A DNA stretch of 43,580 bases from Anaerostipes sp. (GTDB lineage Bacteria > Bacillota > Clostridia > Lachnospirales > Lachnospiraceae): positions 3,932-47,511 of the forward strand of contig JAQVEG010000017.1 of assembly GCA_028697725.1 (NCBI GenBank), read 5' to 3'. Below, piece by piece: positions 1 to 43,580 of this stretch (positions are counted from its first letter, which is position 1; each line of letters starts with the position of its first letter). The notes under the pieces were generated by a model. The model was not told the DNA's origin, did not search any database, and worked only from the letters and a program-made list of their open reading frames with translations. Made by a program: the position numbers and the translations under genes.

Positions 1-94
1 CAGAGTAGTCGATGTATGCTGCTAGTTCTTTAACTGTCATTTCTTCCGCTTTCTTTGTTAATTTCATCATCTTTTTACTAAATAACACGTTCAT
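1..94 (-). CDS. Partial gene running off the left edge, N-terminus only
   Basis: Only the first 31 codons are visible, starting at the ATG at 94-92. The reading frame stays open to the edge. An AGGAGG-type site lies about 27 bases upstream, further than usual, so the start is uncertain; a later in-frame ATG (codon 19, MTVKEL) is also possible, but it has no better site. The visible end, TVKELAAYIDYS, faintly recalls the N-terminus of deoxyribose-phosphate aldolase (DeoC), but this is too short to assign. A promoter-like pair at 134-162 suggests it has its own transcription start. Confidence 0.4.
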   Translation of the reverse strand, partial: MNVLFSKKMMKLTKKAEEMTVKELAAYIDYS

Positions 95-133
95 TATTGT
101 TTGTTTTTGTGTGTTATTTTTCCTCCTAATTAA

Positions 134-162
134 TTTATAACACATTTTCAAACATTTGTAAA
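134..162 (-). promoter_or_regulatory. Candidate sigma-A promoter for the edge gene
   Basis: Read on the minus strand, TTTACA (157-162) and TATAAA (134-139) are separated by 17 bases. The -35 overlaps the last codons of the esterase gene. The predicted transcript would begin near 127 and carry the AGGAGG site almost at its 5' end. Confidence 0.4.
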
Positions 163-1065
163 CACAACTCGCTTTAAAAATTCTCCTATTTCATTCCATG
201 CTGCTCTACTTTCAGGCAGCAAACCAAGTCCCATTTGAAATACGTGAAACATTTCAGGATAAACGCTGCATCGTACTTTTACTCCACTTTTTTTTGCTTT
301 CTTTGCAACTCTTCTTGTATCATCTAACAAAACTTCATTGCCTCCAACCTGAAATAACATGGGTGGAAATCCATAAAAATGTCCAAAAAATGGTGATAGA
401 TATGGATCTTTTCGATCATGTTCTCCCGGGTATGGTGCTTCATAAATCATATTATGTTTTGTACCACCAAACAGAGGATCCTTATCATAATTTAATGTAA
501 GACTCTCCCCACTTAAGGTCAAGTCTGTCCATGGTGACATTAAAATAAAACCACCAGGCAATGGAATCTCGTGGTCTTTTAAATATAACCCCAACCCTAG
601 AGCAAGCCCTCCACCAGCAGAGTCCCCTGCTACAATAATATGCTCTGGCTTTACCTCTTTTTCATTTAATAGCCATTGATAAGCATCCACTGCATCCTCT
701 AGTGCTGCTGGAAATACATGTTCTGGTGCCACTCTATAATCTGGAGTTAAAACACTGCCTCCAAAACAACGCTTAGAATATTGAAGTGCAAACCGTCGAT
801 GGGCATTTCGCAGTCCTCCAATATATCCTCCTCCATGTAGTTGTAATACAACAATGTTGTTTGGTCTAAGCCTCGGTGATAAAAGTTCCATTTTATATTG
901 TTCTCGGTTGATTTCTTCCTTCTTATAGCCTCTTGGACAAATCCACTTTGGTTCCTTCACTTGCTGATACACTTCTCCGGTGTAGAATTTTTCTCCCACA
1001 GAAGTCGAAGCAATGTCTTCAATTAGATTGCTGATTAGTCTCCCTCTTACGCTTCTTTTTTGCAT
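148..1065 (-). CDS. Alpha/beta hydrolase, hormone-sensitive lipase (HSL/family IV) type esterase
   Basis: A 305-residue cytoplasmic esterase with no signal peptide. The oxyanion-hole motif HGGG is at residues 77-80 and the nucleophile motif GDSAGG at 147-152 (Ser149). A late HVF near the C-terminus supplies the probable catalytic His, and the GGNEVLLDD stretch before it the probable acid. This arrangement defines the HSL family, which hydrolyses short-chain acyl esters. The gene lies 15 bases behind the DUF6320 gene and is the last member of an acyltransferase-DUF6320-esterase operon, so its substrate may be the ester made by the first gene. That link is inference; the substrate cannot be read from the sequence. 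Confidence 0.88.
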   Translation of the reverse strand: MQKRSVRGRLISNLIEDIASTSVGEKFYTGEVYQQVKEPKWICPRGYKKEEINREQYKMELLSPRLRPNNIVVLQLHGGGYIGGLRNAHRRFALQYSKRCFGGSVLTPDYRVAPEHVFPAALEDAVDAYQWLLNEKEVKPEHIIVAGDSAGGGLALGLGLYLKDHEIPLPGGFILMSPWTDLTLSGESLTLNYDKDPLFGGTKHNMIYEAPYPGEHDRKDPYLSPFFGHFYGFPPMLFQVGGNEVLLDDTRRVAKKAKKSGVKVRCSVYPEMFHVFQMGLGLLPESRAAWNEIGEFLKRVVFTNV

Positions 1066-1080
1066 ACTATTTCCCTTCTT

Positions 1081-1746
1081 TTATGTGTGGAACCTTCGCA
1101 TCATTTCACTTTTTCCATTTTTAAATATCATGGTTAAAACCAACATCACAACAGAGATTCCCACTGCAATTAGATTTACCACTGGATGATTCCCTTTTCC
1201 CGTAATATATAATAATATGCAAGGAACAAAGGATGCTGTTGTTAAAAGAGCCTGATACATAACATAGCTATACCAGTAGGAATGATTTATAACCATTAAA
1301 ACTCCAATGGCAAAATCTGCCACAATTACCATTCCCGGAACTACATAATTTAATGCCCATCCTTGATTTCCTGTGAATACATCAATGACTACAACTAAAA
1401 TACCTGCCATAATTATTTCCACTACAATTTTAGCTGCCGGATTTCCATGGTGTATAACAGAATAATAGACTGTCAATGCCAAGTATAAAATACTAGCATC
1501 CACAACAACAGCCCACCAAAATCCCTGATAGGTAAGGATATTAATTAAGATAACAAAAACTGCCACAATCCCTGCTACAAAATAAAAGGCGTGTTGAATC
1601 AACGCAGATTTTCTTCGCTTTTCCTCAATGTCTGGATACATCTTCGTTGGAAGTTCTCCTTGATTTTCACCCAATACCCGATTACATAGAGGACACGTCA
1701 CTGTGTCATCTAAAATATTCACTTGACAGTATTCACACTTTTTCAT
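1081..1746 (-). CDS. Zinc-ribbon plus multi-pass membrane protein, DUF6320-like
   Basis: About 221 residues. The start is placed at the ATG at 1746 because a GGAG sits 8 bases before it; an ATG four codons earlier lies directly on that site. The N-terminus holds two CxxC pairs (CEYC and CPLC) typical of a small zinc ribbon. After a charged stretch there are about six hydrophobic segments, consistent with an integral membrane domain. From memory this layout matches the family annotated DUF6320, whose function is unknown. The start overlaps the end of the upstream acyltransferase gene by 14 bases, indicating translational coupling and a likely joint role. Confidence 0.75.
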   Translation of the reverse strand: MKKCEYCQVNILDDTVTCPLCNRVLGENQGELPTKMYPDIEEKRRKSALIQHAFYFVAGIVAVFVILINILTYQGFWWAVVVDASILYLALTVYYSVIHHGNPAAKIVVEIIMAGILVVVIDVFTGNQGWALNYVVPGMVIVADFAIGVLMVINHSYWYSYVMYQALLTTASFVPCILLYITGKGNHPVVNLIAVGISVVMLVLTMIFKNGKSEMMRRFHT

Positions 1747-3016
1747 TGATAACTCCATTACTTTCGATTGATATACGGATTCCCTGCTGACTCAAAGTTC
1801 TAAAAAATGTCTTTTGTAAGTAAGCCTTCTTATAAATACTGGTAAATGTCACAACAACCTCATCTTCATAACTCATTATTGTACATTTTACTTCCTGCTT
1901 TTTAAATACACCCATCATCGCATGAAATCTTTTGATTTCATCTTCATATTCTGGAAGTATATCTACCTTTCCCAGATTGGACAGTGTCATGGTGACCGAC
2001 TTACTAGACTTTTGAAACATAAAGTTTAATACTAAGTTCTTAATAAATAGGGGTAAAATTCTCACCAATGGATTTTGCTCTGCAGAAACATTGTAAGCAA
2101 TTGTTTCTTCTACCCTTTCTCTTGTAATCTTTTCATCCATTTTCCTGCTGACTTCTTTCAGGATTTCTTCAAAGGTATGCCCTTCTTTTTGTGCTAAAAA
2201 ATCTATCATAGTTACCATAAAGAAATTACTTGTTGTACTAGAGTCAAAAAATGCTCTTAAATTCACAGGAAGATTAATACAAATTGGACGTTTTGCCGGT
2301 TGTCCATTTAAATATTCCTCATAAATACTCCAAATCATAACTGCTGTCAAATACTTGGTCATACTGACATTATGCTTTTTACACTGTGCCTTTAAATCTG
2401 TAAGATTGACGTACCCATGAATCACACTGATTGTATCCTGATACAATTTCTGCCCTTTTAGCTGATAAGCTTTCTTTGTACTGTAACGCTTCTTTTTCCG
2501 TTTTTTATAGTTCTTCACATAACTATCTTCTACATCTAGAATGCAATCTCTTTCTGGTCTCCATTTCTGGTGAATGTCTTTTTTCTCTTTTATCAAATCA
2601 AGATACCGATAAGTTAGCTGTTTTAAAAAAGTAACTGCTCCTAATCCGTCTGATAGGGCATGAAATACTTCTAAATTAATGCGACAGTCATAGTAAGATA
2701 CTTGAAATAAAAATTTTTGATTTAGATGAGGATCTATAAATTTACAAGGATATGTTTGCTCTTTTACAATCATGGGTTTATTTTTATTATTCTCAAAATA
2801 AAACCAAAAAAATCCTCTCCTAAGTCTAACTCTATATCCATCAAACCATGGGAGAGTATCTTCTAATGCCTGCTGCAAAAGTTCTGGCTGTATAGCTTGC
2901 TTTAAAGTAACAGAAATACGAAAAGTATGACTGATTTTCTCATTTGCAATCACCGGAAAAAGCTTTGCCGTATTATCTAATCTTCGCCATGAAATTTGTT
3001 CGGTTTTATGGGACAT
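1733..3016 (-). CDS. Condensation-fold acyltransferase (alcohol acetyltransferase-like)
   Basis: A 427-residue soluble protein. The motif HALSDG (HxxxDG) is the catalytic signature of the chloramphenicol-acetyltransferase/condensation superfamily, which also contains alcohol acetyltransferases and phthiocerol-type acyltransferases. The later NLPVNLRAFF segment fits the second half of that fold. These enzymes move an acyl group from CoA or a carrier to an alcohol or amine; the substrate here is unknown. It is the first gene of the three-gene operon, has a GGAGGGGG-type site before the ATG and is preceded by a clear promoter (3073-3101). Confidence 0.78.
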   Translation of the reverse strand: MSHKTEQISWRRLDNTAKLFPVIANEKISHTFRISVTLKQAIQPELLQQALEDTLPWFDGYRVRLRRGFFWFYFENNKNKPMIVKEQTYPCKFIDPHLNQKFLFQVSYYDCRINLEVFHALSDGLGAVTFLKQLTYRYLDLIKEKKDIHQKWRPERDCILDVEDSYVKNYKKRKKKRYSTKKAYQLKGQKLYQDTISVIHGYVNLTDLKAQCKKHNVSMTKYLTAVMIWSIYEEYLNGQPAKRPICINLPVNLRAFFDSSTTSNFFMVTMIDFLAQKEGHTFEEILKEVSRKMDEKITRERVEETIAYNVSAEQNPLVRILPLFIKNLVLNFMFQKSSKSVTMTLSNLGKVDILPEYEDEIKRFHAMMGVFKKQEVKCTIMSYEDEVVVTFTSIYKKAYLQKTFFRTLSQQGIRISIESNGVINEKV

Positions 3017-3072
3017 TTCTTTCTTCCCCCCTCCATGATTTTTACCAATTTTCTTTTTATCTTCTATAGATT

Positions 3073-3101
3073 ATTGTAGCATGTTGCAGGGCAGATGACA
3101 A
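3073..3101 (-). promoter_or_regulatory. Sigma-A promoter of the acyltransferase-DUF6320-esterase operon
   Basis: Minus-strand TTGTCA (3096-3101) and TACAAT (3073-3078) with a 17-base spacer, about 55 bases upstream of the ATG at 3016. It lies just beyond the stop codon of the merR-like gene, so the operon can be transcribed independently of that regulator. Confidence 0.65.
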
Positions 3102-3109
3102 AACTGAAT

Positions 3110-3934
3110 CTATTTTTTCTTTACTGGAATCTGAAGTTCTGTCACAAATTCTGACTGATTATTGGTAAATCCGTAATCAATCAGTGTAATCTCTTTTGAA
3201 AAACCACAAATATCATATCCATTCTTCTTAATATATTTCATCATTTTCTCATACTGTGCCGCAGCACTTTCATGGGAACCTCGAAACCTAAGCACCAAAC
3301 AGGTTTCTTCTGGCAGCATTGCTGTATTTCCTGTATGCTGATCTTCTTTATCAAGAAGTAAAAATATAATATCATAAGCGTTAAATCTTCCTTTTTTTAG
3401 TGTATCCACCTCTAATCCTATTCCAATTTTCCCAAGAAATATAGCCGTATCTTGGTCATTTTCCTCTAACTGGCGAATATATAATTCCAGACTCCCCATT
3501 TCTGGTGTTTCAAAGCTGTGCTTTAAAAGTGCAATCCTCCTTGCTGGAAATTTGCGAAGAAACATAACATCTAAATCAGATGCGACGGCATCCTCAATCT
3601 GAGCAATGCGATTATCTATTTTACGCTGTATTTTTTTCAATTCTTCCTGATGCTCTATAATCTCTTTTCTCTGACGAAAGAGCAGATTCTGAATTGTATC
3701 AATCTGTCGATTCTGTAGAAATGTTTTGATTTGAGCTAATGGTGTATTTAATGCCCGAAGATACCGAATGGTATTAAGTGCCTCGAACTGCTGTGTACTA
3801 TAATAACGATACCCTGTTTTTCCATCTGTATACTCTGGCTTTACCAAGCCCTCTTTATCATAATGACGCAGTGTACTAATACTAATATGAAAAAGCTTTG
3901 CAACCTCTCCAATTGAAAACAAATCACCTTTCAT
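3110..3934 (-). CDS. MerR-family transcriptional regulator with effector-binding domain
   Basis: 274 residues. The N-terminal 70 or so residues carry the MerR winged helix (IGEVAKLFHISISTLRHYDKEGL, then GYRYYS), followed by a helical dimerisation segment around residues 75-115 (QNLLFRQRKEIIEHQEELKKIQ). The C-terminal ~150 residues resemble the GyrI/BmrR type drug-binding domain. Proteins of this build sense hydrophobic drugs and activate efflux genes by untwisting a promoter with an over-long spacer. It is transcribed divergently from a MATE transporter gene, and a matching 19-bp-spacer promoter with a dyad lies between them. A GGAG site precedes the ATG. Confidence 0.88.
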   Translation of the reverse strand: MKGDLFSIGEVAKLFHISISTLRHYDKEGLVKPEYTDGKTGYRYYSTQQFEALNTIRYLRALNTPLAQIKTFLQNRQIDTIQNLLFRQRKEIIEHQEELKKIQRKIDNRIAQIEDAVASDLDVMFLRKFPARRIALLKHSFETPEMGSLELYIRQLEENDQDTAIFLGKIGIGLEVDTLKKGRFNAYDIIFLLLDKEDQHTGNTAMLPEETCLVLRFRGSHESAAAQYEKMMKYIKKNGYDICGFSKEITLIDYGFTNNQSEFVTELQIPVKKK

Positions 3935-3961
3935 CTCTACTCCTCTCTTTTGTTTTTATTC

Positions 3962-3992
3962 TTGACTCTACAATTATTATAGAGTTTATACT
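3962..3992 (+). promoter_or_regulatory. MerR-type operator-promoter of the MATE gene
   Basis: TTGACT (3962-3967) and TATACT (3987-3992) are separated by 19 bases, the long spacer characteristic of MerR-activated promoters. A perfect dyad ACTCTA-N9-TAGAGT (3965-3970 and 3980-3985) lies between and partly over the elements, where MerR proteins bind. It reads toward the MATE gene. The site also lies ~30 bases from the regulator's own start, so autoregulation is possible. Confidence 0.72.
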
Positions 3993-4021
3993 ATTTTTTA
4001 GCAACAGTGAAATACCTGTAC

Positions 4022-4027
4022 TATAAT
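4022..4027 (+). promoter_or_regulatory. Possible second -10 element before the MATE gene
   Basis: A perfect TATAAT sits 30 bases before the ATG, but no convincing -35 lies 16-18 bases upstream. It may give basal expression or be chance in AT-rich DNA. Confidence 0.2.
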
Positions 4028-4057
4028 AGAAATGAACCATACTTGGAGGACATATAG

Positions 4058-5398
4058 ATGAACACATACAATTTAACAAAAGGAAGTATTCTAAAGAATT
4101 TAATCCAATTTTCTCTACCTTATTTGTTGTCATGTTTTTTACAGACATTTTATGGCTTAGCCGATCTTTTTATTACAGGGCGCTTTAATGGTGCTGCAAC
4201 AATCACTGCAGTTTCAGTGGGTAGTCAAGTGACACATATGCTCACTGTTATTATTGTAGGATTGGCCATGGGGGCTACCGTTTCCATCAGCCGGTCTGTG
4301 GGCGAGAAAAAAAAGAATCAGGTTGTAAAGATCATTGGAAATACTGTAATTCTTTTTTCCATTTTTGCAGTTTTACTTACCTTTATTTTAATTTTCAATG
4401 TCAATGGAATTCTAACTCTCTTAAGCGTTCCAAAGACTGCTTTTTTGGAGACAAAAAATTACGTAACCATCTGTTTTATTGGTATTATTTTTATTACTGC
4501 ATACAATGTATTAAGCAGTATATATCGTGGCTTAGGAGATACAAAACATCCCATGTATTTTGTTATGATATCTGGGATTATTAATATTGCTCTCGATTAT
4601 CTTTTTATTGGTCCTATGGGCATGAAAGCTTCTGGTGCAGCCCTTGCCACTGTGATTGCACAGGCGATTAGTGTCATTCTTGCATTACTCTATATGCCTA
4701 AAACCATAAATTTTTCATTTACACCTTCCGCTTTTCGTCTTGACCAGAGAATTATGAAACAAATTCTACGAATCGGTATCCCAATTGGTGCTCAGGATGG
4801 ACTTATTCAAATATCATTTTTGATTATTACCACCATTGCAAATCGTCGTGGTGTTGACATTGCTGCCGCAGTTGGCATTGTAGAAAAAATTATTGGTTTC
4901 CTCTTTTTGGTTCCTTCTGCTATGCTGTCTGCAGTGTCAACTATCTGCGCACAAAACATTGGTGCAAAACAATATGACAGAAGCAGAAAAACTCTCTTTA
5001 CCGCAATGAAAATCAGTGTTGGATTTGGGATTTTATTTACTGTCATATGTCAGTTTTGTGGAAATAGTATTCTGCCTCTGTTTACAAAAAATAACCCCGC
5101 AGTCATCTACTACGGGGTACAATATCTTCAAATCTATGTATTTGATTGTATTTTTGCCGGCATTCACTTCTGTTTCAGTGGTTATTTTTGTGCCTGTGAA
5201 AAGCCTTATATATCCTTTATACACAACATAGCCTCCATTGCACTGATTAGAATTCCAGTGGCATACTTTGGTTCTGTACTCTGGCCTGAAACTATGTATC
5301 CTATGGGACTTGCCTCTCCATTAGGCTCTGCTTTATCAGTGGTCATTTGTATTGTTGCCTACAAAATAATCCATAAAAAAATGAATTCTACAACCTAG
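4058..5398 (+). CDS. MATE-family multidrug efflux transporter
   Basis: 446 residues with about 12 hydrophobic segments in two similar halves, the usual size and topology of the MATE family. Characteristic pieces include SLPYLLSCFLQTFYGLADLF at the N-terminus, SISRSVGEKK after the third helix, the YRGLGDTKHPMY loop in the first half and the GIPIGAQDG segment opening the second half. Such proteins export cationic drugs or metabolites using a Na+ or H+ gradient. The start has GGAGGA 7 bases upstream. It is probably induced by the adjacent MerR regulator. It ends convergently with, and overlaps by 11 bases, the last teichoic acid gene. Confidence 0.9.
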   Translation: MNTYNLTKGSILKNLIQFSLPYLLSCFLQTFYGLADLFITGRFNGAATITAVSVGSQVTHMLTVIIVGLAMGATVSISRSVGEKKKNQVVKIIGNTVILFSIFAVLLTFILIFNVNGILTLLSVPKTAFLETKNYVTICFIGIIFITAYNVLSSIYRGLGDTKHPMYFVMISGIINIALDYLFIGPMGMKASGAALATVIAQAISVILALLYMPKTINFSFTPSAFRLDQRIMKQILRIGIPIGAQDGLIQISFLIITTIANRRGVDIAAAVGIVEKIIGFLFLVPSAMLSAVSTICAQNIGAKQYDRSRKTLFTAMKISVGFGILFTVICQFCGNSILPLFTKNNPAVIYYGVQYLQIYVFDCIFAGIHFCFSGYFCACEKPYISFIHNIASIALIRIPVAYFGSVLWPETMYPMGLASPLGSALSVVICIVAYKIIHKKMNSTT

Positions 5399-6512
5399 CA
5401 TCTACTTCTTTTATCATTTTTACAACCCGTTTTGTACTTTTTCCATCTTCGTACTTGTAAGCAGTATGAAAAAACGGTTCTATTTTTTCAAATTTAAACT
5501 GATTCTCATTTAAAATATCAATAACTTCTTCTGTTGTTCTGGCAACTGGCCCTGGAACATAGGTTTCATAATCCTCATAAAATCCTCTTCCATTCTGGCT
5601 GAATTTTTCTAGGTCATATGCAAAGAATATCATTGGCTTTTTCAAAGCACAGTATTCAAAAACAATGGAAGAATAATCTGTCATTAAAATATCTGATGCA
5701 AATAACAATGTATTTAAATGAGGGTATTTTGAAAAATCATAAACTCTATCCCCATATTCTTTTTTTGAGAAAGTCATTTTATCTGCAATAAAAGGGTGCA
5801 GGCGAAGTCCCAGACAAACAGAGTCGTCTGTCTCTGCAATTAATTTCTTTATATTCAACTTTATTTGGGGCAAATCTACTTGATCATCCCGAAACGTTGG
5901 AGCATACAAAAGAAGCTTCTTGTCTTGAAGCATTGGATATTTTCCATAGAATAAATGAATCTGTCGATTTTGATATTCCTTTTTAAATAAATAATCCGTT
6001 CTTGGAAGACCCAACACCTCTACTTTAGATTCTGGAATCCCAAAACACTGGCTGTAAAGTTTTTTCGTTGCCTCTGAATTTACAACTAACTTTGTAATAT
6101 TCTTATGAGAACGATTCTCAAGTTCCCCTAGCCTCGTTCCCTTATTTACATGCTGTCCAAACTTTTTAATGGTTCCTGTTCCATGCCATAACTGAACCAC
6201 TTTTGTTCCTTTACGAACCTTAAAATACGCCATTGGCAAAAATGCATTATCTAAAAATACATATTCACAACGAGCAAGTTCATAAGACTTTACCAAGAAA
6301 AAATAAGGCATACGCTTCACTGAAGTGTCCTTTCGCTTCAAGGTATAAATCTTACTGGATTCGTATTTTTTCATATAATAACCCACTCGACCAACGTTTC
6401 CTTCTCTGCTTTCATCGTGAGTCATAATCAAAAACACATGATTTTTTTTCATAGGAAGAATTGAAAAAAACTTATAAAAACAAGCAAATATAATATAACC
6501 GATTTCTTTCAT
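5388..6512 (-). CDS. CDP-glycerol glycerophosphotransferase family protein (TagB/TagF-like)
   Basis: 374 residues. It carries the family motifs in order: QLWHGTG, GLPRTDYLF, LYAPTFRDD, LRLHPF and MTDYSSIVFEY, ending with the GPVAR segment. The family transfers glycerol phosphate (or ribitol phosphate) from a CDP-alcohol to a lipid-linked teichoic acid chain at the inner membrane face. The first motif reads WHGTG instead of the usual WHGTP, so specificity may differ. It starts one base after the preceding gene, whose last codons (ATA GGA GGC) double as its ribosome binding site. It is the last gene of the tag operon and runs 11 bases into the convergent MATE gene. Confidence 0.85.
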   Translation of the reverse strand: MKEIGYIIFACFYKFFSILPMKKNHVFLIMTHDESREGNVGRVGYYMKKYESSKIYTLKRKDTSVKRMPYFFLVKSYELARCEYVFLDNAFLPMAYFKVRKGTKVVQLWHGTGTIKKFGQHVNKGTRLGELENRSHKNITKLVVNSEATKKLYSQCFGIPESKVEVLGLPRTDYLFKKEYQNRQIHLFYGKYPMLQDKKLLLYAPTFRDDQVDLPQIKLNIKKLIAETDDSVCLGLRLHPFIADKMTFSKKEYGDRVYDFSKYPHLNTLLFASDILMTDYSSIVFEYCALKKPMIFFAYDLEKFSQNGRGFYEDYETYVPGPVARTTEEVIDILNENQFKFEKIEPFFHTAYKYEDGKSTKRVVKMIKEVDARL

Positions 6513-6513
6513 T

Positions 6514-7692
6514 TTAGCCTCCTATGACTGCGTGGTCAATCACTGCAATCACACGATTTGCAGCCTTTCCATCTTCATGTTTATTATATTTATTAGAAAA
6601 AATCTCATATTTTTCTTTCCACTTAGATGAATCATATCCCCTAATATCACGAATCAACTCATCATTTGTCCTTGATATAGGTCCCGGTGCCTCCTCAAGA
6701 AAATCAAAATAAAATCCTCTAAGATTCTCTCGGTAATATTCTAAATCATATGCAAAAAACAACATTGGTCTTTTTAGGATACTATAATCAAACATTACAG
6801 AAGAATAATCTGTAATCAGCATATCTGACACAAGATAAAGAAGTGCAATATCTCTAGTCTCATCAAACTGGTACACAAAGTCTTTGTATGGACTCCAGTC
6901 AATCTTATCAGATACCAAATAGTGGTACTTTACAATAAATACATACTCATCCTGAAGTTCCTCTTGAAGTTTTTTAAAATCAATCTTTGAAGCAAATTGA
7001 TACCTTCCATTTCCATAGGTTTCGTTATCTCTCCATGTTGGAGCATATAAGATAATCTTCTTATCCATTGGAAGTCCTAATTTTTTCTTTATATGAACAA
7101 TATTCTTTTCACGGTTTCTGCGAATCAATATATCATTTCTTGGATATCCACCTTCCAGTATTGGCTTATCTTCAAACGCAAAACATCTTCTAAAAATATC
7201 TTGGGAATACTTATTCTGTGCTAAGAGATAATCCCATGTTTTTGTATTTTCACGAAATTCATCATGATACTGCTTTATATCCTGATTTCCATCCATATCT
7301 AATAAGTCCATGTCCAATGCCAGCTTTTTAAGAGGCGTTCCATGCCACGTCTGAATATATGTCGTCTCAGGACGCTTGATTAAATACATAGGCTGTCTGC
7401 AGTCAAACACCCACACTTTTGCAACTATCATATAATAGAGATATTTTAATCTGGCACGCTTTACTTTCACGCAATTTCCAGGGAGTTTCACATTGGGATT
7501 TTCAAAAATCCACACACAATGATACTTTTTATCTTTCCCCTGACGAACAAGTTCCTCATAAATATACCTTGGATTCCCACTATAATTTCTGCCCACACTA
7601 CTTTCAAAGAGTATTACATTCTTTCTCACTGGAATCACGTGGGCACCAAGACGATATAAGGTTTTTAGTATATTTGCAATTATATTTTTCAT
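6514..7692 (-). CDS. CDP-glycerol glycerophosphotransferase family protein (TagB/TagF-like)
   Basis: 392 residues with the full motif set: QTWHGTPLKKL, GYPRNDIL, LYAPTWRDN, VKYHY and ITDYSSVMFDY, then RGFYFDF and a GPISRT tail. A short hydrophobic N-terminus fits membrane association. The role is transfer of glycerol phosphate onto a growing teichoic acid. Its ATG overlaps the stop of the upstream GT2-TagF gene in an ATGA, so translation is coupled. It lacks the N-terminal glycosyltransferase of its two large neighbours but its catalytic region is clearly related to theirs. Confidence 0.88.
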   Translation of the reverse strand: MKNIIANILKTLYRLGAHVIPVRKNVILFESSVGRNYSGNPRYIYEELVRQGKDKKYHCVWIFENPNVKLPGNCVKVKRARLKYLYYMIVAKVWVFDCRQPMYLIKRPETTYIQTWHGTPLKKLALDMDLLDMDGNQDIKQYHDEFRENTKTWDYLLAQNKYSQDIFRRCFAFEDKPILEGGYPRNDILIRRNREKNIVHIKKKLGLPMDKKIILYAPTWRDNETYGNGRYQFASKIDFKKLQEELQDEYVFIVKYHYLVSDKIDWSPYKDFVYQFDETRDIALLYLVSDMLITDYSSVMFDYSILKRPMLFFAYDLEYYRENLRGFYFDFLEEAPGPISRTNDELIRDIRGYDSSKWKEKYEIFSNKYNKHEDGKAANRVIAVIDHAVIGG

Positions 7693-9836
7693 CGAAATAC
7701 CTTTTCTACAATACGTTTAGAAGCCTGTCCATCATCCCAACAACAAAAACGCTGGTAAAATGCTTCATATTTTTCACTATATTCCTCTTTTACTTGTTCA
7801 ATATTCTTGATTGCATGGATAATTTCATCATTAGTAAATAAAAGTGGTCCTGGCACTTCTTTCTCAATGTCAATATAAAAACCACGAAGAACATCCCGAT
7901 AACTCTCTAAATCATAGGTAAAGAACAAAATTGGACGCTTTAAGTTTGCATAATCAAAAAATACAGAAGAATAATCTGTAATACAAATATCTGAAATTAA
8001 ATACAATTCCGAAATATCACCATAATTACTTAAGTTATAGGCAAAGCCTTCCATTCCTGATAAATCAAGCTGATCTGCAATAAAATAATGGGTACGCAGT
8101 AAAATCACATATTCATCCCCTAATTCCTTTTGCAAACGCTCTAAATCTAATTCCAAGGTAAATTTATACTTTCCTGGCTCATAGAAATCATCATCTCTCC
8201 ATGTTGGAGCATAAAGAATTGTCTTTTTATCACGTGGAATTCCTAATTCCTTCTTCAAATCCTCTGCAATCTGATCCTTGTTTGGATCATACATAATATC
8301 ATTTCTTGGATATCCCATTTCAAGAAGCTTCTCCTTCTCATATAAAAAGGCACTTTGGAATACTTCAGATGAAAATGGATTATCCGAAATAAAATAATCC
8401 CAGTCTCTGGACTGATTATATACATCTAATTTATAAAGTGGAGTAGCAGAATGAACATCATCCATATCAAAAACAAGTTTTTTTAATGGCGTTCCATGCC
8501 ATGTTTCTAAGAAAATACTGCCCTCTCTCTTATCAAGCCATGGCGGCTGTCTCATATTGTTTACCCAGTATTTTGACTTGGCAATATAATAAAAATATCC
8601 AAGACTAAAACGTTTTACCTTCTTTGGATTTCCCGGAATCTCTGTACTTAAATCATCTAAAATCCAAATATAGCGGTATTGATTTCCATAGGTATTGTAC
8701 ATATATTCGTAAATATATTTACAACTGTCAGCATATTTCTTTCCTAAAAAACTTTCAAATACAACCCAGTTATTTTTCATTTTCAGTTTCTTAAAAATAA
8801 ATTTGTGAATCAACCGATTCATCTGGGTATGATTTTTTAAGATTTTAGGACCTTTTGCCTTTATAATTGCCAAGTCCCCATAAAAATTAGTCTTCTTTAA
8901 GTTCCCTGCCATAATGGAATTTAAAATTTTGCGAGAAAGTCCATGATATTTCTTAATCACCTTTTGACTCATGGAAAGAAGCATTTTCCCTTGTAAATGA
9001 AACTGCTTCATTGTTACAAAATGATTGGACAATCCATGTATCTTATCTGTATACATCTTAATACAAGCATCACAAAATTCCATGGAAAATCCGTATGCCA
9101 GCTTCTTATATCGTCTTGTTTCTTTAATCGACTCTTTACAGGCTTTGATAAAATCATGTTCTTTTTGTTTCCCCTTCATCTGACTCAATGCAGGAAAACG
9201 AACAGGATCATTGTGTTTACGCTTTATATATAATGCTGATTTTACACCGCAATAAGTAGGCTTTGCTTTTAACACCTTTGCCATAAACAACAGCTCACTA
9301 TAAAAAAACAATCCTTCATCAAATGTAATTTCATGTTCCTTTAAAAATAACCGTTGAAACATCATATGAAGCATGGTACATCGACCTGGAAGCAAATGAT
9401 CATATAACTCTGGCTGCCAAGTATCTTCTATCTCTTCCTCTTTTTCCTTCTCGGCTATATAACCAGCTTTTTTAAACCACGAACTTTCTATCTTCCCAAA
9501 AGTAACTTGTGCATTTTTAGAACGAGCATTGTGAAATAACTCTGCAATCCCATGATCAATCACATAATCATCTGCATCTAAAAAATAAACATAAGTTCCT
9601 TTTGCCTCTTGTAGTCCAAAATTTCTGGCTGCCGCTACACTTTCATCTTCTCCGATTTCCAAATGTTTTAATGGAATTCGAGATTTATACGCATCTTCAA
9701 TTTTAGTTGTATCTTCTTCCAGATTGGTAATAAAAAGAACTTCATAATCCGTTAAATTCTGCTCTTCAATACTTGAAAAACAGTCCTCTAGATAATGTGC
9801 CCCTTTATGAAAAGGAATAATCAACGATAATTTCAT
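7689..9836 (-). CDS. Bifunctional GT2 glycosyltransferase / CDP-glycerol glycerophosphotransferase
   Basis: 715 residues in two parts. Residues 1-110 begin a GT-A (GT2) fold: LSLIIPFHKG at the N-terminus and the metal-binding LDADD at 86-90. After a helical linker, the C-terminal ~370 residues are a TagF-type domain with TWHGTPLKKLVFD, GYPRNDI, LYAPTWRDDD, LLRTHYF and TDYSSVFFDY. A fusion of a sugar transferase with a glycerophosphotransferase suggests synthesis of a polymer with alternating sugar and glycerol phosphate, or sugar decoration during polymerisation. It is a close paralogue of the gene at 10830, especially in the last 120 residues, and lies in the tag operon. Confidence 0.88.
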   Translation of the reverse strand: MKLSLIIPFHKGAHYLEDCFSSIEEQNLTDYEVLFITNLEEDTTKIEDAYKSRIPLKHLEIGEDESVAAARNFGLQEAKGTYVYFLDADDYVIDHGIAELFHNARSKNAQVTFGKIESSWFKKAGYIAEKEKEEEIEDTWQPELYDHLLPGRCTMLHMMFQRLFLKEHEITFDEGLFFYSELLFMAKVLKAKPTYCGVKSALYIKRKHNDPVRFPALSQMKGKQKEHDFIKACKESIKETRRYKKLAYGFSMEFCDACIKMYTDKIHGLSNHFVTMKQFHLQGKMLLSMSQKVIKKYHGLSRKILNSIMAGNLKKTNFYGDLAIIKAKGPKILKNHTQMNRLIHKFIFKKLKMKNNWVVFESFLGKKYADSCKYIYEYMYNTYGNQYRYIWILDDLSTEIPGNPKKVKRFSLGYFYYIAKSKYWVNNMRQPPWLDKREGSIFLETWHGTPLKKLVFDMDDVHSATPLYKLDVYNQSRDWDYFISDNPFSSEVFQSAFLYEKEKLLEMGYPRNDIMYDPNKDQIAEDLKKELGIPRDKKTILYAPTWRDDDFYEPGKYKFTLELDLERLQKELGDEYVILLRTHYFIADQLDLSGMEGFAYNLSNYGDISELYLISDICITDYSSVFFDYANLKRPILFFTYDLESYRDVLRGFYIDIEKEVPGPLLFTNDEIIHAIKNIEQVKEEYSEKYEAFYQRFCCWDDGQASKRIVEKVFR

Positions 9837-9858
9837 ACTAGTATCCTCCGTACTTTTC

Positions 9859-10794
9859 TTAACCCCACAGCCATTGTATTACCTTTCTTAAATTTCCTTC
9901 TTTCCAAACTTTGTGATTTCGATAGAAGAAAATACGACGAACTTTTCCTTTATAATAAAGATCACCATAACTCTTTAACAAGTCTATTTCCTGATTTCCC
10001 TTTAATTCATCTTTATATGTCGAGGTAAATGCCTGAACCTGCTCCATAGTTTGGATTACTTTTCGATGGTAGTCAGCTTTCTGTCCACGAATCTGCTGTG
10101 GCAGCTGCTTTATATTTCCTAACAAATCATAAGAAGATTCATCTTCATCATGTCTGCGATGATACATTGTTGGTTCATTTACAAACCCAATTTTTCCAAA
10201 TACTCTGGCAATTAAGGCAGACCAGTAACCATGAGATAGTATTTTATTTACTGGAAGTGATTGAAGAAAGAAATTCTGCAAGCTTCGATTAATCATAATC
10301 GTACAATCTACAGTTGAATTCTGTATTACCAGTTGATTCAACGAAATACGCTTTGGAATATTGGCATACTGAAAATAAGATTCTGCAATCATCTCTAAAT
10401 TCTCATTTACAACAGATAAATCTGAGTGAACCAAAATTGGTGTCCCTTTTCCATATCTTTCTTCTAGTGCTTCCATCTTCTGAAGGCTTAGATAAATCTT
10501 GTCCGGCTTCCATACATCATCCTGATCACAAAACATAAAATATGGGCCATGAGAATCTTGTATCAAATGCACAAATACACCTACAACTCCATCTAACTCA
10601 GAATTCATGGAAACCACAGAAACTTGTCCTGGATGCTTTTCTCCAAAATTTTGTATAATATTCAATGTCTGGTCTGTGGAATTATTATCTCCAATGACTA
10701 AGTTCCAATTTTCGTAGCTTTGTGCACCAATGGATTCCAATTGAGCCTTTAAATATGTTTCTGCATTACATGTTGCTAACAGAATCGTAACCAT
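9859..10794 (-). CDS. GT2 glycosyltransferase (rhamnosyltransferase-like)
   Basis: 311 residues, GT-A fold, family 2: VTILLATCNAETYLKAQLES at the start, GDNNSTDQT in the nucleotide-binding region, and FCDQDDVWKPDKI containing the acidic metal-binding site. The QDDVW pattern is common in rhamnosyl- and related transferases of surface polysaccharides; the actual sugar is not determinable. The start has AGGAGG 6 bases upstream. It sits between two GT2-TagF fusion genes, so it probably adds a sugar to the same teichoic acid. Confidence 0.85.
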   Translation of the reverse strand: MVTILLATCNAETYLKAQLESIGAQSYENWNLVIGDNNSTDQTLNIIQNFGEKHPGQVSVVSMNSELDGVVGVFVHLIQDSHGPYFMFCDQDDVWKPDKIYLSLQKMEALEERYGKGTPILVHSDLSVVNENLEMIAESYFQYANIPKRISLNQLVIQNSTVDCTIMINRSLQNFFLQSLPVNKILSHGYWSALIARVFGKIGFVNEPTMYHRRHDEDESSYDLLGNIKQLPQQIRGQKADYHRKVIQTMEQVQAFTSTYKDELKGNQEIDLLKSYGDLYYKGKVRRIFFYRNHKVWKEGNLRKVIQWLWG

Positions 10795-10829
10795 AGCCTT
10801 CCTCCTAAATTCAGAACAAAAAATGTTCC

Positions 10830-12986
10830 TTACTTTTCAAACACTGCCTTTACCACACGTTTTGCTGCATATCCATCATCCCAGCAACAGAAACGCTCAT
10901 AAAATGCCTCGTACTTTTCTTTATATTCTTCCTCTACTTGATCAATTCCTTTGATTGCCTGAATCACCTCTTCATTGGTAAATAAAAGTGGACCTGGCAC
11001 TTCTTTCTCAATATCAATATAGAATCCACGTAGAACATCTCGGTACTTCTCTAAATCATATGTGAAGAACAGAATTGGTCGTTTTAAATTGGCATAATCA
11101 AAAAATACAGAGGAATAATCTGTCATACAAATATCAGATACCAAATATAAATCAGCAATATCAGGATATTTACTTACATTAATTGCAAAATCCTCAATTC
11201 CTGTAGTATCAATGGAATCAGCAATAAAATAATGAGTACGAAGTAGTACAACATATTCATCTCCAATTGCTTCTTTTAATTTTGGTAAATCAAGTTTTAA
11301 CTGGAACTTATATTCCCCTTTGTCATAATATTCATCATCACGCCAAGTCGGTGCATACAACAACACTTTTTTGTCCTTTGGAATTCCAATTTTCTCTTTT
11401 AATTTACTGATTTCTGTATCATTATTCTTCAAGTAAAGAATATCATTTCTTGGATATCCTAACTTTAATATCTTTTCTTTTTCATATAAGAAACAGCTTT
11501 GGAATACTTCATAAGAAAATGGATTATCTGCAATTAGATAGTCCCAGGCTCTAGACTGCGTAAACACAGTTTTCTTATAGGTTGGAGATGCTGAAGTAAC
11601 ATCCTCCATATCAAATACCAACTTCTTTAACGGTGTTCCATGCCATGTCTCAAGCATAACCTGAGAATCTCTCTTTTCAAACCAAACGGGCTGACGCATA
11701 TTGTTGACCCAATATTTTGCTCTCGTCATATAATAAAAATACTTTAAGCTGAATCTCTTTACCCTTGTTACATTTCCTGGAATCTCAATGTTCTTATCAT
11801 TGATAATCCAAATATAGCGATACTGATTTCCCTTGGTCTTTTGAAGTTCTTCATAAATATAACGGCAACTATCTGAATACTGCTTTCCTAAAAAACTTTC
11901 AAATACAATCCAATTGTTCTTCTGTGAAAACTTTGTAAATATATAATGATTAATGGTTCGATAAAAGAACCTTCTGCTTTGTATCATCTTCCCAAGTTTC
12001 GTTATGGCAAGCATCCGATTGATTTTCTTTCTACATGCTTTATATTCATCCTGACATAAAGCCTCTAATGTCTTACGCTCTTGTCTTGTAAGCTGCTTTT
12101 TAATATTAGGATTTACTGTCTTGGCATACTTGTGAAACCTGAAATACTGGCTTTGACTCCACTTAGAACCCTTATCTTTTCGGAGAAGTTTAACTAAGGT
12201 CATTCGACAGTATTGTGCCAATTTTACTTGAAATGCATCCAGAATCCTGGTGTCTATTTTGCACTGTGACAGTCTTTCATACGTTAAAATCAATTGGTCT
12301 TCTCGATCCTCAAAACGTCCCCTTGATAAAGAAGGGTATAAAATCTCATCGTTATGAAGTCTTTTTACATACTCAGCAGTTTCACAATATTCTATTTTCT
12401 CTGCATGCTGTAGTATCTCCGCTAACACCGTAATATCAGAATAATACTTTAAATCCTCTTGGAACTTAATCTTCTCCTCTATAAACCACTTACGGTTTAT
12501 ACACAGATTAAGAATGGAAATCTCTCTTGGATGCATACGGTTTAGGACCAAATCTCTAAGGCTGCGTTTTGTATATTCCTGATCACTTACTGTTGCATTG
12601 TCACTTTCTGTATACACAAAACGGTTGAACCACGTATATAGCGTCTTCCCATAAACAACCTCTGCCTTGGAATTCTTTTTACAAATCTCTTCCAAAGCAT
12701 CTTCCTTTAAATAATCATCACTATCCATAAAATAAAGGAAATCCCCACATGCCATACTTACACCTAGATTTCTTGCAGATGATACCCCTGTTTGATTCTC
12801 TAGGTTTACTTCTTTTATATTTAGGGTTTTATCATAAGAAGAAAGAAGTGTAGCCACTTCTTCCTCCACATAATCCTTTACTAATATTATCTCAAAATCC
12901 TGCATAGTCTGATCCTGCAGACTATCCAAACAATCCTTTAAAAAATGAGTTCCCTTATGAAAAGGAATCACGATACTTAAGCGCAT
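10830..12986 (-). CDS. Bifunctional GT2 glycosyltransferase / CDP-glycerol glycerophosphotransferase
   Basis: 718 residues with the same plan as the gene at 7689: N-terminal GT2 (LSIVIPFHKGTHFLKDC, then FMDSDD as the metal site near residue 90), a long helical linker, and a C-terminal TagF domain (TWHGTPLKKLVFD, GYPRNDIL, LYAPTWRDDE, LLRTHYF, TDYSSVFFDY). The TagF halves of the two paralogues are nearly identical in the last ~120 residues while the GT2 halves and linkers differ much more, so the acceptor or sugar may differ. GGAGG lies 4 bases before the ATG and galU is 16 bases upstream. Confidence 0.88.
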   Translation of the reverse strand: MRLSIVIPFHKGTHFLKDCLDSLQDQTMQDFEIILVKDYVEEEVATLLSSYDKTLNIKEVNLENQTGVSSARNLGVSMACGDFLYFMDSDDYLKEDALEEICKKNSKAEVVYGKTLYTWFNRFVYTESDNATVSDQEYTKRSLRDLVLNRMHPREISILNLCINRKWFIEEKIKFQEDLKYYSDITVLAEILQHAEKIEYCETAEYVKRLHNDEILYPSLSRGRFEDREDQLILTYERLSQCKIDTRILDAFQVKLAQYCRMTLVKLLRKDKGSKWSQSQYFRFHKYAKTVNPNIKKQLTRQERKTLEALCQDEYKACRKKINRMLAITKLGKMIQSRRFFYRTINHYIFTKFSQKNNWIVFESFLGKQYSDSCRYIYEELQKTKGNQYRYIWIINDKNIEIPGNVTRVKRFSLKYFYYMTRAKYWVNNMRQPVWFEKRDSQVMLETWHGTPLKKLVFDMEDVTSASPTYKKTVFTQSRAWDYLIADNPFSYEVFQSCFLYEKEKILKLGYPRNDILYLKNNDTEISKLKEKIGIPKDKKVLLYAPTWRDDEYYDKGEYKFQLKLDLPKLKEAIGDEYVVLLRTHYFIADSIDTTGIEDFAINVSKYPDIADLYLVSDICMTDYSSVFFDYANLKRPILFFTYDLEKYRDVLRGFYIDIEKEVPGPLLFTNEEVIQAIKGIDQVEEEYKEKYEAFYERFCCWDDGYAAKRVVKAVFEK

Positions 12987-13002
12987 AAATCCTCCAGTAA
13001 TT

Positions 13003-13896
13003 CTATTTTTTCTTTATAATTGACGAAATATATTCTTCTACCTGTTCCTTAAGTTCTGGACGGTCTAAAGCAAAATCAATGGTTGCCTTAATAAATCCAA
13101 ACTTATCCCCTACATCATATCGAACTCCCTCAAAATCATATGCATACACAGCTTGTGTATCAATCAAACGACAGATAGCATCTGTCAACTGAATCTCTCC
13201 ACCAGCTCCCGCTCCCTGACTTTCTAATAAATCAAAAATCTCAGGAGTTAATACATAGCGTCCTAAAACAGCCATGCGGCTTGGTGCATCCTCTTGTTTT
13301 GGCTTTTCTACCATATTGTCAAGCTTTACAGCTCTTCCATCTGCTGGAATACTCTTGTTTGGGGCAACAATTCCGTACTTACTTACTTGATCTTCTGCCA
13401 CAGTCTGAACTCCCACTACAGAAGCACCATGCTTATCATATGCACCAATCAATTGTCCAAGAGCAGGCTTTCCTTTTTTATTTACAACTACATCATCACC
13501 TAATAATACAGCAAATGGTTCATCCCCAATAAATGACTTAGCACACAAAACTGCATGTCCTAGTCCCTTTGGCTCCTTTTGACGAACATAATAGATATTG
13601 GCAAGGTTAGAGATATCATCTACCATCTTTACTTGTTCCATCTTTCCCGACTCAGCTAGACGTTCTTCTAACTCATAAGCCTTGTCAAAATGATTCTCCA
13701 TACAGTGCTTGTTGGCGTTGGTAATAATCAAAATCTCCTCAATTCCACTTGCAACTGCCTCTTCCACAATATACTGAATCGTTGGCACATCAACGATAGG
13801 AAGCATCTCTTTAGGAATTGCTTTCGTCGCTGGTAAAAATCTTGTTCCTAATCCTGCAGCTGGAATCACTGCCTTTCTAACCTTCTTTGCCTTCAT
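13003..13896 (-). CDS. galU: UTP--glucose-1-phosphate uridylyltransferase
   Basis: 297 residues, full length for GalU. The nucleotide-binding signature GLGTRFLPATKAIPKEMLP lies at residues 15-33; GDDVV and VEKP follow at the expected spacing, as does the EIQLTDA segment. The enzyme makes UDP-glucose in the cytoplasm, which feeds teichoic acid glycosylation and, through GalE and Glf encoded 15-18 kb away, UDP-galactose and UDP-galactofuranose. AGGAGG lies 5 bases before the ATG. It is in the tag operon between tagD and the first GT2-TagF gene. Confidence 0.96.
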   Translation of the reverse strand: MKAKKVRKAVIPAAGLGTRFLPATKAIPKEMLPIVDVPTIQYIVEEAVASGIEEILIITNANKHCMENHFDKAYELEERLAESGKMEQVKMVDDISNLANIYYVRQKEPKGLGHAVLCAKSFIGDEPFAVLLGDDVVVNKKGKPALGQLIGAYDKHGASVVGVQTVAEDQVSKYGIVAPNKSIPADGRAVKLDNMVEKPKQEDAPSRMAVLGRYVLTPEIFDLLESQGAGAGGEIQLTDAICRLIDTQAVYAYDFEGVRYDVGDKFGFIKATIDFALDRPELKEQVEEYISSIIKKK

Positions 13897-13908
13897 AAGA
13901 TCCTCCTA

Positions 13909-14313
13909 TTATTTGCTCTCTGTTTTAATTCCTAAATCCTTTTTAATCTTAGTTGTAGAAATTCCTTCTGTTCTTGGAAGGTATACAACTTCACAGTAAT
14001 CCTTTAAGAAGTCAAACTTACCTTTCCAGTCATCTCCCATAACAAAAGTATCTACCTTAAATTCTTGAACATCCGTAATCTTTTGATCCCAGTTTTCCTC
14101 AGGAATTACTAAGTCTACATAACGAACTGCTTCTACAAGATGCTTTCTTTCTTCATAACTAAAGTAGCACTTCTTTTGCTTTTCGTTCCAGTTGAATTCG
14201 TCAGTTGAAATTACAACAATTAAGTAATCTCCCAATTCCTTTGCTCTTCTTAGTAAGTTAATATGACCTGCATGAAGCAAATCAAATGTTCCATAAGTAA
14301 TTACTTTCTTCAT
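13909..14313 (-). CDS. tagD: Glycerol-3-phosphate cytidylyltransferase
   Basis: 134 residues, the normal size for TagD. HAGH at residues 14-17 within [17 protein letters not shown] is the nucleotidyltransferase HxGH motif, and [10 protein letters not shown] near the C-terminus is the second conserved motif. It condenses CTP and glycerol 3-phosphate to CDP-glycerol, the donor for the five TagB/TagF-type enzymes of this operon and the 18.8-kb gene. AGGAGG is 8 bases before the ATG. Confidence 0.95.
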
Positions 14314-14329
14314 TTTATATTCCTCCTAA

Positions 14330-15070
14330 TTATTTTGTTTTCTCAAGATAAATTTTACTAACTTCATCAATATCTCCACTGGAAATAATTCTACCATTCT
14401 CCAGCAAAATCGCTTTGTCACATAATCTTTGCACTTGTTCTAAAGAATGAGATACAAAAAGTACAGTCACTCCTTTATCAAACATACTCATAATCTTTGC
14501 TTCTGATTTCTTACGGAATTTCGCATCTCCAACAGATAACACTTCATCCAAAATCAAGATGTCCGGTTCCACCAATGTTGCCACTGAGAATCCAAGCCTT
14601 GCTTTCATACCAGAGGAATAATTCTTCACTGGTACATCAATAAACTTTTTAAGCTCTGAAAATTCTAAAATTTCATCAAACTTTTCATCTAAAAACTTCT
14701 TAGAAAATCCTAACACAGCTCCGTATAAATAAATATTCTCTCTTCCAGTATATTGAGCATCAAAACCAGCTCCAAGTTCAAGAAGGGGGGCTATCTTTCC
14801 ATTAATAGTAACGCTACCTTCTGTTGCCTTCAATACTCCAGATACAACTTTAAGAAGCGTACTCTTTCCAGCTCCATTCAACCCTAAAATTCCAAGACGA
14901 TCCCCTTTATTCAAGGTAAAATTTACATCCTTCAACGCCCAGAACTCATTAAAAGAAAGTTCTCTCTTAATTAACTTAATAATATATTCTTTTAAATTAT
15001 CTACTTTTTCCTGACTCAAATTAAACTTCATGCCTACATGTTCAACTTTAACTACTTCTTTCTTAGCCAT
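14330..15070 (-). CDS. tagH: Teichoic acid/polysaccharide ABC exporter, ATP-binding protein
   Basis: 246 residues from the second of two adjacent ATGs, preferred because AGGAGG lies 5 bases before it (2 for the first). The Walker A GLNGAGKST, signature YSSGMKARLG and Walker B DILILDEVLSVGD are intact, and the latter two have the wording of the TagH/RfbE/KpsT polysaccharide exporter subgroup. It powers transfer of finished polymer across the membrane with the permease encoded directly upstream. It lacks the long C-terminal extension found in Bacillus TagH. Confidence 0.9.
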   Translation of the reverse strand: MAKKEVVKVEHVGMKFNLSQEKVDNLKEYIIKLIKRELSFNEFWALKDVNFTLNKGDRLGILGLNGAGKSTLLKVVSGVLKATEGSVTINGKIAPLLELGAGFDAQYTGRENIYLYGAVLGFSKKFLDEKFDEILEFSELKKFIDVPVKNYSSGMKARLGFSVATLVEPDILILDEVLSVGDAKFRKKSEAKIMSMFDKGVTVLFVSHSLEQVQRLCDKAILLENGRIISSGDIDEVSKIYLEKTK

Positions 15071-15079
15071 CATGACCTC

Positions 15080-15856
15080 CTAAATATATAGAATGAAATC
15101 ATCCTGCTTCTTGTAGAAGAAGAACAGTCCAACTCCAGTTACACAAACTGCAAATACAATGGATGCGCAAAGGTAATGCATGTTCAACGGATGTCCATAA
15201 ATTGCTTGTCTAAAGTTATGAATTAACAAATACACCGGATTTAATTTCAAGATAAATGCATATCCTGAATTCATTAATCTTTCAACCTTATAGAAAATTG
15301 CTGATGCATACATAATAATCATCAATGCAACAGACCATAAATACTCTAAGTCCCGGAAAAATACAGCCATAGTAGCTAAGATAATTCCAACCCCAAACGC
15401 TGTAAGGAACAATAATGCCAGCACAATAATAACTCCAAAAATATAAATTGTTGGATATACTTTAAAAATTATACAGGCTCCAATCAATACAATGAGTGAA
15501 ATTGCAAAAATAATAAAGTTGAATAACACACTTGATAGTGGATAAATATACTTAGGTACATATACCTTTTTAATCATTCCTGAATTCGTTCGTATGGACT
15601 TCATGGCTCCATTGGTCGCTGATGAGAAAAAGCTATATAACAATCGACCTGTTAAAATATATACTGGGAAAGTAGGGTCTGGATTACCAAACAGTGTACC
15701 AAACACAATACTCAACACTATAGTTGTCATAATTGGTTCAATCAACGTCCATAAAATTCCTAAATAAGATCGTCGATACTTTAGCTTGATTCCCTTTTTC
15801 ACTAATTCAATTAGAAGGAATCTGTACTTTCTAAAATTTGCAATATAAGTTTTCAT
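15080..15856 (-). CDS. tagG: Teichoic acid/polysaccharide ABC exporter, permease
   Basis: 258 residues with six hydrophobic segments and the typical ABC-2 polysaccharide-exporter N-terminus (LKYRRSYLGILWTLIEP). Such TagG/RfbD proteins form the membrane channel with TagH and export undecaprenyl-linked teichoic acid. GGAG precedes the ATG. It is the first gene of the tag operon, downstream of two tandem promoter candidates. Confidence 0.9.
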   Translation of the reverse strand: MKTYIANFRKYRFLLIELVKKGIKLKYRRSYLGILWTLIEPIMTTIVLSIVFGTLFGNPDPTFPVYILTGRLLYSFFSSATNGAMKSIRTNSGMIKKVYVPKYIYPLSSVLFNFIIFAISLIVLIGACIIFKVYPTIYIFGVIIVLALLFLTAFGVGIILATMAVFFRDLEYLWSVALMIIMYASAIFYKVERLMNSGYAFILKLNPVYLLIHNFRQAIYGHPLNMHYLCASIVFAVCVTGVGLFFFYKKQDDFILYI

Positions 15857-15890
15857 TTTTCATCTCCATAAATATTATTGTAACCAATGA

Positions 15891-15919
15891 ATTATAACAC
15901 CTTTTTTCATTTCATTCAA
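15891..15919 (-). promoter_or_regulatory. Candidate proximal promoter of the tag operon
   Basis: Minus-strand TTGAAT (15914-15919) and TATAAT (15891-15896) with a 17-base spacer, about 35 bases before the tagG start. Confidence 0.5.
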
Positions 15920-15962
15920 TATCTCGCACCTTTTTATAAAAAAGTGCTATAAACCTATGATT

Positions 15963-15992
15963 ATTATACCATTACATTGTACAGAATGACAA
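15963..15992 (-). promoter_or_regulatory. Candidate distal promoter of the tag operon
   Basis: Minus-strand TTGTCA (15987-15992) and TATAAT (15963-15968) with an 18-base spacer. It lies just past the terminator that closes the upstream cluster and would give a leader of about 100 bases. Confidence 0.6.
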
Positions 15993-16011
15993 CATAAGTA
16001 AATATTTCTCC

Positions 16012-16041
16012 ACAAAAAAAGCTAGGAAAACCTAGCTTTTT
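16012..16041 (-). terminator. Rho-independent terminator after the TagF-GT4 cluster
   Basis: A perfect stem AAAAAGCTAGG / CCTAGCTTTTT with a four-base loop, followed on the minus strand by seven T. It overlaps the stop codon of the pseudogene and separates the upstream polysaccharide cluster from the tag operon. Confidence 0.85.
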
Positions 16042-17011
16042 ACATTCTCAAACTGTTCCATATACTCAGGATAAATATCTATTGATGCTTGTACTTCTAA
16101 ATAAGAAAAATCTTTATCCCCTTCTTTATCTATTTGTAAAATTTTACTACATTTTTTAAATAATGAATATGGATTGTCTAATTTCCCCACAAATATTATC
16201 TCTCCATCCTTCAAATATTCATTCTCTAAGAAACCATAATATCCACTCTTATATAGTTTCTTTGCTTTTGGATGAATTTTATTTATATTGGAAATCTGTT
16301 CTTTTCCAAATCAATCTAATATAATATAGTAGTCATACCTATCATAATCTAAGTGATACAACAAGTTAAGAAAAGAATTTGTCAATCCATTATTCTTCAG
16401 TCCTCCTGGATAAAAAAGAATTTTTTCTTTTGATGATTTTGGAACATTTATTTCTTCATCTCCCACAAGAATTATTCCTTCAAAAACTTCACTCATTGAA
16501 TATTTATCCAAAAACAATTGAATTTGTTCATATGAATCAGCCATAATATGTGTGCATTGAAATATATTCCTCTGTATATTTCCCTCTTCACTATATGATT
16601 TATTATCAAAAAGCTCCTCACAAACATAAATGTATGTCTGTTTTTCTTTCCGAATATAATACGGCAAGAAACCTCTATTTGATATCACGCACTCGGCAGA
16701 ACATAAACATTCTATGTAATCCTCTGAATTATATTTCACATATCTTACATTTTCTCTGCTCTTAAGTTCCCCCTCATACTCAGCATTCACAACAATAATA
16801 TGCTTAGCATTTTTTTATTGTTTTCAAATTTTTCAAACAGCTTTCGTACAATACCCGTAAGTTCTTCCCCTTCATTACATTCATACAAAAAGGTATTGGT
16901 TTTAATTTTGGAATTCGTATATTTATCAGCAAACCATGCTCTCTTAAAATCTTTCTCACTTTTATTACAGTATATTTCAAAGTCTTTTCCGTGATTCTTT
17001 TTCGAAAACAT
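16032..17011 (-). pseudogene. Decayed TagF-GT4 paralogue, frameshifted and interrupted
   Basis: A start with GGAG at 17011 opens a frame that breaks near 16805 in a run of seven A; adding one A restores NNKKNAKHIIVVNAEYEG and the frame continues to an in-frame TGA at 16311-16313. Beyond it the same frame is open to 16032. The joined product resembles the N-terminal part of the 18820 and 17038 proteins (RENVRYVKYNSEDYIE, then a KILFYPGGLKNNGLTNSF segment like the start of their second domain), then jumps to a short stretch like the end of a GT4 domain (IIFVGKLDNPYSLFKKC). The WHGTP, APTWR and TDYSS motifs are absent. Roughly half of the ancestral gene is missing. Confidence 0.75.
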
Positions 17012-17037
17012 GATTAATCTCCTTTATTTGCTATTTA

Positions 17038-18810
17038 TTATCGGTTATTACTAGAGATAAACTCCTTATACAAATCTTCTTCCCCTTCTTCATCAAAAAC
17101 AATATACTCTTGGAATTTTTGAATATAATTTTGTTTTAAATCTATTCCACATATCACAAAAACATTTCCATTCAATACTTTATCATTACGAATTTGTTCA
17201 TAATCTGCTTCTTTCATAAATCCAATTCCATCAATTAGGTATAATTTAGCATTTTCTTTCTTTGCCTTAACTGAACAAAACTTTTCTAATAGCCTATTCA
17301 TGCACTCTTTAGAATAACTTGTTATATTACTAATGCAATTGTACTTATCTTTTGAAGGCTCTTTTACAATAGAAATCGTTTTTAATCGACTGCTTCCCTG
17401 TTGGTTTAATATAAGATATTTCTCTGATTGATATACACACGTATCCATTGGCTCTTCCAGATTACTGCTAAAATCCTTTGGCAGAAAATCTGGAAAAACT
17501 GACGATTGCAATTTATATTCACTAAAATTATCATCAAAGTATTTTTTTTCTGACATGGAAACGAATAATATTTTATCAAAATTACTTATTGCATTTATAT
17601 AACGTTCTAAATAAATATTCATATCAGGAGAGGCTTCTCCTCTTGTCTTTTCGTCTCTTAAATTCTCCCAACAAACAAAATATTTTTTCTGGATAGGTCC
17701 TCTACAAAATAATTCATTCCAAATACCATTTTGATCTTTTAAATTACTATCACACATAATCCCAATATCAAAAGACGTTTTTCCTGTCATTCTTTTCCAT
17801 TCATCTTCTAGTGTACTTTTTGAAATCTTTTGACCGATTTCATTTGAATTTTCTAAAGCAAGATACCCCCTCTGTAAGTAATCATAGATTCGATACTTGT
17901 CTGTTGTTACATTCATATGACCTGATCTCATCAAAACTCTTACTCTTGAATCTAGCGATTCTAACGATTTTATTCCGAAATCTCCACGAACAACTTTGGA
18001 AATTACTGTAATGTCATATTGGTCAAAATCAATTTGATTCACAACTCTAATTAGTCGCTTCTGCCACCATTCACTTGCATTAAAATCAGCGTATATTACC
18101 ACTCTTTTTTTATTTGTTTTACATCTTATAGAATCACTTATTTCTTTATCACTTAAGATCTCCCAAAGTAAATCATTTAAACAATTCTCGTATTTATCTT
18201 TTATTTCTACAATATTACCACAATATGCCGTGTCTAAATTATAATTTATTTTCAACATATTCTTCGTCATTTCAGAATCAAAAGAACAAAGAAAGCTAGT
18301 ATTCAACAAATCTTTTATAACCATTCTTCTCTGGTCAATATTCTCTGTTGGGCTGTATTCTCTACATCCAGCATAGAATTTTTCTTCAAAAAAGCGAATA
18401 TATTCTTGTTCTTCCCTTTTAAAAAAGTAATATGGCAACTTAGTATCTGTCACAATATTCTCAGACGTTGCAAGTGCTTCTTTGTATTTATTTCCTTTAC
18501 CACGTATCACTTGGATAGAAGGATATTTTTCCTCAAATACCTTTGTATCTACTTTCTTACTTACACTCCAAATAAAGGTATAGTTATTAAACCTTTTATC
18601 AGCAACACAAGCTTCAAACATCTTTTGGGGAAATCCCGAAATAGAGTTTCCACCATCAGCTTCAAAAAAAATAGTATTTGACTGAATAGCTTCCTTTATT
18701 TTTGATCCATAGTACAATGCTGTTTTAACTGCATCACTAGGATCTCGCAGCAACGCATTTGCCTTAGCTTCTAATTCTTTGTCATCTCTTGTTTCAAGTC
18801 CTATAATCAT
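17038..18810 (-). CDS. TagF-GT4 paralogue without recognisable catalytic motifs
   Basis: 590 residues, intact frame, AGGAGG 5 bases before the ATG. It aligns by eye with the 18820 protein: NTIFFEADGGNSISGFPQKMFE matches the start of that TagF domain, and ENIVTDTKLPYYFFKREEQEYI matches the stretch that ends in NTWHGIP there, but here WHGIP is replaced by FFEEK and the APTWK and SDYSS region is missing altogether. The second half (KKRVVIYADFNASEWW onward) follows the GT4 domain but lacks the GRMSTEKN and HEGQPIVLLEA motifs. It is either a non-catalytic accessory protein or a gene in early decay. Codon use does not look foreign. Confidence 0.65.
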   Translation of the reverse strand: MIIGLETRDDKELEAKANALLRDPSDAVKTALYYGSKIKEAIQSNTIFFEADGGNSISGFPQKMFEACVADKRFNNYTFIWSVSKKVDTKVFEEKYPSIQVIRGKGNKYKEALATSENIVTDTKLPYYFFKREEQEYIRFFEEKFYAGCREYSPTENIDQRRMVIKDLLNTSFLCSFDSEMTKNMLKINYNLDTAYCGNIVEIKDKYENCLNDLLWEILSDKEISDSIRCKTNKKRVVIYADFNASEWWQKRLIRVVNQIDFDQYDITVISKVVRGDFGIKSLESLDSRVRVLMRSGHMNVTTDKYRIYDYLQRGYLALENSNEIGQKISKSTLEDEWKRMTGKTSFDIGIMCDSNLKDQNGIWNELFCRGPIQKKYFVCWENLRDEKTRGEASPDMNIYLERYINAISNFDKILFVSMSEKKYFDDNFSEYKLQSSVFPDFLPKDFSSNLEEPMDTCVYQSEKYLILNQQGSSRLKTISIVKEPSKDKYNCISNITSYSKECMNRLLEKFCSVKAKKENAKLYLIDGIGFMKEADYEQIRNDKVLNGNVFVICGIDLKQNYIQKFQEYIVFDEEGEEDLYKEFISSNNR

Positions 18811-18819
18811 TTCGTCCTC

Positions 18820-21342
18820 CTAATCCAATAAGCGTTCAAATTCGTGATAAGCCTTGCAATTATATTCTTCTGGACTGAATGTATATTCAGGTACATTTCC
18901 TTCCATGTACTCCTTCATTCCTTTATATATAGACTCACAATCTGTATCAATTAATAATTGTCCATGATCCATTAAACTATCTTTAACAGACGAAAAATTA
19001 GCTATTATCAATGGCATTTGCAATGTTCTCGCCTCCAATAGTACAATCGGCTGCCCTTCATGAAGAGAAGGTAGAACAAAACATTGACACTGCTTCATAT
19101 ATGCAAAAGGATTACTTATATTTCCGGTCAACACAACCTTATCATTTATATTCAAATTAACTATTTCTTTCTCAATCTTTTGTCGTAGAATTCCTTCTCC
19201 AATAAGGTGCAACCTAGCTTGTGGATACTCCTTTACTAGCTTCGCAAAACCTTGAATTAATGCAAGATGATTTTTCTCTGTAGACATTCTTCCCATAGTA
19301 ACAAAATTCACATATTTTGACTCAGGCAACTGAATAATATCTAACTTCTTCGTACTTTCACTTTCTTTTTTTTCGTTTCGAACCATGTATCTACATTGAT
19401 TCATTTCTAAAAAACAATCTTCTTTTAAACAGTTTTGAATTCTATCAAAGTTCAATGTGTTTTTAGCAAAAGTGAATTTTCCTTTTGTTTTTTCATTCTG
19501 GAGATTTTTCTTATTTACCTCCATAACACTTTCACTACAAGAAACAATTTTGTCAAAATACGGATACATAGAAAAGATTGTTCCAAGTTTAACAATATGT
19601 GGACGTTTTCCTTTTACTACTTTTTCTCTATCTGCTTTTAAATCATTATGTTGCCATATTAATTTTTTCCCATCTCCTCCATGTAAAAGTAACGCCGTGA
19701 AAAAAGGAGAATAACCAGTAAAATCAATGACATAATCAAATTCACTTTGTCCAAAACAACGTCTAAATTCTCGTTGAAACATTTTATGAGGAAATAGTTT
19801 CATATAAGTATCATTTTTTATTCCTGTTTCAAAAAATAACTCTTTTAGAAAATCTTCACGAAAATCTGCATTCCATGTCCCAACCCGCTTCATAGTTCTC
19901 ACATTTTTGTTCACAGATAAAATGCGATTTAATGCATCTGCATCTCCATTTGATGCACTGACATAAGCAGTTACATCATATTTTTCATAATCAAAATTAT
20001 TTAACAAACTCATAAATGAATGTGTAATTCCATTTTCAGCCATTGATCCACGATATATCAACACCTTTTTCTTTGTTTCTGTATCAGCGGTTTTTATATT
20101 GTGATTTTCCTCATGATCTATGACTATTTTCCAAACTCTATCTGAAACTTCCCCATCATCTGTAGGACATGCCCAATTTATATTTTTATCATAAATATTC
20201 TTATATTCTTTTTGAATGGTATCTATGTCCTGTACCCATTTTGCTATATCTTCTAATTTTTTTGTTGTTGGTCCCGGCAGTTCGCTTAGGGGAAAATAAA
20301 CGCCTCTATAATTTCTATACATTTCTAAATCGGGAATATAGAACAAAATTGGACGTCCTGTATCTAAAAAATCAAAGTAAATACTGGAATAGTCCGATAC
20401 CAAAATATCGACAACAGACAACAATGAATTGGTATCAACAGTAGCCGGAATAAACTCTCCGCTTATATTAGGATCATCTTTTATAAAACGATACACTTGT
20501 TGATGTGGTTTTACAAACACTTGATATTCATCTTCATCAACAGATGCTTTTATCGTTTCTAAAAATTCAAAATACGCATTAAGTCCTAATTCTGGATTTC
20601 CAAAGTCGCTCCCTTTCCATGTTGGTGCATACATAATAATTTTTTTGCTTCCATCTATTTCAACACCTTCTTGTCGCAACTGTTCAATAACTTCATCTCG
20701 ATTCGCATGATATATCATATCACTTCGAGGTTGTCCCTCTTCAATGATCTTTCCCTGATACAATCCATTCAACTTATATGCATTTAAATATATATCTGTA
20801 TGAAAACTATTTGGAGATAATAAATAGTCTGCCGAAAGAAAATTTCTTAATGTATTAGCAACTGCAACATTGGCATCTGGTAAATCATAGCCTAAAGTCT
20901 TTAAAGGAATTCCATGCCAGGTATTGATATATATTTGCTCGTCTTTCTTCGTAACATAATTAGGAAATGTACTATTATTTACAATATATTTTGCTTCCGC
21001 TAGTGCTCTTAAATATTCATCAGAATCAACCTCAACAAATCGTACATTTGGCATATTCTTATACTTTTCTAAAAGGTGTTGGTTATCTTCCATGTCAAAA
21101 ATAGCCCACACATGTTCATATTTGTTAAAATCCTCTCTTTTCATAAACGCTTGAAAAAGTGCAAAAGGATTACATAACATGCCTCTCCCTGCAAAAGCTT
21201 CATACAGTACAATATGTTTCACTTTGCACTTTTTATAGAATTCTGCATACTTATTTCGCCGAATTGCATTTTGATTCTTTGTTCGATTTGCTTGAACATG
21301 ATGATAAATATTCTTTACTCTATCTATTTTATTCTGAGACAT
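18820..21342 (-). CDS. Bifunctional CDP-glycerol glycerophosphotransferase / GT4 glycosyltransferase
   Basis: 840 residues. Residues ~35-410 form a TagF-type domain with INTWHGIPLKTLGYD, GQPRSDMIY, MYAPTWKGSD, VKPHQQ and SDYSSIYFDF. Residues ~430-835 form a GT-B family 4 domain: RGSMAENGITHSF at its start, then GRMSTEKNHLAL, LIGEG and LPSLHEGQPIVLLEA with the donor-binding Glu pair. The protein probably adds glycerol phosphate and a sugar to the same polymer. GAGGAG lies 8 bases before the ATG. It is the intact member of three adjacent related genes and follows the beta-helix gene by 41 bases. Confidence 0.85.
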   Translation of the reverse strand: MSQNKIDRVKNIYHHVQANRTKNQNAIRRNKYAEFYKKCKVKHIVLYEAFAGRGMLCNPFALFQAFMKREDFNKYEHVWAIFDMEDNQHLLEKYKNMPNVRFVEVDSDEYLRALAEAKYIVNNSTFPNYVTKKDEQIYINTWHGIPLKTLGYDLPDANVAVANTLRNFLSADYLLSPNSFHTDIYLNAYKLNGLYQGKIIEEGQPRSDMIYHANRDEVIEQLRQEGVEIDGSKKIIMYAPTWKGSDFGNPELGLNAYFEFLETIKASVDEDEYQVFVKPHQQVYRFIKDDPNISGEFIPATVDTNSLLSVVDILVSDYSSIYFDFLDTGRPILFYIPDLEMYRNYRGVYFPLSELPGPTTKKLEDIAKWVQDIDTIQKEYKNIYDKNINWACPTDDGEVSDRVWKIVIDHEENHNIKTADTETKKKVLIYRGSMAENGITHSFMSLLNNFDYEKYDVTAYVSASNGDADALNRILSVNKNVRTMKRVGTWNADFREDFLKELFFETGIKNDTYMKLFPHKMFQREFRRCFGQSEFDYVIDFTGYSPFFTALLLHGGDGKKLIWQHNDLKADREKVVKGKRPHIVKLGTIFSMYPYFDKIVSCSESVMEVNKKNLQNEKTKGKFTFAKNTLNFDRIQNCLKEDCFLEMNQCRYMVRNEKKESESTKKLDIIQLPESKYVNFVTMGRMSTEKNHLALIQGFAKLVKEYPQARLHLIGEGILRQKIEKEIVNLNINDKVVLTGNISNPFAYMKQCQCFVLPSLHEGQPIVLLEARTLQMPLIIANFSSVKDSLMDHGQLLIDTDCESIYKGMKEYMEGNVPEYTFSPEEYNCKAYHEFERLLD

Positions 21343-21383
21343 AGTTATTACTCCTCTACGTTATATTTCATATTTTCTTTCTT

Positions 21384-23279
21384 CTATTTAACCGACACTG
21401 TCTTATATGTTTTATTTTCTCCGCCATCTTTAAATGAAAAGTATATTTTCGTTCCCTTTTTTTGTTTTTTAATATTTTTCTTAAATTTTCCCTTTTTATC
21501 CGCCTTAACTACATATTTTTTCTTTGAAATTATAATATATACTTTCCCTTTTTTCGTTGATTTTCCTAGAATCTTCTTTGTTTTTCGAGTTATTTTCCCC
21601 ACCTCATTTTTAAGTGTTGAGATGTTTGCACTTTTACATTTATCAATTGTTATTGGATTCTTTCCTACCAACTGTATTGTATTATTATATACTTTTGGTT
21701 TTGAACATTTTTGAACATATATTCCTACACCTGATACATTTTTCAAAGAATTTCCATTAATCTTTGCTTTTGTTCCACCTGAATAAACTGCAATCCCCTT
21801 ATTTTTCGCCCCATTTATTGTATTATATGCCACATAGGCATATTCACATTTACTATTTAATGCAACACCTGTATTCTTAGAGGACGTAATCTGGTTGCTT
21901 CTTACAATTACATTTTTACTCCCATTAATACTTGTTCCATTCCCTCCAGAGGATACAATCTTATTTGATTGAATCAGCGTACTATGAGAATTATTCCCCA
22001 TACAAATCCCATGATTTTTTGACCTAGAAATATTATTACTCTTTATTGTTGTATTTCCTGTACCACCTAAATATACTCCATAAACTTTCGAATCACTAAT
22101 CGTATTATTTAAAATAGTATTTCCGTTCGAAGCATAGTATACTCCTACACCCTGATTTCCTGCATTAGATATTGTATTTTCTGATACCGTACAGTTTGAT
22201 GTATAATTATACATCATAATTCCTGTACCAGCCGTTGAAGATATTTTGTTACCTTTTATTGTTACTCCTCTCATAATCCTACTGTTCAATCCTCTTGTTT
22301 GAATTCCGTACTGAGAACAATTTTGAATGACATTCCCTTGAACATTAATATTGTATCTTGAGGGTTGTGCTTCTTTTTTTGTTGAGGACAATGGATTTAC
22401 ATATGTTGTACCTTCTAAATACGTATAAACCCTCACCCCTATACCAACATTAGTTATTGAATTATTTGTAACTGAACTGTCTTTAAATCCATAAAATTTT
22501 ACTGCTTCTTCTGATAAGTTATAAAATCTATTATTATTCACTTGTATATTTCTTTGATAAACTCCATCTACCGCTGCATGGGAACCAACTGCCCTTGGAT
22601 AATCATATACTGTATTCCCTGTAATTATAATATTTTGATTTGTAGCATCATCATATTTATCTGTCCCTGGAACCATACTTCCATCATGCACAATATCTAA
22701 ATGAATTGCTTCCTTTTTCTCTTTCCCGAGATATCCATGAAGTTTACAGTTTTCAATCCAGCCATCTTTTACCCCTGCAAAAGTGATTAAATGTCCGCCT
22801 TCACCTATATTATAAACTTCCATGTTCTTAACAGTGATATTAGTCCCATGAATAAACCGAACCATCTCTCCCGATTTCCCATTGCCATCCCATTTCCCCC
22901 CGTCAATGGTAATATTACTCTCGTTTACATATCCCCCTTTGTCATAATTGTCTGTTCCCTCTTGAAAATTCCTTGATCCAATCATTGTTTTATATGTGTT
23001 AGATTCTAATTTAAAAACTGCATTACTATCAGCTTTTACTACTGTATTAGAATAGACAAATAGTGTTGCATCCAAACAATAATTTCCACCTTCAAATTTA
23101 ACTGTCAATGTCTGGTTACTATTACTTTTGTTTGTATCAAGCACTGATTGAATTTGTGCAGTTGTCATACTGCTGTTTACTGTTCTTTCTGCAGCATAAA
23201 TTGTATTTATTTTCACCACTCCCAAATAACAGCTCAATACCCCAAAAACAATTATCATTCGTTTTAAATATCTATTCAT
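21384..23279 (-). CDS. Secreted right-handed parallel beta-helix protein
   Basis: 631 residues. A signal peptide (basic start, hydrophobic core to about residue 28, AA cleavage region) is followed from ~120 to ~550 by many ~22-residue turns of the type N-x-I-x-x-s-x-x-x-G-I-x-V/M (GNKISSTAGTGIMMYNY, ENTISNAGNQGVGVYYA), the pattern of pectate-lyase-like and NosD-like helices. The last ~75 residues are Lys-rich (LGKSTKKGKVYIIISKKKYV) and resemble a bacterial Ig-like domain that may bind the wall. Such helices often cleave or epimerise acidic polysaccharides; no catalytic residues can be assigned here. No LPxTG anchor is present. The context suggests action on the locally made polymer. Confidence 0.82.
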   Translation of the reverse strand: MNRYLKRMIIVFGVLSCYLGVVKINTIYAAERTVNSSMTTAQIQSVLDTNKSNSNQTLTVKFEGGNYCLDATLFVYSNTVVKADSNAVFKLESNTYKTMIGSRNFQEGTDNYDKGGYVNESNITIDGGKWDGNGKSGEMVRFIHGTNITVKNMEVYNIGEGGHLITFAGVKDGWIENCKLHGYLGKEKKEAIHLDIVHDGSMVPGTDKYDDATNQNIIITGNTVYDYPRAVGSHAAVDGVYQRNIQVNNNRFYNLSEEAVKFYGFKDSSVTNNSITNVGIGVRVYTYLEGTTYVNPLSSTKKEAQPSRYNINVQGNVIQNCSQYGIQTRGLNSRIMRGVTIKGNKISSTAGTGIMMYNYTSNCTVSENTISNAGNQGVGVYYASNGNTILNNTISDSKVYGVYLGGTGNTTIKSNNISRSKNHGICMGNNSHSTLIQSNKIVSSGGNGTSINGSKNVIVRSNQITSSKNTGVALNSKCEYAYVAYNTINGAKNKGIAVYSGGTKAKINGNSLKNVSGVGIYVQKCSKPKVYNNTIQLVGKNPITIDKCKSANISTLKNEVGKITRKTKKILGKSTKKGKVYIIISKKKYVVKADKKGKFKKNIKKQKKGTKIYFSFKDGGENKTYKTVSVK

Positions 23280-23345
23280 ACAAAATTCCCCCTCTTAACC
23301 TTCATATTTATACTTATTCTCATTATCTCATATTACACGAACTTT

Positions 23346-24056
23346 TCAATCATTTTGAGTAATTTTGTTCTTCTCTAAATAACCTATTCCTGCCGCTACA
23401 ACAATCCATATTACAAGCATCACCGGTTTCATATATCTTACATTCCCATTCTGTGGAGATAAAACACAAGACGCCACTACCATAAGACAAGGAATATAAA
23501 TAACAATTCCTTTGAAATCTCTTTTGCTAACATGAAACATCATCATTATTAGCACTATCCAAGTATAAAATCCAGTCGAAAATAGTAAATCAATCCCTGG
23601 CAACTTTTTAATTATCATCCAAAAACCCTCCAAACAATCTGCTGCCTTTGTTAATGGTTTTGGTGAAAAAATCATAATTTTTTTCAGCTTGTTAATAGGC
23701 GATATTCGATAATACCCTTCACTTCCCAAATCATCTGTCGTATTAAGGAAATAATAATTTCATGTGTTTGCCAAAGTTGCTTCAATCCATGACTCCATGC
23801 AATCATAAACTCTTTTACATCATCTCCTGAAATATTTTTTACAGCACCCATAACAGAATATGAGACATAACTTTTAATAGGATCTGACAAATCAGGATTA
23901 TAATCCTTACCTAAAGTATCATAGTGCAAAATCCTGCGAATCCGTTGTTCATCTTTCTTTGATATATCCTTCTTATGATATTTCACATTTCTTGCCACCT
24001 GCTGCATAGGATTGACATTGCTTCCACAATACTTCCTTTAGAAAACCTAATTTCGG
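23346..24056 (-). pseudogene. Truncated and frameshifted remnant of a DUF6020-like membrane protein
   Basis: Three consecutive frames together match the C-terminal third of the membrane proteins at 26381 and 36890. The first piece (GSIVEAMSI, matching GSYREMLSI) overlaps the end of the Wzy-like gene. A one-base loss near 24010 leads into PMQQVARN...SDPIKSYVS (matching QQTARY...SDPVRLRF). A second one-base loss near 23755 leads into YYFLNTTDDLGSEGYY and a hydrophobic C-terminus. The first ~400 codons of the family are missing, apparently removed by a deletion that joined this piece to the 3' end of the upstream gene. Confidence 0.75.
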
Positions 24057-25330
24057 ACTTTCTTACCCTTGGGGTAAAAAAAGATTAAATATAACATAAT
24101 TAGGACCATTGATAGTTCTTGTGGCAACATACAGTAATCCATATTCATGGCCGCAAGTAGCGCAACCCAAATAGAAACTGTAAAAATATTGAAATTTCTC
24201 ACTAACGAAATTACAATAATGGCAACAAATGCAATTGTAAAACAAACACCTACAGGCACGGAAAATCTTAGCATCTCATTCAAAAAAACATTATGTGCAT
24301 TATTTACTGTAAATGCACCTACGATTGGAATACGATATCCATTGTTATAAGCAGTTCCAATTCCTAAATAATTTTCTTTTAACACCTTAATCGAAGCCTT
24401 CCAAATCTCACTCCTAGATCCTAACGTTGACAAATTTCGTTCACGTGCTATTTTTTCAAGTATCATTCTTGCACTACTTCCTATCACAGCCAATGAACAT
24501 ATAGAAATTATTGTTTTTATCCACAATGAGGACTTTTTGCATCTTAAATACATCTCATAAACAGTTTTTCCAACTATCATAAGAATTCCACCAACGATTG
24601 ATGTATTAACATGAGAAATATATAAACTATATATCAAAACACATATTCCCAAAGCAAAGACAATTGTTCCCCTTAGTTTTTTTTCAAAAAATCGCTCCGA
24701 ATTAATCAATAAAAATGCTAAAAACAATAATACCATTAATGCATATTCACTTTTATGAAAATACAGCCAGTTAAATCTGTATTCTCCAAAATAATTTTTT
24801 CCAGACTCCAGTGTGTCTGTTTGCAATTTCCAATTAAGAAACCAAATCGACATATACCCAGCCTTATAAATTATGATTCCAACTATATTGGATATTAGTA
24901 TACAAGCAGTCGTAAATTGAATTATTTTCCTTTTTTCAATCCAGTTTTCGTTTTTTCCAATTAAAAGCAGTACAACTATTGAAAATGATAATATGACATT
25001 TTTTAATTCGTGATTCCATTTAATTACATGCATATTTTGAATATAAAATATTGAATATCCAACAATACTGACAATTAGAATTGTTGCAATTATAAAGTTC
25101 CTTTTAGTAAACTCTCTATTGTATACAAGCCACAAAATATATATCATTCCGAAAACAAAAAGCACTACATTAGCCAAAATAAACTCGGGGTAATATGCAA
25201 CATAGCTAAACGAAGAGCAAATTACTGGAATAAACAAATATATTAAAAAATATATTTTAAAAAACGTCACCATTATAACCTCAATCATTTGTTTCGAATC
25301 TCGTCCTATCTTATCCATCAATCTTCCCAT
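24047..25330 (-). CDS. O-antigen ligase/polymerase (Wzy/WaaL-like) membrane protein
   Basis: 427 residues with about 10-11 hydrophobic segments. A large extracellular loop near residues 270-345 contains GSRSEIWKASIKVLKENYLGIG and NNAHNVFLNEMLRFSVPVG, the pattern of the WzyC domain in O-antigen ligases and polymerases. It probably polymerises or ligates a lipid-linked saccharide outside the membrane. The start is uncertain: the ATG at 25330 has AGG immediately before it, while an ATG at 25318 has a weak GGGAAG. The gene lies 21 bases after the acyltransferase gene; its 3' end merges with the remnant described at 23346. Confidence 0.78.
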   Translation of the reverse strand: MGRLMDKIGRDSKQMIEVIMVTFFKIYFLIYLFIPVICSSFSYVAYYPEFILANVVLFVFGMIYILWLVYNREFTKRNFIIATILIVSIVGYSIFYIQNMHVIKWNHELKNVILSFSIVVLLLIGKNENWIEKRKIIQFTTACILISNIVGIIIYKAGYMSIWFLNWKLQTDTLESGKNYFGEYRFNWLYFHKSEYALMVLLFLAFLLINSERFFEKKLRGTIVFALGICVLIYSLYISHVNTSIVGGILMIVGKTVYEMYLRCKKSSLWIKTIISICSLAVIGSSARMILEKIARERNLSTLGSRSEIWKASIKVLKENYLGIGTAYNNGYRIPIVGAFTVNNAHNVFLNEMLRFSVPVGVCFTIAFVAIIVISLVRNFNIFTVSIWVALLAAMNMDYCMLPQELSMVLIMLYLIFFYPKGKKVRN

Positions 25331-25351
25331 CCTTTATATTTTCAAGCACTT

Positions 25352-26356
25352 TCATTTTATTCTCTCTTTTAATATTTTTTCTATCTTCTCTACAACAACA
25401 GCGAATATCAAACTATAAATTACTGTTAATATAATCGCTGTAAATATATTGTGAAATATCATAACATATTTTTTAAAACACCAAGCATACACAAAAGAGT
25501 GTAACATAAATATTTCTCCAGAATATTTACCAATCATACTTAACATCCTATAAAGAATCCCTTTTATTGGTATTACTCTCGCAATTAACAAAATAATTGC
25601 GATACCAAATAACGTGTCAATCTCATTTCCAATCTTCCAACGCAATATTCCTAAAATTACAATTAGTATCACATCAAGAATCAATAGAAATAAACTATTT
25701 TTCATCATTTCCAAGACACGATTTAATAGATCTGTCTGATACAAAATCATTCCCATTGAAAATGGAAATAAATAAAATAATATTGGATTGGTTCCTTGTA
25801 TTGATAAATGCCATGCGAATCCCACACAAATTGCAATCACTAGATTCACACAAAAAAATTTGACTTTGCTTTTATCCATAAAATAAATCAAATAAGGAAA
25901 CAAAAGATACAATACAATCATCGCTCCCATATACCACCATGTACCTGTCATACTTGGAGTTTTAAATATATGATTCAACCCAAAAAAATCAATCAACATA
26001 TAATCCCATCTTTTAGGTCCGTATATTTCTCCCAAAGATCTTCCTGCGTAAAAGATATTAATAGGAAGGAAAATAAGATAAATAGTCCAAAATTTTAGCA
26101 TTACTTTCTTTAAATGCATTAAAACAAAGGTAATTCTATCGCCAGCTCCTTTGTTTTTTTTATTTTCATAACTTGCTGCCAATCCATAACCACTTAAAAT
26201 AAAAAAGATACAAACACATACTTTTGCAACAAAACCAATTTTAAATATCCAAGCATTCTGCCTAAAATATGCACCAGAAATATGGTGCAATAGCAATAGT
26301 AATATTGCAACTCCTTTTACAACTAGTGTGCGATCCGTTGAAAATATTTTTTTCAT
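25352..26356 (-). CDS. Acyltransferase-3 family membrane protein (OafA-like)
   Basis: 334 residues from the second of two adjacent ATGs (AGGAGG spacing 4 bases). About 10 hydrophobic segments. The N-terminus TLVVKGVAILLLLLHHISG matches the family's conserved start with its essential His, followed by FILSGYGLA and a GTWWYMGAMI stretch. Family members O-acetylate or succinylate surface polysaccharides, antibiotics or peptidoglycan. Position between the two polymer genes suggests acylation of the polymer made here. Confidence 0.85.
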   Translation of the reverse strand: MKKIFSTDRTLVVKGVAILLLLLHHISGAYFRQNAWIFKIGFVAKVCVCIFFILSGYGLAASYENKKNKGAGDRITFVLMHLKKVMLKFWTIYLIFLPINIFYAGRSLGEIYGPKRWDYMLIDFFGLNHIFKTPSMTGTWWYMGAMIVLYLLFPYLIYFMDKSKVKFFCVNLVIAICVGFAWHLSIQGTNPILFYLFPFSMGMILYQTDLLNRVLEMMKNSLFLLILDVILIVILGILRWKIGNEIDTLFGIAIILLIARVIPIKGILYRMLSMIGKYSGEIFMLHSFVYAWCFKKYVMIFHNIFTAIILTVIYSLIFAVVVEKIEKILKERIK

Positions 26357-26380
26357 CATTCCTCCTATGTAATTCTAAAA

Positions 26381-28354
26381 TTAGTAAATATTCTGTATTT
26401 CTTTTTTGGAACATAATACAAGCATAATTGGTACTAATATAATCAAATAATATCCATATCTTGTAGATGCAATTGGACCTGCAAAGCAAATAATCATATT
26501 TACAATTGCCATACTAAACGGCAGCAATATTTTACACTTTTTTGAATTTATGCAATAACAACAAATAAACAAAAAAATCCACATATAGAAACCCATATTC
26601 ATTATTGCATTCACAAGCGGTATTGATTGAAACATACGAAAACTGTTCTGCAGAATATTTCTTTCAAATTCTAAACTGTTTGGATTTTCTAATCCATAGA
26701 AGCTAATATTTTTTCCCCTCCATGTAATTCCATTAAAATATAATGCATTCGATGTGTCTGGATAAAAAAACTGATATGTATTATTTAATGTTGCCTGAAT
26801 ATATGTAAGCGGATCTTTTTTTAATCCCTTCAACCAAAACTTCCAATACTCATGCTGTGTGTTTTTTGACGCATTAATGTTAAATCTTAACCTAACTGGA
26901 TCTGATAATCTAGGGTTATACACATCAGAAATTTTATCAAGTAGATTATTATCCACATCAGAAATTTTATCAAGTAGTTTATTATCCACATACATTTTCT
27001 TTAACATGTCTTTTTCATTCTTTTGAATACTTTTCTTATGTTTTATAAGATATCTAGCTGTTTGCTGAGTTGGTATTGACAGCATTTCTCTATAACTCCC
27101 CGGAGAAACTTTACACGCCGGTAAAATAATTTTGGGATAAACTATCCCTAAAAAAATGATTGGAATTAAAAACACTAACAATGTTTTTTTCCAATATTTT
27201 TTTAAACTAATTATAATAATAGGTGCTGACATCACTAACATATACAGTCCATTATTTCTCATTAATCCCATAAAAATTGACGTAATCACAAACAATATCA
27301 TATTTAATTTATGACTGAAAAAATTTCCTGTCTCCATCACCATATCATAACAAAGTACACACACCCATATCAGCGCAATCGTAAACCATGTATCTTTAAA
27401 AACCTGCGTTACAAACAATCCATAAATTGGGCTAATACAAAATACAAGAAAAATAATGTTACACATCTTTTTTGCACATTTTTTTTGATGTAACCACTCA
27501 ATTACATAAGATAGTGTCAGTGCCAACGCGATTCCTTGTATTATCACAAGTAGAAAAAATCCAATATTATATGAACCCAAAAATTTACCTACGGCCATGG
27601 TTCCTTTAATTATCATCGTGTGGGCAAAGGGATGATGATTGTTCATAATAGTTTCAGATGGCCACAATAGTTTAACGTAATGACTAGACCAAGAATTCGC
27701 AAATATATTTTTTATTTGTGCCATTTGATCCTTTGTATCAAAAGATGCAGAACAAGGATATAAAATAATCATATATGGTACCCAGCACAAAAAAAGAATT
27801 ATTGCTTTTCCTATTATTCTTTGGTGCTTTGTCCAACGTTTTTCAAAAAAAAATTTTTTATCTTCCTCTTCAGAAATCAACTGAACATTCTCCAGTTTTA
27901 TCAAGAAATATTTCATTACTAAATATAATAATAATGCGAAACCTATCCATACAAGAAAACTTAAAACTCTATTTGCTATATCACCAAATACCAAATTCCA
28001 ATTATTTTGCATTGAAAAGCTATAACCTAAAACATATAAAGATGAAATAAGTCCTGAAAAAAAAGCAATCAGATATTTGTTCCCCTTATATTCCATAGAA
28101 AAGACTTTATCCACAAAATATCTTACAACAGGATATAAAATTACGCATTTTACATTCTCTTTCAAAAAACCACTAGAAATTTTCTTTAAAATAAATGCCC
28201 AATGATTTCGTAATATAAATGTATATTGTTGCTCAGGTAATTTTATTTTACAAGTTGAAAGTGTAAAATCATTTACATTCAAAGTTATACAAAATGCTAG
28301 AATTATTAAAAAGCTCACGGCATACACTAACTTTTTTCTGTACTTACAACTCAT
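26381..28354 (-). CDS. Large multi-pass membrane protein, DUF6020-like
   Basis: 657 residues with about 13 hydrophobic segments. The motif YPCSASFDTKDQM after a transmembrane helix and NNHHPFAHTMI further on are shared with the protein at 36890 (YPATLSNDSVDQL and NNHHPALYTMF), as are QQTARY and SDPVR in the extracellular C-terminal part. From memory this is the family annotated DUF6020, with a shape like GT-C glycosyltransferases; function is not established. The start overlaps the glf stop by 11 bases with GGAG 10 bases upstream, so it is coupled to glf. It contains a 33-bp in-frame tandem duplication (26921-26986). Confidence 0.72.
   Translation of the reverse strand: MSCKYRKKLVYAVSFLIILAFCITLNVNDFTLSTCKIKLPEQQYTFILRNHWAFILKKISSGFLKENVKCVILYPVVRYFVDKVFSMEYKGNKYLIAFFSGLISSLYVLGYSFSMQNNWNLVFGDIANRVLSFLVWIGFALLLYLVMKYFLIKLENVQLISEEEDKKFFFEKRWTKHQRIIGKAIILFLCWVPYMIILYPCSASFDTKDQMAQIKNIFANSWSSHYVKLLWPSETIMNNHHPFAHTMIIKGTMAVGKFLGSYNIGFFLLVIIQGIALALTLSYVIEWLHQKKCAKKMCNIIFLVFCISPIYGLFVTQVFKDTWFTIALIWVCVLCYDMVMETGNFFSHKLNMILFVITSIFMGLMRNNGLYMLVMSAPIIIISLKKYWKKTLLVFLIPIIFLGIVYPKIILPACKVSPGSYREMLSIPTQQTARYLIKHKKSIQKNEKDMLKKMYVDNKLLDKISDVDNNLLDKISDVYNPRLSDPVRLRFNINASKNTQHEYWKFWLKGLKKDPLTYIQATLNNTYQFFYPDTSNALYFNGITWRGKNISFYGLENPNSLEFERNILQNSFRMFQSIPLVNAIMNMGFYMWIFLFICCYCINSKKCKILLPFSMAIVNMIICFAGPIASTRYGYYLIILVPIMLVLCSKKEIQNIY
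26921..26986. repeat. 33-bp in-frame tandem duplication inside the DUF6020-like gene
   Basis: Two adjacent 33-base copies (26921-26953 and 26954-26986) differ at one base. They encode NLLDKISDVDN and NLLDKISDVYN in a predicted extracellular loop. The related protein at 36890 has a single copy-length here, so the duplication looks recent. Confidence 0.9.
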
Positions 28355-29444
28355 TCTTACTCATCTCCAATGCAGATGCAATCACTGCATCCATGTCATA
28401 ATACTTATATTCACCTAATCTTCCACCAAAGATAATATTCTTTTCCTTTTGAGCCAATTCCTTATATTTCTCATACAGTTTTCCATTTTTTTCATCATTC
28501 ACTGGGTAATATGGCTCATCACCAAGTTTCCACTCGGAACTATACTCTCGGCTAATAACCGTCTTTGGCTGTGTTCCAAACTCAAACCATTTATGTTCAA
28601 TGATACGCGTCCATGGTGTTTCTGCATCTGTATAGTTCACCGCCGCATTCCCCTGAAAATTAGGTTCATCTAAAACTTCTGTCTCAAATCGGACAGAACG
28701 ATATTCTAACTCACCTAGTTTATAATTAAAATATTCATCAATGGCACCAGTATATATAACCTTGTCAGCCATCTTGTCCAACTCATCTTTTTTCTCAAGG
28801 TAATCAACACCTGTTTGAACTTCAATTCCATCTAGCATATGTTCTATCATTTTCGTATATCCACCCATTGGAATTCCCTGATACAATGCATTAAAATAAT
28901 TGTTATCAAAGGTCAATCGAACTGGAAGTCTTTTAATAATAAATGCTGGCAGTTGATCACAAGGTCTTCCCCATTGCTTTTCTGTATATCCCTTAATTAA
29001 TTTTTCATAAATATCTGTTCCTACCAGACTAATTGCCTGCTCTTCTAGATTTTTAGGCTCTAAAATTCCTGCTGCCTTCTTTTGCTCCTCAATCTTTTCC
29101 TTTGCCTCTTTTGGTGTCACTACTCCCCACATCTTATTAAATGTGTACATATTAAATGGCAAAGAATATAATTCTCCCTTGTAGTTTGCAACTGGAGAAT
29201 TCGTAAATCGATTAAATTCTGCAAATTGAGTAATATAATTCCATACCTTTTTATTGTTTGTATGGAAAATATGTGCCCCATATTTGTGTACATTAATTTC
29301 TTCTATCTCTTCTGTAAAGATATTTCCTGCAATATTGGGACGTCTATCAATTACTAACACTTTCTTTCCTGCCCTTTTTGCTTCTCTTGCAAATACAGCT
29401 CCATATAGCCCTGATCCAACAACTAAATAATCATATTGCTTCAT
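28344..29444 (-). CDS. glf: UDP-galactopyranose mutase
   Basis: 366 residues, normal length. The N-terminal FAD-binding motif VVGSGLYGAVFAREA, the IDRRPNIAGNIFTEE segment and the HKYGAHIFHTNN active-site stretch are those of Glf, and the C-terminal GGRLGEYKYYDMD matches the family's end. It converts UDP-galactopyranose to UDP-galactofuranose in the cytoplasm. Together with galE 1.5 kb upstream it implies galactofuranose in a surface polymer. AGGAG lies 6 bases before the ATG. Confidence 0.96.
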   Translation of the reverse strand: MKQYDYLVVGSGLYGAVFAREAKRAGKKVLVIDRRPNIAGNIFTEEIEEINVHKYGAHIFHTNNKKVWNYITQFAEFNRFTNSPVANYKGELYSLPFNMYTFNKMWGVVTPKEAKEKIEEQKKAAGILEPKNLEEQAISLVGTDIYEKLIKGYTEKQWGRPCDQLPAFIIKRLPVRLTFDNNYFNALYQGIPMGGYTKMIEHMLDGIEVQTGVDYLEKKDELDKMADKVIYTGAIDEYFNYKLGELEYRSVRFETEVLDEPNFQGNAAVNYTDAETPWTRIIEHKWFEFGTQPKTVISREYSSEWKLGDEPYYPVNDEKNGKLYEKYKELAQKEKNIIFGGRLGEYKYYDMDAVIASALEMSKNEL

Positions 29445-29474
29445 AATATTCTCCTACTTCTATAACATTTTTGA

Positions 29475-29506
29475 AAGCCAGTCAACCCAATAAAGTCAAC
29501 CGGCTT
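29475..29506 (-). terminator. Hairpin between the GDPD gene and glf, possible weak terminator
   Basis: A 12-bp stem with three G-U pairs (AAGCCGGTTGAC / GTTGACTGGCTT) and an 8-base loop. The T-run on the minus strand is short, so termination may be partial and glf may be read from the galE promoter. Confidence 0.45.
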
Positions 29507-29546
29507 ATTTCTATTGATTCTCTTTTTCTGCTTTTGATTTTATATA

Positions 29547-30923
29547 TTACCAAAACTTTGTGTTAGTCGTAATATTATTTACTCCGGCATTAATATATGT
29601 CCATACATCGGCAGCGTCATCAATAGTCCATACATTGGTAGCCACCCCTGACGATTTAAACTGCTTTAATAACGATGTTGATAAGTTGTTATACTTACAA
29701 TCCAAACCAATATCTCGATTCTTGTAGAAACTAATATATCCCGTAGATGTGTAAGATACAACATGTTCCATGGTTACATTTGGTAATTTTTCTGCTTTTA
29801 CAACACCATTTAATTGTATTAATGTTTCTAAATCATATGCAATATATTTATATTGGGAAGTTCCCATAATAGACTTTGTTGTATCATGTAACTTCTGCAT
29901 ATCGCCTTTTACCATTTCCTGCATCTGATCATAAGTCTGAGTTCCATCGTTAGTATACTCCATCTTAATCTCAATCACTGGAACCATATTATATTTCTTA
30001 CATGTGTTTAGATATTCCTCTAATGTTGGTACTGTAGTTGCTGATGCATAATTCTTATATTTACTATATCCATTTCCAGATTTAATCTTTAACTTTTTCA
30101 CTTCTTCCAACGTCATGTTCTCTGGTTTTTTGTCAACCCCACAAGTTCTCTTAAATGTCTCATCATGTAACAAGATAAAGTGTCCATCACTTGTTCTTCT
30201 AACATCTGTCTCTGCACCCCAGAATCCTGCTGCTCCCGCAAGTTCATACGCTTTGATTGTATTTTCTGGTGCATAAGCACTTAGTCCCCTATGGGCAATA
30301 AACTTTGTGCTTGTTGAATAGATTCGCTTTACCACTTGAACTTTATAAGATTTGGTTTTCTTAGATCCATCTTTCGTTGTAAGTTTAATTGTTGCTGTTC
30401 CGTATCCTTTTCCAGTAACTTTACCACTTGAACTTACTGTAGCTATCTTACTATTGCTTGTGGTGTACTTTAACCCCTTATTATATGTATAAGATGGCGA
30501 TACCGTTCCCTTCACTGTAACAGTCTTTCCTTTTTGAAGAGATATCTTGCTCGATGGTACTGTAACACTTTTTGCATATTGTGTTTTCACTTTGACTTTA
30601 CATGTCACTTTCTTGCTTGGTTTTGATTTCACCTTACAAGTAATATAGGTTGTCCCATTTTTCTTTGGTTTTACAGTTCCGTAAGATGAAACTGACGCAA
30701 CTGACTTATTGCTTGAAGACCAGACTAGCTTTGCCTTTGATGCAGAACTTGGTGTAATCTTAACTGTAAATTTCTTTGAATTTCCACGATACAATGTCTT
30801 TTTTGACGACACATTTGACCACTTAATCTTCGATACAGAAGCCGCGTGTACTGGATTGACCCCAGTTCCCAGCATAATCATACACAATAAACTGAATATG
30901 AGCTTTAGTTTTTTGTACTTCAT
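29547..30923 (-). CDS. Secreted glycerophosphodiester phosphodiesterase with two Big_2-like domains
   Basis: 458 residues from the ATG at 30923, chosen because AGGGG lies 8 bases before it; a GTG three codons earlier directly abuts that site. A signal peptide ends at VHAAS. Two Ig-like domains follow (~residues 30-115 and ~117-198; the second has the wording TVSSSGKVTGKGYGTATI). The C-terminal GDPD domain has HRG (211-213), EN (220-221), E238/D240 and H253, the metal and acid-base residues of GlpQ/UgpQ. Outside the cell it could trim glycerol-phosphate teichoic acid or phospholipid head groups. It sits 21 bases after galE in the same operon. Confidence 0.9.
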   Translation of the reverse strand: MKYKKLKLIFSLLCMIMLGTGVNPVHAASVSKIKWSNVSSKKTLYRGNSKKFTVKITPSSASKAKLVWSSSNKSVASVSSYGTVKPKKNGTTYITCKVKSKPSKKVTCKVKVKTQYAKSVTVPSSKISLQKGKTVTVKGTVSPSYTYNKGLKYTTSNSKIATVSSSGKVTGKGYGTATIKLTTKDGSKKTKSYKVQVVKRIYSTSTKFIAHRGLSAYAPENTIKAYELAGAAGFWGAETDVRRTSDGHFILLHDETFKRTCGVDKKPENMTLEEVKKLKIKSGNGYSKYKNYASATTVPTLEEYLNTCKKYNMVPVIEIKMEYTNDGTQTYDQMQEMVKGDMQKLHDTTKSIMGTSQYKYIAYDLETLIQLNGVVKAEKLPNVTMEHVVSYTSTGYISFYKNRDIGLDCKYNNLSTSLLKQFKSSGVATNVWTIDDAADVWTYINAGVNNITTNTKFW

Positions 30924-30944
30924 TTTATGCACCCCTTTGTATTT

Positions 30945-31961
30945 CTATCGATATCCATTTGGATTATGTTTCTGCCAATTCCATGTATCTTTACACATAT
31001 CTTCAAGATTGCGCTTTGCACTCCATCCAAGAATCTTTGCTGCCTTATCTGCATTGGCCCAGCAATCCTGCAAATCTCCATCACGTCGTGACCCGAATTC
31101 ATAGTTTAATTTAATATTATTTACCTTTTCAAATGCTTTGACCATATCTAACACACTATAAGGCACGCCTGTTCCAAGATTGATAATCTCAACCCCTGCC
31201 TGTGCTTTATTCGCATATTCTACCGCTTTCAAATGAGCGTTGGCTAAATCCATAACATGAATATAGTCACGTCTGCATGTTCCATCTGGTGTATCATAAT
31301 CATTTCCAAAGATAGTAAGCTTCTCTCTTCGTCCCACTGCTACTTGAGAAAGATATGGCATTAAGTTGTTTGGAATTCCCTGTGGATCTTCCCCAATTTT
31401 CCCTGATTCATGAGCACCGATTGGATTAAAATAACGAAGAAGTACAACTTTTAATTCTGAATCAGCTTTTGCTGTATCTTCTAAAATCTGTTCCATCATC
31501 ACTTTTGTCCATCCATAAGGATTCGAGCAGGTTCCTCTCTTCATTGTCTCAATATTAGGAACTGCATTGTCTTCTCCATAAACAGTTGCTGAAGATGAGA
31601 ATACAAACTGATGTACCCCTGCTTCTTTCATACATTCTAATAGGGTCAAAGTAGTATCGATGTTATTGCGATAATACATCAATGGTTTCTCAACGGATTC
31701 CCCCACTGCCTTTAATCCGGCAAAATGAATCACACAGTCAATCTTATGTTCAGAGAAAACCTTAGCCACAACACTGTGGTCTTTAATGTCTCCCTCGTAA
31801 GAAACAATTGTCTTTCCAGTAATCTCTTCTACTCTCTTTGTTGATTCCGGGCAGCTATTGCTGTAATTATCTAAAATAACCACTTCATGTCCTGCACAAA
31901 GCAGCTCCGTTGCTGTATGAGAACCAATATATCCTGCTCCACCTGCTAATAGAATCTTCAT
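30945..31961 (-). CDS. galE: UDP-glucose 4-epimerase
   Basis: 338 residues, full length. GGAGYIGS at 7-14 binds NAD; Ser124, Tyr149 and Lys153 form the catalytic set (SSSATVYG, YGWTK). It interconverts UDP-glucose and UDP-galactose, linking galU to glf. AGGAGG lies 9 bases before the ATG. It heads an operon with the GDPD gene. Confidence 0.96.
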   Translation of the reverse strand: MKILLAGGAGYIGSHTATELLCAGHEVVILDNYSNSCPESTKRVEEITGKTIVSYEGDIKDHSVVAKVFSEHKIDCVIHFAGLKAVGESVEKPLMYYRNNIDTTLTLLECMKEAGVHQFVFSSSATVYGEDNAVPNIETMKRGTCSNPYGWTKVMMEQILEDTAKADSELKVVLLRYFNPIGAHESGKIGEDPQGIPNNLMPYLSQVAVGRREKLTIFGNDYDTPDGTCRRDYIHVMDLANAHLKAVEYANKAQAGVEIINLGTGVPYSVLDMVKAFEKVNNIKLNYEFGSRRDGDLQDCWANADKAAKILGWSAKRNLEDMCKDTWNWQKHNPNGYR

Positions 31962-32035
31962 ATGTTTTTGCCTCCTTTAATGGGCTTATTCTTTTCGTAA
32001 CTTTTTTCACAATTGCTTACATTTTATCATATAGG

Positions 32036-32077
32036 AAAAAAGAGAGCAACCTGGTTTGTTTCCAAAATTGCACTCTC
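32036..32077 (-). terminator. Rho-independent terminator after the 3D-domain gene
   Basis: On the minus strand GAGAG-TG-CAATTTTGG pairs with CCAGGTTGCTCTC around an AAACAAA loop, with a small bulge, followed by six T. It lies 10 bases after the stop codon and upstream of galE. Confidence 0.7.
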
Positions 32078-32085
32078 CTCCTTAT

Positions 32086-32496
32086 TTATTTCTTAATTTT
32101 GTATACTTTAATATTGTTTTTACGTCCAAACTTTTTAACCTTTTTATGTGATGTAAAGTAAATGTCAATATGCTTTCCTTTTACTCCTCCACCTACATCT
32201 TCTGCCACATATGTTTTTCCTTTAATCTTAACCTTGGTTCCTAACTTGATTTTTCTTTTATCAACTGCGATGGTTCTTCCAGCTTTTGCTTTCTTTCCTG
32301 ATGCAGTTCTGTTTCCCCATCCTCCACTACAGCTTCGGCATCCGCAATAAGCCGTTAGCTTATACTTTCCAAGGTATGTTACCTTCTTTGCCTTTGCTTG
32401 TGTTGATGTAGATCCTGTAAATGTGAAGCCTGCAATTAACATAAACATCATGGTCAGGACTAATAATTTTACTTTCTTTAACTTTAATAATTTCAT
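32086..32496 (-). CDS. Secreted 3D-domain protein (putative wall-lytic)
   Basis: 136 residues. A signal peptide (basic start, hydrophobic 10-28, STQAKA cleavage region) is followed by a 3D domain named for three Asp: D79 (TIAVD), D100 (AED) and D111 (HID), with AYCGCRSC and the VGGGVKGKHID loop. This fold is the catalytic core of MltA-type lytic transglycosylases and is found in YuiC/Rpf-like proteins that act on peptidoglycan. It is a single-gene unit with its own promoter (32591-32619) and a WalR-like box (32564-32580), closed by a terminator. Confidence 0.87.
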   Translation of the reverse strand: MKLLKLKKVKLLVLTMMFMLIAGFTFTGSTSTQAKAKKVTYLGKYKLTAYCGCRSCSGGWGNRTASGKKAKAGRTIAVDKRKIKLGTKVKIKGKTYVAEDVGGGVKGKHIDIYFTSHKKVKKFGRKNNIKVYKIKK

Positions 32497-32563
32497 ACTT
32501 TCCTCATTTCTATTCTAGATACATTTATGTATCACTCTTTTTGTTATTATTTTCTTAAACTTT

Positions 32564-32580
32564 GTAACATTTCTGTAACA
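32564..32580 (-). promoter_or_regulatory. WalR-like box at the 3D-domain gene
   Basis: TGTTAC-N5-TGTTAC on the minus strand, a perfect match to the WalR consensus TGTWAH-N5-TGTWAH known from Bacillus and Staphylococcus. It starts 10 bases downstream of the -10 element, overlapping the expected transcription start, a position better suited to repression than activation. Confidence 0.6.
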
Positions 32581-32590
32581 ACTAATTCAC

Positions 32591-32619
32591 ATTTTATACA
32601 CATTTAACTCTTTTGTCAA
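32591..32619 (-). promoter_or_regulatory. Sigma-A promoter of the 3D-domain gene
   Basis: Minus-strand TTGACA (32614-32619) and TAAAAT (32591-32596) with a 17-base spacer. Confidence 0.7.
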
Positions 32620-32642
32620 CCCTTAATGAATCTATTTTTCAA

Positions 32643-32690
32643 AAAAAATAAAAGAAGGGGTTTGATTTTACTCAAAACCTCTTCTTTTAT
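32643..32690 (-). terminator. Rho-independent terminator at the end of the YfhO gene
   Basis: AAAAGAAG-A-GGTTTTGA pairs with TCAAACC-C-CTTCTTTT around a short loop, followed on the minus strand by ATTTTTTTT. The stem includes the last codons of the gene. Confidence 0.8.
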
Positions 32691-35334
32691 GCTGCATCCA
32701 CACCACAAGTCCAAATATTATAAATCCTATCATACTTATGATAAAACCAAGTCTAATTCCTGGAGTTTCATAATGAAGTTGTATCTTATGGCTTCCTTTT
32801 TCCAAAACCACTCCCATATACATTCCGTTGGTTTTTAATATCTTTGTCTCCTTACCGTCTACCTTTGCACTCCATCCTTTTCCATAAGGAATGGTAATAC
32901 AAAGAAGCTTTGGTTTATTTACAGTAATATCCCCAGAAAAATGATTGTCCTTGTATTTTATGTTCTTTAAAGAATTCATCTTTCTTGCCGCAAGATACTC
33001 TTTTGTTCTCTTAGAATCAGTCATTACGATTCTTAGAGCATCAATATTATAGTCACCTTTTGATAAATATTCTAATGTAACAGTTCCTTCCTCTACTGGA
33101 ATCATATAATCATCTCGTCCAAAATTATATGGGCTGTCTTCTCCTTGAATATAAATATTACGACTGACCCCATTTTGTGTCACAACAATTCCCTTTGTCG
33201 CTCCACTTCCTTCTAGCCATTCCATCTTCTTCCCTGCTTTTATATGGGTAAATTTCAAATTATGAAAATACAAGTATGCCGTCTGTCCTTTATGTTTTGG
33301 AATGTGAACTGTACTTTTCATTTTCGATTTTTTCGTCCGAATATGTTTCTGAGAAAAGATTAAAGTCTCGACATTTACCCCTTCTGACACAGAGCCTTGA
33401 GATAAAGAAGATATATTATCCTCCACCACTCCATACTGAAGCATGGACTGTTCTCGTCCTACTCCATTTAAAGCCTCATACTGTTTCTCTCGAATATATT
33501 TACTATAGGTGTACCCAAATGGCAGTGCATAAGGATTACGGTACAATGCAACGCCATCCTTTTCCTCCACCTTTGTAAATCCATCTGGAATTGCACTTTT
33601 ATCCTCTGTATCTACTGACATATACTTCACACCTGCCAAACTTAAAAGTCCAGTTCTTCCATCTAGTCCTTTAAATTTATCAGCGTACTGCATACCCAGA
33701 GTCTGATAACTTTTCAAACTCTCTGCTACATTTCCATCCAAAATACTGTAATATCCTGAAATTGTATTCAGCTCATTTAAGATTCCATAATTTTTATATG
33801 ACTGGGATTCTCCATGAACTCTATATAACCCATTATCCTTCACATCTTTTAGCACCTGACATGATTTGCTTTTTAATGTACTGACTGCTTTTCCCCTTGT
33901 AATAAAATCAGATACATAATCTCCCTGGCCTGGACTGAATCGATAATATCCATGAATTCCAACTCCTGCAATTACCAAAACCATAACAAGAATTCGTACC
34001 ATATGATTCTTATAGTGAATTCCTTTCCATTGAAATACCACAAATAGCAAGTAAAATAGGAACAATAATCCTCCTGCCACAAAAGCACCGGGATTGCTGA
34101 ACATTGTATTATAAAATTCTCCAAATATAATAATTCCTATATAAAATACTATAATTGCAAGAATCCGAAGTAATTGCTTTTTCGTCATAACAAAAAACCA
34201 TGGATACATCTCTGCCACCAGCACAGCAACAAAAAATCCAAAGGCAAATCCCCATCGATTAGAGGCATATGACATTCCATTTAAAACATAGCCAATCAAT
34301 GGACAGCACAGGGCGAACAAACACCCCAGTACCGCAATCTTATAACGTTTATGTCTCATTCGTTCCGAAGAAAGGAGCAGTGCGATTGCAATTCCTGCAA
34401 TTGGAATAAATCCTGCGTTGGTGTTATGACCACTATTTCCATACGCAATCATATTTTCTGCCAGCATCACATAAAACCTTACTGGATACGCAAGTAAACT
34501 TGTAATCTTAACTCCACCTGTTCCTCTTCCATTTCCAAGAAAGCCTAAAATTGACGGAAGAAGTATCACTGCTGACATACATATTCCAATCATATAGTAT
34601 GATCCAAATTTAAATATTGTCTTTCCAAATGCCTTGATTCTATGTTCTGTCTCATAATAATAAAACCGAATCCATGCATATAAAACAGCAAGGATTGTGA
34701 GCATATATAGAAAATAAAAATTGCTAATGGCTGCAACTGCTGTCACACCAATAAATAAATATGGTTTCTCTTTTCGATATATTTTCTCAATTCCAAGACA
34801 AAATAAGGGATAATAAATCATTGGATTTAAGAAAAATGGATGTCTAATTCCCAAATGAAATACGAACCCACAGAATACATACACAATAGCTCCTAATATA
34901 GAAGAATAATCGTGAAGTTTCATCTTCTTCGTATAAAGCATAAAGCAAAATCCTGCCAAATACATTCTTAGCAAAATCATAATATCATATGCGTACTCCA
35001 TATACTTTGTTGGCACTAGTCCATAAACTAGATTCAGCGGATCACCAATGGCATAGTAATTCAAAGTTTGCAAAATATCTGCTCCATACCCTAAATTCAT
35101 ATTCCACATAGGAAGATAGAATTTCCCTTGAACTACATTTCCCGCAAACCTTCTTAAATACTGTCCCCAATAAACCAACGCAGAGAAATGTTGGCTCAAT
35201 CCGTCTTCTACTCCTGTCCCCCATATGAAAGTCTTGTTTTCAATAATAAATGGAAGAAATGCTACAAAGATAAGAAGTAGAAAAATTCCGGTATATAATA
35301 AGTAATATTTTTGTCTTTTATGCGTAGTAAACAT
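32668..35334 (-). CDS. YfhO-family GT-C membrane glycosyltransferase
   Basis: 888 residues with about 13 hydrophobic segments, a large extracellular region near 480-850 and a last helix (GFIISMIGFIIFGLVVW). The start LPFIIENKTFIWGTGVEDGLSQHF is the conserved first outside loop with the Asp expected for a GT-C enzyme, and KGSHKIQLHYETPG before the last helix is typical of YfhO. In Bacillus and Listeria, YfhO-type proteins transfer sugar from a polyprenyl-phosphate donor to lipoteichoic acid outside the cell, with a CsbB-type GT2 and a GtcA flippase. Both partners are encoded next door. Confidence 0.87.
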   Translation of the reverse strand: MFTTHKRQKYYLLYTGIFLLLIFVAFLPFIIENKTFIWGTGVEDGLSQHFSALVYWGQYLRRFAGNVVQGKFYLPMWNMNLGYGADILQTLNYYAIGDPLNLVYGLVPTKYMEYAYDIMILLRMYLAGFCFMLYTKKMKLHDYSSILGAIVYVFCGFVFHLGIRHPFFLNPMIYYPLFCLGIEKIYRKEKPYLFIGVTAVAAISNFYFLYMLTILAVLYAWIRFYYYETEHRIKAFGKTIFKFGSYYMIGICMSAVILLPSILGFLGNGRGTGGVKITSLLAYPVRFYVMLAENMIAYGNSGHNTNAGFIPIAGIAIALLLSSERMRHKRYKIAVLGCLFALCCPLIGYVLNGMSYASNRWGFAFGFFVAVLVAEMYPWFFVMTKKQLLRILAIIVFYIGIIIFGEFYNTMFSNPGAFVAGGLLFLFYLLFVVFQWKGIHYKNHMVRILVMVLVIAGVGIHGYYRFSPGQGDYVSDFITRGKAVSTLKSKSCQVLKDVKDNGLYRVHGESQSYKNYGILNELNTISGYYSILDGNVAESLKSYQTLGMQYADKFKGLDGRTGLLSLAGVKYMSVDTEDKSAIPDGFTKVEEKDGVALYRNPYALPFGYTYSKYIREKQYEALNGVGREQSMLQYGVVEDNISSLSQGSVSEGVNVETLIFSQKHIRTKKSKMKSTVHIPKHKGQTAYLYFHNLKFTHIKAGKKMEWLEGSGATKGIVVTQNGVSRNIYIQGEDSPYNFGRDDYMIPVEEGTVTLEYLSKGDYNIDALRIVMTDSKRTKEYLAARKMNSLKNIKYKDNHFSGDITVNKPKLLCITIPYGKGWSAKVDGKETKILKTNGMYMGVVLEKGSHKIQLHYETPGIRLGFIISMIGFIIFGLVVWMQHKRRGFE

Positions 35335-35369
35335 GCTGCCACCCTTTTTAAGTTATTTTGTTGAATTTG

Positions 35370-35398
35370 TTGAAAAATATTCATTTTTATATTATGAT
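35370..35398 (+). promoter_or_regulatory. Sigma-A promoter of gtrA
   Basis: TTGAAA (35370-35375) and TATGAT (35393-35398) with a 17-base spacer. The predicted start near 35405 leaves a short leader carrying AAGGAG (35411-35416), which supports the gtrA start at 35427 rather than an earlier in-frame ATG. Confidence 0.55.
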
Positions 35399-35426
35399 TG
35401 TTAAAGTTATAAGGAGAATAAAATCT

Positions 35427-35873
35427 ATGATAAATTTAATTAAAAAACTTTGGAACAATCGTGCCATGCGCTATCTATTCTTTGGTGTATTAAGCACATT
35501 GGTAAACCTGATAATCTTCAATGCCTTAGTATACATAGGACATATGAACTATACCCTAAGTAATATTATATCAGTTGCATGTGCTATTGTCTTTGCATTT
35601 TTTGTAAATAAACTGTTTGTATTTATGTCATCCTGTAATAGCTTCCACGAAGTATGGGTAGAGTTTTACCGTTTTGTTATTGGAAGACTTTCTACGATGG
35701 TAATTGAAGTTGGTGGTGTATCTCTTTGTGTCGAGATTATTCATCAAAGTAAATGGCTTGCCAAGCTAGAAACACAGTTTATTGTCGTTGTAGTCAACTA
35801 TTTTATTAGTAAGTTTCTAGTTTTCAAAGCAACGGATCAACAAGACGAAGAAGACGAGGAAGAACAATCATAA
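35427..35873 (+). CDS. GtrA-family membrane protein (polyprenyl-phosphate-sugar flippase)
   Basis: 148 residues, four hydrophobic segments, RYLFFGVLSTLVNLIIFNAL at the N-terminus and VNKLFVF after helix 2, as in GtrA/GtcA. The start is set by AAGGAG 10 bases upstream and the promoter just before. The family is thought to flip polyprenyl-phosphate sugars to the outer face. It is the only plus-strand gene of the envelope region and lies between the YfhO gene and the GT2 gene. The acidic C-terminus (EDEEEEQ) is unremarkable. Confidence 0.87.
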   Translation: MINLIKKLWNNRAMRYLFFGVLSTLVNLIIFNALVYIGHMNYTLSNIISVACAIVFAFFVNKLFVFMSSCNSFHEVWVEFYRFVIGRLSTMVIEVGGVSLCVEIIHQSKWLAKLETQFIVVVVNYFISKFLVFKATDQQDEEDEEEQS

Positions 35874-35878
35874 TAGCG

Positions 35879-35914
35879 AAAAAGATATCCAGTTTGATGT
35901 GGATATCTTTTTTA
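35879..35914. terminator. Bidirectional terminator between gtrA and the GT2 gene
   Basis: A perfect 13-bp stem AAAAAGATATCCA / TGGATATCTTTTT with an 8-base loop. T-rich tracts lie on both sides, so it can end transcription of both convergent genes. Confidence 0.85.
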
Positions 35915-35917
35915 TTT

Positions 35918-36835
35918 CTATTTTTTTAAATGAATAAATTGTTGTTCAAAATCCTGTCGGTTCTTTTGTACAATATTGCTTAGAATAAGTCCCGCAAATA
36001 ACGATTGGATTGCTGCTAATGCGATAAATCCGCTTACAATCAACGTAGGAAAGTTCGGTACTAATCCTGTATTTACAAACTTCACAAAAATTGGTACAAA
36101 CAACACTGCCGATATCACTAGAAGAATCGCTGCTAACCATCCAAAGAATCCCATAGGTTTATAATTGCGATAGAGTCTCATAATCGTCTTTAATACCTTG
36201 AATCCATCTGAATATGTATTCAACTTAGATTCACTTCCTTCTGGTCGATCGCGATAATCAATAATCACATTCTCCACAAATAAGTTCTTGTCCACAGCAT
36301 GAATGCTCATCTCTGTCTCAATCTCAAATCCTTTTGATAAAACAGGAAACGTCTTTACAAATTCATAGCTAAATGCTCGATATCCAGTCATAATATCACG
36401 AATATTACTTTTAAATAATCGGTTAATACTTCCTCTTACAATACTGTTCCCCAAATTATGAAATGGTCTTTTGTTCTCTTCAAAATAAGTCGATGACAAG
36501 CGGTCTCCTACAACCATATCAACTTTTCTATCTAATATCTTGTCCGCCATCTCACGTCCAAACTTAGATGGATAAGTGTCATCCCCATCAATCATAATGT
36601 AACACTCAGCATCCACCTCGCGGAACATTCTTCGGATTACATTTCCTTTTCCCTGTTGGTATTCGTAACGAACCTCTGCACCTGCTTTTCTTGCAATCTC
36701 ATCTGTCCCATCCGTTGAGTTGTTATCATATACATAGATGACTGCCTCTGATAAATCCTTCTTCCAATCATTCACTACCTTTTCAATAGTTTTACTCTCG
36801 TTATAACAAGGTATTAAAACTGCTATTTTATCCAT
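35918..36835 (-). CDS. GT2 polyprenyl-phosphate glycosyltransferase (CsbB/DPM1-like)
   Basis: 305 residues. A GT2 domain with AVLIPCYNESKTIEKVV, YDNNSTDGT and IDGDDTYPS (metal site near 80) is followed by two C-terminal membrane helices around 230-295. This is the layout of enzymes that load a sugar onto undecaprenyl phosphate, such as CsbB. With GtrA and YfhO it completes a three-component extracytoplasmic glycosylation system. AAGGA lies 5 bases before the ATG. It follows the DUF6020-like gene by 54 bases. Confidence 0.87.
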   Translation of the reverse strand: MDKIAVLIPCYNESKTIEKVVNDWKKDLSEAVIYVYDNNSTDGTDEIARKAGAEVRYEYQQGKGNVIRRMFREVDAECYIMIDGDDTYPSKFGREMADKILDRKVDMVVGDRLSSTYFEENKRPFHNLGNSIVRGSINRLFKSNIRDIMTGYRAFSYEFVKTFPVLSKGFEIETEMSIHAVDKNLFVENVIIDYRDRPEGSESKLNTYSDGFKVLKTIMRLYRNYKPMGFFGWLAAILLVISAVLFVPIFVKFVNTGLVPNFPTLIVSGFIALAAIQSLFAGLILSNIVQKNRQDFEQQFIHLKK

Positions 36836-36889
36836 ATTGTTCCTTTCATCATGCTAATTTCACTCTTACTAATTATATAATTAAATCCA

Positions 36890-38707
36890 TCATTTGGCAA
36901 CTTCTATTTGTGACTCCCTAGCAATACTTCCAATATAAAACGGTGCACACACAAGAATTGGAAGTGCATACCTCATGTATACAACTGGTCCTAATATAAC
37001 CAACGCCACGTTTAACAAGTTGATACAGTAAGGAATTGATTCTTTCCCTTTCTTCTTAGAGATATAATAGAAAAAACTGATTCCCAAAAGCCATACATAA
37101 AATCCGACTGAGAACAGACATGAGATGTAAGATCTCTTTTTCAATTTTTTCATATTTTCAAACTGTAGATTTACCTTCTTCTGTAATGTATGACTCAACT
37201 TTACATATGGATTCTCATATCCAATTCCATGATAATATATCTTTCGTTTTGTATCAAAGTAAAATAAAGTATAATTAGAATTTAATGTTGCTTCAATATA
37301 TGTTCCTGGATGTTTTAGTCCCATAGATATCCAGCTTCCAAGATACTCTTTTATATCAGATGTCTGCAAATCTGGTTTTACGCGATTCTTAACTGGATCC
37401 GAAAAATCTACGTTATATAATTTACCAATATTCTCTGGTGTTATTCCAAACATATTCACTAATGCTTTTTCTTCTTTCTTTGATAAATCATTAGCATAAT
37501 AATGACAGTATCGTGCAGTCTGCTGAATTGGCACAGACAACATTTCTCTTTTGCTTCCTGGAGTAATCTCAAGTGCTGGAAATAAAATCTTCGTTATTAC
37601 AATTGAAAAGAACAACACGGGAACCATAAACATAATTACTAATTTCTTGCGATATTCCTTTAACACTATAAGAAGTAATATCAAGATTGGAATTGCAATA
37701 TACATTCCCTTATTCTGAATTGCAAAAATAAGAAACAAGAGAACCCCTAGTCCAATTTGTTTTCCTCTGCTTTTCATAATATTCTCTGGATGTTTGATTA
37801 AATCATATACAGCAATGGTAAATAACAAAATAAATCCTGAATATAAGGTATCTTTTGTTATCGTTACACAATACTCTGGAACCACTGGAAAAGCCGCAAA
37901 AAATACAAGGGCAAGTCCTCTAAAATATATGGATATCTTTTCTTTTGCCATATACCAGATAGAAAATGTAAATATTCCCGCCATGATTATGCACTGGGTT
38001 ATCATATGAAGAAATACTCCAAAGGGAATGCTTCCTAAAGCATTTTCTCCAAATTTTATGAATATACCAATAAACATCGTATACAGTGCGGGATGGTGAT
38101 TGTTCAAGACTACACTTGGGTTTATTGGAATTGTATTATCAAAAGTTCGACTATATGCTGCATTTCCCATAATCTGCATCAATTGGTCTACAGAGTCATT
38201 GGACAATGTTGCAGGATATGCCGTCTTAATATATGGTATCCACGCAAGCAACAGCACAGCCATTACAAAGAAAATAGTCTTCTTATTACAAGTCAAAACT
38301 GGAAGTTCCCTTCCTTTGATTGCTTTCATCTTTGGAATCCCTACCGTATATAATAGAAGCAGCACTGCTGTAAATATTGCCATATACCCAAAACATAATT
38401 CTATACTTTTAAGAAAATGTGATTTACTCCCTAACACGAGAATCCAACTGCTTTTCAATTTGTAACTTCTTCCAAGCACCTGCCATACAGCAAGAAATAG
38501 TCCAACGCCACCACAAATAATCCACATTCGCTTCTCATAATTCTTTCGATACGTTTGATACAGTAAATATCCCACTGTACCATACAAAAGCAAGGTTGTC
38601 CATCTAGCTCCCTTTACCTCATATAAAATAGCATACACAGATATCAATGTCGTTACAACTATCATAAATGTATATAACGTTTTATGCTTTGTATAAACTT
38701 GATTCAT
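36890..38707 (-). CDS. Large multi-pass membrane protein, DUF6020-like
   Basis: 605 residues with about 13 hydrophobic segments, a paralogue of the protein at 26381. The first outside loop reads YPATLSNDSVDQL; NNHHPALYTMF, QQTARY and SDPVKNRV follow in the same order as in the paralogue, and a C-terminal segment reads NSNYTLFYFD. The fold looks like a GT-C glycosyltransferase, and its partner gene downstream makes a polyprenyl-phosphate sugar, so a transferase role is reasonable but unproved. A 12-bp perfect inverted repeat lies in front of it. Confidence 0.72.
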   Translation of the reverse strand: MNQVYTKHKTLYTFMIVVTTLISVYAILYEVKGARWTTLLLYGTVGYLLYQTYRKNYEKRMWIICGGVGLFLAVWQVLGRSYKLKSSWILVLGSKSHFLKSIELCFGYMAIFTAVLLLLYTVGIPKMKAIKGRELPVLTCNKKTIFFVMAVLLLAWIPYIKTAYPATLSNDSVDQLMQIMGNAAYSRTFDNTIPINPSVVLNNHHPALYTMFIGIFIKFGENALGSIPFGVFLHMITQCIIMAGIFTFSIWYMAKEKISIYFRGLALVFFAAFPVVPEYCVTITKDTLYSGFILLFTIAVYDLIKHPENIMKSRGKQIGLGVLLFLIFAIQNKGMYIAIPILILLLIVLKEYRKKLVIMFMVPVLFFSIVITKILFPALEITPGSKREMLSVPIQQTARYCHYYANDLSKKEEKALVNMFGITPENIGKLYNVDFSDPVKNRVKPDLQTSDIKEYLGSWISMGLKHPGTYIEATLNSNYTLFYFDTKRKIYYHGIGYENPYVKLSHTLQKKVNLQFENMKKLKKRSYISCLFSVGFYVWLLGISFFYYISKKKGKESIPYCINLLNVALVILGPVVYMRYALPILVCAPFYIGSIARESQIEVAK

Positions 38708-38734
38708 TTTCTAGTCCCTTCCATTCTTAGTCTT

Positions 38735-38771
38735 ATTTACTTTATTTTATATTACTACGAATAAAGTAAAT
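38735..38771. repeat. 12-bp perfect inverted repeat upstream of the DUF6020-GT2 operon
   Basis: ATTTACTTTATT (38735-38746) and AATAAAGTAAAT (38760-38771) are separated by 13 bases. It lies 28 bases before the ATG at 38707 and overlaps the only plausible -10 region (TATAAA/TAAAAT), so it may be an operator or a leader hairpin. Confidence 0.7.
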
Positions 38772-38806
38772 CAGCAAAAAATCTTTCTTACATTTTTCTT
38801 ATTTTT

Positions 38807-38844
38807 ATTAAAAATCGGGGACACTGTGTCCTACAATGCCCCCG
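38807..38844 (-). terminator. Rho-independent terminator of pyrG
   Basis: CGGGGGCATTG pairs with CAGTGTCCCCG (two G-U pairs) around a 7-base loop, followed on the minus strand by ATTTTT. Confidence 0.85.
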
Positions 38845-38868
38845 CCCCTTTATCTTGTTCACATTATA

Positions 38869-40473
38869 TTAGTGTTTTATATTCAATGAAGCCTCAATAA
38901 ATCCTCTAAACAATGGATGTGCTTTATTTGGTCTTGATTTAAATTCTGGATGTGCCTGTGTTGCAACAAACCATGGATGTGCTGGAATCTCTACCATCTC
39001 AACAATTCTTCCATCTGGTGAACATCCTGACAACATCATTCCATTTTCCTGTAAGTCCTCGCGATATTCATTGTTTACTTCATAACGATGACGATGTCTT
39101 TCAGTAATTTCATGAGTGCCATACAATGCCTCTGCCTTAGAACCCTTGGTCAATACACATGGATATGAACCTAATCTTAAAGTTCCACCAATATCTGTGA
39201 CTCCATCTTGGTCTGCCATAATATTAATCACAGGATGTTCTGTCTCAGCATTAAATTCAATACTATGGGCATCTGCATATCCTAATACATTTCGTCCAAA
39301 TTCTACAATGGTAAGCTGCATTCCTAAACAAATTCCTAAATATGGAATCTTATTCTCTCTTGCATACTTAATAGAACAAATCATACCTTCAATTCCACGA
39401 TCTCCAAATCCACCAGGAACAATAATTCCATCCATATCTTTGAATATTTCATCTACATTGAAGCTGCTTACACGTTCTGAATCAATCCAATGAATTTGAA
39501 CATCTGCTGAGTTAGCAACTCCTGCATGTTCTAAAGACTCAACAACACTAATATAAGCATCGTGGAGTGATACATACTTTCCTACTAATGCAATGTCTAC
39601 TTTATGCTTTGGATTCTTCCAATTCTCAATCATCTTCTTCCAATCAGCTAAATCTGGCTCTGGACATGGAAGCTTAAGACATGCACATGCTTCATGAGCT
39701 AAATGCTCTCGCTCCATCATAAGAGGAACTTCATATAAAACTTCTGCATCTAAGTTCTCAATAACACGCTCTTTATCTACATTACAGAACTGAGCAATCT
39801 TTCTCTTAATTCCATCATCTAATGGATAGTCAGAACGACATACTAAAATATCCGGCTGAATTCCCATTCCCTGCAAATCTTTAACACTTGCCTGAGTTGG
39901 CTTTGTCTTCAACTCTCCTGAACTCTTTAAATATGGAATTAATGTTACATGAATCAAAATACAGTTTTCATGCCCAACTTCATGTTGGAATTGACGCAAC
40001 GCCTCTAGAAATGGCTGACTTTCAATATCTCCAACAGTTCCACCAATTTCAATAATTGCTACTTCTTGTTCTGTTGCCTCTTCATTGCGGTAGAAACGGC
40101 TCTTAATCTCGTTAGTTACATGAGGGATTACCTGTACCGTATTTCCTCCATAATCTCCACGACGTTCTTTATTTAAAATACTCCAGTAAACCTTTCCTGT
40201 TGTAACATTAGACTTTTTATTTAAGCTTTCATCGATAAACCTTTCATAATGTCCTAAATCCAAGTCTGTCTCTGCTCCATCATCCGTTACAAATACCTCT
40301 CCATGTTGAATTGGATTCATTGTTCCTGGATCAATGTTGATATATGGATCAAATTTCTGACTTGTTACATGATACCCTCTTGCTTTTAGTAAGCGTCCAA
40401 GAGAAGCGGCTGTAATTCCTTTACCAAGACCTGATACAACTCCACCTGTGACAAATACGTATTTTACTGGCAT
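38869..40473 (-). CDS. pyrG: CTP synthase
   Basis: 534 residues, full length. The N-terminal synthetase domain begins [14 protein letters not shown] and contains [16 protein letters not shown] and [23 protein letters not shown]; the C-terminal glutamine amidotransferase has LGICLGMQ with the nucleophile Cys and [10 protein letters not shown] with the His-Glu pair. It makes CTP from UTP, ATP and glutamine, and so supplies TagD with substrate. AGGAGG lies 6 bases before the ATG. It is a single-gene unit with its own promoter candidates and terminator. Confidence 0.98.
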
Positions 40474-40532
40474 GTTTCTTCCTCCTATGTTATATATATT
40501 AAAATTATATTATTCTTGACTCCAAAGATAAT

Positions 40533-40560
40533 ATGATACCATACTAATTGGATTTTGCAA
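40533..40560 (-). promoter_or_regulatory. Candidate proximal promoter of pyrG
   Basis: Minus-strand TTGCAA (40555-40560) and TATCAT (40533-40538) with a 16-base spacer and a TGG extension before the -10. Confidence 0.4.
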
Positions 40561-40571
40561 ATGTTTTCTTT

Positions 40572-40592
40572 TGAATTCCCTAAGTGAATTCA
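40572..40592. repeat. Small perfect inverted repeat in the pyrG leader
   Basis: TGAATTC-N7-GAATTCA, a 7-bp stem with a 7-base loop, just downstream of the distal promoter and overlapping none of the coding sequence. No T-run follows, so it is not a terminator. Confidence 0.5.
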
Positions 40593-40601
40593 TACTTGAT
40601 T

Positions 40602-40607
40602 ATTATA
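40602..40607 (-). promoter_or_regulatory. Candidate distal pyrG promoter, extended -10
   Basis: Minus-strand TGG-TATAAT is an extended -10; the -35 region 17 bases upstream (TTAATC) is weak. Confidence 0.35.
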
Positions 40608-40631
40608 CCATAATATAGAGAAAAGATTAAT

Positions 40632-40794
40632 ATATAAAAAGAAAGCACCTATACTTATTATTAAAACGGGAAATAATAATACTTTGCTTTCTTAATTAAT
40701 GATATTGACTATAATTTATAAAACAGGGTATGATGGCGAACTGCCATGGAAATTAAGTCAGAAATAAGAGGATTAAAGTATAGGTGCTTTCTAT
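40632..40794 (-). ncRNA. Candidate structured small RNA (~160 nt), 6S-like topology
   Basis: The predicted transcript starts at about 40794, seven bases after a strong promoter, exactly where a 17-bp perfect inverted repeat begins (40776-40792 with 40640-40656). The 3' copy is followed by a run of five T on the minus strand. Within the closing stem are a second helix (TGACT-TAATTT with AAATTA-T-AGTCA), a perfect 5-bp hairpin ATGGC-AGTTC-GCCAT, and a third hairpin (TTATTATT / AATAATAA) next to the 3' closing strand. A long closing stem, an open centre and a terminal stem-loop recall 6S RNA, but I see no sequence signature that proves it. No protein frame is present. Confidence 0.55.
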
Positions 40795-40800
40795 GTACTT

Positions 40801-40829
40801 AATATATCATACAAATATTTCCATGTCAA
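40801..40829 (-). promoter_or_regulatory. Strong sigma-A promoter of the candidate small RNA
   Basis: Minus-strand TTGACA (40824-40829) and TATATT (40801-40806) with a 17-base spacer, 13 bases beyond the stop codon of the NlpC/P60 gene. Confidence 0.7.
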
Positions 40830-40842
40830 CATATTTATGTAA

Positions 40843-41523
40843 TTATTTTACAATTCTTCGAATTGAAAGTACTTTTCTATATTTATAATTCGGAGAAATC
40901 TTAATTCCTGTTTTTCTACTACTTGCATGAACAATCTTACCACTACCAATATACATGGCTACGTGTCCACTATAGCAAACTAAATCTCCTGGTTGAATTT
41001 TCTTTGATGAGACTTTCTTTCCTGCTTTTCTTTGTGATGATGATGATCTCGGAATGTTATAACCAAAACTCTTATATACTGATTTAACAAATCCAGAACA
41101 ATCGGCACCAGAATTTAGGCTTGTTCCTCCCCACACATATGAGTTTCCAACAAATCGTTTTGCAAATGTTGCTACAGTTGTACCCTTACTATATGAACTT
41201 CCCTTTAACTTTGGAGCTGATGTACTAATATAAACATATTTTTTTAGTACCCATCCTGTAGAACCTTTATACGTAACCTTTCTCCAACTTCCACTAGTAT
41301 AATGTACTGTTACTTTTGTTCCCTTTTTGATTTTACGAAGTGATTTTGCTTTCTTTGATTTTGATTTTCTCAAAGATACTTGTTTAATCTTCCATATCTT
41401 ACCCGAATAGGTTGATGCTGCTTGTACATTCTTTTCACTTGCCATTAGTGTTCCAATACTACTACTTATTATCATTGAGAAAACCAATAGCAATACTATC
41501 ATTTTCTTTTTCTTCATTTTCAT
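40843..41523 (-). CDS. Secreted NlpC/P60 endopeptidase with SH3b domain
   Basis: 226 residues. A signal peptide (MKMKKKK start, hydrophobic 9-25, VQAAS cleavage site) is followed by a bacterial SH3 domain at ~40-100 (WKIKQVSLRKSKSKKAKSL, GSWRKVTYKGSTGWV) and a C40 peptidase domain at ~115-226. Cys142 (DCSGF), His187 (GHVAMY) and His199 (IVHASS) are the catalytic set. Enzymes of this build cut the D-Glu-diaminopimelate link of peptidoglycan stems. The start may instead be the ATG two codons later, which is better spaced from GAGG. It is a tandem paralogue of the next gene with its own promoter and WalR-like box. Confidence 0.93.
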   Translation of the reverse strand: MKMKKKKMIVLLLVFSMIISSSIGTLMASEKNVQAASTYSGKIWKIKQVSLRKSKSKKAKSLRKIKKGTKVTVHYTSGSWRKVTYKGSTGWVLKKYVYISTSAPKLKGSSYSKGTTVATFAKRFVGNSYVWGGTSLNSGADCSGFVKSVYKSFGYNIPRSSSSQRKAGKKVSSKKIQPGDLVCYSGHVAMYIGSGKIVHASSRKTGIKISPNYKYRKVLSIRRIVK

Positions 41524-41550
41524 TTACCTCTTTCTAAATGTTACGTAATT

Positions 41551-41567
41551 GTTACATTTCGTTTACA
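41551..41567 (-). promoter_or_regulatory. WalR-like box at the first NlpC/P60 gene
   Basis: TGTAAA-N5-TGTAAC on the minus strand matches TGTWAH-N5-TGTWAH perfectly. It begins 7 bases downstream of the -10, over the transcription start. Confidence 0.6.
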
Positions 41568-41574
41568 TTTATGA

Positions 41575-41603
41575 ATTATAGCATAACAATTTTGTAATGT
41601 AAA
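41575..41603 (-). promoter_or_regulatory. Sigma-A promoter of the first NlpC/P60 gene
   Basis: Minus-strand TTTACA (41598-41603) and TATAAT (41575-41580) with a 17-base spacer. Confidence 0.7.
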
Positions 41604-41661
41604 GAGATATCTACAATCTTTTTTTATATCCTTGGAATCCCAATGAATTTGTCTATCACAC

Positions 41662-41691
41662 AAAAAAAGATGAACCCACTAAGGATTCATC
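41662..41691 (-). terminator. Rho-independent terminator of the second NlpC/P60 gene
   Basis: GATGAATCC / GGGTTCATC, a 9-bp stem with one G-U pair and a 5-base loop, followed on the minus strand by seven T. Confidence 0.85.
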
Positions 41692-41708
41692 CTGTATACT
41701 TTCTACTA

Positions 41709-42389
41709 TTATTTAACGATTCTTCTAATCGCTACCACGCTTCTATATCTGTAGTTATCTGAAATCTTAATTCCTGTTTTTTTACTACTTGCGTGAACAA
41801 TCTTTCCATTTCCGATGTACATAGCCACATGTCCACTGTAACAAACTAAATCTCCAGGTTGCATGTTGTTGGCTGATACTTTCTTTCCAGCTGTTCTTAA
41901 AGATGATGATGATCTTGGAAGGTTATATCCAAATCTCTTGTATACAGCTCCTACAAATCCTGAACAGTCAGCACCTGAGTTTAAGTTTGTTCCTCCCCAT
42001 ACATATGGGTTTCCAACAAATCTTTGTGCAAATGATGCTACCGTTGCACCTTTTGTTGCTGTATCCATGTTCGCTACTGATGGAGCATTGGTCTTAATGA
42101 ATACATACTTTTTCTTAATCCATCCAATCTTTCCATTGTATGAAACCTTTCTCCATGAACCACTTGTATAATAAACTTGAACTGTCTTTCCTTTTTTAAT
42201 CTTACAAATAGTCTTTCCGTTCTCTTTTGCTGTTTTTCTTAATTTGACACTTGCTATCTTCCAAATCTGTCCTTCATATGTCTCTTGAGCAGCCTGTGCT
42301 TGCTTCTCTGGCATAACCGCTACTGCAGTTGTAAAAATCATCATAATTACTGTTAAATATATTGTAAACTTTTTCAATGTTAATTTCAT
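41709..42389 (-). CDS. Secreted NlpC/P60 endopeptidase with SH3b domain
   Basis: 226 residues, the same length and domain order as the preceding paralogue, with no gaps needed across the peptidase domain. Signal peptide to about residue 34 (AQAAQ), SH3b at ~40-100, C40 domain with Cys142, His187 and His199. The C-terminal halves are much more alike than the signal peptide and SH3 parts, suggesting duplication with selection on the catalytic domain. AAGGAA precedes the ATG. It has its own promoter (42452-42480), a WalR-like box and a terminator, so the two copies can be expressed separately. Confidence 0.93.
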   Translation of the reverse strand: MKLTLKKFTIYLTVIMMIFTTAVAVMPEKQAQAAQETYEGQIWKIASVKLRKTAKENGKTICKIKKGKTVQVYYTSGSWRKVSYNGKIGWIKKKYVFIKTNAPSVANMDTATKGATVASFAQRFVGNPYVWGGTNLNSGADCSGFVGAVYKRFGYNLPRSSSSLRTAGKKVSANNMQPGDLVCYSGHVAMYIGNGKIVHASSKKTGIKISDNYRYRSVVAIRRIVK

Positions 42390-42427
42390 TGTATGTTCCT
42401 TTCCATTGCTATCAATATTACGTAATT

Positions 42428-42444
42428 GTTACGTTCTATTTACA
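42428..42444 (-). promoter_or_regulatory. WalR-like box at the second NlpC/P60 gene, one mismatch
   Basis: TGTAAA-N5-CGTAAC on the minus strand; the first base of the second half differs from TGTWAH. Same position relative to the -10 (7 bases downstream) as in the paralogue. Confidence 0.5.
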
Positions 42445-42451
42445 GTTATGA

Positions 42452-42480
42452 ATTATAGCATATGTACACTGTCATGTCTA
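42452..42480 (-). promoter_or_regulatory. Sigma-A promoter of the second NlpC/P60 gene
   Basis: Minus-strand TAGACA (42475-42480) and TATAAT (42452-42457) with a 17-base spacer. Confidence 0.7.
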
Positions 42481-42550
42481 GTTCATAAACGAAATATTTT
42501 GTACTTTATTTCATACTATTTTTGCAATAATTTGAACATATTTGTACTAC

Positions 42551-42584
42551 AAAAAAACCTTTGCTATATTCCTATAACAAAGGT
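42551..42584 (-). terminator. Terminator of the rRNA-tRNA operon
   Basis: ACCTTTGTTATA / TATAGCAAAGGT, a 12-bp stem with one G-U pair and loop GGAA, followed on the minus strand by a T-run. It lies 6 bases after tRNA-Arg. Confidence 0.9.
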
Positions 42585-42590
42585 CTTAAC

Positions 42591-42663
42591 GTGGGCGAGA
42601 AGATTCGAACTCCCGGCCTTCTGGTCCGTAGCCAGACGCTCTATCCAGCTGAGCTACGCCCAC
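42591..42663 (-). tRNA. tRNA-Arg (ACG)
   Basis: 73 nt. Acceptor GTGGGCG/CGCCCAC, anticodon loop CTACGGA, T-loop TTCGAAT. CCA is not encoded. Last tRNA of the operon. Confidence 0.95.
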
Positions 42664-42673
42664 ATATTCAATT

Positions 42674-42703
42674 AACACTTAATGAACTGGATGTTTAAGT
42701 GTT
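42674..42703. repeat. Hairpin in the spacer between tRNA-Leu and tRNA-Arg
   Basis: Perfect 9-bp inverted repeat AACACTTAA / TTAAGTGTT with a 12-base loop and no T-run; a possible processing site in the precursor RNA. Confidence 0.6.
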
Positions 42704-42725
42704 TCATACTATTTGTAAGTATGAC

Positions 42726-42812
42726 TGCCGACGACCGGAATCGAACCGGTACTCGATTTAACTCGAACGGGATTTTAAGTCCCGCGCGTCTGCCAGTTCC
42801 GCCACGTCGGCA
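42726..42812 (-). tRNA. tRNA-Leu (TAA)
   Basis: 87 nt with the long variable arm of class II tRNAs. Acceptor TGCCGAC with GTCGGCA, anticodon loop CTTAAAA. Confidence 0.95.
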
Positions 42813-42815
42813 AAA

Positions 42816-42889
42816 TGGGACCAACAGGGCTCGAACCTGTGACCCCCTGCTTGTAAGGCAGGTGCTCTCCCAGCTGAGCTATGATCCCA
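42816..42889 (-). tRNA. tRNA-Val (TAC)
   Basis: 74 nt. Acceptor TGGGATC/GGTCCCA with one G-U pair, anticodon loop CTTACAA. Confidence 0.95.
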
Positions 42890-42942
42890 AGGGATATGAA
42901 ATTATATCACATAATAAAGAACACATTGTATGTGTTCAAAAG

Positions 42943-43016
42943 CGACCCGGATGGGAATCGAACCCACGACCTCCGCCGTGACAGGGCGGCGCTCTAACCG
43001 GCTGAGCCACCGGGCC
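42943..43016 (-). tRNA. tRNA-Asp (GTC)
   Basis: 74 nt. Acceptor GGCCCGG/CCGGGTC, discriminator G, anticodon loop CTGTCAC. A perfect 7-bp hairpin (GAACACA/TGTGTTC) lies in the spacer on its 3' side. Confidence 0.95.
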
Positions 43017-43041
43017 AGAAACTATTTATACTATACACCAA

Positions 43042-43115
43042 TGGACCCTCGGGGACTCGAACCCCGGACCGATCGGTTATGAGCCGATTGCTCTAACCAG
43101 CTGAGCTAAAGGTCC
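43042..43115 (-). tRNA. tRNA with CAT anticodon (Met or lysidine-type Ile)
   Basis: 74 nt. Acceptor GGACCTT with AGGGTCC, anticodon loop CTCATAA. It lacks the initiator-type mismatch at the acceptor end, so it is not fMet. Whether it is elongator Met or Ile2 (modified to k2C) cannot be told from sequence alone. Confidence 0.9.
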
Positions 43116-43152
43116 TTATATCTCATCACTCTATTAGTCCAAGTGTATGAAA

Positions 43153-43225
43153 AGCCGTTGACCGGACTTGAACCGGTAACCTGCTGATTACAAATCAGCT
43201 GCTCTGCCAATTGAGCCACAACGGC
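43153..43225 (-). tRNA. tRNA-Thr (TGT)
   Basis: 73 nt. Acceptor GCCGTTG/CAACGGC, discriminator T, anticodon loop TTTGTAA. Confidence 0.95.
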
Positions 43226-43256
43226 ATATGTAATTCATTAGTATATGATAATACAA

Positions 43257-43328
43257 TGACTCCAACGGGATTTGAACCCGTGTTACCGCCGTGAAAGGGC
43301 GGTGTCTTAACCACTTGACCATGGAGCC
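43257..43328 (-). tRNA. tRNA-Glu (TTC)
   Basis: 72 nt. Acceptor GGCTCCA/TGGAGTC with one G-U pair, anticodon loop CTTTCAC. A short perfect hairpin (GACCG/CGGTC, 43339-43353) lies between it and tRNA-Asn. Confidence 0.95.
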
Positions 43329-43357
43329 TTTCTTTCCTGACCGCTTCACGGTCTAAC

Positions 43358-43430
43358 CTCCCCGAGCTGGGCTCGAACCAGCGACAGCACGGTTAACAGC
43401 CGTGTGCTCTACCAACTGAGCTATCGAGGA
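43358..43430 (-). tRNA. tRNA-Asn (GTT)
   Basis: 73 nt. Acceptor TCCTCGA/TCGGGGA, discriminator G, anticodon loop CTGTTAA. First tRNA after the 23S gene. Confidence 0.95.
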
Positions 43431-43525
43431 TTATAATACATCTTACTTTTGTGTATCTTCAAAACATCATACAGAAATTCTTCATCAAATCTTTTCTTCC
43501 ACTCTTTCCACTTACCTCTGTTTTT

Positions 43526-43580
43526 TGGTCAAAGCCTCGACCGATTAGTAACAGTCAGCTCCATACATTACTGTACTTCC
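43526..43580 (-). rRNA. 23S rRNA, 3' end only
   Basis: Minus-strand sequence GGAGCTGACTGTTACTAATC followed by GGTCGAGGCTTTGACC matches the conserved 3' end of bacterial 23S rRNA (the ACTAATCGGTCGAGG part is diagnostic). The exact 3' end near 43526 is estimated. The gene continues beyond the right edge. Confidence 0.85.

Follow-up and report, generated by a model that had tools for sequence, protein, structure and literature searches.

Genomic context and anatomy of the element

The window, by which is meant the whole stretch of 43,580 nucleotides of Anaerostipes sp. DNA that was analysed, contains a folded-RNA element, confirmed with its described parts on the minus strand at 40829-40632, with pyrG as the next gene downstream (Table 1). 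On the other side of the element lie two adjacent minus-strand genes of 226 aa (40843-41523 and 41709-42389), both with SH3_3 and NlpC/P60 domains, which are apparently a tandem duplication, and eight tRNA genes are clustered on one strand (minus) at 42590-43430.

Table 1. Positions in the window of the RNA element, its parts and pyrG
Feature	Position	Strand	Basis
Sigma-A type promoter TTGACA-17-TATATT	40801..40829	-	11/12 consensus bases; TTGACA and 17-nt spacer in 11/11 relatives
Predicted structured RNA, ~160 nt	40632..40793	-	Fold and covariance model R1, 57.5 bits
Closing stem P1, 5' arm	40776..40792	-	Complementarity and compensatory changes in relatives
Closing stem P1, 3' arm	40640..40656	-	Complementarity and compensatory changes in relatives
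T-run after P1, terminator-like	40636..40639	-	Sequence; interrupted in L032-L034
C-rich, mostly unpaired segment ATCCTCTTATTT, 5' side of bubble	40762..40773	-	Mean unpaired probability 0.89
Helix P2, 5' arm UGACUuAAUUU	40750..40760	-	Shuffles as good: 9/300 own species, 86/300 nearest relative
Helix P2, 3' arm AAAUUauAGUCA	40706..40717	-	Same duplex test as P2 5' arm
Conserved UUUCC, internal loop	40748..40752	-	Alignment and predicted unpaired probability
Hairpin P3, AUGGC-AGUUC-GCCAU (40747-40743/40737-40733)	40733..40747	-	4/5 pairs change on both sides among relatives
CAUACCC, longest invariant sequence outside P1	40726..40732	-	10 rows of alignment A1 and eleventh member L045
3'-side hairpin P4, loop UUUCCCGUUUU (40678-40672/40662-40656)	40656..40678	-	Minimum-energy folds
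Second AAGAAAGCA copy, can pair with P1 3' arm (40647-40639)	40685..40693	-	Local fold, terminator-like hairpin
pyrG (CTP synthase), next gene downstream	38869..40473	-	PF06418, PF00117

The original prediction was of a discrete structured RNA gene with a near-consensus promoter, a start seven bases after the -10 element at the first arm of a 17-bp perfect inverted repeat, three further helices (one bulged) and no fitting protein frame, and these features were borne out. In the window, TG precedes the -10 element, TAGAAAG starts seven bases past it and the 5' arm of P1 begins one base later; from the promoter and this spacing, the arm would start at about the predicted start of the RNA. The P1 arms are exact complements of 17 bp with 119 bases between them, and all three inner helices are present, with the bulged helix P2 absent from the window's own minimum-energy fold. 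No open reading frame of at least 60 aa lies within 40632-40829. The T-run, given as five T in the original prediction, has four residues beyond the second arm, or five if the last T of the arm is counted.

A scan of 40300-41000 on both strands gave eight promoter-like sites, compared with 5.0 (sd 2.0) in shuffled sequence, and the weight given to the site at 40829-40801 therefore comes from its score and conservation and not from the number of sites. Terminators, sought in the same interval with loops of 3-8 only, were not found. The minus-strand RNA has a predicted fold of -37.4 kcal/mol (z -6.5), and none of 200 shuffles was as stable; a plus-strand piece with a single P1 arm (40670-40829) gave a z of -0.5. 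Because the stem is palindromic, the full-length opposite strand in the window's species folds equally well (z -6.9), and the strand is thus set by the promoter and the T-run. A gene on the plus strand was considered in view of a promoter-like site with 10 of 12 consensus bases at 40705-40734 but was set aside, as the T-run and the 11/12 site belong to the minus strand.

Conservation within Anaerostipes

The element is present in all 11 Anaerostipes genomes checked, with one clear copy in each. Since the RNA diverges fast, a DNA search alone recovered it in only two of the 11; identity is 30-48% between the farthest lineages, 55-66% among L031-L034 and L045, and 87-96% between the closest. A covariance model, R1, was built from eight sequences upstream of pyrG, with the window, L026 and G009 not included, and it found these three members outside its build at 57.5, 50.7 and 87.1 bits, respectively. 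R1 matched 10 of 61 genomes, all of them Anaerostipes. The genus genome that it missed, G010, does have the element, which was found by the DNA search, by R1 in locus L026, and by a second model, R2, at 105.5 bits, a score that is not independent of the build as R2 contains the G010 sequence. Two further matches in G009, at 24.9 and 26.6 bits, were taken as noise, as were all R2 matches below 27 bits (in G009, G032, G037 and G064).

Searches beyond the genus returned no further members. A shallow R2 search of 397 family genomes (334 genera), in which seven candidate places were scored per listed genome, matched two genomes, both Anaerostipes, and a laxer R2 search of 21 genomes (19 other genera) gave matches with E up to 1 in five, namely two Anaerostipes and three below 27 bits. 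pyrG was found in 54 family genomes, and its surroundings were inspected in 29 loci from other genera: CATACCC was absent from the sequence upstream of pyrG in these 29 other Lachnospiraceae (up to 520 bases, with L051 partly masked and two loci shorter), and R2 gave no match above 20 bits in the same loci. Collections of plasmids and phages contained no match to the element. A 17-mer pattern scan of genome contigs yielded 21 stretches, among which L013 (Anaerostipes) is a relative with both arms, and four others scanned with R1 gave no convincing match (the best being L021, at 19.3 bits). The exact motif GGC-N3-7-GCCAATCATACCCC occurred in one of 299 family genomes, an Anaerostipes, and is narrow, as it misses the window's own genome. 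As far as these searches reach, the widest of them being shallow, they suggest that the family is confined to Anaerostipes.

Covariation and secondary structure

The closing stem is the best supported part of the predicted structure. In each of the 11 genomes, none of 300 shuffles gave a P1 duplex as good as the real one (z -5.4 to -8.9), in a test that does not rely on the fitted alignment described next. An alignment of the 11 sequences was fitted to the structure by R1, a procedure that favours this structure. Standard pairs fill 99.0% of its 195 helix cells, and both sides have changed in 8 of the 19 pairs (in P3, four of five). With 500 shuffles as control, the real value was never reached on four of the five measures and was reached 17 times on the fifth, the number of pair types; slid controls were 38-55% paired. 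When arms were exchanged between loci, most preferred their own partner or that of a close relative; the L025 arm, for example, gave -26.3 with its own partner, -6.1 with that of L030 and -20.3 with that of L032. The exception is L045, whose 5' arm scored -26.9 to -29.7 with the 3' arms of L032-L034, compared with -22.3 with its own. Compensatory changes in the 17-bp arms, named beforehand as the test on which the original prediction could fall, are thus present among the relatives, and the prediction was not refuted by this test; comparison across relatives strongly supports a discrete, putative RNA gene.

Ahead of the stem, TAGAAAG (TAGAAGG in one) lies five or seven nt after the -10 element in 11/11 genomes. 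The T-run takes the form CTTTCTTTTT in L025-L029, CTTTCTTTT in L031 and L045 and CTTTCGATTTTT in L030, and is interrupted in L032-L034. It is very hard to credit that the element is a mobile miniature inverted repeat, or some other non-functional palindrome, on the strength of its 17-bp inverted ends around a 119-base interior, when there is one clear copy per genome, beside pyrG in 10/11, with arms that change together between species and a promoter kept in 11/11. The mobile repeat was rejected on its single copies and co-varying arms.

Support for the inner helices is less even. MAFFT alone misaligns P2, which was therefore left out of R1 and R2 and judged by duplex energies. By this measure support for P2 is good in L030, L031 and L045, where 2, 2 and 0 of 300 shuffles did equally well, moderate in L025, L028, L032 and L034 (9, 23, 24 and 6 of 300), and not clearly beyond chance in L026, L027, L029 and L033 (86, 41, 172 and 45 of 300). 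A helix at the place of P4 appears in the full-length minimum-energy folds of L025-L028, not in L029 or the others. A hairpin formed by the second AAGAAAGCA and the P1 3' arm excludes P1; it comes out as the top local fold for L025, L026, L027 and L029, but not for L028 or the other lineages. At the 5' end, a hairpin of 4-5 bp (such as GUGCU..AGCAC or GCAC..GUGC) that competes with the closing stem was seen in the first 26 nt of L027, L029-L034 and L045. In eight of the 11 this 5'-arm hairpin outdoes most shuffles, with 8-30 of 300 equalling it; support is weak in L028 (42), and in L025 and L026 the hairpin is not above chance (102 and 128 of 300).

CAUACCC is invariant in 11/11, in contrast to the bulk of the unpaired sequence, which drifts. 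It is highly improbable that the P3 region is conserved because it encodes a leader peptide or other short coding sequence. One frame does read WFPFG.SANHTP in L031-L034, WFPFDISVKHTP in L045 and FPLAFANHTP in L027-L029, but the RNA motifs already account for such conservation, the UUUCC-CAUACCC spacing of 15, 16, 17 or 19 bases puts L025, L026 and L030 out of frame, and no start codon is common to all, with 5/11 lacking any upstream in frame. Frames of at least 10 codons were listed in all 11 for this check, and some start at the same helix within a lineage. A small protein was rejected, as the peptide is shared in 8/11, yet motif spacing and start codons are not kept.

Relationship to catalogued RNA families

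At the gathering score, the 4227 families of Rfam 15 gave nothing in the whole window except the eight tRNAs. With E up to 10 over 40480-40860 there were two weak, implausible matches and none to the 6S RNA family, RF00013; RF00013 with E up to 1 was likewise without a match in loci L026, L027, L030, L031 and L032. Lax-threshold Rfam scans of the window element and five relatives' loci returned nothing credible. RF00013 was found above its cut-off in 11/11 Anaerostipes genomes, as the sole match in each and away from this element. The element is real, structured and conserved, and it is most likely an RNA gene, of a family unmatched in Rfam 15.

The resemblance to 6S RNA noted in the original prediction survives at the level of general layout and fails at the level of membership, which was rejected because the covariance model has no match here and a separate 6S gene exists in every genus genome. 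A long stem joining the 5' and 3' ends, typical of 6S RNA, is found (17 bp and perfect, with P1 supported in 11/11), and a bubble and an apical domain of 55-63 nt are predicted, with uneven support for P2 and no promoter-like elements recognised by eye. B. subtilis has two 6S RNAs, and it would fit with this if the genus had, in addition to its ordinary 6S gene, a 6S-like or Ms1-like polymerase binder whose shape imitates an open promoter. The length and layout (P1, bubble, apical arm and, in some lineages, a 3'-side hairpin) resemble 6S RNA as outlined in passages of PMC8876501, and Ms1 of Actinobacteria provides a precedent for 6S-related structure, according to passages of PMC9130861. Such a binder is nevertheless unlikely, given the lack of RF00013 matches in the window and in five relatives' loci, the separate 6S gene in 11/11, the shortness of the apical domain, a bubble that is longer on its 3' side, and the failure to recognise, by eye only, a -10-like or product-RNA start element. 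Among the readings originally offered, a new family fits best. A more specific form of it is conceivable, if tentative: a new closed-stem RNA family may have arisen within or near Anaerostipes, having either a CAUACCC loop with a protein partner or the role of a second, sequence-unrelated 6S-type polymerase binder.

Relationship to pyrG

pyrG was located in all 11 genus genomes, and the RNA lies next upstream of it, on the same strand, in 10/11. The gene upstream of the RNA varies by species when judged by eye, being NlpC/P60 here and other frames elsewhere. The exception to the pyrG arrangement is G009 (contig 32, L092), where 3.6 kb separates the RNA from pyrG and the interval holds an AraC-family regulator, an EamA transporter and two frames with no Pfam match. 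Upstream of the G009 RNA is an HTH_38 fragment that looks transposase-like by eye. In G007 (L029), the gap between RNA and pyrG is 421 bases, compared with 133 and 135 in the near relatives L027 and L028. The ~290 extra bases before pyrG in G007 contain hairpin-like repeats, by eye.

The constant position directly upstream of pyrG and the two mutually exclusive P1-arm pairings available in several genomes could point to a cis-acting leader or attenuator of pyrG. A 'pyrG motif', which may or may not be related to this RNA, is named once in the main text of PMC11109978, among motifs with a control mechanism that is hard to predict. In 5/11 genomes, moreover, no promoter-like site before pyrG stands out from shuffled sequence, 73-118 of 200 shuffles being as good as the best one. 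Against this, pyrG has its own conserved promoter-like site, ATGACA-17-TATGAT or TATCAT, in 6/11 (6-27 of 200 shuffles as good), genes intervene in G009, the gap is wide in G007, and no such element was found upstream of pyrG in the 29 other Lachnospiraceae. P1 and the hairpin that excludes it both end at the same T-run, so that neither is an obvious antiterminator. The regulatory role originally suggested by the pyrG neighbourhood is weakened by the separate promoter-like site and by the protein genes in between in one genome, and cis control of pyrG appears rather improbable. In the paper library searched, nothing linked Anaerostipes to pyrG together with small RNA, to 6S RNA, or to sRNA together with transcription start sites, and the main texts of PMC8040213, PMC8632094, PMC6429828 and PMC2864571 make no mention of pyrG or Anaerostipes.

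Possible function

The favoured reading, held tentatively at a probability of roughly 0.4, is that the element may be a stand-alone structured small RNA gene that acts in trans through its C-rich segments. Comparison indicates a promoter of its own, a predicted start at the base of the long stem joining the ends, a conserved P3, a C-rich and G-poor bubble, and a T-run. The transcript would accumulate as an RNA of ~160-190 nt, with the closing stem possibly shielding both ends from nucleases. The exposed segments, CCUCU or UCCCCU, UUUCC, CAUACCC, and UUUCCC or UCCUCU, could then bind target mRNAs at their purine-rich Shine-Dalgarno regions by base pairing and would so block translation, as reported for LhrC, RsaE and FsrA.

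This reading is favoured because the C-rich segments are mostly unpaired and because there is an LhrC-type precedent. In 11/11 the stretch enclosed by the P1 arms has more C than G (21 C and 11 G in the window's species, 29 and 9 in L045). The mean unpaired probability of UUUCC and CAUACCC is 0.69-0.99 in 11/11, compared with 0.49-0.59 for the whole inter-arm stretch, and that of the C-rich segments, which were picked by eye and two of which differ in sequence between lineages, is 0.61-0.99, except for one in each of L027-L029 (0.01-0.08). The element thus shares with sRNAs of the LhrC type a G-poor sequence and several C-rich stretches predicted to be mostly unpaired. Set against a trans-acting small RNA are the predicted pairing of the first C-rich piece in L027-L029, the interrupted T-run of L032-L034 and the L045 exception in the exchange of arms. 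C-rich motifs fit almost any Shine-Dalgarno site and are therefore weak evidence by themselves.

CAUACCC is also more constant than an sRNA with many targets would need, and it could be a protein site. It is possible, if doubtful, that the element serves as a scaffold or otherwise binds protein, with the UUUCC/CAUACCC loop above P3 as the protein site and the C-rich strands incidental. The invariance of CAUACCC amid mostly drifting unpaired sequence is consistent with this, as are the single clear copy and strong promoter, which are usual in house-keeping RNAs; such an RNA is, however, without a candidate protein and has no Rfam family match.

The Lachnospiraceae are a major group of gut bacteria, and as far as is known their regulatory RNAs have been charted only poorly. 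In this Lachnospiraceae RNA, the strong comparative evidence, predicted start site and conserved loop make direct tests straightforward. The RNA may regulate other genes and, if confined to one genus, would show how a house-keeping-looking RNA can escape family libraries.

Comparison with known systems

In Bacillus, pyrG is controlled by leader attenuation. The element described here shares with that leader a position upstream of pyrG, but it has its own promoter and T-run and is separable from pyrG in G009. With 6S RNA (RF00013) it shares size, closing stem, large bubble, apical arm and a promoter of house-keeping type, and differs in its lack of a covariance-model match, the separate 6S gene elsewhere in the genome, a shorter apical arm and a lopsided bubble. 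Ms1, in passages of PMC9130861, is an RNA of 6S-related structure, and both its structure and its gene order were used to trace it; at ~300 nt, in another phylum and binding core polymerase, it serves here as a precedent only.

The likeness to LhrC, RsaE and FsrA is that C-rich segments lie exposed and could base-pair with Shine-Dalgarno regions. The layouts of RsaE and FsrA are compared here as general background. Passages of PMC4132741 describe LhrC as a G-poor RNA of two stem loops with a single-stranded stretch between them that uses three UCCC sites to bind a G-rich sequence before the lapB start, and they report that a UCCC-type motif binds Shine-Dalgarno sequences also in RNAIII, RsaE, SprD and FsrA. 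The putative Anaerostipes RNA is G-poor like LhrC, and it differs from LhrC, RsaE and FsrA in that its ends are joined by a stem of ~17-21 bp, it has no Rfam match, and its CAUACCC loop lies beside a hairpin.
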